Source of the DNA: Nocardioides sp. ChNu-153
GTDB taxonomy: Bacteria; Actinomycetota; Actinomycetes; Propionibacteriales; Nocardioidaceae
Assembly: GCF_030466625.1 (NCBI RefSeq)
Contig: NZ_JADEVT010000001.1
Span: 310,001 to 374,000, forward strand
Reading direction: 5' to 3'
Length of the DNA stretch: 64,000 nucleotides
Shown here: piece by piece, positions 1-64,000 of the stretch
Layout: each line of letters opens with the position of its first letter
Position numbering within the stretch: position 1 is the stretch's first letter
Notes under the pieces: model-generated
Database searches by the model: none
What the model saw: only the letters and a program-made list of their open reading frames with translations
Told to the model about the DNA's origin: nothing
Program-made: the position numbers and the translations under genes

Positions 1-1
1 C

Positions 2-115
2 CTGCAGGCGATGCTGCTGCCCCTCGGCGTCGAGGAGGTCGAGGTCGACCCCTGCCTCGTCGCGCACGTCGCGCGCCCCGCGACCGTCGGGCCCGCCGTA
101 CTCTCGGGGGCGTGA
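2..115 (+). CDS. C-terminal end of an unidentified protein (partial)
   Basis: An open frame enters from the left window edge and ends at TGA 113-115, leaving the last 37 residues. The tail is Val/Ala-rich and ends PAVLSGA; I do not recognise a family from so little. The stop overlaps the GTG start of the next gene by 4 nt (GTGA), but that gene appears to have its own -10 box inside this coding sequence. Codon use matches the neighbours, which supports real coding. Confidence 0.55.
   Translation: MQAMLLPLGVEEVEVDPCLVAHVARPATVGPAVLSGA
99..104 (+). promoter_or_regulatory. -10 box (TACTCT) for a leaderless SRPBCC transcript
   Basis: TACTCT fits the actinobacterial TANNNT -10 consensus and ends 7 nt before the GTG at 112, the spacing expected when transcription starts at the start codon. 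No Shine-Dalgarno sequence precedes that GTG. No clear -35 is visible. Confidence 0.5.
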
Positions 116-627
116 GCGAGAGCGAGCAGCAGGCGTCCGCCGAGCGCATCGAGGTCCAGCGCGTCGTGGCGGCGCCGGCCGCCGCCGTCTACGACCTGCT
201 CACCGACCCGCAGGGCCACGTCGACATCGACGCCTCCGGCATGCTCATGGACGCCAGCGGCGAGCGGCCGCGCGCGGTGGGAGACAGGTTCGTCGTCCAC
301 ATGGACCGCGACGCCCTCGGCGACATTCCCGACCTACACGAGTACGACGTCACGGTCGTCATCGAGTCGCTCGTGCCCGACCGCGAGGTCTCCTGGAGCA
401 TCGTCGGGCGGGTCAGGCCGCCGATCGGGCACGTCTACGGCTACCGCCTGGAACCGGTCGAGCCCGGCGCCGACGGTCGCGAGCGCACGCTCGTGACCAG
501 CTTCTACGACTGGTCGGCCGCGCGGCCGGAGTGGAAGGCGATCTTCCCGCTCATCCCCGAGCAGAGCCTCAAGGCCACCCTCGGCATCCTCGCCCGCACC
601 GTCGTGCGCCGGGTCCGGGCGGGCTGA
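112..627 (+). CDS. SRPBCC-family (START/Bet v1-like) protein
   Basis: 171 residues. The N-terminal block IEVQRVVAAPAAAVYDLLTD is the usual opening of SRPBCC hydrophobic-pocket proteins (beta strand, then the helix with AAxVWxLLtD). The middle carries alternating strands such as VSWSIVGRV and the end has the long amphipathic helix EQSLKATLGILARTVVRR. Members bind lipids or polyketides or act as cyclases or stress proteins; the ligand here cannot be read. The GTG start is chosen because it is 7 nt after a TACTCT -10 box. The gene converges on the TetR gene and may not belong to the catabolic island. Confidence 0.8.
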   Translation: MSESEQQASAERIEVQRVVAAPAAAVYDLLTDPQGHVDIDASGMLMDASGERPRAVGDRFVVHMDRDALGDIPDLHEYDVTVVIESLVPDREVSWSIVGRVRPPIGHVYGYRLEPVEPGADGRERTLVTSFYDWSAARPEWKAIFPLIPEQSLKATLGILARTVVRRVRAG

Positions 628-673
628 GCTCGCCACGACCGACCGACGGAACGACCGACGGGCTCGGGCCCGG

Positions 674-1276
674 TCAGGCCCCGACGATCCGCAGCGCGAT
701 CTCGGCGTACCGCTCGCCGACGTCCTCGGGGCTCCACCCGCCGCCCTCGCGGTACCACCGCGCCAGGTCGATGCCCATCGACAGCACGGCCGCCGCGGCG
801 ATGCGCGGGTCGGGGCAGGCGAACCGTCCGGCCGCCACCCCGTCGACGACGATGCCGCGCAGCTCGGCGTCGATGGCGCGCCGCAGCCCGTTGATCTCCG
901 CGAGGTGCGGCTCGCTCAGCGCCGCCAGCTCGTAGTTCACGATCCGGGCCCGCGTGTGCCCGCGGGCGTGGTGGACCGCGAAGTCGCGCACCGCCTGCCG
1001 CAGCTGCTCGGCGGGGTCCGGGTCGGCGGCACGCGCCCGCCGCAGCAGCTCGAGCGTCGCCAGGTGGCCCTCGCGCGAGATGACGAAGAGCAGCTCCTCC
1101 TTGGAGCGGTGGTGCACGTAGAGGGCGGCCGGGCTCATCTGGGCCCCGGTGGCGATGTCGCGCGTCGTCGTGCCGTGGAACCCCTTCTCGGCGAAGGCCC
1201 GCACGGCCGCCTCGACGAGCCGGGACCGCGAGCTGTCGGCGCGGCTGGGGCTCGGGGCCGTCTCGGTCTCGTCCAC
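674..1276 (-). CDS. TetR/AcrR-family transcriptional repressor
   Basis: About 200 residues. The N-terminal half holds the TetR helix-turn-helix (AFAEKGFHGTTTRDIATGA, then SPAALYVHHRSKEELL); the C-terminal half is an all-helical ligand domain. It is divergent from the thiolase operon and an inverted repeat lies between them, so it probably represses that operon and itself, with an acyl-CoA as likely inducer (inference from family and context). The start is uncertain: GTG 1276 has GAGAGG 8 nt upstream and is preferred; ATG 1324 (216 aa) and GTG 1351 (225 aa) are in frame but lie next to or over the operator and lack a good ribosome site. Confidence 0.88.
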   Translation of the reverse strand: MDETETAPSPSRADSSRSRLVEAAVRAFAEKGFHGTTTRDIATGAQMSPAALYVHHRSKEELLFVISREGHLATLELLRRARAADPDPAEQLRQAVRDFAVHHARGHTRARIVNYELAALSEPHLAEINGLRRAIDAELRGIVVDGVAAGRFACPDPRIAAAAVLSMGIDLARWYREGGGWSPEDVGERYAEIALRIVGA

Positions 1277-1330
1277 CGGCACATCCTCTCGGGAGGGGTT
1301 GACGCGGGTCGCGTCCTGTCCCATGCTCGC

Positions 1331-1348
1331 ACTAAGCAAGCGCTTAGT
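1331..1348. promoter_or_regulatory. Putative TetR operator ACTAAGC-N4-GCTTAGT
   Basis: A perfect 7-bp inverted repeat with 4-bp spacer (AAGC) lies between the divergent TetR and thiolase genes. CTAAGC/GCTTAG arms are typical of operators of TetR repressors that control acyl-CoA metabolism in actinobacteria. Its position would cover both promoters. Confidence 0.7.
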
Positions 1349-1395
1349 CACCCCCGGTCGCGACCCGTGCGCGCCCCGACGCAGAAGAGGTCCCC

Positions 1396-2613
1396 ATGCC
1401 CGAAGCCGTGATCGTCTCCGCCGCCCGCTCGCCCATGGGCCGCGCGGGCAAGGGTTCCCTCAAAGGCATGCGCCCCGACGACCTCGCGCTGCAGATGGTC
1501 GAGGCCGCCCTGGCCAAGGTGCCCGAGCTCGACCGCCGCGACATCGTCGACATCGCCCTCGGCGTGGGTCAGCCCGCGGGCGAGTCCGGGTTCAACCTGG
1601 CCCGCGCCGTCGCGGTGCTCGGCGGCATGGACCACCTGCCGGGCGTCACCGTCAACCGCTACTGCTCCTCGAGCCTGCAGACCACCCGCATGGCGTTCCA
1701 CGCCATCAAGGCCGGCGAGGGCGACGTCTTCCTCTCCGCCGGCGTCGAGACGGTGAGCCGCTTCGGTGCCGGGTTCTCCGACATCGACGCCGCGCAGAAC
1801 CCCGTCTTCGCCGACGCCGTGGCCCGCACCGCGCGCCGCGCCGAGGGGGGCGGCGAGTCGTGGACCGACCCGCGCGAGAGCGGCGAGCTGCCCGACCTCT
1901 ACATCGCGATGGGCCAGACCGCCGAGAACGTGGCGGAGGCGATCGGCATGACGCGCGAGGAGCAGGACCGGTTCGCGGTCCGCAGCCAGAACCTCACCGA
2001 GAAGGCCATCGCCGACGGGTTCTGGGCGAAGGACATCACCCCGGTCACGCTGCCCGACGGCAGCGTCGTGTCGAGCGACGACGGGCCGCGGGCGGGCACG
2101 ACGTACGAGGCCGTCAGCGGCCTCAAGCCGGTCTTCCGTCCCGACGGCACCGTGACGGCCGGCAACGCCTGCCCGCTCAACGACGGCGCCGCGGCGCTCG
2201 TCGTCATGAGCGACACGAAGGCGAAGGAGCTGGGGCTCACGCCGCTGGCGCGCATCGTCTCGACCGCGGTCACCGGCCTCTCGCCGGAGATCATGGGCCT
2301 CGGGCCCGTCGAGGCCATCCCCGCCGCCCTGCGCCACGCCGGGATGCAGCTGGGTGACATCGACCTGTTCGAGATCAACGAGGCGTTCGCCGTGCAGGCG
2401 CTCGGCTCCGCGCAGCAGATCGGCATCGACGTCGACAAGCTCAACGTCAACGGCGGCGCCATCGCGCTCGGTCACCCCTTCGGCATGACGGGCGCGCGCA
2501 TCACGAGCACCCTCATCAACTCCCTGCAGCACCACGACAAGCAGTTCGGCGTCGAGTCGATGTGCGTCGGCGGTGGCCAGGGCATGGCGATGGTGCTGGA
2601 GCGCCTCTCGTGA
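1396..2613 (+). CDS. Thiolase (acetyl-CoA C-acyltransferase, FadA type)
   Basis: 405 residues, normal thiolase length. It performs the last beta-oxidation step, CoA-dependent cleavage of a 3-ketoacyl-CoA. The nucleophile Cys90 lies in NRYCSSSLQT, His360 in GHPFGMTGAR and the second catalytic Cys390 in MCVGGGQGMA, so the enzyme should be active. It is first in an operon read away from the TetR gene and overlaps the next gene by 4 nt (GTGA). The TetR operator just upstream is the likely control point. Degradative rather than biosynthetic use is inferred from the adjacent acyl-CoA dehydrogenases. Confidence 0.93.
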   Translation: MPEAVIVSAARSPMGRAGKGSLKGMRPDDLALQMVEAALAKVPELDRRDIVDIALGVGQPAGESGFNLARAVAVLGGMDHLPGVTVNRYCSSSLQTTRMAFHAIKAGEGDVFLSAGVETVSRFGAGFSDIDAAQNPVFADAVARTARRAEGGGESWTDPRESGELPDLYIAMGQTAENVAEAIGMTREEQDRFAVRSQNLTEKAIADGFWAKDITPVTLPDGSVVSSDDGPRAGTTYEAVSGLKPVFRPDGTVTAGNACPLNDGAAALVVMSDTKAKELGLTPLARIVSTAVTGLSPEIMGLGPVEAIPAALRHAGMQLGDIDLFEINEAFAVQALGSAQQIGIDVDKLNVNGGAIALGHPFGMTGARITSTLINSLQHHDKQFGVESMCVGGGQGMAMVLERLS

Positions 2614-3434
2614 CGATGGCCGACGGCACCCCCGTCAGCGAGGCGTTCAGCGCCCCCGTCGGGAGCACCGCGGTCGTCACCGGCGCGGCCGGCGGCATCG
2701 GCCGGGCGCTCGCCGCCCGGCTCGTCGCCGGCGGCCTGCGCGTCGTCGTCAGCGACCGCGACCCGGCGGCGACCGAGCAGGTCGCCACCGAGGTCGGAGC
2801 CGAGGGTGCCGTCGCGGGGGACCTGGCCACCGCGGCCGGGGTCGAGGCGGTCGTCGCGGGCGCCGAGGCCGTCCTCGGCCCGCTCGACGTGTGGTGCGGC
2901 AACGCCGGCATCGAGGCGGGTCACGGCCTCGACGCCGACGACGCGGCGTGGACGCTGGCCCAGGACGTCAACGTCCTCGCCCACGTGCGGGCCGCGCGGC
3001 TGCTCGTGCCCGGCTGGCTCGAGCGCGGTCGCGGCCGGTTCGTCGTCACGGCCTCCGCGGCGGGCCTGCTCACCATGCTGGGGAGCCCGACGTACTCGGT
3101 CACGAAGCACGGCGCCGTCGCCTTCGCGGAGTGGCTGTCGGCGACCTACCGCCACCGCGGCGTGGTCGTGCAGGCCATCTGCCCCCAGGGCGTGCGCACG
3201 CGCATGCTCGAGGAGTCCGGCCCGCTCAAGGAGCTGCTGACCCGCGACGAGGCGCTGGCCCCGGAGGAGGTGGCCGAGGCGCTGTGGGCCTCCTTCGCCG
3301 ACGACCGGTTCCTCGTGCTGCCGCACCCTCAGGTCGCGGACTACTACGTCGGCCGCGCCCGCGACACCGACCGCTGGCTGGGGCAGATGAACCGGCTCCA
3401 GCAGGCGCTCGAGGCCGGCGGCCACCGGGCCTGA
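2610..3434 (+). CDS. Short-chain dehydrogenase/reductase
   Basis: 274 residues from GTG 2610, which overlaps the thiolase stop and has GGAG 8 nt upstream; ATG 2616 is a close alternative. The Rossmann motif TGAAGGIG is at residues 24-31, NAG at 98-100 and the catalytic set Ser149, Tyr162, Lys166 (YSVTK) is complete. The order between thiolase and MaoC suggests oxidation of a hydroxyacyl-CoA or an alcohol of the imported acid. The C-terminal region after residue 200 (LPHPQVADYYVGRARDTDRW) resembles SDRs of lipid and steroid degradation clusters. Substrate is not determinable. Confidence 0.88.
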   Translation: MTMADGTPVSEAFSAPVGSTAVVTGAAGGIGRALAARLVAGGLRVVVSDRDPAATEQVATEVGAEGAVAGDLATAAGVEAVVAGAEAVLGPLDVWCGNAGIEAGHGLDADDAAWTLAQDVNVLAHVRAARLLVPGWLERGRGRFVVTASAAGLLTMLGSPTYSVTKHGAVAFAEWLSATYRHRGVVVQAICPQGVRTRMLEESGPLKELLTRDEALAPEEVAEALWASFADDRFLVLPHPQVADYYVGRARDTDRWLGQMNRLQQALEAGGHRA

Positions 3435-3506
3435 CGCCCGCCCGCGCCACCCACCCACCCCATCCCCGTGCCACCCCACCCCACCCAGCACCCTGGAGGA
3501 CCCCCC

Positions 3507-4265
3507 GTGAACGACACCCAGCGCGTCGCGATCGTCACCGGCGCCGCCCGCGGCATCGGGGCCGCGGTCGCCCGCCGCCTCGCCACCGACGGCCACGCCG
3601 TCGCCGTGCTCGACCTCGACGAGGCCGCCTGCGGCGCGGTGGTCGCCGAGATCGAGGCCGCCGGGGGCCGCGGGCTCGCCGTGGGCGTGGACGTCACCGA
3701 CGAGGAGGGCGTCACCGAGGCCGTCCGGCGCGTCGCCGAGGCGCTCGGCGCGCCGACCGTGCTCGTCAACAACGCCGGCATCATCCGCGACAACGTGCTG
3801 CTGAAGATGTCCGCGGACGACTGGGACTCGGTCGTCGCGGTGCACCTGCGGGGGGCGTTCCTGCTGTCGCGGGCCGTCGCCGCGCCGATGCGCGAGGCCG
3901 GCTTCGGCCGCATCGTCAACCTGTCGAGCACCTCCGCCCTCGGCAACCGCGGCCAGGCGAACTACTCCGCCGCCAAAGCAGGCATCCAGGGGCTGACGAA
4001 GACCCTGGCGATCGAGCTGGGTCGGTACGGCGTGACCGCCAACGCCATCGCCCCGGGCTTCATCGAGACCGACATGACCGCGGCCACCGCGGCCCGGGTC
4101 GGCATGGACTTCGAGGAGTTCAAGCAGGCCGCCGCCTCCCAGATCCCCGTCGCGCGCACCGGCCGCCCCGACGACATCGCCCACGCCGTGTCGTTCTTCG
4201 CCAGCGAGGGCGCCGGCTTCGTCTCCGGCCAGGTGCTCTACGTCGCCGGCGGCCCCCGTGCCTGA
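3507..4265 (+). CDS. FabG-like 3-oxoacyl reductase / 3-hydroxyacyl-CoA dehydrogenase (SDR)
   Basis: 252 residues from GTG 3507, chosen because TGGAGGA sits 7 nt upstream; a longer frame exists but only adds low-complexity sequence. TGAARGIG is at residues 11-18, NNAG at 88-91, and Ser140, Tyr153 and Lys157 form the catalytic triad. It is close to FabG in length and motifs (the GFIETDMT segment is also typical). In this island it more likely oxidises a 3-hydroxyacyl-CoA than reduces acyl-ACP. Its stop overlaps the MaoC start by 8 nt, so the two are probably translated together. Confidence 0.88.
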   Translation: MNDTQRVAIVTGAARGIGAAVARRLATDGHAVAVLDLDEAACGAVVAEIEAAGGRGLAVGVDVTDEEGVTEAVRRVAEALGAPTVLVNNAGIIRDNVLLKMSADDWDSVVAVHLRGAFLLSRAVAAPMREAGFGRIVNLSSTSALGNRGQANYSAAKAGIQGLTKTLAIELGRYGVTANAIAPGFIETDMTAATAARVGMDFEEFKQAAASQIPVARTGRPDDIAHAVSFFASEGAGFVSGQVLYVAGGPRA

Positions 4266-4743
4266 GTCCGCTCCCGGGTCAGCAGCCGGGCCGCGCATCG
4301 TCGACGGCGTCGCCGGGGTGCGCGAGCTCGTCGGCACCCACCTCGGCCACTCCGGCTGGCACACCGTGACCCAGCAGCAGGTCGACACGTTCGCGGAGGC
4401 CACCGGCGACCACCAGTGGATCCACGTCGACCCCGAGCGGGCCGCCGCCGGCCCGTTCGGCGGCACCATCGCCCACGGCTACCTGACCCTGTCGCTGGTG
4501 CCGATGCTCGGCCAGCAGGTCTACACGGTCACCGGCCTGCGCATGGGCGTGAACTACGGCAGCAACAAGGTGCGGTTCCCGGCGCCCGTGCCGGTCGGCT
4601 CGCGGGTGCGCGCCGGCGTCGAGATCCTCGCGCTCGAGCCCGGCGGCGGCGGCCACCAGCTCACGACGCGGGTCACGGTGGAGATCGAGGGCGGCGCGAA
4701 GCCCGCCTGCGTGGCCGAGGTCGTCAGCATCCTGGTCGGGTGA
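4258..4743 (+). CDS. MaoC-family (R)-specific enoyl-CoA hydratase
   Basis: 161 residues, a single hot-dog domain. The hydratase-2 motif is visible at residues 48-74 (EATGDHQWIHVDPERA then GGTIAHGYLTLSL), with catalytic Asp51 and His56. It would hydrate an enoyl-CoA to the 3-hydroxyacyl-CoA that the preceding SDR can oxidise. The GTG start lies inside the end of the upstream gene, an 8-nt overlap. All that beta-oxidation needs (dehydrogenase, hydratase, hydroxyacyl dehydrogenase, thiolase) is thus present in this operon. Confidence 0.9.
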   Translation: MPESAPGSAAGPRIVDGVAGVRELVGTHLGHSGWHTVTQQQVDTFAEATGDHQWIHVDPERAAAGPFGGTIAHGYLTLSLVPMLGQQVYTVTGLRMGVNYGSNKVRFPAPVPVGSRVRAGVEILALEPGGGGHQLTTRVTVEIEGGAKPACVAEVVSILVG

Positions 4744-4753
4744 CGGCGCCCCG

Positions 4754-5800
4754 ATGACCGACACCGACGTCCCGGGTCTCGACCCCGCCGCGCTCACCGC
4801 CTGGTGGCGCGCCACCCTCACCACCGACCCCGCCACCGAGCTGGCCGGCGACCTGCGCGGCTCCCTCATCGCCGGGGGCAAGTCCAACCTGACCTACCGC
4901 GTCGGCGACGGCGCCCGCACGTGGATCGTGCGCCGCCCGCCCCTGGGCCACGTGCTGGCCACCGCCCACGACATGGCGCGCGAGCACCGGGTGATGACCG
5001 CCCTGGCGCCGACGACGGTGCCGGTCCCCGCGACGTACGCGCTGTGCAGCGACGACACGGTGCTCGGCGCCCCCTTCTACGTCATGGCCGACGTCGCGGG
5101 CACGCCGTACCGGACCGCCGACCAGCTCGCCCCCCTCGGTGCCGAGCGCACCCGGCGGATCAGTGAGGGCCTCGTCGACACCCTCGCCGCGCTCCACGCC
5201 GTGGCGCCCGAGGAGGTCGGTCTCGGCGACTTCGGGCGCCCCGAGGGCTTCCTCGTGCGCCAGGTACGCCGGTGGTCGACGCAGCTGGAGCGCTCCCGCT
5301 CGCGCGACCTCCCGGCCGCCGACGAGCTCCAGCGCCGCCTCGAGGGCGCCGTCGAGGCGGCGGCCGCGGGCACCCGCCCGGGCATCGTCCACGGCGACTA
5401 CCGCCTCGACAACGCGCTCGTCGACGACACCGGTGCCGTGGCGGCCGTCATCGACTGGGAGATGGCCACGCTGGGCGACACGCTCACCGACGTCGCCCTG
5501 ATGGTCCTCTACGGCCGCCTCGCCGAGGTCGCCCCGGGCGCCGTCGCCGACGCCGGCCGCGCGCCCGGCTTCCTCGACGAGGACGCGATCCTCGAGCGCT
5601 ACGCCACCGCGCGGGGCACCGACCTGCGCGCCCTCGACGTCCACCTCGGGCTCGCCGCGTTCAAGCTCGCCGTGATCCTCGAGGGCATCCACTTCCGGCA
5701 CCAGCACGGCCAGACCGTCGGCGACGGCTTCGCCGACGTCGGCGCGGTCGTCGTACCCCTCCTGGAGATGGGGCTCGCCGCCCTGCCCGCACGCCCCTGA
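4754..5800 (+). CDS. APH-like phosphotransferase, homologous to the kinase domain of ACAD10/ACAD11 (LvaA type)
   Basis: 348 residues. Glycine loop AGGKSNLTYRV at 40-50; the Brenner box HGDYRLDN at 213-220 supplies catalytic Asp215 and Asn220, and VIDWE at 232-236 the metal-binding Asp234. Segments such as GGKSNLTY, APFYVMADVAGTPYR and HGDYRLDN follow the N-terminal kinase domain of human ACAD10/11. Those proteins and LvaA of the Pseudomonas levulinate pathway phosphorylate 4-hydroxyacyl-CoAs. The partner dehydrogenase domain is the next gene, 57 nt downstream, so I infer the same chemistry from two separate polypeptides. Aminoglycoside phosphorylation is unlikely. Confidence 0.85.
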   Translation: MTDTDVPGLDPAALTAWWRATLTTDPATELAGDLRGSLIAGGKSNLTYRVGDGARTWIVRRPPLGHVLATAHDMAREHRVMTALAPTTVPVPATYALCSDDTVLGAPFYVMADVAGTPYRTADQLAPLGAERTRRISEGLVDTLAALHAVAPEEVGLGDFGRPEGFLVRQVRRWSTQLERSRSRDLPAADELQRRLEGAVEAAAAGTRPGIVHGDYRLDNALVDDTGAVAAVIDWEMATLGDTLTDVALMVLYGRLAEVAPGAVADAGRAPGFLDEDAILERYATARGTDLRALDVHLGLAAFKLAVILEGIHFRHQHGQTVGDGFADVGAVVVPLLEMGLAALPARP

Positions 5801-5857
5801 CCAGCGCCCGTCCCAGCACCGCCCACCCCAGCACCGGCCCCGAGCGAGGACACCACG

Positions 5858-7102
5858 ATGGACTTCCGCCACGACGCCCGCACCGAGGAGCTGCTCTCCT
5901 CGCTGGACGACCTGCTGACCACCCACGTCGAGCCCGCCGACGCCCGGTTCACCGCCGAGCTCGACGCGCTCGAGGACCCGTGGGCCTGGTCCACGGTGCC
6001 CGTCCTCGACGAGCTGCGCGCCGAGGCCCGCCGCCGGGGGCTGTGGAACCTGTTCCTCCCCGGCGAGCACGGGCCGGGGGTGACGAACCTGCAGTACGCG
6101 CCGCTCGCCGAGCTCACCGGTCGCGCCCCCCGCCTGGGCCCGGCGGCGCTCAACTGCTCCGCCCCGGACACCGGCAACATGGAGGTGCTGTCGATGTTCG
6201 GCAGCCCCGAGCAGCAGGAGCGGTGGCTGCGCCCGCTGCTCGACGCCGAGATCCGCTCGGCGTTCGCCATGACCGAGCCCGACGTCGCCTCGTCCGACGC
6301 GACCAACATCGCGACGCGCATCGTCCGCGACGGCGACGAGTACGTCGTGAGTGGGCGGAAGTGGTGGATCACGGGCGCGATGAACCCGCAGGCCGAGCTG
6401 CTCATCGTCATGGGCAAGACCGACCCCGACGCCGACCGCCACCGCCAGCAGTCGATGATCCTGGTGCCCCGCGACACCCCGGGCGTCGAGATCGTCCGGC
6501 CGATGGAGGTCTTCGGGTACGACGACCGCGACCACGGCGGGCACGCCGAGATCGTCTTCCACGACGTGCGGGTGCCGCGCGCGAACCTGGTGGGCGAGGA
6601 GGGCCAGGGCTTCGCGATCGCCCAGGCCCGTCTCGGCCCGGGCCGCATCCACCACTGCATGCGCTCCATCGGCGTCGCCGAGCGCGCCATCGAGCTGATG
6701 TGCGCCCGCGCCGACGGCCGTGTGGCGTTCGGGCGCTCGCTGTCGGAGCAGGGCGTCGTGCGCGACTGGATCGCCGAGTCCCGGGTGCGCCTCGAGCAGC
6801 TGCGCCTGCTGGTCCTCAAGGCGGCGTGGCTCATGGACACCGTCGGCAACCGTGGCGCCCACACCGAGATCCAGGCGATCAAGATCGCGACGCCGTCGAC
6901 CGTGCAGTGGATCCTCGACAAGGCCATCCAGGTGCACGGCGCGGGCGGGCTGTCGCAGGACTTCCCCCTCGCGGCGTCGTACGCCGGCATCCGCACGCTG
7001 CGCTTCGCCGACGGCCCCGACGAGGTGCACAAGCAGGCCCTGGCCCGCCACGAGCTGCGCCGCCAGGCCGACCGCCGCGCCGCCGCGGGGCAGCCGGCGT
7101 GA
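5858..7102 (+). CDS. ACAD10/ACAD11-type acyl-CoA dehydrogenase
   Basis: 414 residues, ATG with GAGG upstream. It carries the ACAD10/11 signature series: NCSAPDTGNMEVL, FAMTEPDVASSDATNI, GRKWWITGA, SMILVPRDTPGV, RLGPGRIHHCMR and FADGPDEVH. Asp385 occupies the region where medium-chain enzymes carry their catalytic Glu. In ACAD10/11 and LvaC this FAD domain eliminates phosphate from a 4-phosphoacyl-CoA and helps convert 4-hydroxyacyl-CoA to a beta-oxidation intermediate; that role here is inferred from family and from the kinase gene just upstream. Overlaps the next gene by 4 nt. Confidence 0.9.
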   Translation: MDFRHDARTEELLSSLDDLLTTHVEPADARFTAELDALEDPWAWSTVPVLDELRAEARRRGLWNLFLPGEHGPGVTNLQYAPLAELTGRAPRLGPAALNCSAPDTGNMEVLSMFGSPEQQERWLRPLLDAEIRSAFAMTEPDVASSDATNIATRIVRDGDEYVVSGRKWWITGAMNPQAELLIVMGKTDPDADRHRQQSMILVPRDTPGVEIVRPMEVFGYDDRDHGGHAEIVFHDVRVPRANLVGEEGQGFAIAQARLGPGRIHHCMRSIGVAERAIELMCARADGRVAFGRSLSEQGVVRDWIAESRVRLEQLRLLVLKAAWLMDTVGNRGAHTEIQAIKIATPSTVQWILDKAIQVHGAGGLSQDFPLAASYAGIRTLRFADGPDEVHKQALARHELRRQADRRAAAGQPA

Positions 7103-8280
7103 GCGCCGCCGCCGAGCTGCGCGAGCGGGTCGCCGCGTTCCTGGCCGAGCACGACCCCGCCACGACCGAGCGCCTCGACCTCCTCCGGGCCCGGTACGAC
7201 GCGGGGCTGGCGTGGGTGCACTTCCCGCCGGGTCGCGGCGGGCTGGGGCTGCCCCGGGCCCTGCAACCGGTGGTCGAGGAGGCGTTCGCCGCCGTCGGCG
7301 CGCCCGACAACGCGCCCCACCGCAACGGCATCGGCCTCGGCATGGCCGCCCCCACGATCGTCGCCTTCGGCACCCCCGAGCAGCAGGACCGCTTCCTGCG
7401 CCCGCTGTGGACGGGGGAGGAGACGTGGTGCCAGCTGTTCTCGGAGCCGGGCGCCGGCTCCGACCTCGCCGCGCTCGGCACCCGGGCGGTGCTCGACGGC
7501 GACACCTGGGTGGTCGACGGCCAGAAGGTGTGGACCTCGGGCGCCCACACGGCCCGGTTCGCGATCCTCGTGGCCCGCACCGACCCGGACGTGCCCAAGC
7601 ACCGCGGGCTGACCTACTTCCTGTGCGACATGACCGACCCCGGCGTCGAGGTCCGCCCGCTGCGCCAGCTCACCGGCGAGGCCGAGTTCAACGAGGTGTT
7701 CCTCACCGGCGTCCGCATCCCCGACGCCCACCGGCTGGGCGAGGTGGGGGAGGGCTGGCGCGTCGCGACGGCCACCCTCGACCACGAGCGCGTCGCGATC
7801 GGCGCCGGGTCGCCCGCGCGGGAGAGCGGCATGGTGGGCCGGGTCGCCGAGACCTGGCGCGCCCACCCCGAGGCGCGCACGCCCGGCCTGCACGACCGGC
7901 TCGTGCGGCACTGGGTCGACGCCGAGGTCGCCCGCGCCGCCGGGCTGCGGCTGCAGCAGAAGCTGGCCCGCGGCCAGCTCGGGCCCGAGGGGGCGGCGAT
8001 GAAGCTCGTCTTCGCGCGCCTCGCCCAGCAGCTCTCCGGGCTCGAGGTCGAGCTCCTCGGCGACGACGGCCTGCGCTACTCCGACTGGACCCTGGTGCGC
8101 CCCGACCGGGTCGACTTCACCGGCCGCGACGCCGGTTACCGCTACCTGCGCGCCAAGGGCAACTCCATCGAGGGCGGCACCTCGGAGATCCTGCGCAACA
8201 TCGTCGCCGAGCGGGTGCTCGGGCTGCCCGGGGAGCCCCGGGTCGACAAGGACGTGCCGTGGAAGGAGATCCCGCGATGA
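7099..8280 (+). CDS. Acyl-CoA dehydrogenase, probable subunit of a two-protein enzyme
   Basis: 393 residues from GTG 7099, which overlaps the previous stop (GTGA). Visible are the FAD-binding FSEPGAGSDLA, the GQKVWTSGAHTARF segment and the C-terminal GNSIEGGTSEILRNIVAERVLG. It resembles the FadE27/FadE29-like half of the alpha2beta2 acyl-CoA dehydrogenases that actinobacteria use on bulky side chains. The following gene, overlapping by 4 nt, resembles the other half, so a heteromeric enzyme is likely (inference). Acyl chain specificity is unknown. Confidence 0.88.
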   Translation: MSAAAELRERVAAFLAEHDPATTERLDLLRARYDAGLAWVHFPPGRGGLGLPRALQPVVEEAFAAVGAPDNAPHRNGIGLGMAAPTIVAFGTPEQQDRFLRPLWTGEETWCQLFSEPGAGSDLAALGTRAVLDGDTWVVDGQKVWTSGAHTARFAILVARTDPDVPKHRGLTYFLCDMTDPGVEVRPLRQLTGEAEFNEVFLTGVRIPDAHRLGEVGEGWRVATATLDHERVAIGAGSPARESGMVGRVAETWRAHPEARTPGLHDRLVRHWVDAEVARAAGLRLQQKLARGQLGPEGAAMKLVFARLAQQLSGLEVELLGDDGLRYSDWTLVRPDRVDFTGRDAGYRYLRAKGNSIEGGTSEILRNIVAERVLGLPGEPRVDKDVPWKEIPR

Positions 8281-9407
8281 CCACCCACGCCGTCCCGGAC
8301 CTGCTCGACTCCGAGGTCGTCTCCGACCTCCGCGCGGCCGTGCGCGACCTGCTCGCCGACCGGTGCCCCGTCGGGGCCGTCACGGCCTGCTACGACGGCG
8401 ACCGGTCCCTCGTCGCGCCCCTGTGGCGCGCCGTCGGCGTCGACCTGGGCCTTGCCGGGCTGCTCGTCGACGAGGACCGTGGCGGGCACGGTGCCTCCCT
8501 GCGGGAGGCGGCGGCCGTCGCCGAGGAGCTCGCCGCCGCCGTCGCCCCCGTGCCCTTCGTGACCAGCGCGGTCGTCGCGACGACCGTGCTCGCCCATGCC
8601 GGGACGCCGGAGGCCGACCGCCTGCTGGCCGACCTCGCGGGCGGGCAGGTGACGGCGAGCCTCGTCGTACCGTGGACGACCGCGCCGGAGGGGCGCGTGC
8701 CGGCGGTCGGGGCCCGCGTCGCGGTGCGCTCCGTCGCCGGGGCGCTCGAGGCCCACGTGCTGCTCGTGCCGACCGGCGCCGGCGACGCGCTCGAGCTGCG
8801 GGCGGTGCCCGTGGGTGACGGCGTCACCGTCGAGCCGGTCGTCTCCCTCGACATGACCCGCCAGCTCGCCGACGTCACCGTCGACGCGGCGGCCCTCGCG
8901 GCCGCGCCCGTCGTCGCGACCGACGCGCGCGACGCGCTGCGGGCGGGCCTGCGGGCCGGTACGGCGGTGCTCGCCGCCGAGCAGGTCGGCCTCGCCCGGC
9001 GCTGCCTGGTCGACACCGTGGCCTACCTGCAGCAGCGCCGGCAGTTCGGCCGGGTGCTGGGCGGGTTCCAGGCCCTCAAGCACCGGTTGGCCGACGTCTA
9101 CGTCGAAGTCGAGTCCATGGGTGCCGCGGCCGCGTTCGCGGTGGGCACCCTCGCCGACGTCGACGACGACCTCGAGCAGGCGCTCGTCACCGCCGTCGCG
9201 GCGGCCGCCTGCTCCGACACGGCCGTGCGGGTGGCGGAGGAGATGGTGCAGCTGCACGCCGGCCTCGCGATGACCTGGGAGCACCCTGCCCACCTGCTGC
9301 TCAAGCGCGCCAAGTCCGACCAGCTCGCGCTGGGCAGCCCGGAGCGCCACCGGGCCGTCGTCGCCCGCCTGGCCGACCTCGACCCGCCCGGGACGCGCCT
9401 GGGGTGA
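8277..9407 (+). CDS. Acyl-CoA dehydrogenase-like protein, probable partner subunit
   Basis: 376 residues, ATG overlapping the previous stop (ATGA). It keeps the acyl-CoA dehydrogenase fold: an N-terminal helical part, a short beta domain with weakly conserved FAD contacts (ASLVVPWTT in place of the usual MTEPxAGSD), and the C-terminal QQRRQFGRVLGGFQALKHRLAD and VQLHAGLAMTWEHPAHLLLKR. The lack of the MTEP-type loop is usual in the FadE26/FadE28-type subunit of heteromeric dehydrogenases, which completes an active site with its partner. It is the last gene of the operon and ends in a hairpin shared with the opposing PucR gene. Confidence 0.87.
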   Translation: MTTHAVPDLLDSEVVSDLRAAVRDLLADRCPVGAVTACYDGDRSLVAPLWRAVGVDLGLAGLLVDEDRGGHGASLREAAAVAEELAAAVAPVPFVTSAVVATTVLAHAGTPEADRLLADLAGGQVTASLVVPWTTAPEGRVPAVGARVAVRSVAGALEAHVLLVPTGAGDALELRAVPVGDGVTVEPVVSLDMTRQLADVTVDAAALAAAPVVATDARDALRAGLRAGTAVLAAEQVGLARRCLVDTVAYLQQRRQFGRVLGGFQALKHRLADVYVEVESMGAAAAFAVGTLADVDDDLEQALVTAVAAAACSDTAVRVAEEMVQLHAGLAMTWEHPAHLLLKRAKSDQLALGSPERHRAVVARLADLDPPGTRLG

Positions 9408-9421
9408 CCCGGCGGGTCACC
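9403..9421. terminator. Bidirectional terminator-like hairpin
   Basis: GGTGACCC-GGC-GGGTCACC is a perfect 8-bp stem with a 3-nt loop. It contains the stop codons of both convergent genes (TGA 9405-9407 and, on the other strand, the codon at 9417-9419). No T-tract follows, as is common in high-GC actinobacteria. Confidence 0.65.
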
Positions 9422-10694
9422 GGTCGGCCGCGGGCCGGTCGGGACCGGTGTGGCCGATCGCCGTCAGCCCGAGGGTGAGCAGCAGCCGCTGGCGCGGGTC
9501 GTGCAGGTCGCGGCCCGTCAGCTGCTCGATCTGCTTGAGCCGGTAGATCACCGTGTTGCGGTGGCAGTAGAGCTGCTCCGCGGCCCGGCTGGGCGAGACG
9601 TTGCAGTCGAGCAGCACGGCGAGGGTGTCGAGCAGCACCCGCGCCTGGTGCGGTGACTGGGCGAGCAGGGGCGCCACCGACCGCTCGACGAGCAGCGCCG
9701 TGACCTCGGGGCTGCCCGCGAGCAGCACCTCGGGGAGGCGGTCGTCGACGAGGACGACCGCCGTCGCCCCCCGCGGCACGGTCTGCGCGGCCCGGGCCGC
9801 GAGCTGGTACGCCGTGGCGAACCCGCCGATGCCCTCGGGGCTCGACGCCACGCCGACGCGCCCGGTGGCCGCGGGGCGGAGGATCTCCACGAGCTGGGCC
9901 GTGCCGAGACCGCCCATGGGCACGAGCCCGAAGACCTGCCCGCCCCGCACGTGCCAGTGCGAGGTCCGTCCCGACCGCTCCAGGCGGTCGTCGGGCGCGG
10001 TCAGGGGCTCGTCGAGGGGCCCGTCGAAGGGGGCGACGACGCAGGCGATCGGCTCGTCCGCCGCGATGCCGAGGGCCGCGGCCGACTCGGTGGCGAAGGC
10101 GTGGTCCGCGCCGCGCCCGTCGACGAGGCCGTCGAGGTAGCCCTGCTGGCGCTGGAGGTCGCGGCGCTCCATCCGGGCGCTCTCGCGGCGGTAGGCGTCG
10201 ATGAGCACGGCGTTCTGGATGTCGAGGTTGTGCCACAGCTGCTGGCCGGCGACGACGAGCACCTGGTCGTCGATGTCGGGGTGCCCGGAGCCGGCCAGGT
10301 CGAGCATCGCCTCCCACAGCAGGCGGGCGCCCAGCGTGTACGAGTTGAGCACCAGCTCGAGCTGCACCCGCTGCCGGGCGCGGCGCCGGCCCGTCTCCCG
10401 CCACACGTCCGTGGTGCGCGTGCCCGAGCTCTTGCGGCCGGCGAGCGCCACGAGGCCCGAGCGGATGTGCTCGCGCGTGTTCTGGCGGACGTCGGCCCGC
10501 AGCCGCTCGTCGGCCTTGGCGTACCAGTCCGGGTCGCGGGCGAAGATCGTGGCCGAGATGGTGTCGGCGATGGCGTCGGCCCGCGGCAGCAGGGCCGTCC
10601 ACGCGCACTCGATGCGGCGCGCCGTCGCCTCGTCGTGCGTGGCCTGCCACCGGGGCACGGGTGGCAGGGCAGGGGTCGTCGCAGTCTGTGACAC
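9417..10694 (-). CDS. PucR/CdaR-family transcriptional regulator
   Basis: 425 residues. A long N-terminal sensor region is followed by a GGDEF-like middle and the C-terminal PucR helix-turn-helix, seen as NVSPSRAAEQLYCHRNTVIYRLKQIEQLTG followed by a run of Leu. Such proteins commonly activate catabolic and uptake genes in actinobacteria. It is divergent from the liv transporter operon and convergent with the dehydrogenase operon, so the transporter and CoA ligase are the likely targets (inference). The GTG start lies inside an inverted repeat, suggesting autoregulation and a very short leader. Confidence 0.87.
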   Translation of the reverse strand: MSQTATTPALPPVPRWQATHDEATARRIECAWTALLPRADAIADTISATIFARDPDWYAKADERLRADVRQNTREHIRSGLVALAGRKSSGTRTTDVWRETGRRRARQRVQLELVLNSYTLGARLLWEAMLDLAGSGHPDIDDQVLVVAGQQLWHNLDIQNAVLIDAYRRESARMERRDLQRQQGYLDGLVDGRGADHAFATESAAALGIAADEPIACVVAPFDGPLDEPLTAPDDRLERSGRTSHWHVRGGQVFGLVPMGGLGTAQLVEILRPAATGRVGVASSPEGIGGFATAYQLAARAAQTVPRGATAVVLVDDRLPEVLLAGSPEVTALLVERSVAPLLAQSPHQARVLLDTLAVLLDCNVSPSRAAEQLYCHRNTVIYRLKQIEQLTGRDLHDPRQRLLLTLGLTAIGHTGPDRPAADR

Positions 10695-10702
10695 GAGTCA
10701 CA
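10687..10702. promoter_or_regulatory. Inverted repeat TGTGAC-N4-GTCACA over the PucR start codon
   Basis: A perfect 6-bp inverted repeat with 4-nt spacer; the GTG start of the PucR gene lies partly in the spacer. A site this close to translation start would allow autoregulation. Binding by PucR itself is an inference. Confidence 0.5.
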
Positions 10703-10853
10703 GGCTCTCACGGATGCACAGTGCCACGGGTCTCCTCGCCCCTTCTCGGGGCGCCGCGCACAGCCCGCTTCGTGCACCTTGCCCATATCTCGTGGCCCGC
10801 GGCCCGGCGAAAGTGATCTGCACCACGCCGTCCGACCCCAGGAGTCAGCCGCA

Positions 10854-11702
10854 GTGACGACCCCCAGCCCGTTGCCCAGCGCCGCCCCGGCCGCGCGCGG
10901 CGGCCCCGCCGCCGGTGCCCCCGCCGGCGGTGCCGCCGGCACCGCGGAGCTCTTCGCCCTGCGGGACGTGACGGTGACCTTCGGTGGCCTCACCGCGCTC
11001 GACGGCGTCGGGCTCTCCGTCGCGCCGGGCCAGGTGCTGGGGGTGATCGGACCCAACGGTGCCGGGAAGACCACGCTGTTCAACGTGGCCTGCGGCCTGG
11101 TGCGCCCCGACGGCGGCGCGCTCGCCTGGCAGGGCCGTGAGGTGCGCCGCCTGCGGCCCCACGACCTCGCCGGGATGGGCATCGGTCGCACCCTGCAGGG
11201 CCTGGGGCTCTTCGACCGGATGACGGTGCTCGACAACGTCGTGGTCGGGGCCGACCGCCACGCCCGGGCCGGCTTCCTGTCCGGGCTCCTCGCGCTGCCC
11301 CGCTCGAGCCGGGAGGAGCGCGCGCTGCGCGAGCGGGCGATGGCGGTGCTCGACGAGCTCGGGGTCGCCGCCCACGCCCACCGCTACCCGCCGAGCCTGC
11401 CCTACGCCGTGCGCAAGCAGGTCGCGCTCGCCCGCGCGCTCGTCGCCGAGCCGGAGCTGCTGCTTCTCGACGAGCCCGCCAGCGGGCTGTCGGACGAGGA
11501 GATGGCCGCCCTCGGTGACCGCATCCGCGCGCTGTCGGACCGCATGGCCGTGATGCTGGTCGAGCACCACATGGACCTGGTGATGAGCGTCTGCGACCAG
11601 GTCGTCGTGCTGGACTTCGGGCGCGTCATCGCCCGGGGCACGCCGGCCGAGGTGCGCGACGAGCCGGCCGTGCTGGCCGCCTACCTCGGCGCGGAGGACT
11701 GA
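10854..11702 (+). CDS. livG: Branched-chain-amino-acid-type ABC transporter, ATP-binding protein (LivG)
   Basis: 282 residues from GTG 10854, preceded by AGGAG at 9 nt. Walker A GPNGAGKT is at 66-73, the signature region reads LPYAVRKQVALARAL instead of LSGGQ, and LLLLDEPASGL is Walker B. The first 30 residues are an Ala/Gly/Pro-rich extension not needed for the fold. The C-terminal LVEHHMDLVMSVCDQVVVLDFG is characteristic of LivG. It powers import with the four following genes. Similar systems in actinobacterial acyl-CoA islands import carboxylates rather than amino acids, so the substrate may be the acid handled by the neighbouring enzymes. Confidence 0.92.
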   Translation: MTTPSPLPSAAPAARGGPAAGAPAGGAAGTAELFALRDVTVTFGGLTALDGVGLSVAPGQVLGVIGPNGAGKTTLFNVACGLVRPDGGALAWQGREVRRLRPHDLAGMGIGRTLQGLGLFDRMTVLDNVVVGADRHARAGFLSGLLALPRSSREERALRERAMAVLDELGVAAHAHRYPPSLPYAVRKQVALARALVAEPELLLLDEPASGLSDEEMAALGDRIRALSDRMAVMLVEHHMDLVMSVCDQVVVLDFGRVIARGTPAEVRDEPAVLAAYLGAED

Positions 11703-11705
11703 GCC

Positions 11706-12413
11706 GTGCTGGAGGTGCGTGACCTCAGCGCGTCGTACGGCGCGGTCAAGGCCCTGGACGGGGTCAGCTTCGACGCGGCGGACGGGCAGATCACCGCCGT
11801 CCTCGGCGCCAACGGAGCAGGCAAGACGACCCTGCTGCGCACGCTGTCGGGACTCGTGCGCCCGACGGCCGGCAGCGCCCGGCTCGGCTCCACCGACCTG
11901 CTCCGCACCCCGGTGGAGGAGATGACCCGCACCGGCCTGGCCCACGTGCCCGAGGGCCGCGGCGTCATCACCGAGCTGACCGTGGAGGAGAACCTGCGCC
12001 TCGGCGCGCTCGGCGCCCCCAGCGGGGGCGAGCGCCGCTTCGACGTCGACCGGGTCACCGAGCTCTTCCCGGTGCTCGGCCAGCGCCGCCACCAGGTCGC
12101 CGACACCCTCTCGGGCGGCGAGCGCCAGATGCTCGTCATCGGCCGCGCGCTGCTCGCCGAGCCGCGCATCCTGCTGCTCGACGAGCCGTCGCTCGGCCTG
12201 GCGCCGCGCGTCGTGGCCCAGATCTTCGCCCTCCTGCGCGACCTGGTCAGCAGCACCGGCCTGAGCGTGCTCCTCGTCGAGCAGAACGCGCGGAGCGCGC
12301 TGGGGATCGCCGACGTCGGCATCGTCCTCAACCTCGGTCGCCTCGTCGTGCAGCAGGCCGCGGACACCCTCGTCGACGACGACCAGCTGCGGCACGCCTA
12401 CCTCGGGTTCTGA
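11706..12413 (+). CDS. livF: Branched-chain-amino-acid-type ABC transporter, ATP-binding protein (LivF)
   Basis: 235 residues starting 3 nt after the LivG stop. GANGAGKT (Walker A), TLSGGERQMLVIGRAL (signature) and ILLLDEPSLGLAP (Walker B, the LivF-type SLGLAP) are all present, as is the HVPEGRGVI segment typical of LivF. It pairs with LivG to form the ATPase dimer of the importer at the inner face of the membrane. Confidence 0.93.
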   Translation: MLEVRDLSASYGAVKALDGVSFDAADGQITAVLGANGAGKTTLLRTLSGLVRPTAGSARLGSTDLLRTPVEEMTRTGLAHVPEGRGVITELTVEENLRLGALGAPSGGERRFDVDRVTELFPVLGQRRHQVADTLSGGERQMLVIGRALLAEPRILLLDEPSLGLAPRVVAQIFALLRDLVSSTGLSVLLVEQNARSALGIADVGIVLNLGRLVVQQAADTLVDDDQLRHAYLGF

Positions 12414-12474
12414 CGCCCGACCACCAGCCCCACCCGTCCACCCGCCCCACCTCGCCACCGACAGGGGACCCCCG

Positions 12475-13353
12475 GTGCAACAGCTGCTCACCACGACCCT
12501 CACGGGTCTCGTGCTCGGCGCGGTCTACGCCGCGTTCGCGCTCGCGCTCGTCATGATCTGGCGCTCCACCCGGGTGGTGAACTTCGCCCAGGCGCCGATG
12601 GCGATGCTCACCACCTACATCGCCCTCGTCATCATCGAGGCGGGCCACTCGTTCTGGCTCGGGTTCGTGGCCGCCCTGCTGGCGGGCCTGGTGCTCGGCG
12701 CCGTGGTGGAGCGCGTGCTGGTGCGGCCGGTCGAGGGGAAGGGCGACCTCAACGCGGTCATCCTCACCCTCGGCCTCTTCATCGTCCTGCACTCCGTGGC
12801 GGCCCTCGTCTTCGGCTCGCGCTACCGCTCCTTCCCCGCACCCTTCGGCGTGCGCGGCATCGAGGTGGGCGGCACGACCGTGGCGCTGACCGGGTTCGGG
12901 ATCTTCACCATCCTCGCCGTCGTGGTCGTCATGGGCCTGCTCGTGCTGCTCTTCCGCTTCACCGACGTCGGCCTGCGGATGCGCGCCTCGGCGCACAGCC
13001 CCGAGGTGGCCCGCCTGCTGGGCGTGCGGGTCGGGCGCATGCTCACCCTCGGGTGGGCGCTCGCCGCGGTGGTCGGCTCGCTGGCCGGCCTCCTCATCGC
13101 CGGTGGCGGTCTCGTCCACCCCGGCTACATGGACGCGGTCGTGGTGTACGGCTTCGTCGCCGCGGTCCTCGGCGGCCTCGACAGCCCCGGCGGCGCCGTC
13201 GCCGGCGGCGTGCTGCTGGGTCTGTGCCTGAGCTTCGTCAGCGGCTACCTGGGCTCCGAGCTCGTGGCGATGGCCGCCCTGCTGATCCTCGTCGCCGTCC
13301 TCCTGGTGAAGCCCTCGGGGCTCTTCGCCACGACCGCCCACCGGAGGGTCTGA
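12475..13353 (+). CDS. livH: Branched-chain-amino-acid-type ABC transporter permease (LivH)
   Basis: 292 residues, GTG with AGGGGA upstream. About eight hydrophobic segments are visible from the N terminus (LVLGAVYAAFALALVMIW) to the end (AALLILVAVLLVKPSGLF). The family segment GLRMRASAHSPEVARLLGV is the cytoplasmic loop that docks on the ATPase. It forms the translocation path with LivM, encoded 3 nt downstream. Confidence 0.92.
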   Translation: MQQLLTTTLTGLVLGAVYAAFALALVMIWRSTRVVNFAQAPMAMLTTYIALVIIEAGHSFWLGFVAALLAGLVLGAVVERVLVRPVEGKGDLNAVILTLGLFIVLHSVAALVFGSRYRSFPAPFGVRGIEVGGTTVALTGFGIFTILAVVVVMGLLVLLFRFTDVGLRMRASAHSPEVARLLGVRVGRMLTLGWALAAVVGSLAGLLIAGGGLVHPGYMDAVVVYGFVAAVLGGLDSPGGAVAGGVLLGLCLSFVSGYLGSELVAMAALLILVAVLLVKPSGLFATTAHRRV

Positions 13354-13356
13354 GCC

Positions 13357-14532
13357 GTGCCCGCCCTGCGACCTCGCCTCGGCTCCTCGCCGCTGCTGCG
13401 CCACCTGCTCGTCGCCCTCGTCGGCGGCGCCGTGGCCCTCGCCGTGCTGACCGCCGTCGACGACTTCCGCGCCGGCCAGCTGGCCGCCATGGCCTACCTC
13501 GGCATCGCCGCGGCCGGCCTCACCGTGCTCACCGGCCTCAACGGCCAGCTGTCGCTGGGGCACGGCGCCTTCATGGCCATCGGCGCCTACACCGCCGCCC
13601 TCTTCCTCGGCGACGTCGAGCCCGCCGCGCCGCTCGCCGTCGTGCTGCTCGCCGCCACCGCGGTCGCCAGCCTGGTGGGCCTCGTGGTCGGCCTGGCGGC
13701 GGCGCGGCTCCACGGCCCGTACCTCGCCGGGGCCACCCTGGCGCTCGCGGTCGCCGTACCGGGTCTCGCCATCTACTTCGGGGACACGCTGGGCGGGGAG
13801 CAGGGCCTGTCCGTGCGGGTGCCGGAGCCGCCGGCCTGGTTCGCCGACCTGCTGTTCTTCCTCACCGCCGTCGACCCGTCCCGCGGGCGGTTCGTCGCCT
13901 ACCTGTCGTGGTTCGTGCTCATCGTCGTGCTCGTGCTGCTGGCGAACCTGTCGCAGAGCCGCGTCGGGCGCACCTGGCGGGCCGTGCGCGACCACGAGGT
14001 CGCCGCCGAGCTCGCCGGCATCTCCCTGACCCGCGCCCGCGTCGTCGCCTTCGTCGTCAGCGCCGCGACCGCCGGCCTGGCCGGCGCCCTCATGGCGATG
14101 GTCGTGCGCCTCACCGCCCCCAGCGGCTTCACCCTCACGCTGTCGCTGACACTGCTCACGGCCGTCGTGCTCGGCGGGCTCGGCAGCCTCGCCGGCGCCC
14201 TCATCGGCGCGGCGCTGCTCACGTTCCTGCCCCAGGTCGTCACCGGCATCGGCAGCGACCTCGGCCTCGACGACGTGCAGTCCGCCGAGCTGGCCCCGCT
14301 CGTGTACGGCGTCGTGATGATCCTCGTCATCCTCCTGGCCCCCGCCGGGCTCGTCGGCACCCTGCAGGGCTGGCGGCTGCGCCGGCGCGCGGCCGCCGGC
14401 CCCGCAGCGCCCGCCGTACCGGCGACGGCCCGCCCCTCCGACCCGACCCGCCCCTCCGACCCGACCCGCCCCTCCGACCCGACCCACCCGACCCACCCGA
14501 CCCACCCGACCGACAAGGCAGGACGAGCATGA
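13357..14532 (+). CDS. livM: Branched-chain-amino-acid-type ABC transporter permease (LivM)
   Basis: 391 residues. Multiple transmembrane segments run from about residue 20 to 335; the LivM marks LTGLNGQLSLGHGAFMAIGAY and the loop WRAVRDHEVAAELAGIS are present. The C-terminal cytoplasmic tail contains three RPSDPT units followed by three HPT units, encoded by tandem 18-bp and 9-bp repeats (14431-14511); such a tail is not part of the family core. The stop overlaps the start of the binding protein (ATGA). Confidence 0.92.
   Translation: MPALRPRLGSSPLLRHLLVALVGGAVALAVLTAVDDFRAGQLAAMAYLGIAAAGLTVLTGLNGQLSLGHGAFMAIGAYTAALFLGDVEPAAPLAVVLLAATAVASLVGLVVGLAAARLHGPYLAGATLALAVAVPGLAIYFGDTLGGEQGLSVRVPEPPAWFADLLFFLTAVDPSRGRFVAYLSWFVLIVVLVLLANLSQSRVGRTWRAVRDHEVAAELAGISLTRARVVAFVVSAATAGLAGALMAMVVRLTAPSGFTLTLSLTLLTAVVLGGLGSLAGALIGAALLTFLPQVVTGIGSDLGLDDVQSAELAPLVYGVVMILVILLAPAGLVGTLQGWRLRRRAAAGPAAPAVPATARPSDPTRPSDPTRPSDPTHPTHPTHPTDKAGRA
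14431..14511. repeat. Tandem repeats in the 3' end of livM (3 x 18 bp, then 3 x 9 bp)
   Basis: Three identical copies of cgcccctccgacccgacc are followed by three identical copies of cacccgacc, which is the related half unit. Both unit lengths are multiples of three, so copy-number change would alter the LivM tail without shifting frame. Confidence 0.9.
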
Positions 14533-15893
14533 GCCCCAGCACCCCCCGCACCACCGCCGACCGTTGGCGCCGCCGCACCGCGGCGGCGACGGCGACCGTC
14601 CTGACCTGCGCGCTCGCCACGGCCTGCGGCGCCGGCCAGGACCGCGACGACGCCGAGTCCCCGGCCGACCGCGTCGGCGTCACCGACGACACCATCAAGG
14701 TGGGCGGCCACTTCCCGCTGACCGGCGTCGCGGCGCCCGGCTACAGCGAGATCCCGAGCGGCCACCAGGCGTTCTACGACTTCGTCAACGCCGAGGGCGG
14801 CGTGGGCGGTCGCGAGATCGAGTTCGTGGCCAAGGACGACGCCTACAACCCGACGAACACGACCCAGGTGACGAACGAGCTCGTGCTCTCCGACGAGATC
14901 TTCGGCATGGTCGGCGGGCTGGGCACGCCCACGCACGGCGCGGCGATCGACTTCCTCAACGACGAGGGCGTGCCGGACCTGTTCGTGTCCTCGGGCTCGC
15001 GGCAGTGGGGCGAGACGCCGGAGGAGTACCCGATGACCTTCGGCTGGCAGCCCGACTACGTGATCGAGGGCAAGGTCATGGGCCAGTGGATCGCGGAGAA
15101 CATGCCGGACGCGCGGGTCGGCCTGCTGCTGCAGGACGACGACCTGGGCGCCGACGGCGAGGCGGGCGTGCGGGAGTTCATCGACGACCAGATCGTCGAG
15201 GTCGTCTCCTACACGCCGAGCAACACCGACATCGCGCCCCAGCTGGCGCAGCTGCAGGCCGCGGACGTCGACCTGGTCATCGGCTTCAGCGTGCCGTCGT
15301 TCACGGCGCTGTCGCAGCTGGTCGCGCTGCGCCTCGGCTTCGACCCGCAGTGGATGTACACCAACGTGGGCTCCGACCCCTCGCTCGTCGGCTCGCTGCT
15401 CGCCACGTTCTCCGAGGGTGCCGTCGCCGACGGCGCCAGCCTGCTCGACGGGGTCATCACGACCGAGTACATCCCGGGCGTCGACGCCCCCGAGGACCCG
15501 TGGGTCCAGCTGTGGCAGCGGGTCTGGGACGAGTACGGCGAGGAGGGCGAGCCGCTCACCAACTACCGCATCTACGGCATGTCGCAGGCCTACACCCTCG
15601 TCCAGGCCCTCCAGGCCGCCGGTGACGACCTGACCCGTGAGGGCGTCGTCGCGGCGATCGAGGAGGCCGGCGGCGACTTCGAGGGCCCGGGCCTGGCGCC
15701 CTTCCGCTACTCGGCCGACAGCCACCTGGGCCTGTCCGGCATGCGCGTCGTGCAGCTCGAGGGCGGTGTCGGCCAGCCGCTGACGCCGGTGCTGACGAGC
15801 GACCTCGGCGACGCGGAGGTCACCGAGGACGAGTCCGCGGCGGGCGACGCCCCGCCGGAGAGCGGCATCCCCGACGTGGAGCCGGTGGGCTGA
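14529..15893 (+). CDS. livK: Branched-chain-amino-acid-type ABC transporter substrate-binding lipoprotein (LivK)
   Basis: 454 residues. Signal sequence with Arg-rich start, hydrophobic core (AAATATVLTCALATAC) and lipobox cysteine at Cys33, so it is predicted to be a lipoprotein on the outer membrane face. The mature part is a type I periplasmic-binding fold (IKVGGHFPLTGVAAPG near the start, NTDIAPQLAQLQAADVDLVIG in the middle). The acidic tail EDESAAGDAPPESG is poorly conserved. It delivers substrate to LivHM. Large members of this family often bind aromatic or aliphatic acids; the ligand is not known here. Confidence 0.92.
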   Translation: MSPSTPRTTADRWRRRTAAATATVLTCALATACGAGQDRDDAESPADRVGVTDDTIKVGGHFPLTGVAAPGYSEIPSGHQAFYDFVNAEGGVGGREIEFVAKDDAYNPTNTTQVTNELVLSDEIFGMVGGLGTPTHGAAIDFLNDEGVPDLFVSSGSRQWGETPEEYPMTFGWQPDYVIEGKVMGQWIAENMPDARVGLLLQDDDLGADGEAGVREFIDDQIVEVVSYTPSNTDIAPQLAQLQAADVDLVIGFSVPSFTALSQLVALRLGFDPQWMYTNVGSDPSLVGSLLATFSEGAVADGASLLDGVITTEYIPGVDAPEDPWVQLWQRVWDEYGEEGEPLTNYRIYGMSQAYTLVQALQAAGDDLTREGVVAAIEEAGGDFEGPGLAPFRYSADSHLGLSGMRVVQLEGGVGQPLTPVLTSDLGDAEVTEDESAAGDAPPESGIPDVEPVG

Positions 15894-15894
15894 G

Positions 15895-17409
15895 ATGACC
15901 TCCACCCTGTCCCTGGCCGCGGTGCTCGCCGAGCCCGCCCGTCGCCGGCCCCGCCACGTCGCCGTGGTCGAGGGCGAGCGCCGCACGACGTACGAGGAGC
16001 TGTGGCGCGACGCCCGCACCTTCGCGGGGGCGCTCTACGCCCGTGGCGTCGCGCCCGGGGACAGGGTGGCCCTCCTGGCGCCCAACGTGACCGAGTTCGT
16101 GGTCGCCTACTACGGCATCCTCGCCGCGGGCGCCGTCGTCGTGCCGGTGCCGACCCTCCTGCAGGCGGAGGAGGCGACCCACCTGGTGCGGCACTCGGGG
16201 GCCCGCCTCCTCGTGCACCACGAGGCGCTCACCGGCGTGGCGCGGGCGGCGGCCGCGGCGGCGGGCGTGCCGGCGCACCCGCTGTCGGGGTTCGCCGACG
16301 GGGCGCGGGCGCTCCCGACCTACGCCACCCGCGCGCCCGACGACACGGCCGTCGTCTTCTACACGAGCGGTACGACGGGGCGGCCCAAGGGCGCCGTCCT
16401 CACGCACCTCAACCTCGTGCTCAACGCGACCGTCAACGCGTTCGACGCGAACCCGGTGCGCTCCGACGACGTCGTCATGGGCTCCCTGCCGCTCTTCCAC
16501 ACGTTCGGCCAGTCGGTCTCGCTCAACACCACGTTCCGCGTGGGGGCGACCCTCGTGCTGCAGCCGCGCTTCGACCCGGCGGAGGCGCTCGCGACGATGG
16601 TGCGGCACCGGACCACCCTGTTCTTCGGGGTGCCGACGATGTTCATCCAGCTGCTCGCGGCCGCGCGGGACGCCCCCGAGCTGCCCCGGCTGCGGGACTG
16701 CGTCTCCGGCGGCGCCTCGCTGCCCGTGGCCGTGCTCGAGCAGTTCGAGGCCACCTTCGCGACATCGATCTACGAGGGCTACGGCCTCTCGGAGACCTCA
16801 CCGTCGGCCACGGTGAACCAGCGCGCGTTCGGCGCGCGGCCCGGCACCGTGGGTCACGCGATCTGGGGCGTCGACGTCGAGATCGCCGACGTGCAGACGA
16901 CGGAGCGCATCGTGCTGCTGCCGCCGGGGGAGCGGGGCGAGGTCGTCGTCCGCGGCCACAACGTGTTCGCGGGCTACCTCGACGACCCGGCCGCGACCGC
17001 GGGCGCCGTCGTGGACGGCTGGTTCCGCACCGGCGACGTGGGGGTCAAGGACGCGGAGGGCTTCGTCTCCATCGTCGACCGCACGAAGGACCTCGTCATC
17101 CGCAGCGGGTTCAACGTCTACCCGCGCGAGGTCGAGGAGGTGCTGGCGCGCCACGAGGGGGTCGCGCAGGTCGCCGTCGTCGGCGTGCCCGACGAGCAGG
17201 TGGGCGAGGAGGTCGTCGCCGTCGTGGTGCCGACCGCGCCGGGGGCGGTCGACGCCGACGCGCTCGTCGAGTGGGCGCGCGAGCGGCTGGGGCGGCACAA
17301 GTACCCCCGCCGCGTCGTGCTCGTCGACGACCTGCCGCTGGGCCCGACCCACAAGGTGCTCAAGCGGGAGGTGCGCCGCAGGCTCGCCGAGCGGGCGGCC
17401 ACGCGCTAG
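15895..17409 (+). CDS. Acyl-CoA ligase (AMP-forming, FadD-like)
   Basis: 504 residues, ATG 1 nt after the binding-protein stop. The phosphate loop YTSGTTGRPKG is at 156-166, followed by the GYGLSETSP motif, the GWFRTGDVG hinge Asp region and the C-terminal catalytic Lys in GPTHKVLKREVRR. It would convert the acid imported by the adjacent ABC system to its CoA thioester for the dehydrogenase operon upstream. Length and motifs fit medium- or long-chain and aromatic acid ligases; chain length cannot be assigned. Confidence 0.9.
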   Translation: MTSTLSLAAVLAEPARRRPRHVAVVEGERRTTYEELWRDARTFAGALYARGVAPGDRVALLAPNVTEFVVAYYGILAAGAVVVPVPTLLQAEEATHLVRHSGARLLVHHEALTGVARAAAAAAGVPAHPLSGFADGARALPTYATRAPDDTAVVFYTSGTTGRPKGAVLTHLNLVLNATVNAFDANPVRSDDVVMGSLPLFHTFGQSVSLNTTFRVGATLVLQPRFDPAEALATMVRHRTTLFFGVPTMFIQLLAAARDAPELPRLRDCVSGGASLPVAVLEQFEATFATSIYEGYGLSETSPSATVNQRAFGARPGTVGHAIWGVDVEIADVQTTERIVLLPPGERGEVVVRGHNVFAGYLDDPAATAGAVVDGWFRTGDVGVKDAEGFVSIVDRTKDLVIRSGFNVYPREVEEVLARHEGVAQVAVVGVPDEQVGEEVVAVVVPTAPGAVDADALVEWARERLGRHKYPRRVVLVDDLPLGPTHKVLKREVRRRLAERAATR

Positions 17410-17429
17410 GCCGAGGACCGGGGGAGGCG

Positions 17430-18617
17430 TCAGAGGGGGCGCACCAGCAGTGCGGTGCCCTCCCCGGCCACGCGGGTCATGACGAGGGTCGCCTCGGCGT
17501 CGCCCCGCAGCGCCAGCCGCTTGCGCAGCTGCTCGGGCACGACGTCGACGCCGCGCTTCTTGATGGTGAGGCGGCCGACGCCCCGCTCGCGCAGGGCGGC
17601 GCGCAGCGCCTTCTCGCGGTAGGGGATCTCCTCGAGCACCTCGTACGCCGTGGCGAACGGCGAGCGCACCGCCTCGTCGGTCGTGACGTAGGCGATCCGC
17701 TCGTCGAGGAGCCCGCCCCCGACGGCGCCCGCCACCGCCGTCACGAGCCCCGCCCGGATGACGGCGCCGTCGGGCTCGTGGAGGTAGCGGCCGACCGCGC
17801 GCACCGGGCGGGGAGCCCCGGCGTACGGGTCGTCCTCCTCCGTCATGCTCGCCAGGCCCCCGTCGCGCAGCACCGTGGCGCGTCGGCGCGAGACGGCCAG
17901 GTGCGGCGACCAGAGCACGGCCTCCTTCACCTCGCCCCGGTCGCTCACCCACTCCGCCTCGACGTCGTCCGGCACGAGGTCGTGGGGCAGCCCCGGCGCC
18001 AGCTTCGCGACCGTCGGCCGCGTCGCCAGCAGGCGCGTGGTGAACGCCCACGACGGCGTCCAGCCCTCGGCGTCGAACACCCGGCCGCGCCCGTCGCGCC
18101 GGGCCGGGTCGAGGAGCGCGACCCCGAAGCCGTCGAGCGGCAGGCTCGTGACGTCGGCGACGGTGGTCGCCCCGTCGAGGCCGAGGGCGTCGAGGTTGGC
18201 CGCGGCGACCGCGACGCGCACCGGGTCCAGGTCGACGCCCGCCGCCACGAGACCCGCCCGGGCCAGCGCGGTGAGGTCGCCGCCGATGCCGCAGCCCAGG
18301 TCGACCACCGACGGCACCTGCGCGGCGGCCAACCGCGCGGCCCGGTGGTCGCCCACCCGGCGGCGCGTGGCCTGCTCGAGCCCGTCGGGGGTGAAGAACA
18401 TCCGCAGCGCGTCCTCGCCGAACTTCGCCACGCCCCGCACCCGCAGGCCCACCTGCGTCAGGGCGGCCGCGGAGCGCTCCGGGTCGGGCTCGGTACGGCG
18501 GACCGCGGCCGCCGCACGTACCGGGTCGCCGTCGGCGTCGGCCCAGGCCCGCCCCGCCACCTCCAGCAGCGTGCGGCCGTCGGGCGTCAGCAGCCAGGAG
18601 AACGTCGCGAGGTCCAC
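17430..18617 (-). CDS. Class I SAM-dependent methyltransferase with THUMP-like C-terminus
   Basis: 395 residues from GTG 18617, with GGGAGG upstream; the open frame runs further but the extension is not protein-like. The SAM motif VVDLGCGIGGD is near 104-114, and ALLDPARRDGRGRVFD carries the DPARR seen in this actinobacterial family. The last 75 residues (RERGVGRLTIKKRGVDVVPEQLRKRL onward) match the THUMP-like domain attached to these enzymes, suggesting an RNA substrate. No conserved partner is next to it; it is convergent with the CoA ligase. Confidence 0.82.
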   Translation of the reverse strand: MDLATFSWLLTPDGRTLLEVAGRAWADADGDPVRAAAAVRRTEPDPERSAAALTQVGLRVRGVAKFGEDALRMFFTPDGLEQATRRRVGDHRAARLAAAQVPSVVDLGCGIGGDLTALARAGLVAAGVDLDPVRVAVAAANLDALGLDGATTVADVTSLPLDGFGVALLDPARRDGRGRVFDAEGWTPSWAFTTRLLATRPTVAKLAPGLPHDLVPDDVEAEWVSDRGEVKEAVLWSPHLAVSRRRATVLRDGGLASMTEEDDPYAGAPRPVRAVGRYLHEPDGAVIRAGLVTAVAGAVGGGLLDERIAYVTTDEAVRSPFATAYEVLEEIPYREKALRAALRERGVGRLTIKKRGVDVVPEQLRKRLALRGDAEATLVMTRVAGEGTALLVRPL

Positions 18618-18729
18618 GACCAGCCATCCTCCCAGGCGCCGTTTCGCGGGCCGGGTGACGGGGCACACCCCCGGCCGGTCGCGGCACGGCGCTGCGGGCG
18701 GGGGAGCAGGACCGAGAGGCCGGTGCGGG

Positions 18730-19779
18730 GTGCGGGACGGGGTGCGGACGACGGGTACGGCGCTGGTGCTCGCCGCGGTGCTCGCCGGGTGCGGCGCGGA
18801 CGAGGGCGTGGGGCGGGTGCAGCCCGTCGAGCCCGCGTGGGTCGACGGCGTCAGCAGCGAGGTGCGGGTCCCGAACGGCACCCTGGAGGTGCGGATGACG
18901 TCGGTGCTCGACGAGCCGCTGCAGGACACCGACGGCGACGGCTCGTTCGTCGCGGTCAGCTGGCGGCTGCGCGGCCCGGACGAGGTCTCCCTGACCGGGC
19001 CGCCGCCCCCGCTCGAGCTCGTGCTGCGCGCCGACGGCGAGGAGAGCGTGGTGCTCGCGGCCGACTCCCTCGAGCCGGACGGCACGGGCCGGTTCCCCGA
19101 CCTGGTCGAGGGTGGCGCGGCGGTCGTCGGCGTCCCGGGCGACCTCGACGTGGCCGGCGTGCGGCTCGACGTCACCGCCGACGGCGTGACCCAGGTGCTC
19201 GACCCCTGGACGGGCCGGGTCGAGGCGGGTGACGCGGCGCTGCTGTACGACGACGCCGCGGCCGCGTGGTTCCCACAGCCCTGCCCGGACCTCGACGTGC
19301 TGCCCCCGGCGACGCTCGGCGACGGCGCGCTGCTCTGCACCCTCGGCACCGTGCGCACGACGCCGTGGACCGCCGAGACCGGCTGGGCGGACCCGGGCGA
19401 GACGTGGTGGCTCGTGGGGCTGAGCACCCACATGGTCGCCACCGACGCCGGCCCGGTCGACGGGTCCGCGGAGCGTGCGTGGGTCGTCGGCCGCATCACG
19501 GCCTCCGAGGTGGAGCTGGCCGGGGAGGCGCCGCTCGCGGTGCGGCCGGGCTACCAGGACACCACGGACCAGTTCGCCGGCACCGACCTCACCGGCGCCA
19601 CCTACGTCTTCGCCGACCCCGGCACGCGTCCGCGGGCCGCCGACGAGGTCGCGCTGCGCCTGCGGCAGACCTACGACGTCGGGTCGGTGGGCGAGCTCGC
19701 GGCGCCGCCGGACCTGCGCGTCGACGTCGAGGTGCCGGTGGGACCCGCCGTCGCGCCGCCGGCGGAGGACCGGTCGTGA
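18730..19779 (+). CDS. Predicted lipoprotein of unknown function
   Basis: 349 residues from GTG 18730 (GAGAGG 10 nt upstream; GTG 18742 is an alternative). A short signal peptide ends in VLAGC, giving lipidated Cys21. The mature part is beta-rich with FVAVSWRLRGPDE and an aromatic segment PWTAETGWADPGETWWLVGL. I know no family for it. It overlaps by 4 nt with a membrane-anchored protein that shows the same order of segments, so the two appear to be diverged tandem duplicates acting together outside the membrane. Confidence 0.75.
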   Translation: MRDGVRTTGTALVLAAVLAGCGADEGVGRVQPVEPAWVDGVSSEVRVPNGTLEVRMTSVLDEPLQDTDGDGSFVAVSWRLRGPDEVSLTGPPPPLELVLRADGEESVVLAADSLEPDGTGRFPDLVEGGAAVVGVPGDLDVAGVRLDVTADGVTQVLDPWTGRVEAGDAALLYDDAAAAWFPQPCPDLDVLPPATLGDGALLCTLGTVRTTPWTAETGWADPGETWWLVGLSTHMVATDAGPVDGSAERAWVVGRITASEVELAGEAPLAVRPGYQDTTDQFAGTDLTGATYVFADPGTRPRAADEVALRLRQTYDVGSVGELAAPPDLRVDVEVPVGPAVAPPAEDRS

Positions 19780-20924
19780 GCGCCCTGCGGGGCCGGCGCG
19801 CAGTGCTGGTGGGCGTGACGCTCGTGGTCCTGGTTGCCGCCGTCCTGGTGGTCGTGCTCGTGCGCACGACCGGCGAGGGCCCCACACCGGCCCGGGTCGG
19901 TGCGGTGGTCGACCCGACGTCGTACGCGGAGGACGAGGTGCCCACCGCGACCGACCAGGTCGCGGTGCAGCTGCCCGGCGGGGCGGCGGTGCTGCGGATC
20001 GGGGACACGGTCGCGCGGCTGCCCGACGCCACCGGCACCGAGCAGCCCGGCGTCCCGGCGCCCGAGGACGGGACGTGGCTGCCGGTGAGCTGGCAGTGGA
20101 CGGAGTGGACGCAGCGACCGGCGCTGGGCGTCTACCAGGGCGCGCCGGTGGCCGTCACCCCCGACACGGCGCCGTCCCCCACGCTCACCCTGCTCGTCGA
20201 CGGCGAGCGGCACCCGCTCCGGGTGGGGGAGCCGGCCGTGCCCCGGTCACAGCCCGACGGCGCGTGGTTCCACGTCGCCGTGCCCGCGGACCGGACGGTG
20301 GACCTGGGACTGGCCGTCGGCTGGGACGGCGAGGAGCAGGTCGTCGAGGTCGCGCCGGGACGCCTGGAGCTGAGCGACCCGGGCCGCTTCGCGGCGTACG
20401 ACGACTACGACCGCTCCGACGAGCGGACCACGCCGGTGGCCGTGCTGCCGGGCAGCACGGGCACCGACTTCGCGTTCCTGCTCCCCGGCACGCCCACCGA
20501 CCCGCTCGACGGTGACCTGTCGGTCGTCGCGGCCTACCGGGAGCCGTACGTCACGGGGCTCGGGTGGGCGCCCGCGGGACGGACGTGGGCGGTGCTGCCG
20601 CTCGACCTGTACGTCGCGGGGGAGCTCGAGGACGGGGACCGGTCGGTGACGATCGGGAGCCGGTCGTGGAGCCTCTACGAGGCCCGCCCCGACATCCGGG
20701 TGGGCGTCGCGGGGGAGGAGCCCGTCGCGCCGGCGGCCTACCGGCCCCCGACGGAGCCCGTGGCGTCGGTGGGCGTCGTCGTGGTCGACGTCCCGCAGGA
20801 CGCGACGACCGTGCGGCTCGACGTCGCGGCCCGCACGCCCGTGCGCGAGGTGCGCACCGGGGACCCCGCCGGCGTGCCCGACGCGTTCACCCTCACCTGG
20901 GCGGGCGACGTCCCGCTGACCTGA
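19776..20924 (+). CDS. Predicted membrane-anchored extracytoplasmic protein, diverged paralogue of the preceding lipoprotein
   Basis: 382 residues from GTG 19776 (GTGA overlap). One N-terminal transmembrane segment, about residues 8-30 (VLVGVTLVVLVAAVLVVVLV), and a large external domain. DGTWLPVSWQWTEW and YVTGLGWAPAGRTWAVLPLDLY correspond in order and spacing to DGSFVAVSWRL and WTAETGWADPGETWWLVGL of the lipoprotein. No function is recognised. It lies just before the CIRCE-controlled groES gene but has no evident link to it. Confidence 0.75.
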   Translation: MSALRGRRAVLVGVTLVVLVAAVLVVVLVRTTGEGPTPARVGAVVDPTSYAEDEVPTATDQVAVQLPGGAAVLRIGDTVARLPDATGTEQPGVPAPEDGTWLPVSWQWTEWTQRPALGVYQGAPVAVTPDTAPSPTLTLLVDGERHPLRVGEPAVPRSQPDGAWFHVAVPADRTVDLGLAVGWDGEEQVVEVAPGRLELSDPGRFAAYDDYDRSDERTTPVAVLPGSTGTDFAFLLPGTPTDPLDGDLSVVAAYREPYVTGLGWAPAGRTWAVLPLDLYVAGELEDGDRSVTIGSRSWSLYEARPDIRVGVAGEEPVAPAAYRPPTEPVASVGVVVVDVPQDATTVRLDVAARTPVREVRTGDPAGVPDAFTLTWAGDVPLT

Positions 20925-20932
20925 CCCTGCTC

Positions 20933-20959
20933 CTGGCACTCACCGGAGTGGAGTGCTAA
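20933..20959. promoter_or_regulatory. CIRCE element 1 (HrcA operator)
   Basis: CTGGCACTC-N9-GAGTGCTAA matches the CIRCE consensus TTAGCACTC-N9-GAGTGCTAA with a perfect right arm and exact 9-nt spacer. It overlaps the predicted groES promoter, so HrcA should repress groES-groEL under normal conditions and release it on heat shock. Confidence 0.9.
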
Positions 20960-20962
20960 CGT
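20934..20962 (+). promoter_or_regulatory. Predicted groES promoter inside CIRCE
   Basis: TGGCAC (20934-20939) and TAACGT (20957-20962) are separated by 17 bp and can serve as -35 and -10. Both hexamers coincide with the arms of CIRCE 1, a common arrangement for HrcA control. Transcription would start near 20969, inside the second repeat. Confidence 0.55.
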
Positions 20963-20967
20963 CGGCG

Positions 20968-20994
20968 CTGGCACTCTCCTGGTGAGTGTGCCAA
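20968..20994. promoter_or_regulatory. Second, degenerate CIRCE-like element
   Basis: CTGGCACTC is followed 9 nt later by GTGTGCCAA, with TGGCAC/GTGCCA as outer perfect arms. It begins 35 bp after the start of CIRCE 1. The right arm departs from GAGTGCTAA, so affinity may be lower. Confidence 0.65.
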
Positions 20995-21058
20995 TCGTCG
21001 ACGTAACGGCGCGACCCCCGCGACGGCGTGCCCGGACCGGCGACGACCAACGCCCTGA

Positions 21059-21078
21059 CGGGAGGCACCCGCCTCCCG
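21059..21078 (+). promoter_or_regulatory. Stable hairpin in the groES leader
   Basis: CGGGAGGC-ACCC-GCCTCCCG is a perfect 8-bp stem with a 4-nt loop, 37 nt before the groES start. It is not followed by a T-run and the groES ribosome site (GGAGG 21103-21107) lies outside it. It may stabilise the transcript or act as a leader element. Confidence 0.55.
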
Positions 21079-21115
21079 ATCTTTCGGATCCGCACGGAAA
21101 GTGGAGGTCGACATC

Positions 21116-21412
21116 GTGTCGGTCAACATCAAGCCCCTCGAGGACCGCATCGTCGTCAAGCCGCTCGACGCCGAGCAGACCACGGCGTCCGGTCTCGTCA
21201 TCCCCGACACCGCCAAGGAGAAGCCCCAGGAGGGCGAGGTCCTGGCGGTGGGCCCGGGTCGCTGGAACGAGGACGGCGACGAGCGCATCCCGCTCGACAT
21301 CGCGGTCGGCGACAAGGTCATCTACAGCAAGTACGGCGGCACCGAGGTCAAGTACGCCGGCCAGGAGTACCTCATCCTCTCGGGCCGCGACGTCCTCGCC
21401 GTCGTCTCCTGA
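21116..21412 (+). CDS. groES: Co-chaperonin GroES (Hsp10)
   Basis: 98 residues from GTG 21116, with GGAGG 8 nt upstream. The whole Cpn10 pattern is present: [19 protein letters not shown], the mobile loop [21 protein letters not shown] that contacts Gro[15 protein letters not shown], and the ending [14 protein letters not shown]. It caps the GroEL chamber during folding. Two CIRCE repeats upstream indicate HrcA control. It is followed by groEL after an unusual 179-nt spacer. Confidence 0.97.
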
Positions 21413-21419
21413 ACTCCTA

Positions 21420-21551
21420 GGGCCGTGGGGGCCCGGGGCCGGGGGGCGCGCGCCGGGGGGCCCCGGCCGGCCGCGGCGGCCCCCCCCTTCTTCTCCCGCC
21501 TCTCTCCGCGCGCGGGGCCCCTGGTGTCCCGCCCCCCCCCCCCCCCCCCCC
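21420..21551. other. Low-complexity G/C spacer between groES and groEL with a 20-nt C homopolymer
   Basis: From 21420 the sequence is made of G and C runs (blocks of five to eight identical bases), followed by a pyrimidine-rich patch and, at 21532-21551, twenty consecutive C. No coding potential or ordinary regulatory site is visible. Normal sequence resumes at 21552, and the groEL ribosome site GAGGAGAG is intact. Either an assembly or consensus artefact or a true structured spacer. Confidence 0.85.
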
Positions 21552-21582
21552 ACGGCTCGACCTGTTCCACCCCCCAGCCTGA

Positions 21583-23211
<1,629 letters not shown>

Positions 23212-23237
23212 GCCCCGGCTCCCTCCGCAGCACGCGC

Positions 23238-23267
23238 GGCCCTCGTCCCCTCCGGGGGGCGGGGGCC
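23238..23267 (+). terminator. Terminator-like hairpin after groEL
   Basis: GGCCCTCGTCCCC pairs with the following GGGGGGCGGGGGCC around a TCC loop, with a few G-T or mismatched positions. It lies 26 nt after the groEL stop and ends in GTTGC rather than a T-run. Confidence 0.55.
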
Positions 23268-23328
23268 GTTGCACTGCCGCAACACGGCGGTGCCCGCCGC
23301 GCAACACGGGCCGGGCACGCTCGGGCCC

Positions 23329-24219
23329 ATGCTGTGGAGGGTGCGCGCGACGCTGCCGGACCGACCGGGCGCGCTCGCCGCGCTCGCGCGGGAGTGCGGC
23401 GCGGCGGGGGTGAACATCCTCGGGGTCCAGGTCTTCCCGGGCACCGAGGGCGTGACGGACGAGCTGGTGGTCCGCACCCCCGACGGGTGGACGGAGGGGC
23501 ACGTCGTACGGCTCCTGGAGACGGCCGGCGGCACGGGCGTGGTCGGCACCCCCTGCACCGAGGCGGCGCTGGTCGACCAGCCCACCCGCTACGTGCAGGC
23601 GGCGCGCGCCGTCATCGCCCGCCCGGCCCGCTTCCCCGAGGTGGTCGCGCGGCTCTTCGACGCCGAGGCCGACGTGCCCGGCGAGGCGGCCCCCGCCGGC
23701 GACCTGATGGAGCTGACGGTCGGCGACGTCGCGGTGCAGATCCGGCGGCGCGCGCCGTTCACCCCGACCGAGCACGCCCGCGGGGCGGCGATGGCCGACC
23801 TGGTCTCCGACGTCCTGGGCCGGGCGCCCACCGTGCTGGGCTCGGGCAGCCGCCGGCTCGGTGGGGGGACCACCCCGTCGTACGGCGTCGTGGGGCTCGC
23901 CGTGCGTGCGGAGGTGGACGGCGCGGTCGTGGGGTACGCCGAGATCCGCCCGCCGCGCGACGTGTCCGGTCTGCGCGAGGTCGACCTGGAGGTCGACCCG
24001 GCCTGGCAGCGACGCGGGATCGGCACGCGGCTGCTCGTCGACGTCGCCCGGCTGGCCGCGGCGGAGGGGGTCGAGGAGATCCTCGTCGCCACCCGCGCGG
24101 ACAACCAGGCGGTGCTCCCGATGGTGCTGGCGGCCGGCCTGCGGGGCCGGATCCGGATGGCCGCGGACACCCTGACGGTGCGCATCCCGGTGCACCAGCT
24201 CAAGCCGCTCGCCCGCTGA
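23329..24219 (+). CDS. ACT-domain plus GNAT acetyltransferase protein
   Basis: 296 residues from ATG 23329. Residues 1-70 form an ACT domain (LWRVRATLPDRPGALAALAR, GVNILGVQVFPG), a small-molecule sensor usually binding amino acids. The C-terminal 170 residues are a GNAT fold; the acetyl-CoA loop is PAWQRRGIGTRLL. ACT-GNAT fusions suggest an acetyltransferase gated by an amino acid. It stands alone between groEL and guaB; the target is unknown. A longer frame starting at 23269 adds only non-conserved residues. Confidence 0.82.
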   Translation: MLWRVRATLPDRPGALAALARECGAAGVNILGVQVFPGTEGVTDELVVRTPDGWTEGHVVRLLETAGGTGVVGTPCTEAALVDQPTRYVQAARAVIARPARFPEVVARLFDAEADVPGEAAPAGDLMELTVGDVAVQIRRRAPFTPTEHARGAAMADLVSDVLGRAPTVLGSGSRRLGGGTTPSYGVVGLAVRAEVDGAVVGYAEIRPPRDVSGLREVDLEVDPAWQRRGIGTRLLVDVARLAAAEGVEEILVATRADNQAVLPMVLAAGLRGRIRMAADTLTVRIPVHQLKPLAR

Positions 24220-25764
<1,545 letters not shown>

Positions 25765-25785
25765 GGGCGCGGGGGTCCCGGCAAC

Positions 25786-25791
25786 TAGGCT
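25786..25791 (+). promoter_or_regulatory. -10 box (TAGGCT) for leaderless guaB3
   Basis: TAGGCT ends 7 nt before the GTG at 25799 and lies in the 34-nt gap after guaB. No ribosome site is seen. Confidence 0.6.
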
Positions 25792-25798
25792 GGGGCCC

Positions 25799-26905
25799 GT
25801 GACCGAGATCGAGATCGGCCGCGCCAAGCGCGCTCGCCGGGCCTACGCCTTCGACGACATCGCCATCGTGCCGTCCCGCCGCACGCGCGACCCGGAGGAG
25901 GTCAGCGTCGCCTGGCAGATCGACGCCTACCGCTTCGAGATCCCGGTCGTCGCCGCCCCGATGGACTCGGTGATGAGCCCCGAGACCGCGATCGCGCTCG
26001 GCCGCGCCGGCGGCCTGGGCGTGCTCGACCTCGAGGGCCTGTGGACGCGCTACGACGACCCCACCCCGCTGCTCGAGGAGGTCGCGGGCCTGCAGGGCAC
26101 GGCGGCGACCGCCCGGCTGCAGGAGATCTACGCCGAGCCGGTGCGGGCCGAGCTCATCACCGCGCGGCTCAACCAGATGCGCGACGCCGGCGTCACCGTC
26201 GCCGGCTCCCTCTCGCCGCAGCGCACCAAGGAGTTCGCCGCCACCGTCGTCGACGCGGGCGTCGACATGTTCGTCATCCGCGGCACCACGGTGAGCGCCG
26301 AGCACGTCTCCAGCCAGGCGGAGCCGCTCAACCTCAAGGAGTTCATCTACGAGCTCGACGTGCCCGTCATCGTGGGCGGCTGCGCGACCTACCAGGCGGC
26401 GCTGCACCTCATGCGCACCGGCGCGGCGGGCGTGCTCGTGGGCTTCGGCGGCGGGGCGGCGCACACGACGCGTTCCGTGCTCGGTCTCGCGGTGCCGATG
26501 GCGTCGGCGCTCGCCGACGTCGCCGCGGCCCGCCGCGACTACCTCGACGAGTCGGGCGGGCGCTACGTGCACGTCATCGCCGACGGCTCGATCGGCACGT
26601 CGGGCGACCTGGCGAAGGCCATCGCCTGCGGCGCCGACGCCGTGATGGTCGGGTCGCCCTTCGCCCGGGCCTCCGACGCGCCCGGCCGCGGCTTCCACTG
26701 GGGCGCCGAGGCGTGGCACCCGCTGCTGCCCCGCGGCCAGCGCGTCGAGTTCCCGACGGTCGGCACGCTCGAGGAGGTCCTCTTCGGTCCCTCCCGCGTC
26801 GCCGACGGCACCATGAACCTCGTCGGTGCCCTGCGCCGCGCGATGGCCACGACGGGCTACACGGAGCTCAAGGAGTTCCAGCGGGTCGAGGTCGTCGTCC
26901 TGTGA
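25799..26905 (+). CDS. guaB3: GuaB3-family IMP dehydrogenase-related protein
   Basis: 368 residues from GTG 25799, placed by the -10 box 7 nt upstream. It shares the IMP dehydrogenase barrel (YAFDDIAIVPSRRTRDP, PVVAAPMDSVMSP, DGSIGTSGDLAKAIACGADAVMVG) but lacks CBS domains. In the active-site loop the usual Cys is replaced: GGGAAHTTRSVLG has His222 where GuaB has Cys, so ordinary IMP oxidation is unlikely. This protein accompanies guaB across actinobacteria; its role is not settled and could be regulatory or a different nucleotide reaction. Confidence 0.9.
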   Translation: MTEIEIGRAKRARRAYAFDDIAIVPSRRTRDPEEVSVAWQIDAYRFEIPVVAAPMDSVMSPETAIALGRAGGLGVLDLEGLWTRYDDPTPLLEEVAGLQGTAATARLQEIYAEPVRAELITARLNQMRDAGVTVAGSLSPQRTKEFAATVVDAGVDMFVIRGTTVSAEHVSSQAEPLNLKEFIYELDVPVIVGGCATYQAALHLMRTGAAGVLVGFGGGAAHTTRSVLGLAVPMASALADVAAARRDYLDESGGRYVHVIADGSIGTSGDLAKAIACGADAVMVGSPFARASDAPGRGFHWGAEAWHPLLPRGQRVEFPTVGTLEEVLFGPSRVADGTMNLVGALRRAMATTGYTELKEFQRVEVVVL

Positions 26906-26912
26906 CGCTGCT

Positions 26913-27713
26913 GTGACACCGCTGCGGGTCGCCGCGGCGCAGGCCGCGGCGGTCCCGGGCGACCTCGCGGCCAACGTCGCGACGGCGGCGCGGCTGGTCC
27001 GCCGCGCCGGTGACGCGGGCGCCCGGGTGGTGGTGCTCCCCGAGGCCTTCCTCGTGGGGTACGACGCGCCCGTCCTCGCCGGCCCGCTGCCCACCCCGGC
27101 CGACGCGACGGGCCCGCTGCTGGACCCGGTCCGCGAGGCCTGCCGGGAGACCGGCACGACGGCGCTCGTCGGGGTCGCGCTCGACCGCGGGGCGACCCGC
27201 ACCCTGTCGCTCCTGCTGGCGCGGCCCGACGGCGAGGTCGTCGCGGCGTACGACAAGCAGCACCTCGACGGCGACGAGAAGCAGGTCTTCACCACGGGCG
27301 ACGCCGGCGCCTCCGTGCGGGTCGACGGCCACGAGCTCGGGCTGGCGGTCTGCTACGACGCCTGCTTCCCCGAGCACGCGCGGGCGGCGGCGACCGACGG
27401 CGCGCTGGGCTACCTCGTCTCCGCGGCGTGGTTCCGCGGCGGCGAGCACCGTCGCGACCTGCACCACGCGGCGCGGGCGGTCGAGAACGGCTCGTACGTC
27501 GTGATGGCCGGTCTGACGGGCCGCTGCGGCAGCTCCGAGTTCAGCGGCGGCTCGGCCGTCCACGACCCGGAGGGCCGCCCGCTCGCCCGGCTCGGCACGG
27601 AGGAGGGCGTGGCGGTCGCCGACCTCGACCCCGCGGTCGTGGCGAGCACCCGGGCCCGGCACACGATGCTCGCCGACCACCGCGCAGGCCTCGGCGGCCG
27701 ACGGCGGGTCTGA
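26913..27713 (+). CDS. Carbon-nitrogen hydrolase (nitrilase superfamily)
   Basis: 266 residues from GTG 26913, 7 nt after the guaB3 stop. The catalytic triad is Glu44 (VVLPEAFLVGY), Lys115 (AYDKQHL) and Cys147 (LAVCYDACFPE). The length is that of single-domain amidases such as omega-amidase and N-carbamoyl hydrolases. The active-site pattern CYDACFPE resembles that of deaminated-glutathione amidase and of predicted amidohydrolases. It probably cleaves a small amide; the substrate is unknown. Close spacing suggests co-transcription with guaB3. Confidence 0.87.
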   Translation: MTPLRVAAAQAAAVPGDLAANVATAARLVRRAGDAGARVVVLPEAFLVGYDAPVLAGPLPTPADATGPLLDPVREACRETGTTALVGVALDRGATRTLSLLLARPDGEVVAAYDKQHLDGDEKQVFTTGDAGASVRVDGHELGLAVCYDACFPEHARAAATDGALGYLVSAAWFRGGEHRRDLHHAARAVENGSYVVMAGLTGRCGSSEFSGGSAVHDPEGRPLARLGTEEGVAVADLDPAVVASTRARHTMLADHRAGLGGRRRV

Positions 27714-27735
27714 GCCCTCTGTCACAGTGGGGGCC

Positions 27736-29478
27736 ATGACTGCGACGCGTCCCGGAACGCTCGGTCCCGAGGCGCGCGACGCCGCCCTCGCCGCTCTCAC
27801 CGCCTCCGGGGACGGCGCGACCGCCGGCGCCGGCGAGCTCGACGTGCTGGTGGTCGGCGGCGGTGTCGTCGGCGCCGGCACGGCCCTCGACGCCGTCACC
27901 CGCGGCCTTACGACGGCGCTGGTCGAGCAGCGCGACCTGGGCTCGGGCACCTCGAGCCGCTCCAGCAAGCTCGTGCACGGCGGGCTGCGCTACCTCGAGA
28001 TGTTCGACTTCGGGCTGGTCCGCGAGGCGCTCGAGGAGCGGGGCCTGCTGCTCACCCGCCTCGCGCCCCACCTCGTGCGTCCCGTCCCGTTCCTCTACCC
28101 GCTGCGCCGCACCCACGAGCGGCCCTACGTGGGCGCGGGCCTCGTGCTGTACGACGCCATGGCCGCCCTCGGCTCCTCCGACATGGGGGTGCCGCGCCAC
28201 CGCCACCTGTTCCGCCGGCAGGTCGCGCGCATCGCCCCGGACCTGCGCACCGAGGAGCTGACCGGCGCGATCCGCTACCACGACGCCCAGGTCGACGACG
28301 CCCGCCTCGTCACCACCCTGGCCCGCACCGCCGCCCGCCACGGTGCCCACGTCGCGACCCGCACCAAGGTGGTCGGGTTCCTGCGCGAGGGCGAGCGGGT
28401 CGTCGGCGTCCGTGCGGTCGACCTCGAGAGCGGCCGCGAGCTCGAGGTGCGCGCCCGCGTCGTGGTGAACGCCGCCGGGGTCTGGACCGACGAGATCCAG
28501 GAGATGGTCGGCGGGCGCGGCACGATGCACGTGCAGGCCTCGAAGGGCATCCACCTCGTCGTGCCCCGCGACCGCATCCGCTCCGAGGCCGGCTTCATCA
28601 CGAAGACCGAGAAGTCCGTCCTCTTCGTCATCCCGTGGGGCCGGCACTGGATCATCGGCACCACCGACACCGCCTGGGACCTCGACAAGGCCCACCCGGC
28701 GGCCTCGCGCGCCGACATCGACTACGTGCTGGCGCACGTCAACACCCTGCTGCGCGAGCCGCTCGACCACGCCGACGTCGTCGGGGTGTACGCCGGCCTG
28801 CGCCCGCTGCTGCGCGGGGAGTCCGAGCCCACCTCGCGGATCTCGCGCGAGCACACGGTCGTCACCCCCGTGCCGGGCCTGGTGATGATCGCGGGCGGCA
28901 AGCTCACGACGTACCGGGTGATGGCGAGGGACGCCGTCGACGCGGCCACCCCCTCGCTGAGCGCGGCGGGCGGCGCCGTGCGGGCCTCGATCACCGACCG
29001 CGTACCCCTGCTGGGCGCGGAGGGCTTCGAGGCGCGCTCCAACCAGCGCGTGCTGCTCGCGCGCCGCTCGGGGCTGCACGTCGCGCGCATCGACCACCTC
29101 CTGGGCCGGTACGGCGGGCTCGTCGACGAGGTGCTCGACCTCGTGGCCGCGCGACCCGAGCTGGGCGAGCCCGTGCCCGGCGCCGACGACTACCTGTGCG
29201 CCGAGGTGGTGCACGCGGTGACCCACGAGGGTGCCCGCCACCTCGACGACGTGCTGGCCCGCCGTACCCGCATCTCGATCGAGACGCCCCACCGGGGTAC
29301 CGAGTCGGCCCGGGCGGTCGCCGAGCTGGTGGCGGCCGAGCTGGGCTGGGACGCCGCGCGCGCCGACGAGGAGGTCGACCACTACCTGCGGCGCGTGGCC
29401 GCGGAGCGCCGCAGCCAGGAGATGCTGACCGACCAGGAGGCCGACGAGGCCCGCGTGAGCGTGACCGACCTCGTCTGA
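27736..29478 (+). CDS. glpD: Glycerol-3-phosphate dehydrogenase (FAD, respiratory)
   Basis: 580 residues from ATG 27736; GTG 27727 is in frame 9 nt earlier. The FAD site DVLVVGGGVVGAG starts near residue 36, followed by the GlpD hallmark SSRSSKLVHGGLRYLE. The C-terminal helical domain (TYRVMARDAVDAA... then ARHLDDVLARRTRISIE) is complete. It oxidises glycerol 3-phosphate to dihydroxyacetone phosphate at the inner membrane, passing electrons to quinone. It follows the nitrilase gene by 22 nt. No glpF or glpK is adjacent. Confidence 0.93.
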   Translation: MTATRPGTLGPEARDAALAALTASGDGATAGAGELDVLVVGGGVVGAGTALDAVTRGLTTALVEQRDLGSGTSSRSSKLVHGGLRYLEMFDFGLVREALEERGLLLTRLAPHLVRPVPFLYPLRRTHERPYVGAGLVLYDAMAALGSSDMGVPRHRHLFRRQVARIAPDLRTEELTGAIRYHDAQVDDARLVTTLARTAARHGAHVATRTKVVGFLREGERVVGVRAVDLESGRELEVRARVVVNAAGVWTDEIQEMVGGRGTMHVQASKGIHLVVPRDRIRSEAGFITKTEKSVLFVIPWGRHWIIGTTDTAWDLDKAHPAASRADIDYVLAHVNTLLREPLDHADVVGVYAGLRPLLRGESEPTSRISREHTVVTPVPGLVMIAGGKLTTYRVMARDAVDAATPSLSAAGGAVRASITDRVPLLGAEGFEARSNQRVLLARRSGLHVARIDHLLGRYGGLVDEVLDLVAARPELGEPVPGADDYLCAEVVHAVTHEGARHLDDVLARRTRISIETPHRGTESARAVAELVAAELGWDAARADEEVDHYLRRVAAERRSQEMLTDQEADEARVSVTDLV

Positions 29479-29514
29479 GGCATCCCGGCCCGCACCGGAC
29501 GGAGCGGCGGGGGC

Positions 29515-29539
29515 TTGACAGATCGCCGGGGGTTGTCAA
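29515..29539. promoter_or_regulatory. Inverted repeat TTGACA-N13-TGTCAA upstream of the SSADH gene
   Basis: Perfect 6-bp arms separated by 13 nt lie 60-84 nt before the start codon of the dehydrogenase. They could bind a dimeric regulator; neither arm is correctly spaced to act as -35 for the TACTCT box at 29587. Confidence 0.4.
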
Positions 29540-29586
29540 CTCCGGCCAATTGTTACCACGAGGTAGAACGGGAGACCGCGCTCACA

Positions 29587-29592
29587 TACTCT
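29587..29592 (+). promoter_or_regulatory. -10 box (TACTCT) for leaderless SSADH gene
   Basis: TACTCT ends 6 nt before ATG 29599, identical in sequence to the box before the SRPBCC gene at 99-104. No ribosome site precedes the ATG. Confidence 0.6.
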
Positions 29593-29598
29593 CGGTAC

Positions 29599-31215
29599 AT
29601 GAGCAACTCCACGCCGGCAGGCGGGCCCCTCGTCACGGGCCCCGGTGACCCCGAGCACGACCCCACCGCGGCCTACGCGCTCGAGCCGGAGCACGTCGCC
29701 TCCCTGACCGCCCGGCTCACCGCCGGCGGTGCGGACCCCGTGGTCACCCGCACCCCGCTCAGCGGCGCGCCGCTCGCGAACCTTCCGCAGTCCTCGCCCG
29801 CCGACGTGCGCGAGGCCTTCGTGCGCGCCCGCCGCGCTCAGGAGTCGTGGGCCCGCACGTCCCTGGCCCACCGCCAGGAGCTGCTGCTGCGCCTGCACGA
29901 CATCGTGCTCGACCGCCAGGACGAGATCCTCGACCTGATCGTGTGGGAGTCGGGCAAGGCCCGCAAGCACGCGTTCGACGAGCCGCTGCACATCGCGCTG
30001 ACGGCGCGCTACTACGGCCGCACGCTCAGCGACCACGTGCGCACGCGCCGCGTGCCGGGCGTCTTCCCCCTGCTGACGCGGGTCGAGGTCAACCGGGTGC
30101 CCAAGGGCGTCGTGGGTGTCATCTCGCCGTGGAACTACCCGTTCACGATGGCGCTGTGCGACGGCCTCGCCGCCATCGCGGCCGGCAACGCCGTGGTCGC
30201 CAAGCCCGACTCGCAGACGACGCTGAGCGCCCTGTTCGCGGCCCAGCTGCTCGACGAGGCCGGCTTCCCCGCCGACCTGTGGCAGGTCGTCGCAGGCCCC
30301 GGCTCCGTGGTGGGCTCCGCGATCATCGACCAGGCCGACTACGTGTGCTTCACCGGCTCGACGGCCACCGGCAAGCGCGTGGCCGCGCAGGCCGCGGAGC
30401 GCCTCATCGGCTGCTCGCTCGAGCTCGGCGGCAAGAACCCGATGATCGTGCTGCGTGACGCCGACGTGGAGAAGGCCGCCGAGGGCGCCGTGCGCGCCGC
30501 GTTCTCCAACGCGGGCCAGCTCTGCGTCTCCATCGAGCGGATGTTCGTCGCCGACCAGGTCTACGACCGGTTCGTCGAGCGCTTCGTGGCCCGCACCCAG
30601 GCGATGACGCTGGGGGCCACGCTCGACTGGGGCAACGACATGGGCTCGCTCATCAACCAGAGCCAGCTCGACACGGTGGTGGCCCACGTCGAGGACGCGG
30701 TGGCCCGCGGGGCGACCGTGCTCACCGGCGGCCGCGCCCGGCCCGACCTCGGCCCCTACGTCTACGAGCCCACCATCCTCGCGGACGTCACGCCCGAGAT
30801 GTCCTGCTTCGGCCAGGAGACCTTCGGCCCGGTCGTCTCGCTCTACCGGTTCAACGACGAGTCCGAGGCCGTGGCCCGGGCCAACGACGGGGAGTACGGG
30901 CTGAACGGTGCCATCTTCAGCCGCGACGGCGACCGCGCCCGGGCGCTGGCCCGCCGGGTCAAGTGCGGCACGATCAACATCAACGAGGCCTTCGCGGCCA
31001 CGTTCGCGTCGCTGCAGGCGCCGATGGGCGGCATGCGCGAGTCCGGCATGGGCCGTCGCCAGGGCGCCGAGGGCATCCTGCGCTACACCGAGACGCAGTC
31101 GGTCGCCACGCAGCGCGTCCTGCCCATCGCGCCGGTGCTCGGCCTGTCCGACGAGTCGTACGCCAAGCTCATGACGACCAGCCTGCGCCTGCTGCGGAAG
31201 ACGGGGCGGGCATGA
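29599..31215 (+). CDS. Succinate-semialdehyde dehydrogenase (NADP-type)
   Basis: 538 residues. Aldehyde dehydrogenase motifs: VISPWNYPF at 174-182, VCFTGSTATGKRVA, the general base Glu275 in LELGGKNP and the nucleophile Cys309 in NAGQLCVS. The active-site neighbourhood fits the actinobacterial GabD2/SSADH group that makes succinate from succinic semialdehyde. The N-terminal 60 residues are longer than usual. The stop overlaps the start of the GMC oxidoreductase (ATGA), so an oxidised alcohol/aldehyde pair is possible; the pairing may also be only transcriptional. Confidence 0.87.
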   Translation: MSNSTPAGGPLVTGPGDPEHDPTAAYALEPEHVASLTARLTAGGADPVVTRTPLSGAPLANLPQSSPADVREAFVRARRAQESWARTSLAHRQELLLRLHDIVLDRQDEILDLIVWESGKARKHAFDEPLHIALTARYYGRTLSDHVRTRRVPGVFPLLTRVEVNRVPKGVVGVISPWNYPFTMALCDGLAAIAAGNAVVAKPDSQTTLSALFAAQLLDEAGFPADLWQVVAGPGSVVGSAIIDQADYVCFTGSTATGKRVAAQAAERLIGCSLELGGKNPMIVLRDADVEKAAEGAVRAAFSNAGQLCVSIERMFVADQVYDRFVERFVARTQAMTLGATLDWGNDMGSLINQSQLDTVVAHVEDAVARGATVLTGGRARPDLGPYVYEPTILADVTPEMSCFGQETFGPVVSLYRFNDESEAVARANDGEYGLNGAIFSRDGDRARALARRVKCGTININEAFAATFASLQAPMGGMRESGMGRRQGAEGILRYTETQSVATQRVLPIAPVLGLSDESYAKLMTTSLRLLRKTGRA

Positions 31216-32930
31216 GCTTCGACTACGACGTCCTCATCGTCGGGTCGGGCTTCGGCGGCTCGGTCAGCGCCCTGCGCCTGACAGAGAAGGGCTACAAGGT
31301 CGCCGTGCTCGAGGCCGGCGCCCGCTTCGAGGACGACGACTTCCCGGAGACGTCGTTCGACATGAAGAAGTACCTGTTCCTGCCCGAGGCCGGCTGCTAC
31401 GGCATCCAGCGCATCGACCTCATCAAGGACTGCATGATCCTCGCCGGCGCGGGGGTGGGTGGCGGGTCGCTGGTCTACGCCAACACGCTCTACGAGCCGC
31501 TCGACGCGTTCTACCGCGACCCGTCGTGGTCGCACATCACCGACTGGCGCTCCGAGCTGGCGCCCTACTACGACCAGGCCAAGCGCATGCTCGGCGTGGT
31601 CGAGAACCCGGTGCGCACCGCGAGCGACGACGTCATGCTCAAGGTGGCCGAGGAGATGGGCGCCGGCGACACCTACCACCCGACGCCGGTCGGGGTGTTC
31701 TTCGGCGGGCCGGAGCACGGCGGCGCGGAGCAGGGCGGGGTGCACGTCGACGACCCGTTCTTCGGGGGCGCGGGCCCGAGCCGCACGACGTGCCGCAACT
31801 GCGGGGAGTGCATGACCGGCTGCCGGCACAACGCGAAGAACACGCTCGTCAAGAACTACCTCTACCTCGCCGAGCGCAAGGGCGCGGTGGTGCACCCGCT
31901 GACCACGGTGACCCGCGTGCGGCCGCTGCCCGACGGCGGCTACCGCGTGGACGCGCGGTGGACGAAGGCGAAGCTGTCGCGCCGCACCGCCGTGCGCTCC
32001 TTCACCGCGGAGCAGGTCATCTTCTCCGCCGCCGCGCTGGGCACCCAGAAGCTCCTGCACCGGCTCAAGGTGAAGGGCGACCTGCCGAACGTGTCCGACC
32101 GCCTCGGCATGCTGACCCGCACGAACTCGGAGTCGATCCTCGGCGCCCTGGCGCCCGACCTGTCGACGGACTACAGCAAGGGCGTGGCCATCACCTCGTC
32201 CTGGCACCCCGACGAGCACACCCACATCGAGCCGGTCCGCTACGGCAAGGGCTCGAACGCGATGGCGCTGCTCCAGACCGTCCTCACCGACGGTGACGGC
32301 CCGGGTCCCCGCTGGCAGACGTGGCTCAAGGAGCTGTGGCTGCAGCGCCGCCACGTCCTCGACCTCTACGACATGAAGCACTGGTCGGAGCGCACGGTCA
32401 TCGCGCTGGTCATGCAGACGCTCGACAACTCGATCACGACCTTCCCGCGGCGTACGCCGTTCGGCTGGCGGCTGTCCTCGAAGCAGGGCCACGGCGCGCC
32501 GAACCCGACGTGGATCCCGGTCGCGAACGAGGCGACGCGCAAGATGGCCAAGCAGGTCGACGGCACGCCGGGCGGCACCATCGGCGAGCCGTTCAACCGG
32601 CCGTTGACGGCCCACTTCATCGGCGGCTGCACCATCGGCGACTCCCCGGAGTCGGGCGTGGTCGACCCCTACCAGCGGATGTACGGGCACCCCGGCCTCC
32701 ACGTGGTCGACGGCTCGGCGATCTCCGCCAACCTCGGCGTGAACCCCTCGCTCACGATCACCGCCCAGGCGGAGCGGGCGATGGCGTTCTGGCCCAACAA
32801 GGGCGAGGCCGACGCGCGGCCGCCGCTGGGCGCGTCGTACGAGCGCGTGGACCCGGTCGAGCCGCGCGAGCCGGCCGTGCCGCCCCACGCCCCGGCGGCG
32901 CTGCGGCTGCCGATCGTCGGGGTCAGCTGA
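31212..32930 (+). CDS. GMC-family FAD oxidoreductase (ChoD-like)
   Basis: 572 residues, ATG overlapping the previous stop. FAD-binding GSGFGGSVSALRL at 11-23, a second flavin contact at AGAGVGGGSLVYANTLYEPL, and the GMC ending DGSAISANLGVNPSLTITAQAERA. A four-cysteine cluster C194, C197, C200, C204 (CRNCGECMTGC) looks like a ferredoxin [4Fe-4S] motif, which is unusual for GMC enzymes but seen in the mycobacterial ChoD relatives. The family contains cholesterol oxidase-like proteins; sterol activity is not established and no steroid genes are nearby. It would oxidise an alcohol. Confidence 0.87.
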   Translation: MSFDYDVLIVGSGFGGSVSALRLTEKGYKVAVLEAGARFEDDDFPETSFDMKKYLFLPEAGCYGIQRIDLIKDCMILAGAGVGGGSLVYANTLYEPLDAFYRDPSWSHITDWRSELAPYYDQAKRMLGVVENPVRTASDDVMLKVAEEMGAGDTYHPTPVGVFFGGPEHGGAEQGGVHVDDPFFGGAGPSRTTCRNCGECMTGCRHNAKNTLVKNYLYLAERKGAVVHPLTTVTRVRPLPDGGYRVDARWTKAKLSRRTAVRSFTAEQVIFSAAALGTQKLLHRLKVKGDLPNVSDRLGMLTRTNSESILGALAPDLSTDYSKGVAITSSWHPDEHTHIEPVRYGKGSNAMALLQTVLTDGDGPGPRWQTWLKELWLQRRHVLDLYDMKHWSERTVIALVMQTLDNSITTFPRRTPFGWRLSSKQGHGAPNPTWIPVANEATRKMAKQVDGTPGGTIGEPFNRPLTAHFIGGCTIGDSPESGVVDPYQRMYGHPGLHVVDGSAISANLGVNPSLTITAQAERAMAFWPNKGEADARPPLGASYERVDPVEPREPAVPPHAPAALRLPIVGVS

Positions 32931-33103
32931 CCCCTCGCGACCGGCCCGGACGGGGCCGCGGAACGGGGTGTGACGGCGGTCGCAAGTTTGTCGTCACCTC
33001 CCGTAACCGGGGGTCCGAGGGCTCGTTGCACAGGATGGGTCCGGCACGTTTGCTCCCTCCCAGCCCGGGCCCCGCGTCCAGCGCTGTCCAGCAGTCGCAG
33101 GAC

Positions 33104-33146
33104 CATCAGGGCCCGGCCACCCTCCCTCCCCGGCCGGGCCCTGATG
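33104..33146. terminator. Strong terminator-like hairpin before guaA
   Basis: CATCAGGGCCCGGCC at 33104-33118 pairs perfectly over 15 bp with 33132-33146, with a 13-nt pyrimidine-rich loop. No T-run follows. It lies upstream of the guaA -10 box and so should end the SSADH-GMC transcript. Confidence 0.7.
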
Positions 33147-33175
33147 CGTTGGCGGGGGGAGCGGCCGGGCCTCGC

Positions 33176-33181
33176 TAGACT
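33176..33181 (+). promoter_or_regulatory. Candidate guaA -10 box (TAGACT)
   Basis: TAGACT fits TANNNT and lies 57 nt before the guaA ATG, leaving a leader of about 50 nt, with CGAAAGG acting as ribosome site. No matching -35 is evident. Confidence 0.45.
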
Positions 33182-33238
33182 CGCGGGCGCCCGCGCCGCG
33201 GCGGCGGGCTCCCGCCGTACCCCCGCGAAAGGCACCCG

Positions 33239-34830
<1,592 letters not shown>

Positions 34831-34843
34831 CCCTCTGGGCGCG

Positions 34844-35260
34844 TCAGCGGCGCTTGGCGTCCTTGCGCGCGCGGTGCTTGAGCTGGGCGATCCGCAGCGA
34901 GCCCACGAGGGCGGTCAGCAGGATGCCCGCCGCCGTCGCGACGAGCAGCGCGACCGCCAGCGGCGTCTCGCCCTCGAAGCCGAGGAACTCCACCGTCGTC
35001 GTGTCGGTGTTCTGGGCGATGAAGACGACCAGCAGCACCAGGATCACGCCGAACGCGACCAGCGCGGCCCACAGGCCCCCGGCCTTCGAGCCGCGCGTCG
35101 GGTCCTTGGCGGGCCTACCGGGCTGCCCCGGCTGACCGGGGGCGGCGCCGGGCGTCGTGGGGGCGACGGGCCCGGTGCCCGGCGTCGTCTGCTGCGCGGG
35201 ACCCGGGGGAGGGGCCGGACGGCCGGGCTCGGGGCCCGTGGGGCTCGTGGGGGAGGTCAT
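34844..35260 (-). CDS. LapA-family (DUF1049) membrane protein
   Basis: 138 residues. A Pro/Thr/Gly-rich cytoplasmic N-terminal tail (1-55) is followed by two transmembrane helices (about 62-83 and 98-120) around the conserved FIAQNTDTTTVEFLGFEGETPLAVALL loop, which is the DUF1049 signature. The basic end KHRARKDAKRR is also typical. In gamma-proteobacteria LapA relatives help lipopolysaccharide assembly; the role in Gram-positive actinobacteria is unknown. Leaderless start: TACGTT on the minus strand ends 6 nt before the ATG. Confidence 0.87.
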   Translation of the reverse strand: MTSPTSPTGPEPGRPAPPPGPAQQTTPGTGPVAPTTPGAAPGQPGQPGRPAKDPTRGSKAGGLWAALVAFGVILVLLVVFIAQNTDTTTVEFLGFEGETPLAVALLVATAAGILLTALVGSLRIAQLKHRARKDAKRR

Positions 35261-35266
35261 CCGTCG

Positions 35267-35272
35267 AACGTA
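35267..35272 (-). promoter_or_regulatory. -10 box (TACGTT) for the leaderless LapA-like gene
   Basis: Read on the minus strand, TACGTT ends 6 nt before ATG 35260. No ribosome site is present. Confidence 0.55.
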
Positions 35273-35284
35273 GCAACCCCGGCG

Positions 35285-36481
35285 TCACTCCAGCGGCAGC
35301 AGCAGGTCGGTGTTCTCGGCCGCGAGCAGCACCGCACCGACGAGCGAGGCCCGCTCCTCGAGCTCGCTGAGCTCCACGGGGGTGGTCGCGACGGCGTCGA
35401 GCACGTGGCGGCGCAGCTCGCGGCGTACCGACTCCAGCAGCAGGTCCCCGGCGCGGGCGATGTCGCCCCCCACGACGATGACGGCCGGGTTGAGCAGGTT
35501 GACGACGCTCGCCAGGCCCCACCCGAGGTGGCGGCCGGCGTCCTCGAGCGAGCGCTGGGCCGACAGGTTGCCGGTGTGGGCCGCGGTCACGACGTCGTCG
35601 AGGGTCGCGCCAGGCAGCTGGTCGTCCATCATCGCGAGCACCGCGCTCACCGACGCGTAGGCCTCGAGGCAGCCACGGCTGCCGCAGCGGCAGACCGGCC
35701 CGCGCTCGTCGAGCGTCAGGTGGCCGATCTCGCCGGCCGCGCCGCCGCTGCCGTGGAAGAGCCGGTTGTCGAGCACGATGCCCGCGCCGATGCCCGAGGA
35801 GATCTTCACGAAGACCGAGCTGTCGCGGCCCCGGCCGACGCCGAGGCGGTGCTCGGCCAGCGCGCCGAGGTTGGCGTCGTTCTCGACGCAGACGGGCACG
35901 CCGAACGCCGCCTCGCAGACGGCGAGGGCGTCGACGCCGACCCACCCCGGCAGGATCGCCGCGGAGGCGACCACCCGCTGGTTGATCGGCGCGGGCAGGC
36001 CGGTGGTCACGCTGCGCAGCGTCGAGCGGTCGGTGCCCTCCTCGGCCAGCAGCTCGTCCAGGAGCGAGGTCGCGAGGGCGAGCCCGTCGCCGTACGGGTG
36101 GGTGGGGGGGAGGCGCTGGCGGCGCTCGCGCACGAGGCGACCGGTCATGTCACCCAGCGCGACCGCGACGTGGCTGTGGCCGAAGTCGACGCCGGCCACC
36201 AGCCCGGCCGACGCCGCGAGCCGCACGACGGTGCCGCGGCGCCCGCTGCCGGGCTCGGTGACCACCAGGCCGACGGCCCCGAGGTCGCGGATGATGTTGG
36301 AGACGGTCGCCGGGGCGAGCCCCGTGGTGCGGGCCAGGTCGGCCTGCGTCAGCACCGGCTCGTCCCCCGGGGTGGCCGCCGTGCGCAGCACGTCCAGCAC
36401 CCGGCGCTGGTTGGCGGTGCGCAGGGTGGACGTGGAGCCCGGCGAGGGCCCGCGGAGGTCGGCGGTGGACACGGGCGTCAC
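35285..36481 (-). CDS. ROK-family transcriptional repressor
   Basis: 398 residues. An N-terminal winged helix (LTQADLARTTGLAPATVSNIIRDL) is fused to a ROK sugar-kinase-like domain with AGVDFGHSHVAVALGD, GAAGEIGHLTL and the zinc-binding CRCGSRGCLEAYAS. It is divergent from an XylFGH-type importer, the arrangement of rok7B7 and xylFGH in Streptomyces, so a xylose- or related-sugar-responsive repressor is likely. Whether it still phosphorylates sugar cannot be judged. GTG start; repeated GTCGTCAAG arms lie upstream. Confidence 0.88.
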   Translation of the reverse strand: MTPVSTADLRGPSPGSTSTLRTANQRRVLDVLRTAATPGDEPVLTQADLARTTGLAPATVSNIIRDLGAVGLVVTEPGSGRRGTVVRLAASAGLVAGVDFGHSHVAVALGDMTGRLVRERRQRLPPTHPYGDGLALATSLLDELLAEEGTDRSTLRSVTTGLPAPINQRVVASAAILPGWVGVDALAVCEAAFGVPVCVENDANLGALAEHRLGVGRGRDSSVFVKISSGIGAGIVLDNRLFHGSGGAAGEIGHLTLDERGPVCRCGSRGCLEAYASVSAVLAMMDDQLPGATLDDVVTAAHTGNLSAQRSLEDAGRHLGWGLASVVNLLNPAVIVVGGDIARAGDLLLESVRRELRRHVLDAVATTPVELSELEERASLVGAVLLAAENTDLLLPLE

Positions 36482-36500
36482 CCTGACGGGTTACTCACTA

Positions 36501-36571
36501 GTCGTCAAGCAATGTCCACAAACCGCGCTCGTTCACACGCCGGAAACGATTTGCGTTCAACACTTGACGAC
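36501..36571. promoter_or_regulatory. Inverted GTCGTCAAG arms between the ROK gene and the sugar importer
   Basis: GTCGTCAAG at 36501-36509 and its exact complement CTTGACGAC at 36563-36571 face each other, each containing TTGACG, a good -35 hexamer, directed toward its own divergent gene. No clear -10 follows at 17 bp on either side. Either paired -35 elements or paired ROK operators. Confidence 0.5.
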
Positions 36572-36646
36572 AAAGCCTGTGAGGCACAACACTCCACTCG
36601 TTCCCCCGTCGGCAGCGCGTGCTGCCCGGTCATCGAGGAGAGAAGC

Positions 36647-37723
36647 ATGTCCACCAGATTCCACCGGGTCGTCGTCTCCACGGCCGCACTCGTCGTCGGT
36701 GCCGGCGCCCTCGCCGCGTGCGGTGCCAACGACGCCCAGTCCGGCGGCGGGGAGGGTGGCGGCGGGTCCACCATCGCGCTCCTGCTGCCCGAGTCGAGCA
36801 CCACGCGCTACGAGGCGTTCGACAAGCCGCTGTTCGAGGCCAAGGTCGCCGAGCTCTGCGACGACTGCGACGTCATCTACTTCAACGCCGACCAGGACGA
36901 GGCGAAGCAGACCCAGCAGGTCGACTCCGCCCTGTCGCAGGACGCCGACGTCATCGTGCTCGACCCGGTCAACGGCGCGGGCGCCGGTGGCATGGTCCGC
37001 ACCGCCCAGGACGCGGGCGCCGAGGTCATCGCCTACGACCGCTTCATCGAGGGCGCGGACTACTACCTGTCCTTCGACAACGAGACGGTCGGCCGCATGC
37101 AGGGCGAGGCCCTCATCGAGGCCACCGGCGACACCGGCGGCATCCTCATGCTCAACGGTGCCCCGAGCGACCCGAACGCCGCGCAGTTCAAGGCCGGCGC
37201 CCACGAGGCGATCGACGCCAGCGGCCTCGAGGTCCTCGCGGAGTACGACAACCCCGACTGGAGCCCCACGAACGCCCAGCAGTGGACGTCCGACCAGCTC
37301 GCGCGCTTCGACGCCAGCGAGATCACGGGCGTGTACGCCGCCAACGACGGCCAGGCGGGTGGCGTCATCGCCGCGCTGACCGGCGCGGGCGTCGACCCCG
37401 CGGCCCTGCCCCCCATCACGGGTCAGGACGCCGAGCTGGCCGCGATCCAGCGCATCGTCGCCGGTGAGCAGGCCATGACGATCTACAAGCCCATCAAGAT
37501 CGAGGCCGAGAAGGCCGCCGAGGTCGCCGTCGCCCTGGCCCAGGGCGAGGACGTGGGCGAGACCGAGGACTACGAGGGCGTCGCGTCCTTCATCTTCGAC
37601 CCGATCGTCGTGACCGCGGAGAACGTGGCCGACACCGTCGTCGCCGACGAGTTCTACTCGGTCGAGGACATCTGCACCGAGGACTACGCGGACGCCTGCG
37701 CCGCAGCCGGGCTGTCCTCGTGA
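36647..37723 (+). CDS. xylF: Sugar ABC transporter substrate-binding lipoprotein (XylF-like)
   Basis: 358 residues from ATG 36647 with GAGGAGAG upstream. Signal peptide ending ALAAC gives lipidated Cys25, then a Gly/Ser linker. The mature part is a pentose-type binding fold (IALLLPESSTTRYEAFDKPLFEAKV, DVIVLDPVNG, IAYDRFIEGADYYLSFDNETVG, GVYAANDGQAGGVI). These segments fit XylF/ChvE proteins that bind xylose or other aldoses. The stop overlaps the ATPase gene (GTGA). Confidence 0.88.
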   Translation: MSTRFHRVVVSTAALVVGAGALAACGANDAQSGGGEGGGGSTIALLLPESSTTRYEAFDKPLFEAKVAELCDDCDVIYFNADQDEAKQTQQVDSALSQDADVIVLDPVNGAGAGGMVRTAQDAGAEVIAYDRFIEGADYYLSFDNETVGRMQGEALIEATGDTGGILMLNGAPSDPNAAQFKAGAHEAIDASGLEVLAEYDNPDWSPTNAQQWTSDQLARFDASEITGVYAANDGQAGGVIAALTGAGVDPAALPPITGQDAELAAIQRIVAGEQAMTIYKPIKIEAEKAAEVAVALAQGEDVGETEDYEGVASFIFDPIVVTAENVADTVVADEFYSVEDICTEDYADACAAAGLSS

Positions 37724-38586
37724 CCCCGATCGACACCAGCAAGGGACGCGGCGCCGCCGCGTCGGACCGAGCCGGCCGGGACACCCCGGCCGGCTCGGGC
37801 CTCGCCCTCTCCCTGCGCGGGGTCGGCAAGCGGTTCGGCGCCGTCCAGGCGCTGGCGGACATCGACTTCCGCGTCGGCGCGGGTGAGGTCGTCGCGCTCG
37901 TCGGCGACAACGGCGCCGGCAAGTCGACCCTCGTCAAGATCATCTCGGGCGTCTACCAGCCCGACGGCGGCGAGATCGAGGTCGACGGACGCCGCGTGAG
38001 CATCAGCGGCCCGCGCGCCGCCCAGGGGCTCGGCATCGCGACGGTCTTCCAGGACCTCGCGCTGTGCGACAACCTCGACGTGGTCGCCAACCTCTTCCTG
38101 GGCCGCGAGCGCCGCCAGAGCGGCATCGTGCTCGACGAGGTCGGCATGGAGCAGGAGGCGTGGCGGCTGCTGCGCCGCCTCTCGGCGAAGATCCCGTCGG
38201 TGCGCATCCCGATCGCGTCGCTGTCCGGCGGGCAGCGCCAGACGGTCGCCATCGCGCGCAGCCTCGTCGGCGACCCCGGCATCGTGCTGCTCGACGAGCC
38301 CACCGCCGCGCTCGGCGTCGCCCAGACCGCGGAGGTGCTCGCCCTCGTACGGCGCCTGCGCGAGACCGGCCTCGGCGTGATCCTGGTCAGCCACAACATG
38401 TCCGACGTGCTCGCCGTCGCCGACCGCATCGAGGTGCTCCGCCTCGGTCGCAACGCCGCGAGCTTCGACGCCCGCGACGTCTCGATCGAGCAGCTCGTCG
38501 CCGCCATCACCGGTGCGAGCGACGAGGCCCGCAGCGGTCGCGACGACCTCGCGGCCACCCCGAACCCCGCAGGAGGGACGTCATGA
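37720..38586 (+). CDS. xylG: Sugar ABC transporter ATP-binding protein (XylG-like, single domain)
   Basis: 288 residues, GTG overlapping the binding-protein stop. Walker A GDNGAGKST, signature SLSGGQRQTVAIARSL and Walker B IVLLDEPTAALGV are intact. Unlike RbsA and Escherichia coli XylG it has one nucleotide-binding domain, as in Streptomyces XylG and FrcA, so it should act as a homodimer. The first 20 residues are an Ala/Gly-rich extension. Overlaps the permease gene by 4 nt. Confidence 0.9.
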   Translation: MTPIDTSKGRGAAASDRAGRDTPAGSGLALSLRGVGKRFGAVQALADIDFRVGAGEVVALVGDNGAGKSTLVKIISGVYQPDGGEIEVDGRRVSISGPRAAQGLGIATVFQDLALCDNLDVVANLFLGRERRQSGIVLDEVGMEQEAWRLLRRLSAKIPSVRIPIASLSGGQRQTVAIARSLVGDPGIVLLDEPTAALGVAQTAEVLALVRRLRETGLGVILVSHNMSDVLAVADRIEVLRLGRNAASFDARDVSIEQLVAAITGASDEARSGRDDLAATPNPAGGTS

Positions 38587-39812
38587 CGGTCGCCGCCGAC
38601 CTCGCCGACGAGCGGCTCGTCCGCAGCAAGGGCCTCGCCGGGGCCGTCGACGTCGTGTGGCGCCGCCTGCGCGGCGGCGACCTCGGCAGCCTGCCGGTCG
38701 TGGTCGGCCTCGCGATCATCTGCGTGGTCTTCTACAGCCTCGAGCCGCGCTTCCTGTCGTCGTTCTCGCTCGTCAACATCCTGACCTACGCCGCACCGGT
38801 CGGGATCATCGCGCTGGGCATCGTGCTCGTCCTGCTGCTCGGCGAGATCGACCTGTCCGTCGGCTCGGTCTCGGGCATGGGCGCCGCCGTCATGTCGGTG
38901 CTCGTCGTGCGCGAGAGCCAGTCGGTGCTCGTGGGCCTCCTCGCCGGCATCGGCGTGGGCGTCCTCGTGGGCCTCGTCTACGCGCTGCTGTTCACGAAGC
39001 TCGGCATCCCGAGCTTCGTGTTCTCCCTCGGTGGCCTCCTCGGCTTCCAGGGCGTGCTGCTCTACCTGCTGGGCAGCGAGGGCACGATCAACCTGCCCAG
39101 CGACTCGGGGCTCATCGAGTTCACCCGGTTCAGCCACCTGACGGGGGCGGCGGCGTACGCGCTGGTCGCCGGGGTCGTCGCGCTGTACGTGCTGGGCGGG
39201 CTGTGGACCATCCGCCAGCGCAAGCGCGCGGAGCTGTCCGCGCCGTCGGTGGTGGGCCTCGCGGTCAAGGCCGCGCTGCTCGCAGCCGGCCTGGCGGGGC
39301 TGACCTACTACCTGGGCATCGACCGCGGCTGGAGCTACCTGTTCCTGCTCTTCGTGGCCCTGGTCGTGCTCATGGACCTGGCGCTGCGCCGTACGCGGTG
39401 GGGGCGCCACGTCTTCGCGGTGGGCGGCAACGAGGAGGCGGCGCGCCGCTCGGGCGTCAAGGTCACCCGCATCTACGTGTCGGTCTTCGTGCTCACCTCG
39501 ACGCTCGCCGCCCTCGGCGGCGTGCTCGGGGCGGGGCTCCAGACGTCGGTCTCCCAGGCGACCGGCACGACGGACACGAACCTGACGGCCATCGCGGCCG
39601 CCGTCATCGGCGGCACGAGCCTCTTCGGTGGCCGCGGGTCGGCGTACGCGGCGCTTCTCGGCATCATCGTGCTGCAGGCCATCCAGTCGGGCCTCAACAT
39701 CGTGGGCGTCGACTCGTCGGTGCGCTTCATGGTCACGGGCGCGGTGCTGCTGCTCGCGGTCGCCATCGACTCGGTGGCGCGGCGGGCCCGCTCCTCCAGC
39801 GGACGCGGCTAG
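38583..39812 (+). CDS. xylH: Sugar ABC transporter permease (XylH-like)
   Basis: 409 residues, ATG overlapping the ATPase stop. About ten transmembrane segments from residue 42 on; the family segment LLLGEIDLSVGSVSG and the docking loop GRHVFAVGGNEEAARRSGV are clear, as is the GGTSLFGGRGS motif near the end. It forms the pore for the imported pentose. A 7-bp hairpin 31 nt downstream probably ends the operon. Confidence 0.9.
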   Translation: MTVAADLADERLVRSKGLAGAVDVVWRRLRGGDLGSLPVVVGLAIICVVFYSLEPRFLSSFSLVNILTYAAPVGIIALGIVLVLLLGEIDLSVGSVSGMGAAVMSVLVVRESQSVLVGLLAGIGVGVLVGLVYALLFTKLGIPSFVFSLGGLLGFQGVLLYLLGSEGTINLPSDSGLIEFTRFSHLTGAAAYALVAGVVALYVLGGLWTIRQRKRAELSAPSVVGLAVKAALLAAGLAGLTYYLGIDRGWSYLFLLFVALVVLMDLALRRTRWGRHVFAVGGNEEAARRSGVKVTRIYVSVFVLTSTLAALGGVLGAGLQTSVSQATGTTDTNLTAIAAAVIGGTSLFGGRGSAYAALLGIIVLQAIQSGLNIVGVDSSVRFMVTGAVLLLAVAIDSVARRARSSSGRG

Positions 39813-39842
39813 CCGGGCACGACCCGGCACCCACCCGGCCGA

Positions 39843-39860
39843 ACGGCCCGACGGGGCCGT
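39843..39860 (+). terminator. Terminator-like hairpin after the sugar importer operon
   Basis: ACGGCCC-GACG-GGGCCGT, a perfect 7-bp stem with 4-nt loop, lies between xylH and the P450 gene. No T-run. Confidence 0.5.
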
Positions 39861-39930
39861 CACCTCCACGACGCGGCGATTCCACGCCGTCGTCGTGCGG
39901 TGGCGGCCCCGTTTCCGTCAGACTGACCCG

Positions 39931-41238
39931 GTGACGACTTTGATCGGGACGCTGGGCGCCGTGCGCTCGCGCGTCCTCGGGGGACTTCGGGGCGTGGTGC
40001 TGCGCCAGGCGGCGGGGCGCATGGACCTCTCACGCATCGACAAGGTGCCGGCCTCGCTGGGCTGGCCGCTGACGCGCGACGGCATCGAGCCGCCCGCGCG
40101 GCTGGACGAGATGCGGGCCGAGGCGCCGGTGCAGCGGCTGACGACCTTCCTCGGCATGAACGTGTGGCTGGTGACCGGCTTCGACGCGGCGCACGAGGTG
40201 CTGACCGACCGGTCGTCGTACTCGACCGACATCCGCCCGTACGTCGGCAAGGCCGGCGCCGCGGACGGCGACATCGGCGGCCTCGGGTTCACCGACCCGC
40301 CCGACCACACGCGGCTGCGCAAGTTCCTCACGCCCGAGTTCACCCGCCGGCGGCTGCAGCGCCTCGAGCCGCTGGTCGACAAGATCGTGGCCCGCCAGCT
40401 CGACGAGATCGAGGAGGCGGCCCGCGCCGCCGAGGACGGCGTCGTCGACCTCGTGCCGCTCTTCAGCTTCCCGGTGCCCTTCCTCGTGATCTGCGAACTG
40501 CTGGGCCTGCCCGACGAGCGCCGCGAGACCTTCCGCGAGCTGGGCTCGGCGCGCTTCGACATCTCCGGCGGGGGGTACGGCGCGTTCGGCGCCATCTCCG
40601 GCTCCCGGGAGTTCCTCCTCGCCGAGACGGCGCGCCAGCGGACCGACCCGGGCCCGGGCCTCATCGGCCAGATCATCCGCGACTTCGGCGACGACATCAG
40701 CGACTACGACCTCGGCGGCCTCGCCGACGGCGCCTTCACCGGCGGCATGGAGACGAGCGCCGGCATGCTGGCGCTCGGCACGGCGGTGCTGGTCGAGAAC
40801 GGCGGCACCTGGCAGTCGTTGGTCGACGCGACCGCCGACGTCGACGCGGTCGTGGAGGAGCTGCTGCGCTACCTCTCGGTCGTGCAGGTCGCCTTCCCGC
40901 GGTTCGCGACGACCGACGTCGTCGTGGCCGGCCAGCAGGTCCGCAAGGGCGACGTCGTGATGGTGCACCTGCCCGCCGCCGACCGCGACCCCGCCTTCGG
41001 TGCCTGCCCGATGGGCTTCGACCCGGGCCGCCCGGCCAAGTCGCACCTCGCCTTCGGGCACGGCATCCACCGCTGCGTGGGCGCCGAGCTCGCCCGCATG
41101 GAGCTGCGCAAGGCCTACCCGGCGCTCGCCGAGCGCTTCCCGCGCATGGCGCTCGTGGAGGGCACCGACGGGCTCGAGACGTTCGACGCCTCGATCGTGT
41201 TCGGCGTCGAGCGCCTGCTGGTGCGCCCCCTGGGCTAG
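39931..41238 (+). CDS. Cytochrome P450
   Basis: 435 residues from GTG 39931; a CAGACT box ends 6 nt before, suggesting a leaderless start. Heme-binding Cys382 is in FGHGIHRCVGAELARME, the ExxR motif is EELLRY, and the I-helix reads FTGGMETSAGML in place of the usual AGxDT. It is a soluble class I bacterial P450, needing ferredoxin and reductase from elsewhere since none is adjacent. It hydroxylates an unidentified small molecule. Its 3' end runs into a 12-bp tandem repeat shared with the convergent fbiC gene. Confidence 0.92.
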   Translation: MTTLIGTLGAVRSRVLGGLRGVVLRQAAGRMDLSRIDKVPASLGWPLTRDGIEPPARLDEMRAEAPVQRLTTFLGMNVWLVTGFDAAHEVLTDRSSYSTDIRPYVGKAGAADGDIGGLGFTDPPDHTRLRKFLTPEFTRRRLQRLEPLVDKIVARQLDEIEEAARAAEDGVVDLVPLFSFPVPFLVICELLGLPDERRETFRELGSARFDISGGGYGAFGAISGSREFLLAETARQRTDPGPGLIGQIIRDFGDDISDYDLGGLADGAFTGGMETSAGMLALGTAVLVENGGTWQSLVDATADVDAVVEELLRYLSVVQVAFPRFATTDVVVAGQQVRKGDVVMVHLPAADRDPAFGACPMGFDPGRPAKSHLAFGHGIHRCVGAELARMELRKAYPALAERFPRMALVEGTDGLETFDASIVFGVERLLVRPLG

Positions 41239-41277
41239 CTCCTGGGCTAGTTCCTGGGCTAGTTCCTGGGCTGGTAC
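41230..41277. repeat. 12-bp tandem repeat (four copies) across the ends of the P450 and fbiC genes
   Basis: The unit is ctgggctagttc: copies at 41230, 41242, 41254 and 41266, the first with ct for tt and the last ending ctggtac. Each complete copy contains TAG on the plus strand in the P450 frame, and its complement gives TAG in the fbiC frame, so both genes have back-up stops. Unit length keeps frame. Confidence 0.85.
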
Positions 41278-43841
41278 GTCGTGCCGCGCTGCACGACCGG
41301 TCGGTCGATGCCCGCGCCGATGTCGACGAGCTCGGCGACGGTCTTGGCCGAGCCGTGCTCCGAGCCGGCCATGCGGGAGATCGTCTCCTCCATGAGCGTG
41401 CCGCCGAGGTCGTTGGCACCGGCCTGCAGCATCCGCCGGGTGCCCTCGACGCCCAGCTTCACCCAGCTCGTCTGGATGTTGTCGACGCGCCCGTGCAGCA
41501 GGATGCGGGCCACCGCGTGCACGGCGAGGTTGTCGCGCAGGCTCGGGCCGGGGCGGGCGACGCCGGCGAGGTAGATCGGCGCGGAGGAGTGCACGAACGG
41601 CAGGGGCACGAACTCGGTGAACCCGCCGTACCCGTGCTCGCGCGCCGCGTCCTGGATGCCCGACAGCACCCGCAGGTGGCCGATCCAGTGGCGCGGGTTG
41701 TCGACGTGGCCGTACATCATCGTGCTCGTCGTCGGGATGCCCACGCGGTGCGCGGTGGAGATGATCTCGACCCACGTCGCTGTCGGCAGCTTGCCCTTGG
41801 TGAGGATCCAGCGGACCTCGTCGTCGAGGATCTCCGCCGCGGTGCCGGGGATGGAGTCGAGGCCGGACTCGCGGGCCTTGATGAGGAAGTCCTCGAAGGA
41901 CAGCCCGGTGCGGGTCGAGCCGTTGAGCACCTCCATCGGGCTGAAGGCGTGCACGTGCATCTGCGGCACCCGCGCCTTCACCGCGGCCGCGATGTCGAAG
42001 TACGCCGTGCCCGGCAGCTGCGGGTCGATGCCGCCCTGCATGCAGACCTCGGTGGCGCCGAGCTCCCACGCCTCCTGGGCGCGGTCGGCGACCTGGTCGA
42101 GCGACAGCGAGTAGGCGTCGGCGTCGGTGCGGCGCTGGGCGAAGGCGCAGAAGCGGCAACCGACGTAGCAGACGTTGGTGAAGTTGATGTTCCGGTTCAC
42201 CACGTAGGTGACGTCGTCGCCGACGGTGGTGCGCCGCAGGTCGTCGGCGAGCGCGCAGACCTCGTCGAGCAGCGCGCCCTCGGCGGTGACGAGGGTCAGC
42301 GCGTGCGCGTCCGAGAGGCCACCGGGGTCGCGCACGGCGGCGGCGAGCGCCTCGCGGCCGGCGGCCAGGTTGACCGCCGGGGCGACGGGCGCGGCGGCGG
42401 GCACCGCGGCGCCGTCGGCGGCGCGCCGGACGGCGGCCCAGTCGCCGTACACGGTGTCGAAGTCGCTGCGCCGGTCCTCGGTGCGCCCCGTGGAGTCGAC
42501 CTCGGTGTGGAGGTCCACCCGCCCGAAGCCCGACTCCTCGAGCGAGGGGTCCGGCTCCTGCCAGGGGCGGCCGACCGGCCGCACCCCCGGTACGGCGAGC
42601 CCCGCCCGCGCGGGGTCGTCGCCGCCGGCGTCGGCCAGGGCCGCGACGTGCCCGGCGACGCGGGGGTCGATCCACGGCTCCTCGCGGGCCAGCGCGCCCA
42701 CGACGTACTCGGGGTGGACCGTCAGGCGCGGCTCGAGGGTGAGCCCGCAGGCCGCGGTGACGTCGCGCAGCCGCTCGAGGGAGGGCCAGGGGCGCTCCGG
42801 GTTGACGTGGTCGGGCGTGAGGGGCGAGACCCCGCCCCAGTCGTCCACGCCGGCGCCCAGCAGGGCCCGGCACTCGGCGAGGTCGACGAGGTTGGGCGGC
42901 GCCTGCACGCGGGCCTTCGGGCCGAGGAGCACGCGGGTGACGGCGATGGCCGCGCGGTACTCGTCGAGCCCGAGGTCGTCGGTGTGGCGCATGGCGGTGT
43001 CGGGCTTCGCGCGGAAGTTCTGCACGATCACCTCCTGCACGTGCCCGTAGGCGCGGGAGACCTGCCGCAGCGCGAAGATCGTGTCGGCGCGCTCGGCGAG
43101 GGTCTCGCCGATGCCGACGAGCAGGCCGGTGGTGAAGGGGATGGCGAGGCGGCCGGCGTCCTCGAGGGTCCGCAGCCGCACGGCCGGGTCCTTGTCGGGG
43201 GAGCCGTGGTGGGCCTCGCCGCGCGTCTCGAACAGCCGGCGGGAGGTGGTCTCCAGCATCATCCCCATCGAGGGGGCGACGGGCTTGAGCCGGTTCATCT
43301 CCTCCCAGCTCATGACGCCGGGGTTGAGGTGGGGCAGCAGCCCCGTCTCCTCCAGCACGTGCACCGCCATGGCGCGCACGTAGGCGAGCGTGGAGTCGTA
43401 GCCCTGCTCGTCGAGCCACTCCTGCGCCTCGGGCCAGCGGTCCTCGGGGCGGTCACCGAGGGTGAAGAGCGCCTCGAGGCAGCCCAGCTCGGCGCCCTCC
43501 CGGGCGATGGCGAGGATCTCGTCGGGGGAGAGGTACGGCGCGCGCCCCTCCCGCGCCGCCTGCTTCGGCGTCTCCACGAAGGTGCAGTAGTGGCAGCGGT
43601 CGCGGCACAGCCGGGTGACGGGGATGAAGACCTTGGGGGAGTAGGTGACGACGCCGGGCCGGCCGGCCTCGACCAGCCCGGCGTCGCGCACCCGGGCGGC
43701 GACGGCGCAGAGCCGGTCCAGCTCCTCGCCGGTCGCCGCCAGGAGCGCCGTCGCCTCCGCCGCGTCCAGGCTCGCCCCGCGCTCCGCGCGGACCAGCGCG
43801 CGGCGTACCTGCTGGGGGCTGGGCGCGTCGGGAGAGGTCAC
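41259..43841 (-). CDS. fbiC: FO synthase, bifunctional CofG/CofH (FbiC)
   Basis: 860 residues. Two radical SAM halves: N-terminal CofG with Cys79, Cys83, Cys86 ([13 protein letters not shown]), and C-terminal CofH with Cys558, Cys562, Cys565 ([12 protein letters not shown]). It joins tyrosine with the diaminouracil precursor to give the deazaflavin FO of coenzyme F420, so the organism uses F420. The order CofG-CofH in one chain is the actinobacterial form. GTG start with TAGGCT on the minus strand 6 nt before: leaderless. It is preceded on the same strand by an acyl-CoA dehydrogenase gene of no obvious relation. Confidence 0.95.
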
Positions 43842-43847
43842 CGTCGC

Positions 43848-43853
43848 AGCCTA
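43848..43853 (-). promoter_or_regulatory. -10 box (TAGGCT) for leaderless fbiC
   Basis: On the minus strand TAGGCT ends 6 nt before the GTG at 43841, within the 47-nt gap to the upstream dehydrogenase gene, giving fbiC its own promoter. Confidence 0.6.
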
Positions 43854-43888
43854 GACCTCGCCGCGAACCATGCTCATGGTGCGCAGGA

Positions 43889-45043
43889 TCACAGGCCGAG
43901 CATGCGGCCGATGATCTCCTTCTGGATCTCGGTCGTGCCGCCGTAGATCGTCTGGATGCGGCTGTCCACGAAGGCCTTGGCGATGGGGTACTCCATCATG
44001 TAGCCGTAGCCGCCGTGCAGCTGGACGCCGATGTCGGCGAGCTTGGTCTGCAGCTCGGTGGTCCACCACTTGGCCATCGACGCGAGCTGGGTGTCGACCT
44101 CGCCGCGGTTGAGCTTGAGCACCGTGTCGTTGAGGAAGACGCGGGCGATGTGCACCTCGGTCGCCATCTCGGCGAGGGTGAAGCGCGTGTTCTGGAACTT
44201 GCTGATGGGGCGGCCGAACGCCTCGCGCTCCTTCACGTAGTCGAGGCAGATCGCCAGGATGTGCTCGCACGCGGCGACGGCGATGGCGGCGATGGAGACG
44301 CGCTCGCGCGGCAGGTTCACCATCAGCGAGATGAAGCCGGAGCCCTCCTCGCCGAGCAGGTTCTCCTTCGGGACCACGACGTTGTCGAAGAACAGCTCGG
44401 CCGTGTCCTGCGCCTTCATGCCGACCTTGTCGAGGTTGCGGCCGCGGGAGAAGCCCTCGGCGCCGCTCTCGACGACGAGCAGGCTGATGCCCTGCGCGCC
44501 CGCGTCGGGGTCGGTGCGCGCGACCACGACGACGAGGTCGGCCATGATCCCGTTGGAGATGAAGGTCTTCGAGCCGTTGAGCACGTAGTGGTCGCCCTTG
44601 TCGACCGCGCTCGTGCGGATGCCCTGGAGGTCCGAGCCGGCGCCGGGCTCGGTCATCGCGATCGCGGTGACGATGTCGCCGGAGACGCAACCGGGCAGCC
44701 AGCGCTCCTTCTGCTCCTGCGTGCCGAGGGCGAGCAGGTAGGGGACGATGATGTCGTTGTGCAGCGGGAAGCCCAGCCCGCTCGCGCCGACGCGGCTGAT
44801 CTCCTCGGCGACGACCATGTTGTAGCGGAAGTCGTCGAGCCCGAGGCCGCCGAACTCCTCCGGCACGTCGAAGGAGAGCAGGCCGGTCGCGCCCGCCTTG
44901 CGCCAGACCTCGCGGTCGACGATGCCGGCGGCCTCCCACTTCTCGTGGTGCGGCACGACCTCCTTCTCGAGGAAGGCGCGGACCGTCCCGCGGAAGTCCT
45001 CGTGCTCGGTCTCGAGGATGTCGGCGGCGGAGGCGAGGGGCAT
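43889..45043 (-). CDS. Acyl-CoA dehydrogenase (isovaleryl/long-chain type catalytic site)
   Basis: 384 residues. FAD segments MTEPGAGSDLQG and FISNG are present and the end reads QTIYGGTTEIQKEIIGRMLGL. The Glu of YEGT in short- and medium-chain enzymes is absent; Glu247 in NLPRERVSIAA sits where isovaleryl- and long-chain enzymes place the catalytic base. It is divergent from a MerR regulator with duplicated operators, a common pair for branched or fatty acyl catabolism in actinobacteria. AAGGAGCCCC precedes the ATG. Confidence 0.9.
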   Translation of the reverse strand: MPLASAADILETEHEDFRGTVRAFLEKEVVPHHEKWEAAGIVDREVWRKAGATGLLSFDVPEEFGGLGLDDFRYNMVVAEEISRVGASGLGFPLHNDIIVPYLLALGTQEQKERWLPGCVSGDIVTAIAMTEPGAGSDLQGIRTSAVDKGDHYVLNGSKTFISNGIMADLVVVVARTDPDAGAQGISLLVVESGAEGFSRGRNLDKVGMKAQDTAELFFDNVVVPKENLLGEEGSGFISLMVNLPRERVSIAAIAVAACEHILAICLDYVKEREAFGRPISKFQNTRFTLAEMATEVHIARVFLNDTVLKLNRGEVDTQLASMAKWWTTELQTKLADIGVQLHGGYGYMMEYPIAKAFVDSRIQTIYGGTTEIQKEIIGRMLGL

Positions 45044-45082
45044 GGAGGGGCTCCTTGGGCGCGGTGACGAGGGCGTCAGAAC

Positions 45083-45114
45083 ATGACACCCTTACTGTGA
45101 CAGCGAAACTGTCA
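45083..45114. promoter_or_regulatory. MerR operator region A (two overlapping palindromes)
   Basis: TGACACCCTTACTGTGA (45084-45100, one arm mismatch) and TGACAG-CGAAA-CTGTCA (45098-45114, perfect) overlap by 3 bp. They lie 40-71 nt before the dehydrogenase start codon. The block 45083-45103 matches operator B at 18 of 21 positions. Confidence 0.7.
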
Positions 45115-45166
45115 GGGAGCAAGCGGGGCGGGGAGCCGGCCCGCGCGGCGGATTGCCCCGACCTCG

Positions 45167-45187
45167 ATGACAGCCCTACTGTCACAG
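45167..45187. promoter_or_regulatory. MerR operator B with the MerR -10 box
   Basis: TGACAG-CCCTA-CTGTCA is a perfect 6-bp inverted repeat (45168-45184). It contains TACTGT (45177-45182), which ends 7 nt before the GTG start of the MerR gene and so is its probable -10 box. Binding here would directly autoregulate the gene. Confidence 0.7.
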
Positions 45188-45189
45188 TC

Positions 45190-45936
45190 GTGACCGCCAT
45201 CCCCGAGCGCCCCGAGCACCACGACCCCGACGGCGCCACCCTGACGATCGACGAGCTGTCGGCGCGGGCGGGCACGACGGTGCGCACGACGCGCTACTAC
45301 GCGAGCCTCGGCCTCATCCCCCCGCCGGAGCGGCGCGGGCGGGTCGCCTACTACGGCGACGTCCACCTCGCCCGGCTCGAGATGGTGCGGGCGCTGCAGG
45401 ACCACGGCTTCACGCTGCAGGCCATCGAGCGCTACCTCGCGTCGGTCTCGAGCGAGGCCACGACGGAGGAGCTCGCCCTGCAGCGCGCGATGCTCACCTC
45501 CTGGACCACCGAGCCCCCCGAGCGCCTCACCCGCCGCCAGCTCGAGAAGCGCGCGGGCCGCCGCCTGGAGGACGAGGAGGTCGAGGTGCTCGTGCAGGTG
45601 CGGGCGGTCGAGGTCGAGCCGGGCACGGACCGGTACGTCGTGCTGGCCGGCTTCGCGCTGGGGCTCGAGATGCTGTCGCTCGACATCCCCATCACCAGCG
45701 TCATCGAGGCCACCGAGACCATCGAGCGGCACATGGAGTCGCTGGCCGACGAGCTCACCGAGATCCTGCGCACCCAGGTCGTGCGGCCCTTCCGCGCCGA
45801 GCAGCACACGCCCGAGGAGGCCGCGCGGATGGAGCGCACCGTCTCCGCGCTGCGCCGCATCACCCTCGAGGGCGTCGTCGTCGGCTTCCAGCGGGCCGCC
45901 AACCAGGTCATCGAGCGGTCGTTGCGGCGTCGCTGA
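45190..45936 (+). CDS. MerR-family transcriptional regulator
   Basis: 248 residues from GTG 45190, chosen because TACTGT ends 7 nt before; the longer frame back to 45055 would cross the operators. The MerR winged helix spans about 15-80 ([42 protein letters not shown] in outline). The C-terminal part ([29 protein letters not shown]) is helical and resembles the effector domain of MerR regulators next to acyl-CoA genes. No metal-binding cysteines, so an organic or acyl-CoA ligand is likelier. Confidence 0.88.
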
Positions 45937-45962
45937 GCGCCGGGGCGCGCGATGATGGCGTC

Positions 45963-46757
45963 ATGACCGACCGCGCTCCGATCCACACCTGGCTGACCGA
46001 CATGGACGGGGTGCTCGTCCACGAGGAGGAGCCCATCCCCGGGGCGTCGGACTTCATCGCCGCCCTGCAGGCGTCGGGGCGCGAGTTCCTCGTGCTGACC
46101 AACAACTCGATCTTCACCCCGCGCGACCTGCGCGCCCGGCTGCTCGGCAGCGGCATCGACATCCCCGAGCACCGCATCTGGACCTCCGCGCTCGCGACGG
46201 CGCAGTTCCTGCTCGACCAGCGGCCGGGGGGCACGGCGTACGTCGTGGGGGAGGCGGGGCTGACCACGGCGCTGCACGACGTGGGCTACGTGCAGACCGA
46301 CCGCGACCCCGACTACGTCGTGCTGGGGGAGACGCGGACCTACTCCTTCGAGGCGATCACGCGGGCCATCCGGCTCATCGAGGGCGGCTCGCGCTTCATC
46401 GCGACCAACCCCGACCCGAGCGGGCCCAGCCAGCAGGGCAAGCTGCCCGCGACCGGTGCCGTGGCCGCGCTCATCACGGCGGCGACGGGCCGGCGGCCCT
46501 ACTACGTGGGCAAGCCGAACTCGCTGATGATGCGCAGCGCGCTCAACCGGCTCGAGGCGCACTCGGAGACGACGGTGATGATCGGCGACCGCATGGACAC
46601 CGACATCGTCGCGGGCCTCGAGGCGGGCCTGCGCACCGTGCTCGTCATGACCGGCTCGACCACGCGCGCACAGGTCGAGGACTTCCCCTACCGCCCCACC
46701 CGCGTCGAGGAGTCCATCGCCGACCTCGTGCGCATGGTGGAGGAGGGCACGCTCTAG
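45963..46757 (+). CDS. HAD-IIA family hydrolase (NagD-like phosphatase)
   Basis: 264 residues. Asp13 and Asp15 ([18 protein letters not shown]) are the nucleophile and acid; [13 protein letters not shown] (Lys) and [13 protein letters not shown] complete the four HAD motifs, with a type IIA cap between. It dephosphorylates small phosphates such as nucleotides or sugar phosphates. GATGAT ends 6 nt before the ATG and may be a weak -10 for a leaderless start. It is convergent with the large repeat protein. Confidence 0.92.
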
Positions 46758-46774
46758 CCCGGCCCGACGCCCGG

Positions 46775-49768
46775 CTACGGCACGACGATCACGCGGCGCA
46801 CCGGGCTGGCGGGGCTGTTGCCGGCGATGTTCGTCGAGTAGACCCAGAACTCGTAGGTCCCCGGCGCCAGGCCGCGGTAGGTCAGGTGGCGCTGGGTGGG
46901 CGGCACGGACCAGAACTTGTCGCCGCGCTGCACGACGTACCCCGTGATCGCGCCGCCGTTGGCGGCCGGCAGCGCCCACGAGACGGTGACGTCGCGGCCC
47001 TTCAGCGCGACCGCGGGTGTCCCGACGGAGCTGGGGGGCGCGACGGTGACGGCCTGGGTGCGCACCTCGCTGGGCACGGAGGCCCCGACCGCGTTGGTCG
47101 CGGTGACGGTGAAGGCGTAGGTGCCGCGCGGCAGGTCGCGGAAGGTGATGCGGTCGGTGCCCGCCGGCACGGCCCAGGCGCGGCCGTCGCGGTGCACGAC
47201 GTACCCGGTCACGGGCTCGCCGTTCGCGTCGGGCGGCAGCCACGCGACGACGACGTCGTCGCCGGTGGCACGGGAGTACGGCGTGGCGACCTGCGCCGGC
47301 GGACCGGCGGGCACGACCCCGGCGGAGACCTCCGACGGCTCGCTGTCGCCGATGCGGTTGGTGGCGGCGACGCGGAAGGTCCAGGTGGTGCCGTTCGTCA
47401 GGCCGGGGACCTCGACGCTGGTGGCGTCGGCCGGCGCCGAGGCGCGCACCTCGGCGCCGCCGTCGGCGGGGGTGGCGACGACGACGTAGCCCGTCAGCGG
47501 CTCGCCGCCGTCGTCGGCAGGCGCGGTCCACGTGACGGTGGCCGAGCGGTCGCCGCGCAGGGCGGTGACGCCGCTCGGTGCGTCCGGCACTGTCGAGACG
47601 CAGCGGTAGTCGCGGTCGTTGACCTCCACGACGGAGGAGCCGGGGCGGGCGGGCAGGCAGGCGTCGCCGTCGAGCTCGACGGTCTGGCCCGACGGCAGGA
47701 AGCGGAGCACGGCGCCGTCGGCCGGGCGGGCGTACGTCGCGGTGTAGCTGTCGTAGGCCATCCCGGTGACGCCCGTGAGCGGAGCGCAGCCGACGAGGTC
47801 GCACGACGAGAGCGGGATGAGCCCGCCGCCGGCGGCGCGGGCGACGCGGCCGGTGACGGTGCCGTCGAGCACGCGCACGAAGGTGCCGTCGGCCGGGACG
47901 GCGGCGACGTGGCCGCCCCACGGCTGGGCGGCGACGCCGCGGTGGGTGAGCGCGGCGCGGTCGATGCGCACGGCGCGCTGCGGGCCGCCGTACGGGGTCC
48001 AGCTCTCGACCGGGAACGCCGCGCCCCCGGCGAAGACGGAGACGCCGCCGGTGGGCACGACGACGAAGGTGCCGTCGGCGGGGGTGGCGCGCAGGTGGGC
48101 GTGGTTGCGGTCGGCGCGCGCCGCGTCGTCGACGACGGTGGCGGCGACGTCGACGGGCGCCTGGGCGGGGTCCTCGAGCGCGGCGGTGGTGGGCAGGTGC
48201 AGCGGGGCGCCGCCCGCGACGCGGTAGAGGCGGCCGTCGGTGACGGTGCGCAGGACGGTGCCGTCGGCGGGGTACGCCGCCATGCGGTCCCACTCGCCGC
48301 CCGTGCCGGCCCGGTCGATCGCGGCGTCGTCGACGGCGGTGGTGGGCTGGACCCCGCCGTACGGGGCCCACGAGTCGACCCACTGCGGCGAGCCGCCCGC
48401 GACGCGGAAGACGCCGCCGGTGGAGCGGCCGATGAGGAAGGTGCCGTCGACGGGGGTGCGGCGCAGGAAGGCGAACCCGCCCGTGCCGCCGGCGTTGTCG
48501 AGGGCCTCCTCGCCGACGAAGACCCGGGTCACGGCGCGGGTGCCGCCCCACGGGGCGAGCGAGGAGACGAAGAGCGGGGCGCCGCCGGCGACGACGTACG
48601 TGCGGCCGCTGCGGGCCGCGACGAGGAAGGTGCCGTCGACCGGCGCGGGCCGCAGGTGGTCGTAGACGTGGTCGGTGCCGATGCGGTCGATGGCGCGGTC
48701 GTCGACGTCGACGACCGGCCCGTCGGGGGCGATGTCGGGAACGTGCACGGGGGCGCCGCCGGCGATGCGGAACACGCGGCCCGAGGGCAGGCCGCGGATC
48801 CAGGTCTCGTCGACGGGGTAGCGGCGCAGCGTGCCCCACTGGGCCGCGTCGTAGGTCTCGCTGGGCTGGGTGCCACCGAAGGCCGCCCAGTTGGAGACGT
48901 GGATCGGGGCACCGCCGGCGATGCGGTAGACGTGGCCGCCGTAGCCCACGAAGTCGCCCTCGGCGACCGGGTCGGTGGCGACGTGCGCGAGCTCGGCGGC
49001 GTCGCAGCGGGCGTTGCTCGCGGTCGGCAGGGCCGTCGACATCATGGCGATCGGGGTGTCGGCGGGGAGCACGGCGTAGGTGTCGAACGCCGCCCAGCAG
49101 CCCTTCTGGAAGTCGGTGTGGGTGTGGATGCCGCTCTCGGTGCACACGCGCCACGACGACGAGTACGCCCAGCCGTCGGCGGTGCCGTCGCCGCAGCGGG
49201 AGTCGTCGCGCTTGCCGCTCGGCAGGAAGCCGATGGTGGTGCCGGGCGGGAACGCCGGCGTGCTCGTGCTGACCTGCACGTTCGCGAGGTGCCCGTAGCG
49301 GATCTGGCCGACCGCCGTGCCGCCGACCCGCACGTCGAGGGTGACCATCTGCCCGGCGCCGTTGTTGTTGGAGTCGACGCGCGCGACCTTGAGGCTCACG
49401 GGCCCGTCGAACGACTTCATCTGCGGCTTCACCGCGGCGCCCGGACCCTTGTGGAGGTCCCAGGAGAAGCCGCCGAGCAGGCGCGGGGTGTGGTCGGCGG
49501 GGCGGATGAGGCCCGTGCGGCCGCCGTCGTCGAACGGCATGTAGATGGCCACGCGCGTGCCGCCCGCGGCCGCGGACTGCTCGGCCCCGCCCTCGGGCTC
49601 GGGGTCCAGCGGGTTGCCGCCCGTGACGAGGGTCAGGGTGACGACGACGAGCGCCAGGCCCGCCAGGAGGGCGGCGGCGCGCCGGGTCGCGGTACGGCGG
49701 ACGCGGCCCGCGGGGCGGGTGCGCTCCGGTCCGCCCGGCGACACGGGCTCGTGGTCGTTGACTGGCAC
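46775..49768 (-). CDS. Large surface protein: membrane anchor, M23-like domain, GGAP repeats, three FN3 domains
   Basis: 997 residues from GTG 49768 (TACATT 8 nt upstream). An Arg-rich start precedes one hydrophobic segment at 31-50. Residues 75-265 include WDLHKG, RYGHLANVQVS (His160) and GIHTHTDF (His215, His217), faintly like M23 peptidases. About seven repeats of 58-60 residues follow (270-720), each with YRVAGGAPLHVxSW, a Gly-Gly turn and a PADGTFL end. The last 270 residues are three fibronectin type III domains (PLTGYVVVATP, PVTGYVVHRDG, AITGYVVQRGD). Probably anchored outside the cell and binding wall or carbohydrate; enzyme activity is unproven. Confidence 0.85.
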   Translation of the reverse strand: MPVNDHEPVSPGGPERTRPAGRVRRTATRRAAALLAGLALVVVTLTLVTGGNPLDPEPEGGAEQSAAAGGTRVAIYMPFDDGGRTGLIRPADHTPRLLGGFSWDLHKGPGAAVKPQMKSFDGPVSLKVARVDSNNNGAGQMVTLDVRVGGTAVGQIRYGHLANVQVSTSTPAFPPGTTIGFLPSGKRDDSRCGDGTADGWAYSSSWRVCTESGIHTHTDFQKGCWAAFDTYAVLPADTPIAMMSTALPTASNARCDAAELAHVATDPVAEGDFVGYGGHVYRIAGGAPIHVSNWAAFGGTQPSETYDAAQWGTLRRYPVDETWIRGLPSGRVFRIAGGAPVHVPDIAPDGPVVDVDDRAIDRIGTDHVYDHLRPAPVDGTFLVAARSGRTYVVAGGAPLFVSSLAPWGGTRAVTRVFVGEEALDNAGGTGGFAFLRRTPVDGTFLIGRSTGGVFRVAGGSPQWVDSWAPYGGVQPTTAVDDAAIDRAGTGGEWDRMAAYPADGTVLRTVTDGRLYRVAGGAPLHLPTTAALEDPAQAPVDVAATVVDDAARADRNHAHLRATPADGTFVVVPTGGVSVFAGGAAFPVESWTPYGGPQRAVRIDRAALTHRGVAAQPWGGHVAAVPADGTFVRVLDGTVTGRVARAAGGGLIPLSSCDLVGCAPLTGVTGMAYDSYTATYARPADGAVLRFLPSGQTVELDGDACLPARPGSSVVEVNDRDYRCVSTVPDAPSGVTALRGDRSATVTWTAPADDGGEPLTGYVVVATPADGGAEVRASAPADATSVEVPGLTNGTTWTFRVAATNRIGDSEPSEVSAGVVPAGPPAQVATPYSRATGDDVVVAWLPPDANGEPVTGYVVHRDGRAWAVPAGTDRITFRDLPRGTYAFTVTATNAVGASVPSEVRTQAVTVAPPSSVGTPAVALKGRDVTVSWALPAANGGAITGYVVQRGDKFWSVPPTQRHLTYRGLAPGTYEFWVYSTNIAGNSPASPVRRVIVVP

Positions 49769-49776
49769 AAGGCCGC

Positions 49777-49782
49777 AATGTA
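49777..49782 (-). promoter_or_regulatory. Candidate -10 box (TACATT) for the repeat protein
   Basis: TACATT on the minus strand ends 8 nt before GTG 49768. The sequence around it is AT-richer than the surroundings. Confidence 0.45.
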
Positions 49783-49863
49783 TGTGGCGAATGGTGCTCG
49801 TGGGGAGGATGGGGCGAGATTCACAGGGAGGCCGGGTCGAGGCGTGGTGTGCGCCGTGGCCGT

Positions 49864-49875
49864 ATTGCATCCAAT
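49864..49875. promoter_or_regulatory. GntR operator candidate, ggt copy 1 (ATTGCATCCAAT)
   Basis: ATTG-CATC-CAAT has perfect 4-bp arms. The core TGCATCCAAT recurs upstream of the DHDPS-like gene and the permease gene. It lies 26 nt before the ggt start. Confidence 0.65.
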
Positions 49876-49883
49876 CACCGGTA

Positions 49884-49895
49884 TTTGCATACTGT
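49884..49895. promoter_or_regulatory. GntR operator candidate, ggt copy 2, overlapping the -10 box
   Basis: TTTG-CATA-CTGT begins exactly 20 bp after copy 1 and contains the probable ggt -10 box TACTGT (49890-49895), which ends 5 nt before GTG 49901. Only the left half matches the consensus well. Confidence 0.5.
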
Positions 49896-49900
49896 CGGCT

Positions 49901-51739
49901 GTGTCCTCCCCGCTGCCGGCCTCGGCCTTCACGTCGCCTCCTGCCCACCTGACGCGGCCCACGCTGGAGGGGGCCTACGGCATGAGCGCCTCCACGCACT
50001 GGTCCGCGACCGCTGCGGCGCAGTCGGTGCTCGAACGGGGTGGCAACGCGTTCGACGCAGCCGTGGCGGCCGCGTTCGTGCTGCACGCGGTCGAGCCGCA
50101 CCTCAACGGCCCGGGCGGCGACATGGTGGCGCTGGTCGCGCCCGCGGGCCGGGCGCCGACGGTGGTCGACGGTCAGGGCCCGGCGCCCGCGGGCGCCACG
50201 ATCGAGCGGATGCGGGCGGAGGGGCTCGAGGAGGTGCCCGGCAGCGGCGCCCTCGCGGCGGCCGTCCCGGGCGCGGTGCTCGCGCTGCTCCACGTGCTGC
50301 GCGACCACGGCACCTGGGACGTCGCCGACGTCCTGGCCTACGCCGTCGACCAGCTGGAGACCGGCCATGCGGCGGGACCCCAGCTGTGCGGTGTCGTGGC
50401 GGCGATGGCCGACCACTTCATCGAGCACTGGCCGACCTCCGCGGCGATCTGGCTGCGGGAGGGCCGTGCGCCCGCGGTGGGGCAGGTGGTGACCAACCCG
50501 GCGTACGCCGCCACCCTGCGGCGGCTGCTCCGGGCCGCGCCGGACGCGGCGACCCGGGAGGAGCGCATCGACGCGGTGGCGGGCGAGTGGCGCACCGGCT
50601 TCGTGGCCGCGGCAGTGGCGGCGGCCGTCCAGCGCCCCCACCGCCACTCCTCGGGCCGCGACCACCGGGGGCTCCTCACCGCCGAGGACCTCGCCGACGC
50701 CCGGGTCGCCACGGAGGAGCCGCTCGTCCTCGACTTCCGCGGCACCCGGGTCCACAAGGCGGGCTTCTGGACGCAGGGCCCGGTGCTGCTGCAGGCGCTC
50801 GCCATCCTCGACCACTTCCCGGACGACCACCTCGACCCGTCGACGGCGCTCGGCATCCACACGGTGGCCGAGGCCCTCAAGCTGGCGATGGCCGACCGCG
50901 ACACCTACTACGGCGACGCCGGCCCGGTGCACCCCGAGGGGGCCGGCGGCAGCTCGGACCCGCGACGGGCGCTGCTGTCCCGCGAGTACGCCGCCGCCCG
51001 GGCCGCGCAGATCGGCGCGACGGCCTCGTGCGAGCACCGGCCGGGCGACCTGCCGGGGCTGACGCCGTGGCGGGTGCCGCTCGTGCTGGAGGGCGGGGCG
51101 GCGGCCGGGGCCGGAACGGGGGAGCCGACGGTGGCGCGGGACGGCAGCACGCGGGGGGACACCTGCCACGTCGACGTCGTCGACCGGCACGGCAACCTGG
51201 CCTCGCTGACGCCGTCGGGCGGGTGGCTGCAGTCGTCGCCCGCCGTCCCGGAGCTGGGCTTCTGCCTCGGCACGCGCCTGCAGATGACCTGGCTCGACCC
51301 GGACAGCCCCTCGGCCCTGCGTCCCGGCCGCCGGCCGCGCACCACGTTGAGCCCGACCATGCTGAGCCGCGGGGGCCTCACCACCGCGGCGCTGGGCACG
51401 CCGGGCGGCGACCAGCAGGACCAGTGGCAGCTGCTGTACCTGCTGCGCACCCTGGTCGGGGGCTACACGCCCCAGCAGGCCGTCGACGCCCCGGCCTTCC
51501 ACACGACGGCGCTCGTGAGCTCGTTCTGGCCGCGGGAGCTGAGTGCCGCGGGGCTGGTCGTCGAGGACCGCGTCGGCCCCGAGGTCGTCGCCGAGCTCGA
51601 GCGCCGCGGGCACGACGTCACGGTCGCCGACGGCTGGAGCCTCGGGCGCCTCTCCGCGGTCGTCCGGGACCCCGCGACCGGCCGCCTCGGCGCGGCCGCG
51701 AACGCGCGGGGCGCCCAGGGCTACGCGGCGGGCCGGTGA
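49901..51739 (+). CDS. Gamma-glutamyltransferase-family Ntn hydrolase
   Basis: 612 residues from GTG 49901 (ATG 49981 is an alternative). The N-terminal domain has STHWSATAAAQSVLERGGNAFDAAVAAAF in outline, typical of the family. The autocatalytic Thr is Thr421 in GDTCHVDVVDRHGNLAS, and the later GGDQQDQWQLLYLL matches the GGxxI/Q segment. No signal peptide, so cytoplasmic, unlike secreted Ggt. It would hydrolyse a gamma-glutamyl compound or another amide. Two operator-like repeats overlap its promoter, and it overlaps the following DUF1275 gene by 4 nt. Confidence 0.85.
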   Translation: MSSPLPASAFTSPPAHLTRPTLEGAYGMSASTHWSATAAAQSVLERGGNAFDAAVAAAFVLHAVEPHLNGPGGDMVALVAPAGRAPTVVDGQGPAPAGATIERMRAEGLEEVPGSGALAAAVPGAVLALLHVLRDHGTWDVADVLAYAVDQLETGHAAGPQLCGVVAAMADHFIEHWPTSAAIWLREGRAPAVGQVVTNPAYAATLRRLLRAAPDAATREERIDAVAGEWRTGFVAAAVAAAVQRPHRHSSGRDHRGLLTAEDLADARVATEEPLVLDFRGTRVHKAGFWTQGPVLLQALAILDHFPDDHLDPSTALGIHTVAEALKLAMADRDTYYGDAGPVHPEGAGGSSDPRRALLSREYAAARAAQIGATASCEHRPGDLPGLTPWRVPLVLEGGAAAGAGTGEPTVARDGSTRGDTCHVDVVDRHGNLASLTPSGGWLQSSPAVPELGFCLGTRLQMTWLDPDSPSALRPGRRPRTTLSPTMLSRGGLTTAALGTPGGDQQDQWQLLYLLRTLVGGYTPQQAVDAPAFHTTALVSSFWPRELSAAGLVVEDRVGPEVVAELERRGHDVTVADGWSLGRLSAVVRDPATGRLGAAANARGAQGYAAGR

Positions 51740-52437
51740 GCGGGGTGAGCAGTGCGCGGGCCGGGGTCGCGCCCTCGACCGCGGTGGCCCTCATGCTGGT
51801 GCTGACGTTCTCCACGGGCGTCGCCGACGCGATCGGCTACCTGGCGCTGGACAAGGTCTTCACCGGCAACATGACGGGCAACGTCGTGATCCTCGGCATG
51901 GGCCTGGCCGGGGAGCAGGGCCTCCCGGTGGCCGGTCCGCTCGTCGCGCTCGGGGCGTTCATGGCGGGCGCCGCGACCGGTGGCCGCGCGCAGCGGGCGG
52001 TGCCCGCCGGGTGGCAGACCCGTACGGCGGTGCTCCTCGCGGTCGTGGGCACCACCTTCGCGGCCACGGCCGGCTACACGGCCGCCCGGCCCACGTCGTA
52101 CGGGCACGAGGAGGGCCTGGTCCTCGCGGGCGTCATCGCGTGGGCGATGGGGCTGCAGGCCGCCGTGGCCCGCCACGTCGCCGTCAAGGACGTCACCACC
52201 GTGGTCGTCACCTCGACCATCACGGGGCTGGCCGCCGACTCCCGGCTGGGGGCCGGCGGAGGGCAGCCCTGGGCCCGCCGGGCGCTGGCCGTCGTCGCGA
52301 TCGGGCTCGGTGCCCTCGTCGGGGCGCTCACGCTGCGGTGGCACCCCGGGGTCGGCATCGGCTTGTCGGCACTGCTGACGTACGGCGTCGCCCTCGCCGG
52401 GGGCCTGCAGCACCGTGCCCGCGCGCGACGGGAGTGA
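51736..52437 (+). CDS. YoaK/DUF1275-family membrane protein
   Basis: 233 residues from GTG 51736 (GTGA overlap). About six transmembrane segments; the family mark FSTGVADAIGYLALDKVFTGNMTGNVV is near the start and a second TxxxT segment (VTTVVVTSTITGLAADS) in the middle. DUF1275 proteins are thought to be transporters, but no substrate is known. Pairing with the gamma-glutamyltransferase suggests import of its substrate or export of its product. Convergent with the GntR gene, only 3 nt apart. Confidence 0.87.
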   Translation: MSGVSSARAGVAPSTAVALMLVLTFSTGVADAIGYLALDKVFTGNMTGNVVILGMGLAGEQGLPVAGPLVALGAFMAGAATGGRAQRAVPAGWQTRTAVLLAVVGTTFAATAGYTAARPTSYGHEEGLVLAGVIAWAMGLQAAVARHVAVKDVTTVVVTSTITGLAADSRLGAGGGQPWARRALAVVAIGLGALVGALTLRWHPGVGIGLSALLTYGVALAGGLQHRARARRE

Positions 52438-52440
52438 CGC

Positions 52441-53178
52441 TCAGCGGTCCCGGCTCTGGCCCTGGTTCTCCACCCACCGGGCGAGCGCCTCGGCGGAGGA
52501 GCGGACGTGACGGGTCATGGCGCGCCGGGCGCGCGCCGCGTCGCCGGCGTTGATCGCCTCGGCGATCTGGCGGTGCTCGGCGGAGTTCTGCCGCAGCAGC
52601 CGCGAGTTGCCGGCGTACGCCGCGAAGGCGGAGTTGCGGGGCAGGCGCCGGCTGATCTCGGCGATGGTGAGGCTCAGCTGGTGGCTCGCGGCCGCCTCGA
52701 GGATGACGCCGTGGAAGTCCTCGTTGGCCTCCGCCCACAGGCGGGCCGCCTCGGTGACGCCGGCCGGGTCGGCCTCGGGGTCGGCGGCCTGGTGGGCATC
52801 GACCGCCCGGTCGTAGCGGTCCCACGCGGAGTTGAGCCGCCGCAGCTGGTCGTCGTCGATGAGGCCCGCGGCGAGCTCGGCGGCCAGGCCCTCCAGCTCG
52901 CCCCGCACCGCGCCGAGCTCGCGGATGTCGCGCCCGCTGTGCCCGTTGACCCGGGCACCCCGGTTCGGCGTGATGGTCACGACGCCCTGGGCGTGCAGGA
53001 CGCGGAGCGCCTCGCGGACGGGAGTCCGGCTGACGCCGAACTCCTCGGCGACGGCCGCGTGGCGGATCCAGCTGCCGACGGGCACCTCGCCGGAGAGGAT
53101 CCGGCGCAGCAGCTCGTCGGCGAGCCACTCGCCGAGCGCGCCGTCCGTCTCGCGTCCGTTCTGCGTCTCGGCCACCAC
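52441..53178 (-). CDS. GntR-family regulator with FCD domain (FadR subfamily)
   Basis: 245 residues from GTG 53178, with AGGAGG 8 nt upstream. The winged helix shows LLRRILSGEVPVGSWIRHAAVAEEFGVSRTPVREALRVLHAQGVV in outline (residues 20-70). The C-terminal FCD domain has helices with the expected Asp and His residues (ANEDFHGVILEAA, EHRQIAEAINAGDAARARRAMTRHV) that usually hold a metal and an organic acid. It is divergent from the DHDPS-like gene. ATTG-CATC-CAAT repeats before three units are its probable operators. Confidence 0.9.
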   Translation of the reverse strand: MVAETQNGRETDGALGEWLADELLRRILSGEVPVGSWIRHAAVAEEFGVSRTPVREALRVLHAQGVVTITPNRGARVNGHSGRDIRELGAVRGELEGLAAELAAGLIDDDQLRRLNSAWDRYDRAVDAHQAADPEADPAGVTEAARLWAEANEDFHGVILEAAASHQLSLTIAEISRRLPRNSAFAAYAGNSRLLRQNSAEHRQIAEAINAGDAARARRAMTRHVRSSAEALARWVENQGQSRDR

Positions 53179-53265
53179 CGCTGGCACCTCCTGGGCGGGT
53201 CGCCCGGTCGCGGACGGGGCACCTCCCCGTCGCGGTGGGCCCGCCGCGCCGGACCCGGCCCCAGT

Positions 53266-53277
53266 TTTGCATCCAAT
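53266..53277. promoter_or_regulatory. GntR operator candidate between gntR and the DHDPS-like gene
   Basis: TTTG-CATC-CAAT shares TTGCATCCAATC with the ggt site. It lies in the 135-nt divergent region, 88 nt from the gntR start and 36 nt before the lyase start. No second copy occurs at 20 bp here. Confidence 0.65.
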
Positions 53278-53313
53278 CGATCCGTCGTGTCGACGACCTC
53301 CCGAGGAGACCCC

Positions 53314-54279
53314 GTGCCCGTGCTTCCCCCCGCTCACGATCCGTCGGGCGCGCCCGCTGCCGCCCCGTCCCGACCGCTCGGCTGCTGGGCCATGGTGCCC
53401 ACCCCGTTCTCGGCGGACGCCGCGGTCGTGGACCGGAGCTCCCTCGTGCGACTGGCGGGCGGCCTCCTCGACGACGGCTGCACCGGGCTCGTGGCCCTCG
53501 GCGCGATCGCGGAGCCCGCCACCCTCACCGCGGCCGAGCGCGACGCGGTCGTCCGGGACCTGGGCGCCGTGGCCCGCGCGCGGGGCGCCGGCCTGGTCGT
53601 GGGACTGGCGGGCACGCGGACCGACGACGCCGTCGCCGAGGTCCGGCGCTCCGCCGACCTGCGCCGGTCGGCGGACGCCCTGCTGGTCCCCGTGCCCGCG
53701 CCCGACGCGCGAAGCACGCGGCGGCACCTGCGGGCCGTCCACGATGCGTCGGGACTGCCGCTCGTCGTGCAGGACCTGCCCCGGGCCACGGGCGTGACGA
53801 TCGGGCTGGACGAGCTGCTGCGGGCGGTGGAGGGCCTCGACTTCGTCGCGGCCGTGAAGTGCGAGTCCCCGCCCACGTTCGTCGCCGTCGCCGCCCTCGT
53901 GCGGCACACCGACGTCGTGGCGATGTCGGGGATGGGCGGCACGGGCCTCGTCGCCGACCTGCACGCCGGGGCGCGGGCGGTTGCGCTCGGCGCGACGCCG
54001 ACGCGCGTGCTGGTCGCCGCCGTGGACGCGTGGCAGCGCGGCGATGTCGAGGAGAGCCTGCGGCTCGTCGGCTCGGTCGCGACCCGCTGCCACGTCGAGA
54101 CCCAGCCCGGCGCCTCGGTGGCGATCCGGAAGGAGCACTGGCGCCGGGAGGACCGGATCGCCTCGGCGTCCGTGCGGGCGCCGACGCCCCCGTGGCGCCC
54201 GGAGGAGGACGGCCTCGACGGCCTCTCCGCGCTCCTGGGCCTGCCGGACGCCGTCGTACGGCCACCCGTCCCCGGGTGA
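53314..54279 (+). CDS. DHDPS/N-acetylneuraminate-lyase superfamily protein
   Basis: 321 residues from GTG 53314 (GAGGAG 5 nt upstream). A (beta/alpha)8 barrel with the Schiff-base Lys182 in VAAVKCESPP. In true DapA a Tyr precedes NxPxRTG; here the matching segment reads LVVQDLPRATGV, so Gln153 replaces Tyr and lysine biosynthesis is unlikely. The start GCWAMVPTPFSADAAVVD is family-typical. It is probably a pyruvate- or keto-acid-dependent lyase or aldolase of a catabolic route. First gene of the block controlled by the GntR protein. Confidence 0.85.
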   Translation: MPVLPPAHDPSGAPAAAPSRPLGCWAMVPTPFSADAAVVDRSSLVRLAGGLLDDGCTGLVALGAIAEPATLTAAERDAVVRDLGAVARARGAGLVVGLAGTRTDDAVAEVRRSADLRRSADALLVPVPAPDARSTRRHLRAVHDASGLPLVVQDLPRATGVTIGLDELLRAVEGLDFVAAVKCESPPTFVAVAALVRHTDVVAMSGMGGTGLVADLHAGARAVALGATPTRVLVAAVDAWQRGDVEESLRLVGSVATRCHVETQPGASVAIRKEHWRREDRIASASVRAPTPPWRPEEDGLDGLSALLGLPDAVVRPPVPG

Positions 54280-54333
54280 CGGGCAGGGGTCGATTCCGCG
54301 AACCCTCTTGCCAGGGGCGCCGATCTCTCGCAA

Positions 54334-54345
54334 ACTGCATCCAAT
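54334..54345. promoter_or_regulatory. GntR operator candidate, permease copy 1
   Basis: ACTG-CATC-CAAT shares TGCATCCAATC with the ggt and lyase sites. It lies 36 nt before the permease start. Confidence 0.62.
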
Positions 54346-54353
54346 CCGAGAGA

Positions 54354-54365
54354 GTCGCATCCATT
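54354..54365. promoter_or_regulatory. GntR operator candidate, permease copy 2
   Basis: GTCG-CATC-CATT repeats GCATCCA exactly 20 bp after copy 1, the same spacing as the two ggt sites. Confidence 0.55.
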
Positions 54366-54380
54366 CCAGAAGGTGGCACC

Positions 54381-55811
54381 GTGAGCTCAGCACTGCAGCC
54401 GGAACCCGTGGGCACCGCTCCGGCGAGCCTCAAGCGCAACACGATCGGCGCCTTCGGACTGACCTTCATGGTCGTGGCCGCGGCCGCCCCCCTGACGGCG
54501 ATGGCGTCGAACATCTCCCTCAGCCTCGCCTTCGGCGTCGGCGCCGGCACCGTCGGCCTGCTCGTCGTCGTGGCGGTCCTGCTGACCGTGTTCGCGACGG
54601 CGTACGTCGCGCTCAGCCGCCACGTCACCAACGCGGGGGCGTACTACGCGTTCATCGGCTTCGGGCTCGGTCGGGCCGTCGGCGCCGGAGCCGCGTTCGT
54701 CGCGACGGTCGCCTACAACATGGCGGCCGGCGGCATGATCGCCGCCACCGGCTACTTCGCCGACGTGACCGCCGTGTCCTACCTCGACGTCGACCTGCCC
54801 TGGTACCTCTACGGCGCGGTCGCGCTGGCGCTCACGGCGTACCTGGGCCGGCGGGGCGTCGACGTCGCGCAGCGGCTCACCACCGGTGTCTCGCTGCTGC
54901 AGTTCGCCGTCATCGTGGTGCTCGGCGTCGCCGTGCTCCTCGAGCGCCCCGGCTCGTGGGACCTGGGGGTGTTCACGCCCGGGCAGATGCTGGACGGCAA
55001 CATCGCGATGACGCTCGTCTTCTGCATCCTCTCCTTCGTCGGGTTCGAGGCCACGGCCATCTACGGCGAGGAGGCGAAGGCGGCCCGCCGCTCGATCCGG
55101 GTCGCCACCTACACCTCGATCGCGCTCCTCGTCGCCGTCTTCGTCTTCTCGACCTGGTCGATCGTCGCCGCCTACGACGACGTGCAGGCGGCCGCCGCGG
55201 CCGATCCGGGCTCCCTGGTCTTCCGCGCTGCCGACGCCTACCTCGGGTCGTGGTCCGGGGGCCTGCTCTCGGCGATGGTGACGATCAGCTTCCTCGCCGC
55301 CGGCGTCGCGTTCCACAACATGGCCGCGCGCTACCACTTCTCGCTCGGCCGCACGGGCCTGCTCCCGCGGGCCCTCGCGGCGACCCACCCGCGCTTCGGC
55401 ACGCCGCACCGCAGCAGCGCCCTGCAGATCGGCCTGTCCGTGCTGATGCTGGTGCCCTTCGCGGTCTCGGGGGCGGACCCGATCCTCAACCTCTTCCCGG
55501 CGGTCTCGGGCATCACGAGCATCTCGCTGACGTCGCTGATGATCGGCTGCTGCCTCAGCATCGTCGTCGCCGGACGCCGGGGCCTGCTGCCCGAGAGCCG
55601 GTGGGTGACGCTGGGCGCCCCGCTGGTCGCCGGCGCGGGCATGGTCGCCATCGTCGCCATCATCCTGGCCAACTACCAGGAGGTGACGGGCAGCTCGTCA
55701 CGCGTCATCGCCCTCATGCCGCTGCTGCCGCTGGCCGCCGGGCTGTACGGCGCGGTGGCCTACACGCTGCGCGCGCGGCGGGTCGGGGAGCTCGAGATCG
55801 ATGCATCCTGA
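54381..55811 (+). CDS. APC-family amino acid/polyamine permease
   Basis: 476 residues from GTG 54381 with AGAAGG upstream. Twelve transmembrane segments are expected; the first (GAFGLTFMVVAAAAPLTAMA) and the amphipathic helix 8 region (FVGFEATAIYGEEAKAARRSI) carry the APC substrate and Na-site marks. It should import an amino acid or amine. Its own doubled operator just upstream means it is controlled apart from, but in parallel with, the lyase gene. The next gene begins about 34 nt after its stop. Confidence 0.9.
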   Translation: MSSALQPEPVGTAPASLKRNTIGAFGLTFMVVAAAAPLTAMASNISLSLAFGVGAGTVGLLVVVAVLLTVFATAYVALSRHVTNAGAYYAFIGFGLGRAVGAGAAFVATVAYNMAAGGMIAATGYFADVTAVSYLDVDLPWYLYGAVALALTAYLGRRGVDVAQRLTTGVSLLQFAVIVVLGVAVLLERPGSWDLGVFTPGQMLDGNIAMTLVFCILSFVGFEATAIYGEEAKAARRSIRVATYTSIALLVAVFVFSTWSIVAAYDDVQAAAAADPGSLVFRAADAYLGSWSGGLLSAMVTISFLAAGVAFHNMAARYHFSLGRTGLLPRALAATHPRFGTPHRSSALQIGLSVLMLVPFAVSGADPILNLFPAVSGITSISLTSLMIGCCLSIVVAGRRGLLPESRWVTLGAPLVAGAGMVAIVAIILANYQEVTGSSSRVIALMPLLPLAAGLYGAVAYTLRARRVGELEIDAS

Positions 55812-55845
55812 GACGGCGCGTCCCGTCCACCCCCAGGAGGCCCCC

Positions 55846-56784
55846 GTGCACCCCGACGACCTGATGCCCCACCTCGACCTCGACGCACTGGTCGACCCCC
55901 ACCTCGTGGCGCCGCCCCCGGTCGAGGTGCTGCCCGGTGCGCGCAGCCACCTGCACCTGCGCTACGCGGTCGTGCAGGGCTGGCGCCCGCTGCAGCTCGA
56001 CCTGCACCTGCCCGCCGTACCGGGGGAGGAGGGTCGGCCCTGGCCCGTGGTCGTCCACGTCCACGGCGGCTCCTTCCTCGCCGGCGTGCCGGCGATGGGG
56101 CCCTGGGTGACCCTGCCGGCCCGGGGGGTCGCGGTGGCGTCGGTGTCCTACCGCCTGGCGGGCGAGGCACCCTTCCCCGCCGCCGTCGAGGACGTGCGCG
56201 CCGCCGTCGCCTGGGTGGCCGACAACGCGGACCGGTTCGGCCTCGACCCCGGGCGCGTGGCGTTGTGGGGGTCCTCGGCCGGCGGCTACCTGGCCGCGCT
56301 CGTCGGGATCACCGGCGCCGACCCGGTGGGGCGCCCGGTCGGTGGCCTGTCGCGCCCGGACCCGTCCCCCTGGCCGCGCGTCGCTGCCGTGGTGGCGCAA
56401 CACCCCGTCACCGACCCCGCTGCGCTGCGGGCGGACGCCGAGCACACGACGCCCGACGAGGTCGACGCGCTCGAGGCGGTCATGGCCCGCTTCTTCGACC
56501 AGACGTCGCCCGCGCCGACGGCGCTGGAGGCGCACCTGGCCCGGCGGCGCGAGGCGGGCCACGACGTGCCGCCGTTCCTGGTGGCGCACGGCGACGCCGA
56601 CCGCCGCGTCGGGCTCGGCCAGTCGCGCCGGCTGATCGACGCGCTGCACGCGCACGGCGTGCCCGCCGAGCTGGTGGTCGTGCCCGGCGCCGACCACGGG
56701 GCCCCCGAGTTCTCCGCCGAGCCGCTCGTCGCCCGGGTGCTCGATTTCCTCACCTCCCGGTGGGACCGCGGGGGAGCGCCCTGA
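55846..56784 (+). CDS. Alpha/beta hydrolase (carboxylesterase/formamidase-like)
   Basis: 312 residues from GTG 55846, which has AGGAGG 5 nt upstream; ATG 55801 in frame would overlap the permease and lacks a ribosome site. Oxyanion motif HVHGGSFLAG at 71-80, nucleophile Ser144 in WGSSAGGY, late Asp in AHGDADRRVG and His in GADHGAPEF. This is the HGG/GxSxG esterase group related to hormone-sensitive lipase and kynurenine formamidase. It would cleave an ester or amide of the imported compound. Confidence 0.87.
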   Translation: MHPDDLMPHLDLDALVDPHLVAPPPVEVLPGARSHLHLRYAVVQGWRPLQLDLHLPAVPGEEGRPWPVVVHVHGGSFLAGVPAMGPWVTLPARGVAVASVSYRLAGEAPFPAAVEDVRAAVAWVADNADRFGLDPGRVALWGSSAGGYLAALVGITGADPVGRPVGGLSRPDPSPWPRVAAVVAQHPVTDPAALRADAEHTTPDEVDALEAVMARFFDQTSPAPTALEAHLARRREAGHDVPPFLVAHGDADRRVGLGQSRRLIDALHAHGVPAELVVVPGADHGAPEFSAEPLVARVLDFLTSRWDRGGAP

Positions 56785-56846
56785 GCGCCGCCGCCCCCGA
56801 CGGGGCCGCCCCGACCCACGACCGCACCCACCCCGCAAGGAAGACC

Positions 56847-57959
56847 ATGGACGTCCTCATCTCCGGCGCCAGCATCGCCGGCCTCACCACGGCTCACTGG
56901 CTCGCCCGCCACGGCCACCACGTCACGGTCGTCGAGCGCTCCGACGGCCTGCGCAGCGGCGGCGTCTCGATCGACGTGCGCGAGGAGGCGGTCGAGGTCG
57001 CCCGCGCGATGGGCATCTGGGAGGACGTGCGGCGCCTGCGCGTGCCGCACGACGACGTCTACCGCTTCGTCGACGAGTCGGGCGCCACGCAGGCCGAGCT
57101 CCGGCCCGCCGCGGACGTCTACGACAACACCGAGGACGTCGAGATCTCCCGCGACGTCCTCGCCGACCTGCTGCGGGCGGCGGTGCCCGACGACGTGGAC
57201 TTCCGCTTCGACACGTGGATCACCGCGATCACCACCGCGCCCGACGGAGGGCGCGCGGTGACGCTCGACGACGGCAGCGTCCTCGTCGTCGACCTCGTGG
57301 TCGGCGCCGACGGCATGCACTCGGCGGTGCGCGAGCTCGTCTTCGGTCCCGAGCGGCAGTTCGTGCACCACCTCGGCCTCTACGTCTCCATCGCCAAGCG
57401 CTGCCGCTCGGTGGGCGTCGCGACCGGCTCCGAGGTGCTCAACACCCCGGGACGCATGGTGATGCTCCGCAGCGACGGCACCTCGACGTCGGCGCTGCTG
57501 GGCTTCCGTTCGGAGTGGCTCGAGCACGACTTCCGCGACGTCGCGGCCCAGCGGGAGATCGTGCGCCGCGCGTTCGCCGGGATGGAGGGCTGGGTCGCGC
57601 CCGAGGCCGTGGCCGAGGTCGTCGGCGCCGAGGACTTCTACTTCGACTCCGTCAGCCAGATCCGCATGCCGTCGTGGACCGGCGAGCGCACCGCGCTCGT
57701 CGGCGACGCGGGCTACTGCGCCTCGTTCTTCTCCGGCATGGGTACGACGCTCGCGATGGTCGGCGCCCGCGCCCTGGCCGAGGCGCTCGAGGAGGCACCC
57801 GGCGTGCCCGCCGCACTGCGCGCGTACGACCAGCGCATGCGCCCGATCGTCGAGCGCGCGCAGGCGATCGCCGACCAGGGTGCGGCCCTGCTGTTCCCCA
57901 CCACGCGTGAGGCCATCGAGGAGCGCAACGCCGCGCTCCGCGCCGCCGCGCCCGCCTGA
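56847..57959 (+). CDS. FAD-dependent monooxygenase (class A flavoprotein hydroxylase)
   Basis: 370 residues, ATG 56847 with AAGGAAG upstream. FAD dinucleotide motif GASIAG at 7-12, the DG-type motif LVVGADGMHSAVRE, and GDAGYCASFFSGMGTTLAMVGA near 285-305. It uses NAD(P)H and oxygen to hydroxylate or oxidise an organic substrate and is most like the enzymes acting on aromatic or polyketide rings. In this block it probably modifies the substrate handled by the hydrolase and dehydrogenase. Confidence 0.88.
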   Translation: MDVLISGASIAGLTTAHWLARHGHHVTVVERSDGLRSGGVSIDVREEAVEVARAMGIWEDVRRLRVPHDDVYRFVDESGATQAELRPAADVYDNTEDVEISRDVLADLLRAAVPDDVDFRFDTWITAITTAPDGGRAVTLDDGSVLVVDLVVGADGMHSAVRELVFGPERQFVHHLGLYVSIAKRCRSVGVATGSEVLNTPGRMVMLRSDGTSTSALLGFRSEWLEHDFRDVAAQREIVRRAFAGMEGWVAPEAVAEVVGAEDFYFDSVSQIRMPSWTGERTALVGDAGYCASFFSGMGTTLAMVGARALAEALEEAPGVPAALRAYDQRMRPIVERAQAIADQGAALLFPTTREAIEERNAALRAAAPA

Positions 57960-58036
57960 CCCACGCCACCCGACCGCCCCCCCCGAGCCACCACCCCACC
58001 ACCCCGCCCCCACCCGTCCGCGAGAGGACATCCGTC

Positions 58037-59155
58037 ATGCCCCCGACCGCCACCGCGACCCCGTTGCCCGCCACCGGCGAGCACCTGCCGGACCCGTTCG
58101 GGTCCGAGCAGCTCATCACCTGTGCCGACCCGGCCACCGGCCTGCGCGCCGTGATCGCCGTCGACAGCACCGCGCTGGGGCCGGGGCTCGGTGGTGTGCG
58201 GATGCGGGCCTACCCGTCCTTCTGGGACGGAGCGTTCGAGGCGCAGCGCCTCGCCCGGGCCATGACGTGGAAGAACGCCCTGGCCGGCCTGCCGTACGGC
58301 GGGGCCAAGTCGGTGATCATCGACGACGGTGACCGGAGCCGGCGTACCGAGCGGCTCGTGCGGTTCGGCGAGCTGGTGGCCCGCCTGGGCGGCGCCTACC
58401 TGCCGGGGGTCGACATGGGCACCACCACCGCCGACCTGGCGCTGATGGCGTCGGTGGGTGCGCCGTCGACCTGCGCGAGCGACGACCCCTCGCCGTGGAC
58501 GGCGCTGGGCGTCTTCCACGCCGTCTGCGCCGCGGCCGAGCACCGGCTCGGCTCGGACGGGGTCACCGGGGTGGACGTCGTCGTGCAGGGCGTGGGCAAC
58601 GTCGGGGCCGCCCTCGCGCGCCTCCTCGCCGAGGCCGGTGCCCGGGTGACCGTCACCGACATCGACGCCGATCGTGCGGCGCGTGTCGCCCGCGAGGTCG
58701 ACGGCCGGGCCATCCCGGTCGACCGGGCGCTGAGCGAGCCGACCGACGTCCTCGCGCCCTGCGCCGCGGCCCGGGTCGTCACCCGCGCGGCGATCCCGCA
58801 CCTGGGCTGCCGCATCGTCGCCGGCGGCGCGAACGACACCCTCGAGGACGACGGGTGCGCCGACGAGCTCGAGGCCGCCGGGATCCTCTACGTGCCCGAC
58901 TTCGTGGCCAACGCGGGCGGCGTGGTCCACATCCACTCCCTCACCGCGGGCTGGGACGACGACCGGCTGCACGGGGCGCTCGCCGGCATCGGGGCGCGGG
59001 TCACGAGCATCCTCGACGACGCCCGGGCCGCCGGCACGACCCCGCTCGCGGCCGCGCACGCGCAGGCGCGTGCCATCGTCACGGACGCCCGCACCCGCCC
59101 CGCGGACCACGACGACCACGACGACCACCACCACCGGAGGAGCAGCGACCGATGA
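58037..59155 (+). CDS. Leu/Val/Phe-type amino acid dehydrogenase with His/Asp-rich tail
   Basis: 372 residues, ATG with GAGAGGA upstream. The N-terminal domain has GLGGVRMR, WKNALAGLPYGGAKSVI with catalytic lysines Lys79 and Lys91; the Rossmann segment is VVVQGVGNVGAALARLLAEAGA. It would oxidatively deaminate a neutral L-amino acid to a 2-keto acid with NAD. The C-terminus carries a run of Asp and His (DHDDHDDHHH), not part of the family, perhaps metal-binding. Overlaps the cupin gene by 4 nt. Confidence 0.87.
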   Translation: MPPTATATPLPATGEHLPDPFGSEQLITCADPATGLRAVIAVDSTALGPGLGGVRMRAYPSFWDGAFEAQRLARAMTWKNALAGLPYGGAKSVIIDDGDRSRRTERLVRFGELVARLGGAYLPGVDMGTTTADLALMASVGAPSTCASDDPSPWTALGVFHAVCAAAEHRLGSDGVTGVDVVVQGVGNVGAALARLLAEAGARVTVTDIDADRAARVAREVDGRAIPVDRALSEPTDVLAPCAAARVVTRAAIPHLGCRIVAGGANDTLEDDGCADELEAAGILYVPDFVANAGGVVHIHSLTAGWDDDRLHGALAGIGARVTSILDDARAAGTTPLAAAHAQARAIVTDARTRPADHDDHDDHHHRRSSDR

Positions 59156-59568
59156 GCGAGACCACCAAGAAGCCCGCGCCCGGCCAGACCGAGGGCGCCG
59201 ACGTCGGCCCGACCTTCGACCCGGCCGACTACGCCGACGAGCTGCGCGACGTGCGCGAGAACCGCGCGATCGGCACCCGGGTGTGGTTCGAGAACGACCG
59301 CGTCCAGGTCTGGGACCTGTCGCTGCAGCCCGGCGAGCGGCTGCCCTTCCACTGCCACGACCAGGACTACTTCTGGACCGTGACGGACCCCGGACGCGTG
59401 CTGCAGCGCTACGACGACGGCACGAGCCGCGTCGTCGACGTCGAGGTCGGCCACACCAACTTCCTGACCTACGCCGGCGACCAGTGCACGGTGCACGACC
59501 TGGAGAACGTGGGCGACACGTTCGTGCGGTGCGTGACCGTCGTGCTCAAGGACCCCGCCGGCTCCTGA
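59152..59568 (+). CDS. Small cupin-domain protein
   Basis: 138 residues from ATG 59152 (ATGA overlap). A single cupin fold: the first motif reads LQPGERLPFHCHDQDYFWTV with metal-ligand His residues, the second includes GDQCTVHDLENVGD. It could be a metal-dependent dioxygenase or isomerase, or bind a small effector. As last gene of the GntR-associated block it probably helps process the product of the monooxygenase or dehydrogenase. A hairpin overlapping the stop ends the unit. Confidence 0.83.
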   Translation: MSETTKKPAPGQTEGADVGPTFDPADYADELRDVRENRAIGTRVWFENDRVQVWDLSLQPGERLPFHCHDQDYFWTVTDPGRVLQRYDDGTSRVVDVEVGHTNFLTYAGDQCTVHDLENVGDTFVRCVTVVLKDPAGS

Positions 59569-59590
59569 GCGGGGGCCGCGGTTCCCGCTC
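59567..59590 (+). terminator. Terminator-like hairpin after the cupin gene
   Basis: GAGCGGG at 59567-59573 pairs perfectly with CCCGCTC at 59584-59590, with a 10-nt loop; the stem begins inside the cupin stop codon. No T-run. Confidence 0.55.
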
Positions 59591-59646
59591 GTCGCCGGCG
59601 GCCGGCTGGAAGGATGTGCCGCTCGTGAGCTGAGGGAGGTGCGGCG

Positions 59647-61068
59647 GTGCTGCTGCTGGTCCGGGCAGGTCAGGCGGAGGTCGCGGAGACGCTCGACCGC
59701 GCCCGCGTCGAGGGGTCCGTGGCCCCGACGGGTGCCGGGGGGTGGACGCTGGCCTGGTGCGACCACGGCGCGCTGGACCTCTTCGCCGCCCGCACCGACG
59801 TCGTCGGGTTCTGGGACGTGTCCGAGGAGCGCGACCCCGACGAGGCGGGCTCCGCGGGCCGTCGGTCACGGCGGCGCCGCGGCGACGGCGGCGACCAGGG
59901 CGAGGACTTCGAGGCGAGCCTCGTCGCCGTGGTCGCCGGGCCGGCGGGGCGCGCGACGTACCGCACCGACGGCGAGCGCACCGCGGGCGACCTCCGCGCC
60001 GTCGCCGAGGCACTGACGGCGCTGTTCGGCGTGCGGGCCAAGCCGCCGGTGCGGCCGACGCCGGTGCCGCTGACGCCGCGGGAGGAGAAGCGGATCGCGC
60101 GCTGGGAGGCGCGGCGGGCGCGCCGCCACCCGCAGCCGCCGGCGCCCGACCCGCGCACCGACCCCACCGGGGCGGTGGCGGCCGCGTTCGGCCGCAGCCA
60201 CGGCTGGGTGGACGAGCTCGTCGAGGCGCTCGAGGAGCTGCTCGAGCTGCCCGCCCTCGAGTCGGCGCCCATCGAGCGGGTCGTCGTGCTCCGCCGTGGC
60301 GACGAGCAGGGCGCGCGCATGGGGGCACGGATCGCGGCGAACATCACCGGCCCGGTGCGCATCACGCCGCTGGGGGAGGGGTGGCAGGCGCTGGAGCCGA
60401 CGACGACCACCGAGGTCGACGAGCTCTTCACCGCGCTGGCGGGCGTCGTCGCGGCGGCGGGCCCGCGTCGTACGCCGGTGCTCGCCCTGTGGCGCGACGC
60501 CGACGGCTCGTGCGGGGTCGACGTGGCGCACGGGGACCGCGCGTTCGCGCGCTCCAGCTGGGGGACGGGCTGGCGCGAGGTCGGCCCGCGGGACACCGGG
60601 ACGGCCGACGACGTCGCGGCGTTCCTGGCCCACCAGGTCGCAGGGGAGGGGGCGCACGACCTCGACATGGTCGCGCTGCGGGCGCTGATGCGCGCCGACG
60701 AGCGCCGGGGCGACCCGCTGGTCGAGCTCGTCGAGCTCCTCGGCCTGCCGCCGGAGGGCCTGGCGATCCTCGACCGCACCGTCGCCCCGGACCCGGACGC
60801 CGAGGTCGTCACCGCCGCGGGGTTCTGGCGCACCTGGAGTGAGGGGGTGCGGGACGACGCGGGCTACGAGCCGTTCTTCGCCCGGCCCGTGCGGGTCGCG
60901 GGCGCGTGGCTCAGTGTGGTCGGCGCGCTGCTCCTCCTGCTGCTGGCCGTCGTCATGGTCGGCACCGTGGTGACCGACGGCGCGTTCGTCGACGAGGAGG
61001 GTGTGTCGACGGTCGACTGGGCGTTTGCGGCGCTGTCGGTCGTGCTGTTCCTGTCGCCGCGGTGGTGA
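59647..61068 (+). CDS. Uncharacterised protein with C-terminal membrane segments
   Basis: 473 residues, GTG with GAGGGAGG upstream. The soluble part contains an Arg-rich patch near 72-80 (GRRSRRRRG), a Pro/Arg-rich linker near 130-165, and a second alpha/beta region with RVVVLRRGDEQGARMGARIAA. The end has a hydrophobic helix at about 422-442 and a second short one at the C-terminus. I do not recognise the family. It is flanked by terminator-like sequence upstream and a convergent FUSC gene downstream, so it is probably transcribed alone. Confidence 0.7.
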   Translation: MLLLVRAGQAEVAETLDRARVEGSVAPTGAGGWTLAWCDHGALDLFAARTDVVGFWDVSEERDPDEAGSAGRRSRRRRGDGGDQGEDFEASLVAVVAGPAGRATYRTDGERTAGDLRAVAEALTALFGVRAKPPVRPTPVPLTPREEKRIARWEARRARRHPQPPAPDPRTDPTGAVAAAFGRSHGWVDELVEALEELLELPALESAPIERVVVLRRGDEQGARMGARIAANITGPVRITPLGEGWQALEPTTTTEVDELFTALAGVVAAAGPRRTPVLALWRDADGSCGVDVAHGDRAFARSSWGTGWREVGPRDTGTADDVAAFLAHQVAGEGAHDLDMVALRALMRADERRGDPLVELVELLGLPPEGLAILDRTVAPDPDAEVVTAAGFWRTWSEGVRDDAGYEPFFARPVRVAGAWLSVVGALLLLLLAVVMVGTVVTDGAFVDEEGVSTVDWAFAALSVVLFLSPRW

Positions 61069-61115
61069 CGCGGCGGCGGTTCCGTCGGCTCCGGCGTACC
61101 TGAGCGGGCGGGGCG

Positions 61116-62210
61116 TCAGGCGCTCGGTCGCGCGCCCCGGTCGGACGGCGCGATCGTCGCGAGCGCGCGGCGCATGGCGACGACGAGGCTGCCGGCGGCG
61201 AAGTACTCCGCGTCGGTCTCGCGGCGCATCTCCTGGATGTCGGCGGCGAGCCGTTCGAGGGTGGCGCGGGCGGTGTCGTGGGCCTCGGGGTCGGCCTTGG
61301 CGTCGTCGACGGAGCGCAGCGCGTCGGCCAGCGCGGTGAGGGCGCGGGCGGCGCCGGGGCGCAGCTCGGGGCCGAGCACGACGTGCTCGTTGGCGGCGTG
61401 CTCGTTCTCGGCGAGCAGCTCGGTGACGCCCTCGACCTGGAAGGCGAGGTTGTCGAGCGCGCGGCCCTGGTCGAGGGTGCGCTCGGCGCTGGTGCGCCAG
61501 CGTGGGGCGCGCCAGTTGGCCTGCTGGGCCTCGGTGGCGCGGGCGACGAGGTCCTGCATGCGGCGGGTCTGCTGGCTGAGGTCGCGCCGGCGGCTCGCCC
61601 ACTCCTCGGGGCGGGGCAGCGGTTCCTGGCTCAGCCCGTCGGCGAGGTCGTCGAGCTGCCCGGCCAGCTCGGTGCGCAGCGCGTCCTGGGCCGCGGCCGT
61701 GGAGACGAGCGGCAGCTGCGGGAAGGCGGCGTTGACGACGACGCCGATGGCCGCGCCGACCGTGGTGAGCCCGAGGTAGCCGAGCACGTAGTGCCACGGG
61801 TCCTCCCGCCCGATGATGAGCACGAAGAGCGCGGAGATGGGCACCCAGCTCGCCATGGTGCCGAGCCGCGGCCACGAGGTGAGCATGCTGCCGACGCCGA
61901 CGACGAGGGCGAGGGCGAGCAGCTGCGGCAGGTCGCTCAACATGGCGGCGGCCGCCAGCGTCGCCCCGAGACCGATGGCGACGACCGACTGCAGGGTGGC
62001 GCGCACCGACTGGGCCACGGTGGTGGAGACCGAGACGACGGCGCCCAGCGGCGCGTAGTAGGCGTAGTCGTCGGCCACGTCGCCCCACGGCTGCACGACC
62101 AGCCAGGCGATCACCGCCGCCAGTGCCGCCTTCGCGGCGACGGTGAGGGCGGGGCGGTGGGCGAGGGTGCGCGTCAGCGCGCGGCGGGGCTCGAGGTCGT
62201 GCACGAGCAC
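61116..62210 (-). CDS. FUSC/aromatic acid exporter-family membrane protein
   Basis: 364 residues, GTG start 3 nt after the stop of the upstream gene, with no ribosome site, so translation is probably coupled. Five to six transmembrane segments fill 20-165 (ALTVAAKAALAAVIAWLVVQP, PLGAVVSVSTTVAQSVRATLQSVV typical of FUSC). The remaining 200 residues form a long helical cytoplasmic domain rich in Arg and Glu. Relatives export aromatic acids such as hydroxybenzoates; the substrate here is unknown. Confidence 0.85.
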   Translation of the reverse strand: MLVHDLEPRRALTRTLAHRPALTVAAKAALAAVIAWLVVQPWGDVADDYAYYAPLGAVVSVSTTVAQSVRATLQSVVAIGLGATLAAAAMLSDLPQLLALALVVGVGSMLTSWPRLGTMASWVPISALFVLIIGREDPWHYVLGYLGLTTVGAAIGVVVNAAFPQLPLVSTAAAQDALRTELAGQLDDLADGLSQEPLPRPEEWASRRRDLSQQTRRMQDLVARATEAQQANWRAPRWRTSAERTLDQGRALDNLAFQVEGVTELLAENEHAANEHVVLGPELRPGAARALTALADALRSVDDAKADPEAHDTARATLERLAADIQEMRRETDAEYFAAGSLVVAMRRALATIAPSDRGARPSA

Positions 62211-62213
62211 CGG

Positions 62214-62798
62214 TTACCCGTGCGCGCGTTCGAAGACGTGCATCGTGACGTCCTCCCACGGCACCGCCCCGGCGAAGCCCGGCGCGGCGTCGCCCTGCAA
62301 CCGGAGCACGGACGCGAGGGCCGCGTTGCACAGGTCGAGCCAGTTCTCGGGGTCGACGGCGAGCTGCTCCTCGAAGGGGTCGGGCGTCCCGCGGTCACGC
62401 ACGACGCCGGCCACGGCGTTGACCGAGAAGCAGCGGGCCAGCTCGCCCGACGCCCAGCGCCCGTAGGCGAACATGTCGTTGACGGAGGCCGCGGTGAGCA
62501 GCCGCACGTCCGGCCACTCCGTGAGCTTGCGGTAGCGCGCGTGGAGGATGCCGGGGTCGTAGAGGTGGGCGTCCCGGGTCGCGACGAGCACCCCGGACTC
62601 GAACACGCCGACCACCGGCGTCCCCCGGGGCGGGAAGGCGGTCTGCAGCAGCGGTCGGCTCTGCGTCAGCTGGTGGGGAGTGCGGGGGAACAGCCGCTGC
62701 ACCACCGCGGCGGCGTCCGCCTCGGCCCCCTCCGAGGGGCGCGACAGGTCGAGGGCGCCGTCGCGCGAGAGGGCGAGGAGCGAGAAGCTGAGACCCAT
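62214..62798 (-). CDS. Uncharacterised actinobacterial protein (DUF6928-like)
   Basis: 194 residues, ATG preceded by TAGGAT 6 nt upstream (leaderless). The start GLSFSLLALSRDGALDLSRP and the later FPPRGTPVVGVFESGVLVATRDAHLYDP are reminiscent of the DUF6928 group, but I am not sure of the match. It is soluble, with no signal peptide, and its stop is 3 nt from the FUSC exporter gene, so the two probably share a transcript. Function unknown. Confidence 0.72.
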   Translation of the reverse strand: MGLSFSLLALSRDGALDLSRPSEGAEADAAAVVQRLFPRTPHQLTQSRPLLQTAFPPRGTPVVGVFESGVLVATRDAHLYDPGILHARYRKLTEWPDVRLLTAASVNDMFAYGRWASGELARCFSVNAVAGVVRDRGTPDPFEEQLAVDPENWLDLCNAALASVLRLQGDAAPGFAGAVPWEDVTMHVFERAHG

Positions 62799-62804
62799 GG
62801 CGGG

Positions 62805-62810
62805 ATCCTA
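62805..62810 (-). promoter_or_regulatory. -10 box (TAGGAT) for the DUF6928-like/FUSC operon
   Basis: Read on the minus strand, TAGGAT ends 6 nt before ATG 62798, again implying a leaderless transcript. Confidence 0.6.
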
Positions 62811-62883
62811 GGCACGGCGGGTGGCCCGGGTCTCCGCGTCCGCCGCGCGGTGACCCTTGACGCCGCACTTCGTTTTTACAAGC

Positions 62884-63297
62884 ATGTTCCGCATGAGCCT
62901 CTTCATCACCTGCCCGGTCGAGAACGTCGAACGCGCAACCGCCTTCTACGGCGCTCTCGGGTGGATCCGCAACGCCGAGATGTCCGACCACAACGTCTCG
63001 TGCTTCGAGATCGCACCCGGGCAGTACGTCATGCTCGGGAGCCGCGAGATGTACGCCAGCGTCGGCGGCGTCGAGGAGCTGGTCGGCGGGGTCGACACGC
63101 CGTCGAAGGTCACGGTCTCCTTCGACCTCGGCAGCCGGGAGGCCGTCGACGAGCTCGTCGAGCGGGCCGGGGCCGCCGGCGGACGGATCGGCGGCACCGA
63201 CGACTACCCCTTCATGTACCAGCGCCAGTTCGATGACCCCGACGGCTACCACTACTCGCCGTTCTGGATGAAGCCGGACGCCGACGCGACTGCATGA
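62884..63297 (+). CDS. VOC-family (glyoxalase/bleomycin resistance-like) protein
   Basis: 137 residues from ATG 62884; ATG 62893 is three codons later and equally possible. The beta-alpha-beta-beta-beta modules begin MSLFITCPVENVERATAFYGALGW and end with FDDPDGYHYSPFWM, which carries the usual DPDG/E region; metal ligands are incomplete. It resembles the PhnB-like and YaeR-like single-domain members used in detoxification or drug binding. The stop overlaps the HxlR regulator start (ATGA), so the pair is probably self-regulated. Confidence 0.85.
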   Translation: MFRMSLFITCPVENVERATAFYGALGWIRNAEMSDHNVSCFEIAPGQYVMLGSREMYASVGGVEELVGGVDTPSKVTVSFDLGSREAVDELVERAGAAGGRIGGTDDYPFMYQRQFDDPDGYHYSPFWMKPDADATA

Positions 63298-63581
63298 GCG
63301 ACCTGGCCGCGGCGCTCGACATCCTCGGAGCCCGCTGGGCGTTGCTCGTCGTCGACCAGCTGCTCGACGGGCCACAGCGCTACGGGGACCTGCAGCGGGC
63401 CCTGGGGGCGCCGACGAACATGCTCGCCATCCGTCTGCGCGAGCTCGAGGCGGCGGGCGTCCTGTCCCGGCTGCCGCTGAAGCACAACACCCGCGCCTAC
63501 GCGCTCACCGAACGCGGTCTCGCCCTGCGAGAACCGATCCTCGCGCTGAGGAGATGGGGCGCCGAGGGGGCTCCTCCGTGA
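63294..63581 (+). CDS. HxlR-family transcriptional regulator
   Basis: 95 residues, ATG overlapping the VOC stop. The winged helix is complete (ALDILGARWALLVVDQLLDGPQRYGDLQRALGAPTNMLAIRLREL, then LTERGLALREPILALRRWG). The usual N-terminal Cys of redox-sensing HxlR proteins is missing because the protein begins directly at the helix. It probably controls its own operon with the VOC gene. A hairpin lies downstream. Confidence 0.87.
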   Translation: MSDLAAALDILGARWALLVVDQLLDGPQRYGDLQRALGAPTNMLAIRLRELEAAGVLSRLPLKHNTRAYALTERGLALREPILALRRWGAEGAPP

Positions 63582-63648
63582 CGAGCGCGCCACGTCTCAG
63601 CGCGTCCTACCGCCGGCACCCCGACCTCGTGATGTCCATCTGAGCGAT

Positions 63649-63663
63649 GCGCCCTCAGGGCGC
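63649..63663. terminator. Terminator-like hairpin between convergent genes
   Basis: GCGCCC-TCA-GGGCGC is a perfect 6-bp stem with a 3-nt loop; the loop is the stop codon of the minus-strand gene that follows. Confidence 0.5.
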
Positions 63664-64000
63664 GGGGACGTCGAACCCCGAGCGGTTCACCGTGAGCGTC
63701 GACAACTGATCGACCTCCCACGGCGCGGTCTCGCCGCCGGTCCACCGCGCCGCGCAGGTGTAGCTGCCGTTGCCCACGTCGTCGGGCTGGCCCTGCAGAC
63801 CGAACGAGCCGTCCACCGTGGCCGCGTCGCCGTCCCGGTGCACGCTCTCCGGCACGTCGAACCGCAGCTCGTCCTCGGTCGTCTCCTGCAGGGCCGCCTC
63901 GCAGGCGAGGCGCGCCCCGTGGTCGGTGGGCGGCCCGTCGCGGTCGATGAAGAGGTATCCGGCCGCGAGCGCGAACACCCCGACCCCCGTCGCGAGGGCG
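63655..64000 (-). CDS. C-terminal part of an uncharacterised membrane-anchored protein (partial)
   Basis: The frame stays open to the window edge, so the start lies beyond 64000; at least 115 residues are visible. A hydrophobic segment (ALATGVGVFALAAGYLFI) followed by a soluble, probably extracytoplasmic, beta-rich domain with two cysteines (ARLACEAAL and SYTCAARW) that could form a disulfide. I do not recognise the family. It is convergent with the HxlR gene. Confidence 0.65.
   Translation of the reverse strand, partial: ALATGVGVFALAAGYLFIDRDGPPTDHGARLACEAALQETTEDELRFDVPESVHRDGDAATVDGSFGLQGQPDDVGNGSYTCAARWTGGETAPWEVDQLSTLTVNRSGFDVPAP

Follow-up and report, generated by a model that had tools for sequence, protein, structure and literature searches.

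Three promoters in a gene cluster of Nocardioides sp. ChNu-153 share a short motif. The cluster lies in the window, the 64,000-nucleotide stretch of DNA that we analysed, and includes a gntR regulator gene (Table 1). Judged by sequence comparison, the sites are very probably operators of an autoregulated GntR repressor. They would overlap core promoter elements and be freed in response to a metabolite. The first-pass annotation had tied three separate units and gntR into one GntR circuit. The rarity of the motif, together with its co-occurrence with gntR in six of six genomes, supports this claim.

Exact copies of the 11-mer TGCATCCAATC occur at positions 49866–49876, 53268–53278 and 54336–54346, all on the + strand. 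Hence, the earlier placement of the motif at 49866, 53268 and 54336, each in a promoter region, was confirmed for both sequence and position. When the window was scanned with up to one mismatch to TGCATCCAATC, nothing was detected beyond these three sites (shuffle mean 0.21). The search was then widened to the whole 3.75-Mb genome (29 contigs), using mismatch searches. Here, TGCATCCAAT was found in three places only, all at the cluster, and the reversed control pattern gave 0 matches. One mismatch to the 11-mer added just one place. A motif common genome-wide would argue against a regulon; with three exact copies in 3.75 Mb, the regulon reading stands. As expected for an autoregulated local regulon, the motif precedes gntR and its neighbours and is rare elsewhere in the genome.

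A genome-wide search that tolerated as many as two mismatches to ATTGCATCCAAT yielded 10 matches, including the three sites, compared to 5 and 2 in the control. Near-matches outside the cluster are at background level. The best of these, ATTGCAACCAAT on contig C16, was rejected; it sits in a GGTTGCA repeat array and looks like a site for another regulator. The array (L031:1520–1575) is located between genes for a response regulator and an MFS transporter, and is probably the operator of another regulator. A near-match within a serine-recombinase gene, and one on contig C10 with no open reading frame of at least 120 aa nearby, were unconvincing as regulon members. Finally, a match in another genome of the same family (G120) lies at the beginning of a reading frame that is not related to the cluster, and was taken as chance.

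Table 1. Candidate operators, predicted promoter and genes of the gntR cluster (positions in the window).
Feature	Position	Strand	Description
GGT: gamma-glutamyltransferase-like Ntn-hydrolase gene	49901–51739	+	Pfam PF01019; GTG start
Operator A	49864–49875	+	ATTGCATCCAAT; before GGT gene; overlaps predicted -35 TTGCAT
Second copy A2	49884–49895	+	TTTGCATACTGT; 20 bp downstream of A; doubles as predicted -10 CATACT
DUF1275 membrane protein gene	51736–52437	+	Pfam PF06912; overlaps GGT end
gntR regulator gene	52441–53178	-	245 aa; PF00392 (E 2e-15), PF07729 (E 9e-23)
Operator B	53266–53277	+	TTTGCATCCAAT; between gntR and dapA-like gene
DapA-family lyase/aldolase gene	53314–54279	+	Pfam PF00701
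Predicted permease promoter	54308–54336	+	TTGCCA-17-CAAACT; operator C overlaps end of its -10
Operator C	54334–54345	+	ACTGCATCCAAT; at predicted transcription start of permease operon
Second copy C2	54354–54365	+	GTCGCATCCATT; 20 bp downstream of C
Amino-acid (APC superfamily) permease gene	54381–55811	+	Pfam PF13520
Alpha/beta-hydrolase (esterase-like) gene	55801–56784	+	Pfam PF20434, PF07859; overlaps permease gene
FAD-dependent monooxygenase gene	56847–57959	+	Pfam PF01494; start is first in-frame ATG
Glu/Leu/Phe/Val dehydrogenase-family gene	58037–59155	+	Pfam PF02812, PF00208
Cupin-like protein gene	59152–59568	+	Last in permease operon; 91% identical in N. alkalitolerans

The GntR protein has an N-terminal GntR winged helix and a C-terminal FCD domain, which places it in the FadR (FCD) subfamily. 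Its relatives in the PDB are GntR-family regulators. The PDB relatives of the DapA-like protein are L-2-keto-3-deoxyarabonate dehydratase and DapA. With a score of 212, the GGT-like protein misses the NCBIfam equivalog cut-off (358), and inspection by eye found no obvious signal peptide. By far its nearest solved relative is 6j3a/6j3i. Actinobacterial GGT homologues include enzymes that cleave C-C bonds, such as LmbA (PMC5519988). Hence, the GGT-like protein need not use glutathione. The DUF1275 gene adjoins GGT in N. alkalitolerans as well. For the FAD-dependent monooxygenase, the closest PDB entries are tetracycline destructases (Tet(55), E 3e-58), and the score of 226 falls far short of the NCBIfam threshold for that group, 550. 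Upstream of operator A, and divergent from GGT, a long minus-strand gene (46775–49777) encodes repeated segments (e.g. VFRVAGGAP) and fibronectin-like repeats. No relative of this gene was found at the N. alkalitolerans locus.

High-GC actinobacterial promoters commonly escape strict sigma-70 consensus scans. Such a scan found nothing here, and promoters were predicted by simple hexamer matching. For GGT, this gave TTGCAT-17-CATACT, a hexamer pair also conserved in N. alkalitolerans. The GTG start codon is just 8 nt beyond the predicted -10; hence, the transcript is probably leaderless. On the gntR strand, a predicted -10 element, AAAACT, abuts operator B, and the string ATTGGATGCAAAACT is kept in N. 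alkalitolerans. The permease promoter of that species has the same layout as its counterpart in the window (TTGCCT-17-CAAACT).

Operator A pairs ATTGCA with ATTGGA and is an imperfect palindrome, symmetric at 10 of 12 positions. Its arms are fully symmetric, which is true of no other site; strict ATTG-N4-CAAT is found at A only, and the remaining two sites read TTTG...CAAT and ACTG...CAAT. Across species, TTGCATC(C/T) is better kept than the right arm, and the right half-site varies among CAAT, CTAT, CCAC and TAAT. In the alignments, the ATTG and CAAT arms are less well conserved than the core TTGCATCC; for this comparison, three rows of the site table that are 1–2 bases out of register (168B, 210B and 230B) were read by eye. 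The ATTG-N4-CAAT symmetry had been said to suit the FadR subfamily. This holds loosely, but the inner GT/AC pair of the canonical TKGT-N2/3-ACMA class is missing; the site reads TTGC-AT-CCAA, with GC/CC in its place. That pair is a usual, not a defining, feature of subfamily operators.

Weaker second copies had also been described 20 bp beyond the first and third sites. Both are present, as TGCATAC at 49886 and CGCATCCATTC at 54356, but the GGT copy coincides with the predicted -10 hexamer, whose spacing from the -35 is canonical. Hence, A2 is ambiguous and need not be an operator. Since it serves as a TTGCAT copy and a predicted -10 at once, the case for cooperative dimers is stronger for C with C2, and for a 21-bp pair in related species, than for A with A2. 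Operator B, at 53268, is single and has no second copy.

Close gntR orthologues (GntR E < 1e-60) occur in 5 of 215 other Nocardioides genomes, making 6 of 216 with our own. In N. alkalitolerans, which a scan of genome contigs identified as the only close relative, GntR is 89% identical; in four further species, identity is 52–54%. An order-wide search added one more homologue (41%). In all five orthologue genomes, the motif is again at matching promoters (GGT, gntR, dapA-like, permease or cupin). The N. alkalitolerans locus has the same nine genes. All three operators recur there at the orthologous promoters, and the spacing of exactly 20 bp is kept for both second copies. In this species, the operator B 12-mer is identical, A2 reads ATTGCATAC, and C2, CGCATCCAATC, matches better than the C2 in the window. 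The exact 11-mer is present in 6 of 6 genomes with an orthologue, always at the gntR locus, compared to 15 of 210 without one (Fisher p = 4e-7, only a guide, since the six genomes belong to one genus, share ancestry and are not fully independent).

The four more distant species carry GGT, gntR, hydrolase, cupin and DapA-like genes in a different order. Here, ATTGCATCCTAT precedes GGT and ATTGCATCCCA(C/T) precedes gntR. A face-to-face pair, ATTAGATGCAAT...ACTGCATCCAAT, occupies the region between divergent cupin and dapA-like genes, and its 21-bp spacing is kept in four of four genomes despite a changed linker. In these species, a cupin relative (34–37% identical) lies directly behind the operator. 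Judged by this arrangement, the cupin gene has changed position yet stayed under the motif. Beyond the close orthologues, TTG-N4-CAA elements also precede gntR at the loci of three homologues of about 39% identity. Counted from the aligned gene start, they lie 28, 60 and 154 bp upstream; the background in the compared loci is 0.06 per kb. All nine aligned proteins share an unchanged recognition helix segment, SRTPVREA. The locus of one 39% homologue (L027:10607 and 14737–14770) has TTGGATCCAA near gntR. A second element there, ATTGGATCCAAC, has ATCCAATGG about 22 bp away and looks very similar to the Caulobacter vanillate operator.

Could the motif be a shared promoter element, either a -35 or one read by an alternative sigma factor? 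At GGT it does read as a -35 with a -10 placed 17 bp on, and this arrangement is conserved in N. alkalitolerans. However, at the permease the motif is downstream of the conserved TTGCC-17-CAAACT, and at gntR it precedes the -10 on the opposite strand. Such variation in orientation, and in position relative to -10 and -35 elements, fits an operator and not a promoter element. Furthermore, the 11 common bases exceed a hexamer, and sigma elements would be widespread whereas the motif has no other copies in the genome. We consider a promoter element highly unlikely. Chance likeness, or recent duplication of a short sequence, is less credible still and close to negligible. Short motifs do recur, and 1 of 100 shuffles gave three near-matches, but the sequences flanking the three sites bear no relation to one another, and five other species keep the sites at the orthologous promoters.

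The sites might instead be operators for a different regulator encoded elsewhere, with gntR a mere neighbour. A regulator search gave 24 candidate places in the genome, and other GntR-type proteins are likely to be present. Even so, no regulator other than GntR belongs to the genes conserved across the six genomes, and each of the six has a site ahead of gntR. Distant GntR homologues also have this class of motif in front of their own genes. A different regulator is thus improbable. It is unlikely, though less so, that GntR is an activator or a dual regulator at some sites. FadR-subfamily proteins can activate from other positions and, upon hypR deletion, some promoters went up and one went down (PMC6608401). 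In the present case, the sites lie across or next to the predicted core promoter or start, which is a repressing position.

The preferred reading, an autoregulated repressor, would work as follows. The GntR/FCD protein would recognise the motif as its operator, with one dimer for each 12-mer. A second dimer may bind the same DNA face, two helical turns further on, at the permease promoter and perhaps also at GGT. Operator A would cover the GGT -35 and A2 the -10, while operator C would cover the start of the permease operon. Operator B, abutting the predicted gntR -10, could mediate autoregulation, and it also precedes the dapA-like gene. Operators that cover -35, -10 and start sites point to repression; the simplest consequence would be that RNA polymerase is blocked. 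A small-molecule effector in the FCD domain would relieve repression. This would probably be a carboxylate or an amino-acid-derived intermediate, and the most likely inducer is a compound that the encoded pathway takes up as its substrate or forms as an intermediate. In a bolder version, the asymmetric core TTGCATCC would be read by pairs of dimers spaced two helical turns apart, and the regulator would govern a catabolic route not described before (GGT-like Ntn-hydrolase, DapA-like lyase and cupin). This version is possible but on the whole doubtful. In sum, the local regulon is well supported, and it is of a familiar and ordinary type.

Grouped in this way, the GGT-like hydrolase, DapA-like lyase and cupin would belong to one pathway with a single probable inducer. 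In two species, the permease, esterase, flavin monooxygenase and amino-acid dehydrogenase would join this group. The pathway substrate thereby becomes approachable through the molecule that releases the repressor. For an actinobacterial FCD regulator, the sites also provide a well-supported predicted operator that departs from the usual GT/AC consensus.

Operators of the FadR subfamily were compiled by Suvorova et al. 2015, with an inner GT/AC as canonical, TKGT...ACMA (PMC4494728). Like the sites here, these are palindromes with T-K-G/C-M-A arms; variants with 2-nt spacing are listed, and extra boxes occur near sites. In contrast, the Nocardioides site has GC/CC for the canonical inner pair. 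The extra boxes of the compilation are half-sites 7–12 nt from the centre, whereas those described here are near-complete second sites at 20–21 bp. HypR of Streptomyces coelicolor, the repressor of hydroxyproline use, is likewise an actinobacterial FCD GntR protein (PMC6608401). It is an autorepressor with few catabolic targets and a site over the -10 region, and so resembles the proposed regulon. However, its motif, CTNTGC(A/C)ATGTCAC, and its target genes differ from those of the Nocardioides GntR.

Base for base, the site most resembles the vanillate operator of Caulobacter crescentus, ATTGGATCCAAT. The protein that binds this operator is VanR, a GntR/FCD repressor. When the operator sequences alone were compared, A matched at 11 of 12 bases and B and C at 10 of 12. 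The vanillate operator is a perfect palindrome, whereas the Nocardioides half-sites differ (ATTGCA/ATTGGA); the genes also differ, as presumably does the inducer. Nevertheless, both share a 12-bp ATTG-N4-CAAT layout with an A-T centre. The Caulobacter operator belongs to a vanillate-inducible promoter, and the promoter-containing fragment has two copies, ATTGGATCCAATC and ATTGGATCCA (PMC6538847). Copies are paired at the vanillate promoter and, with 20-bp spacing, at A and C.
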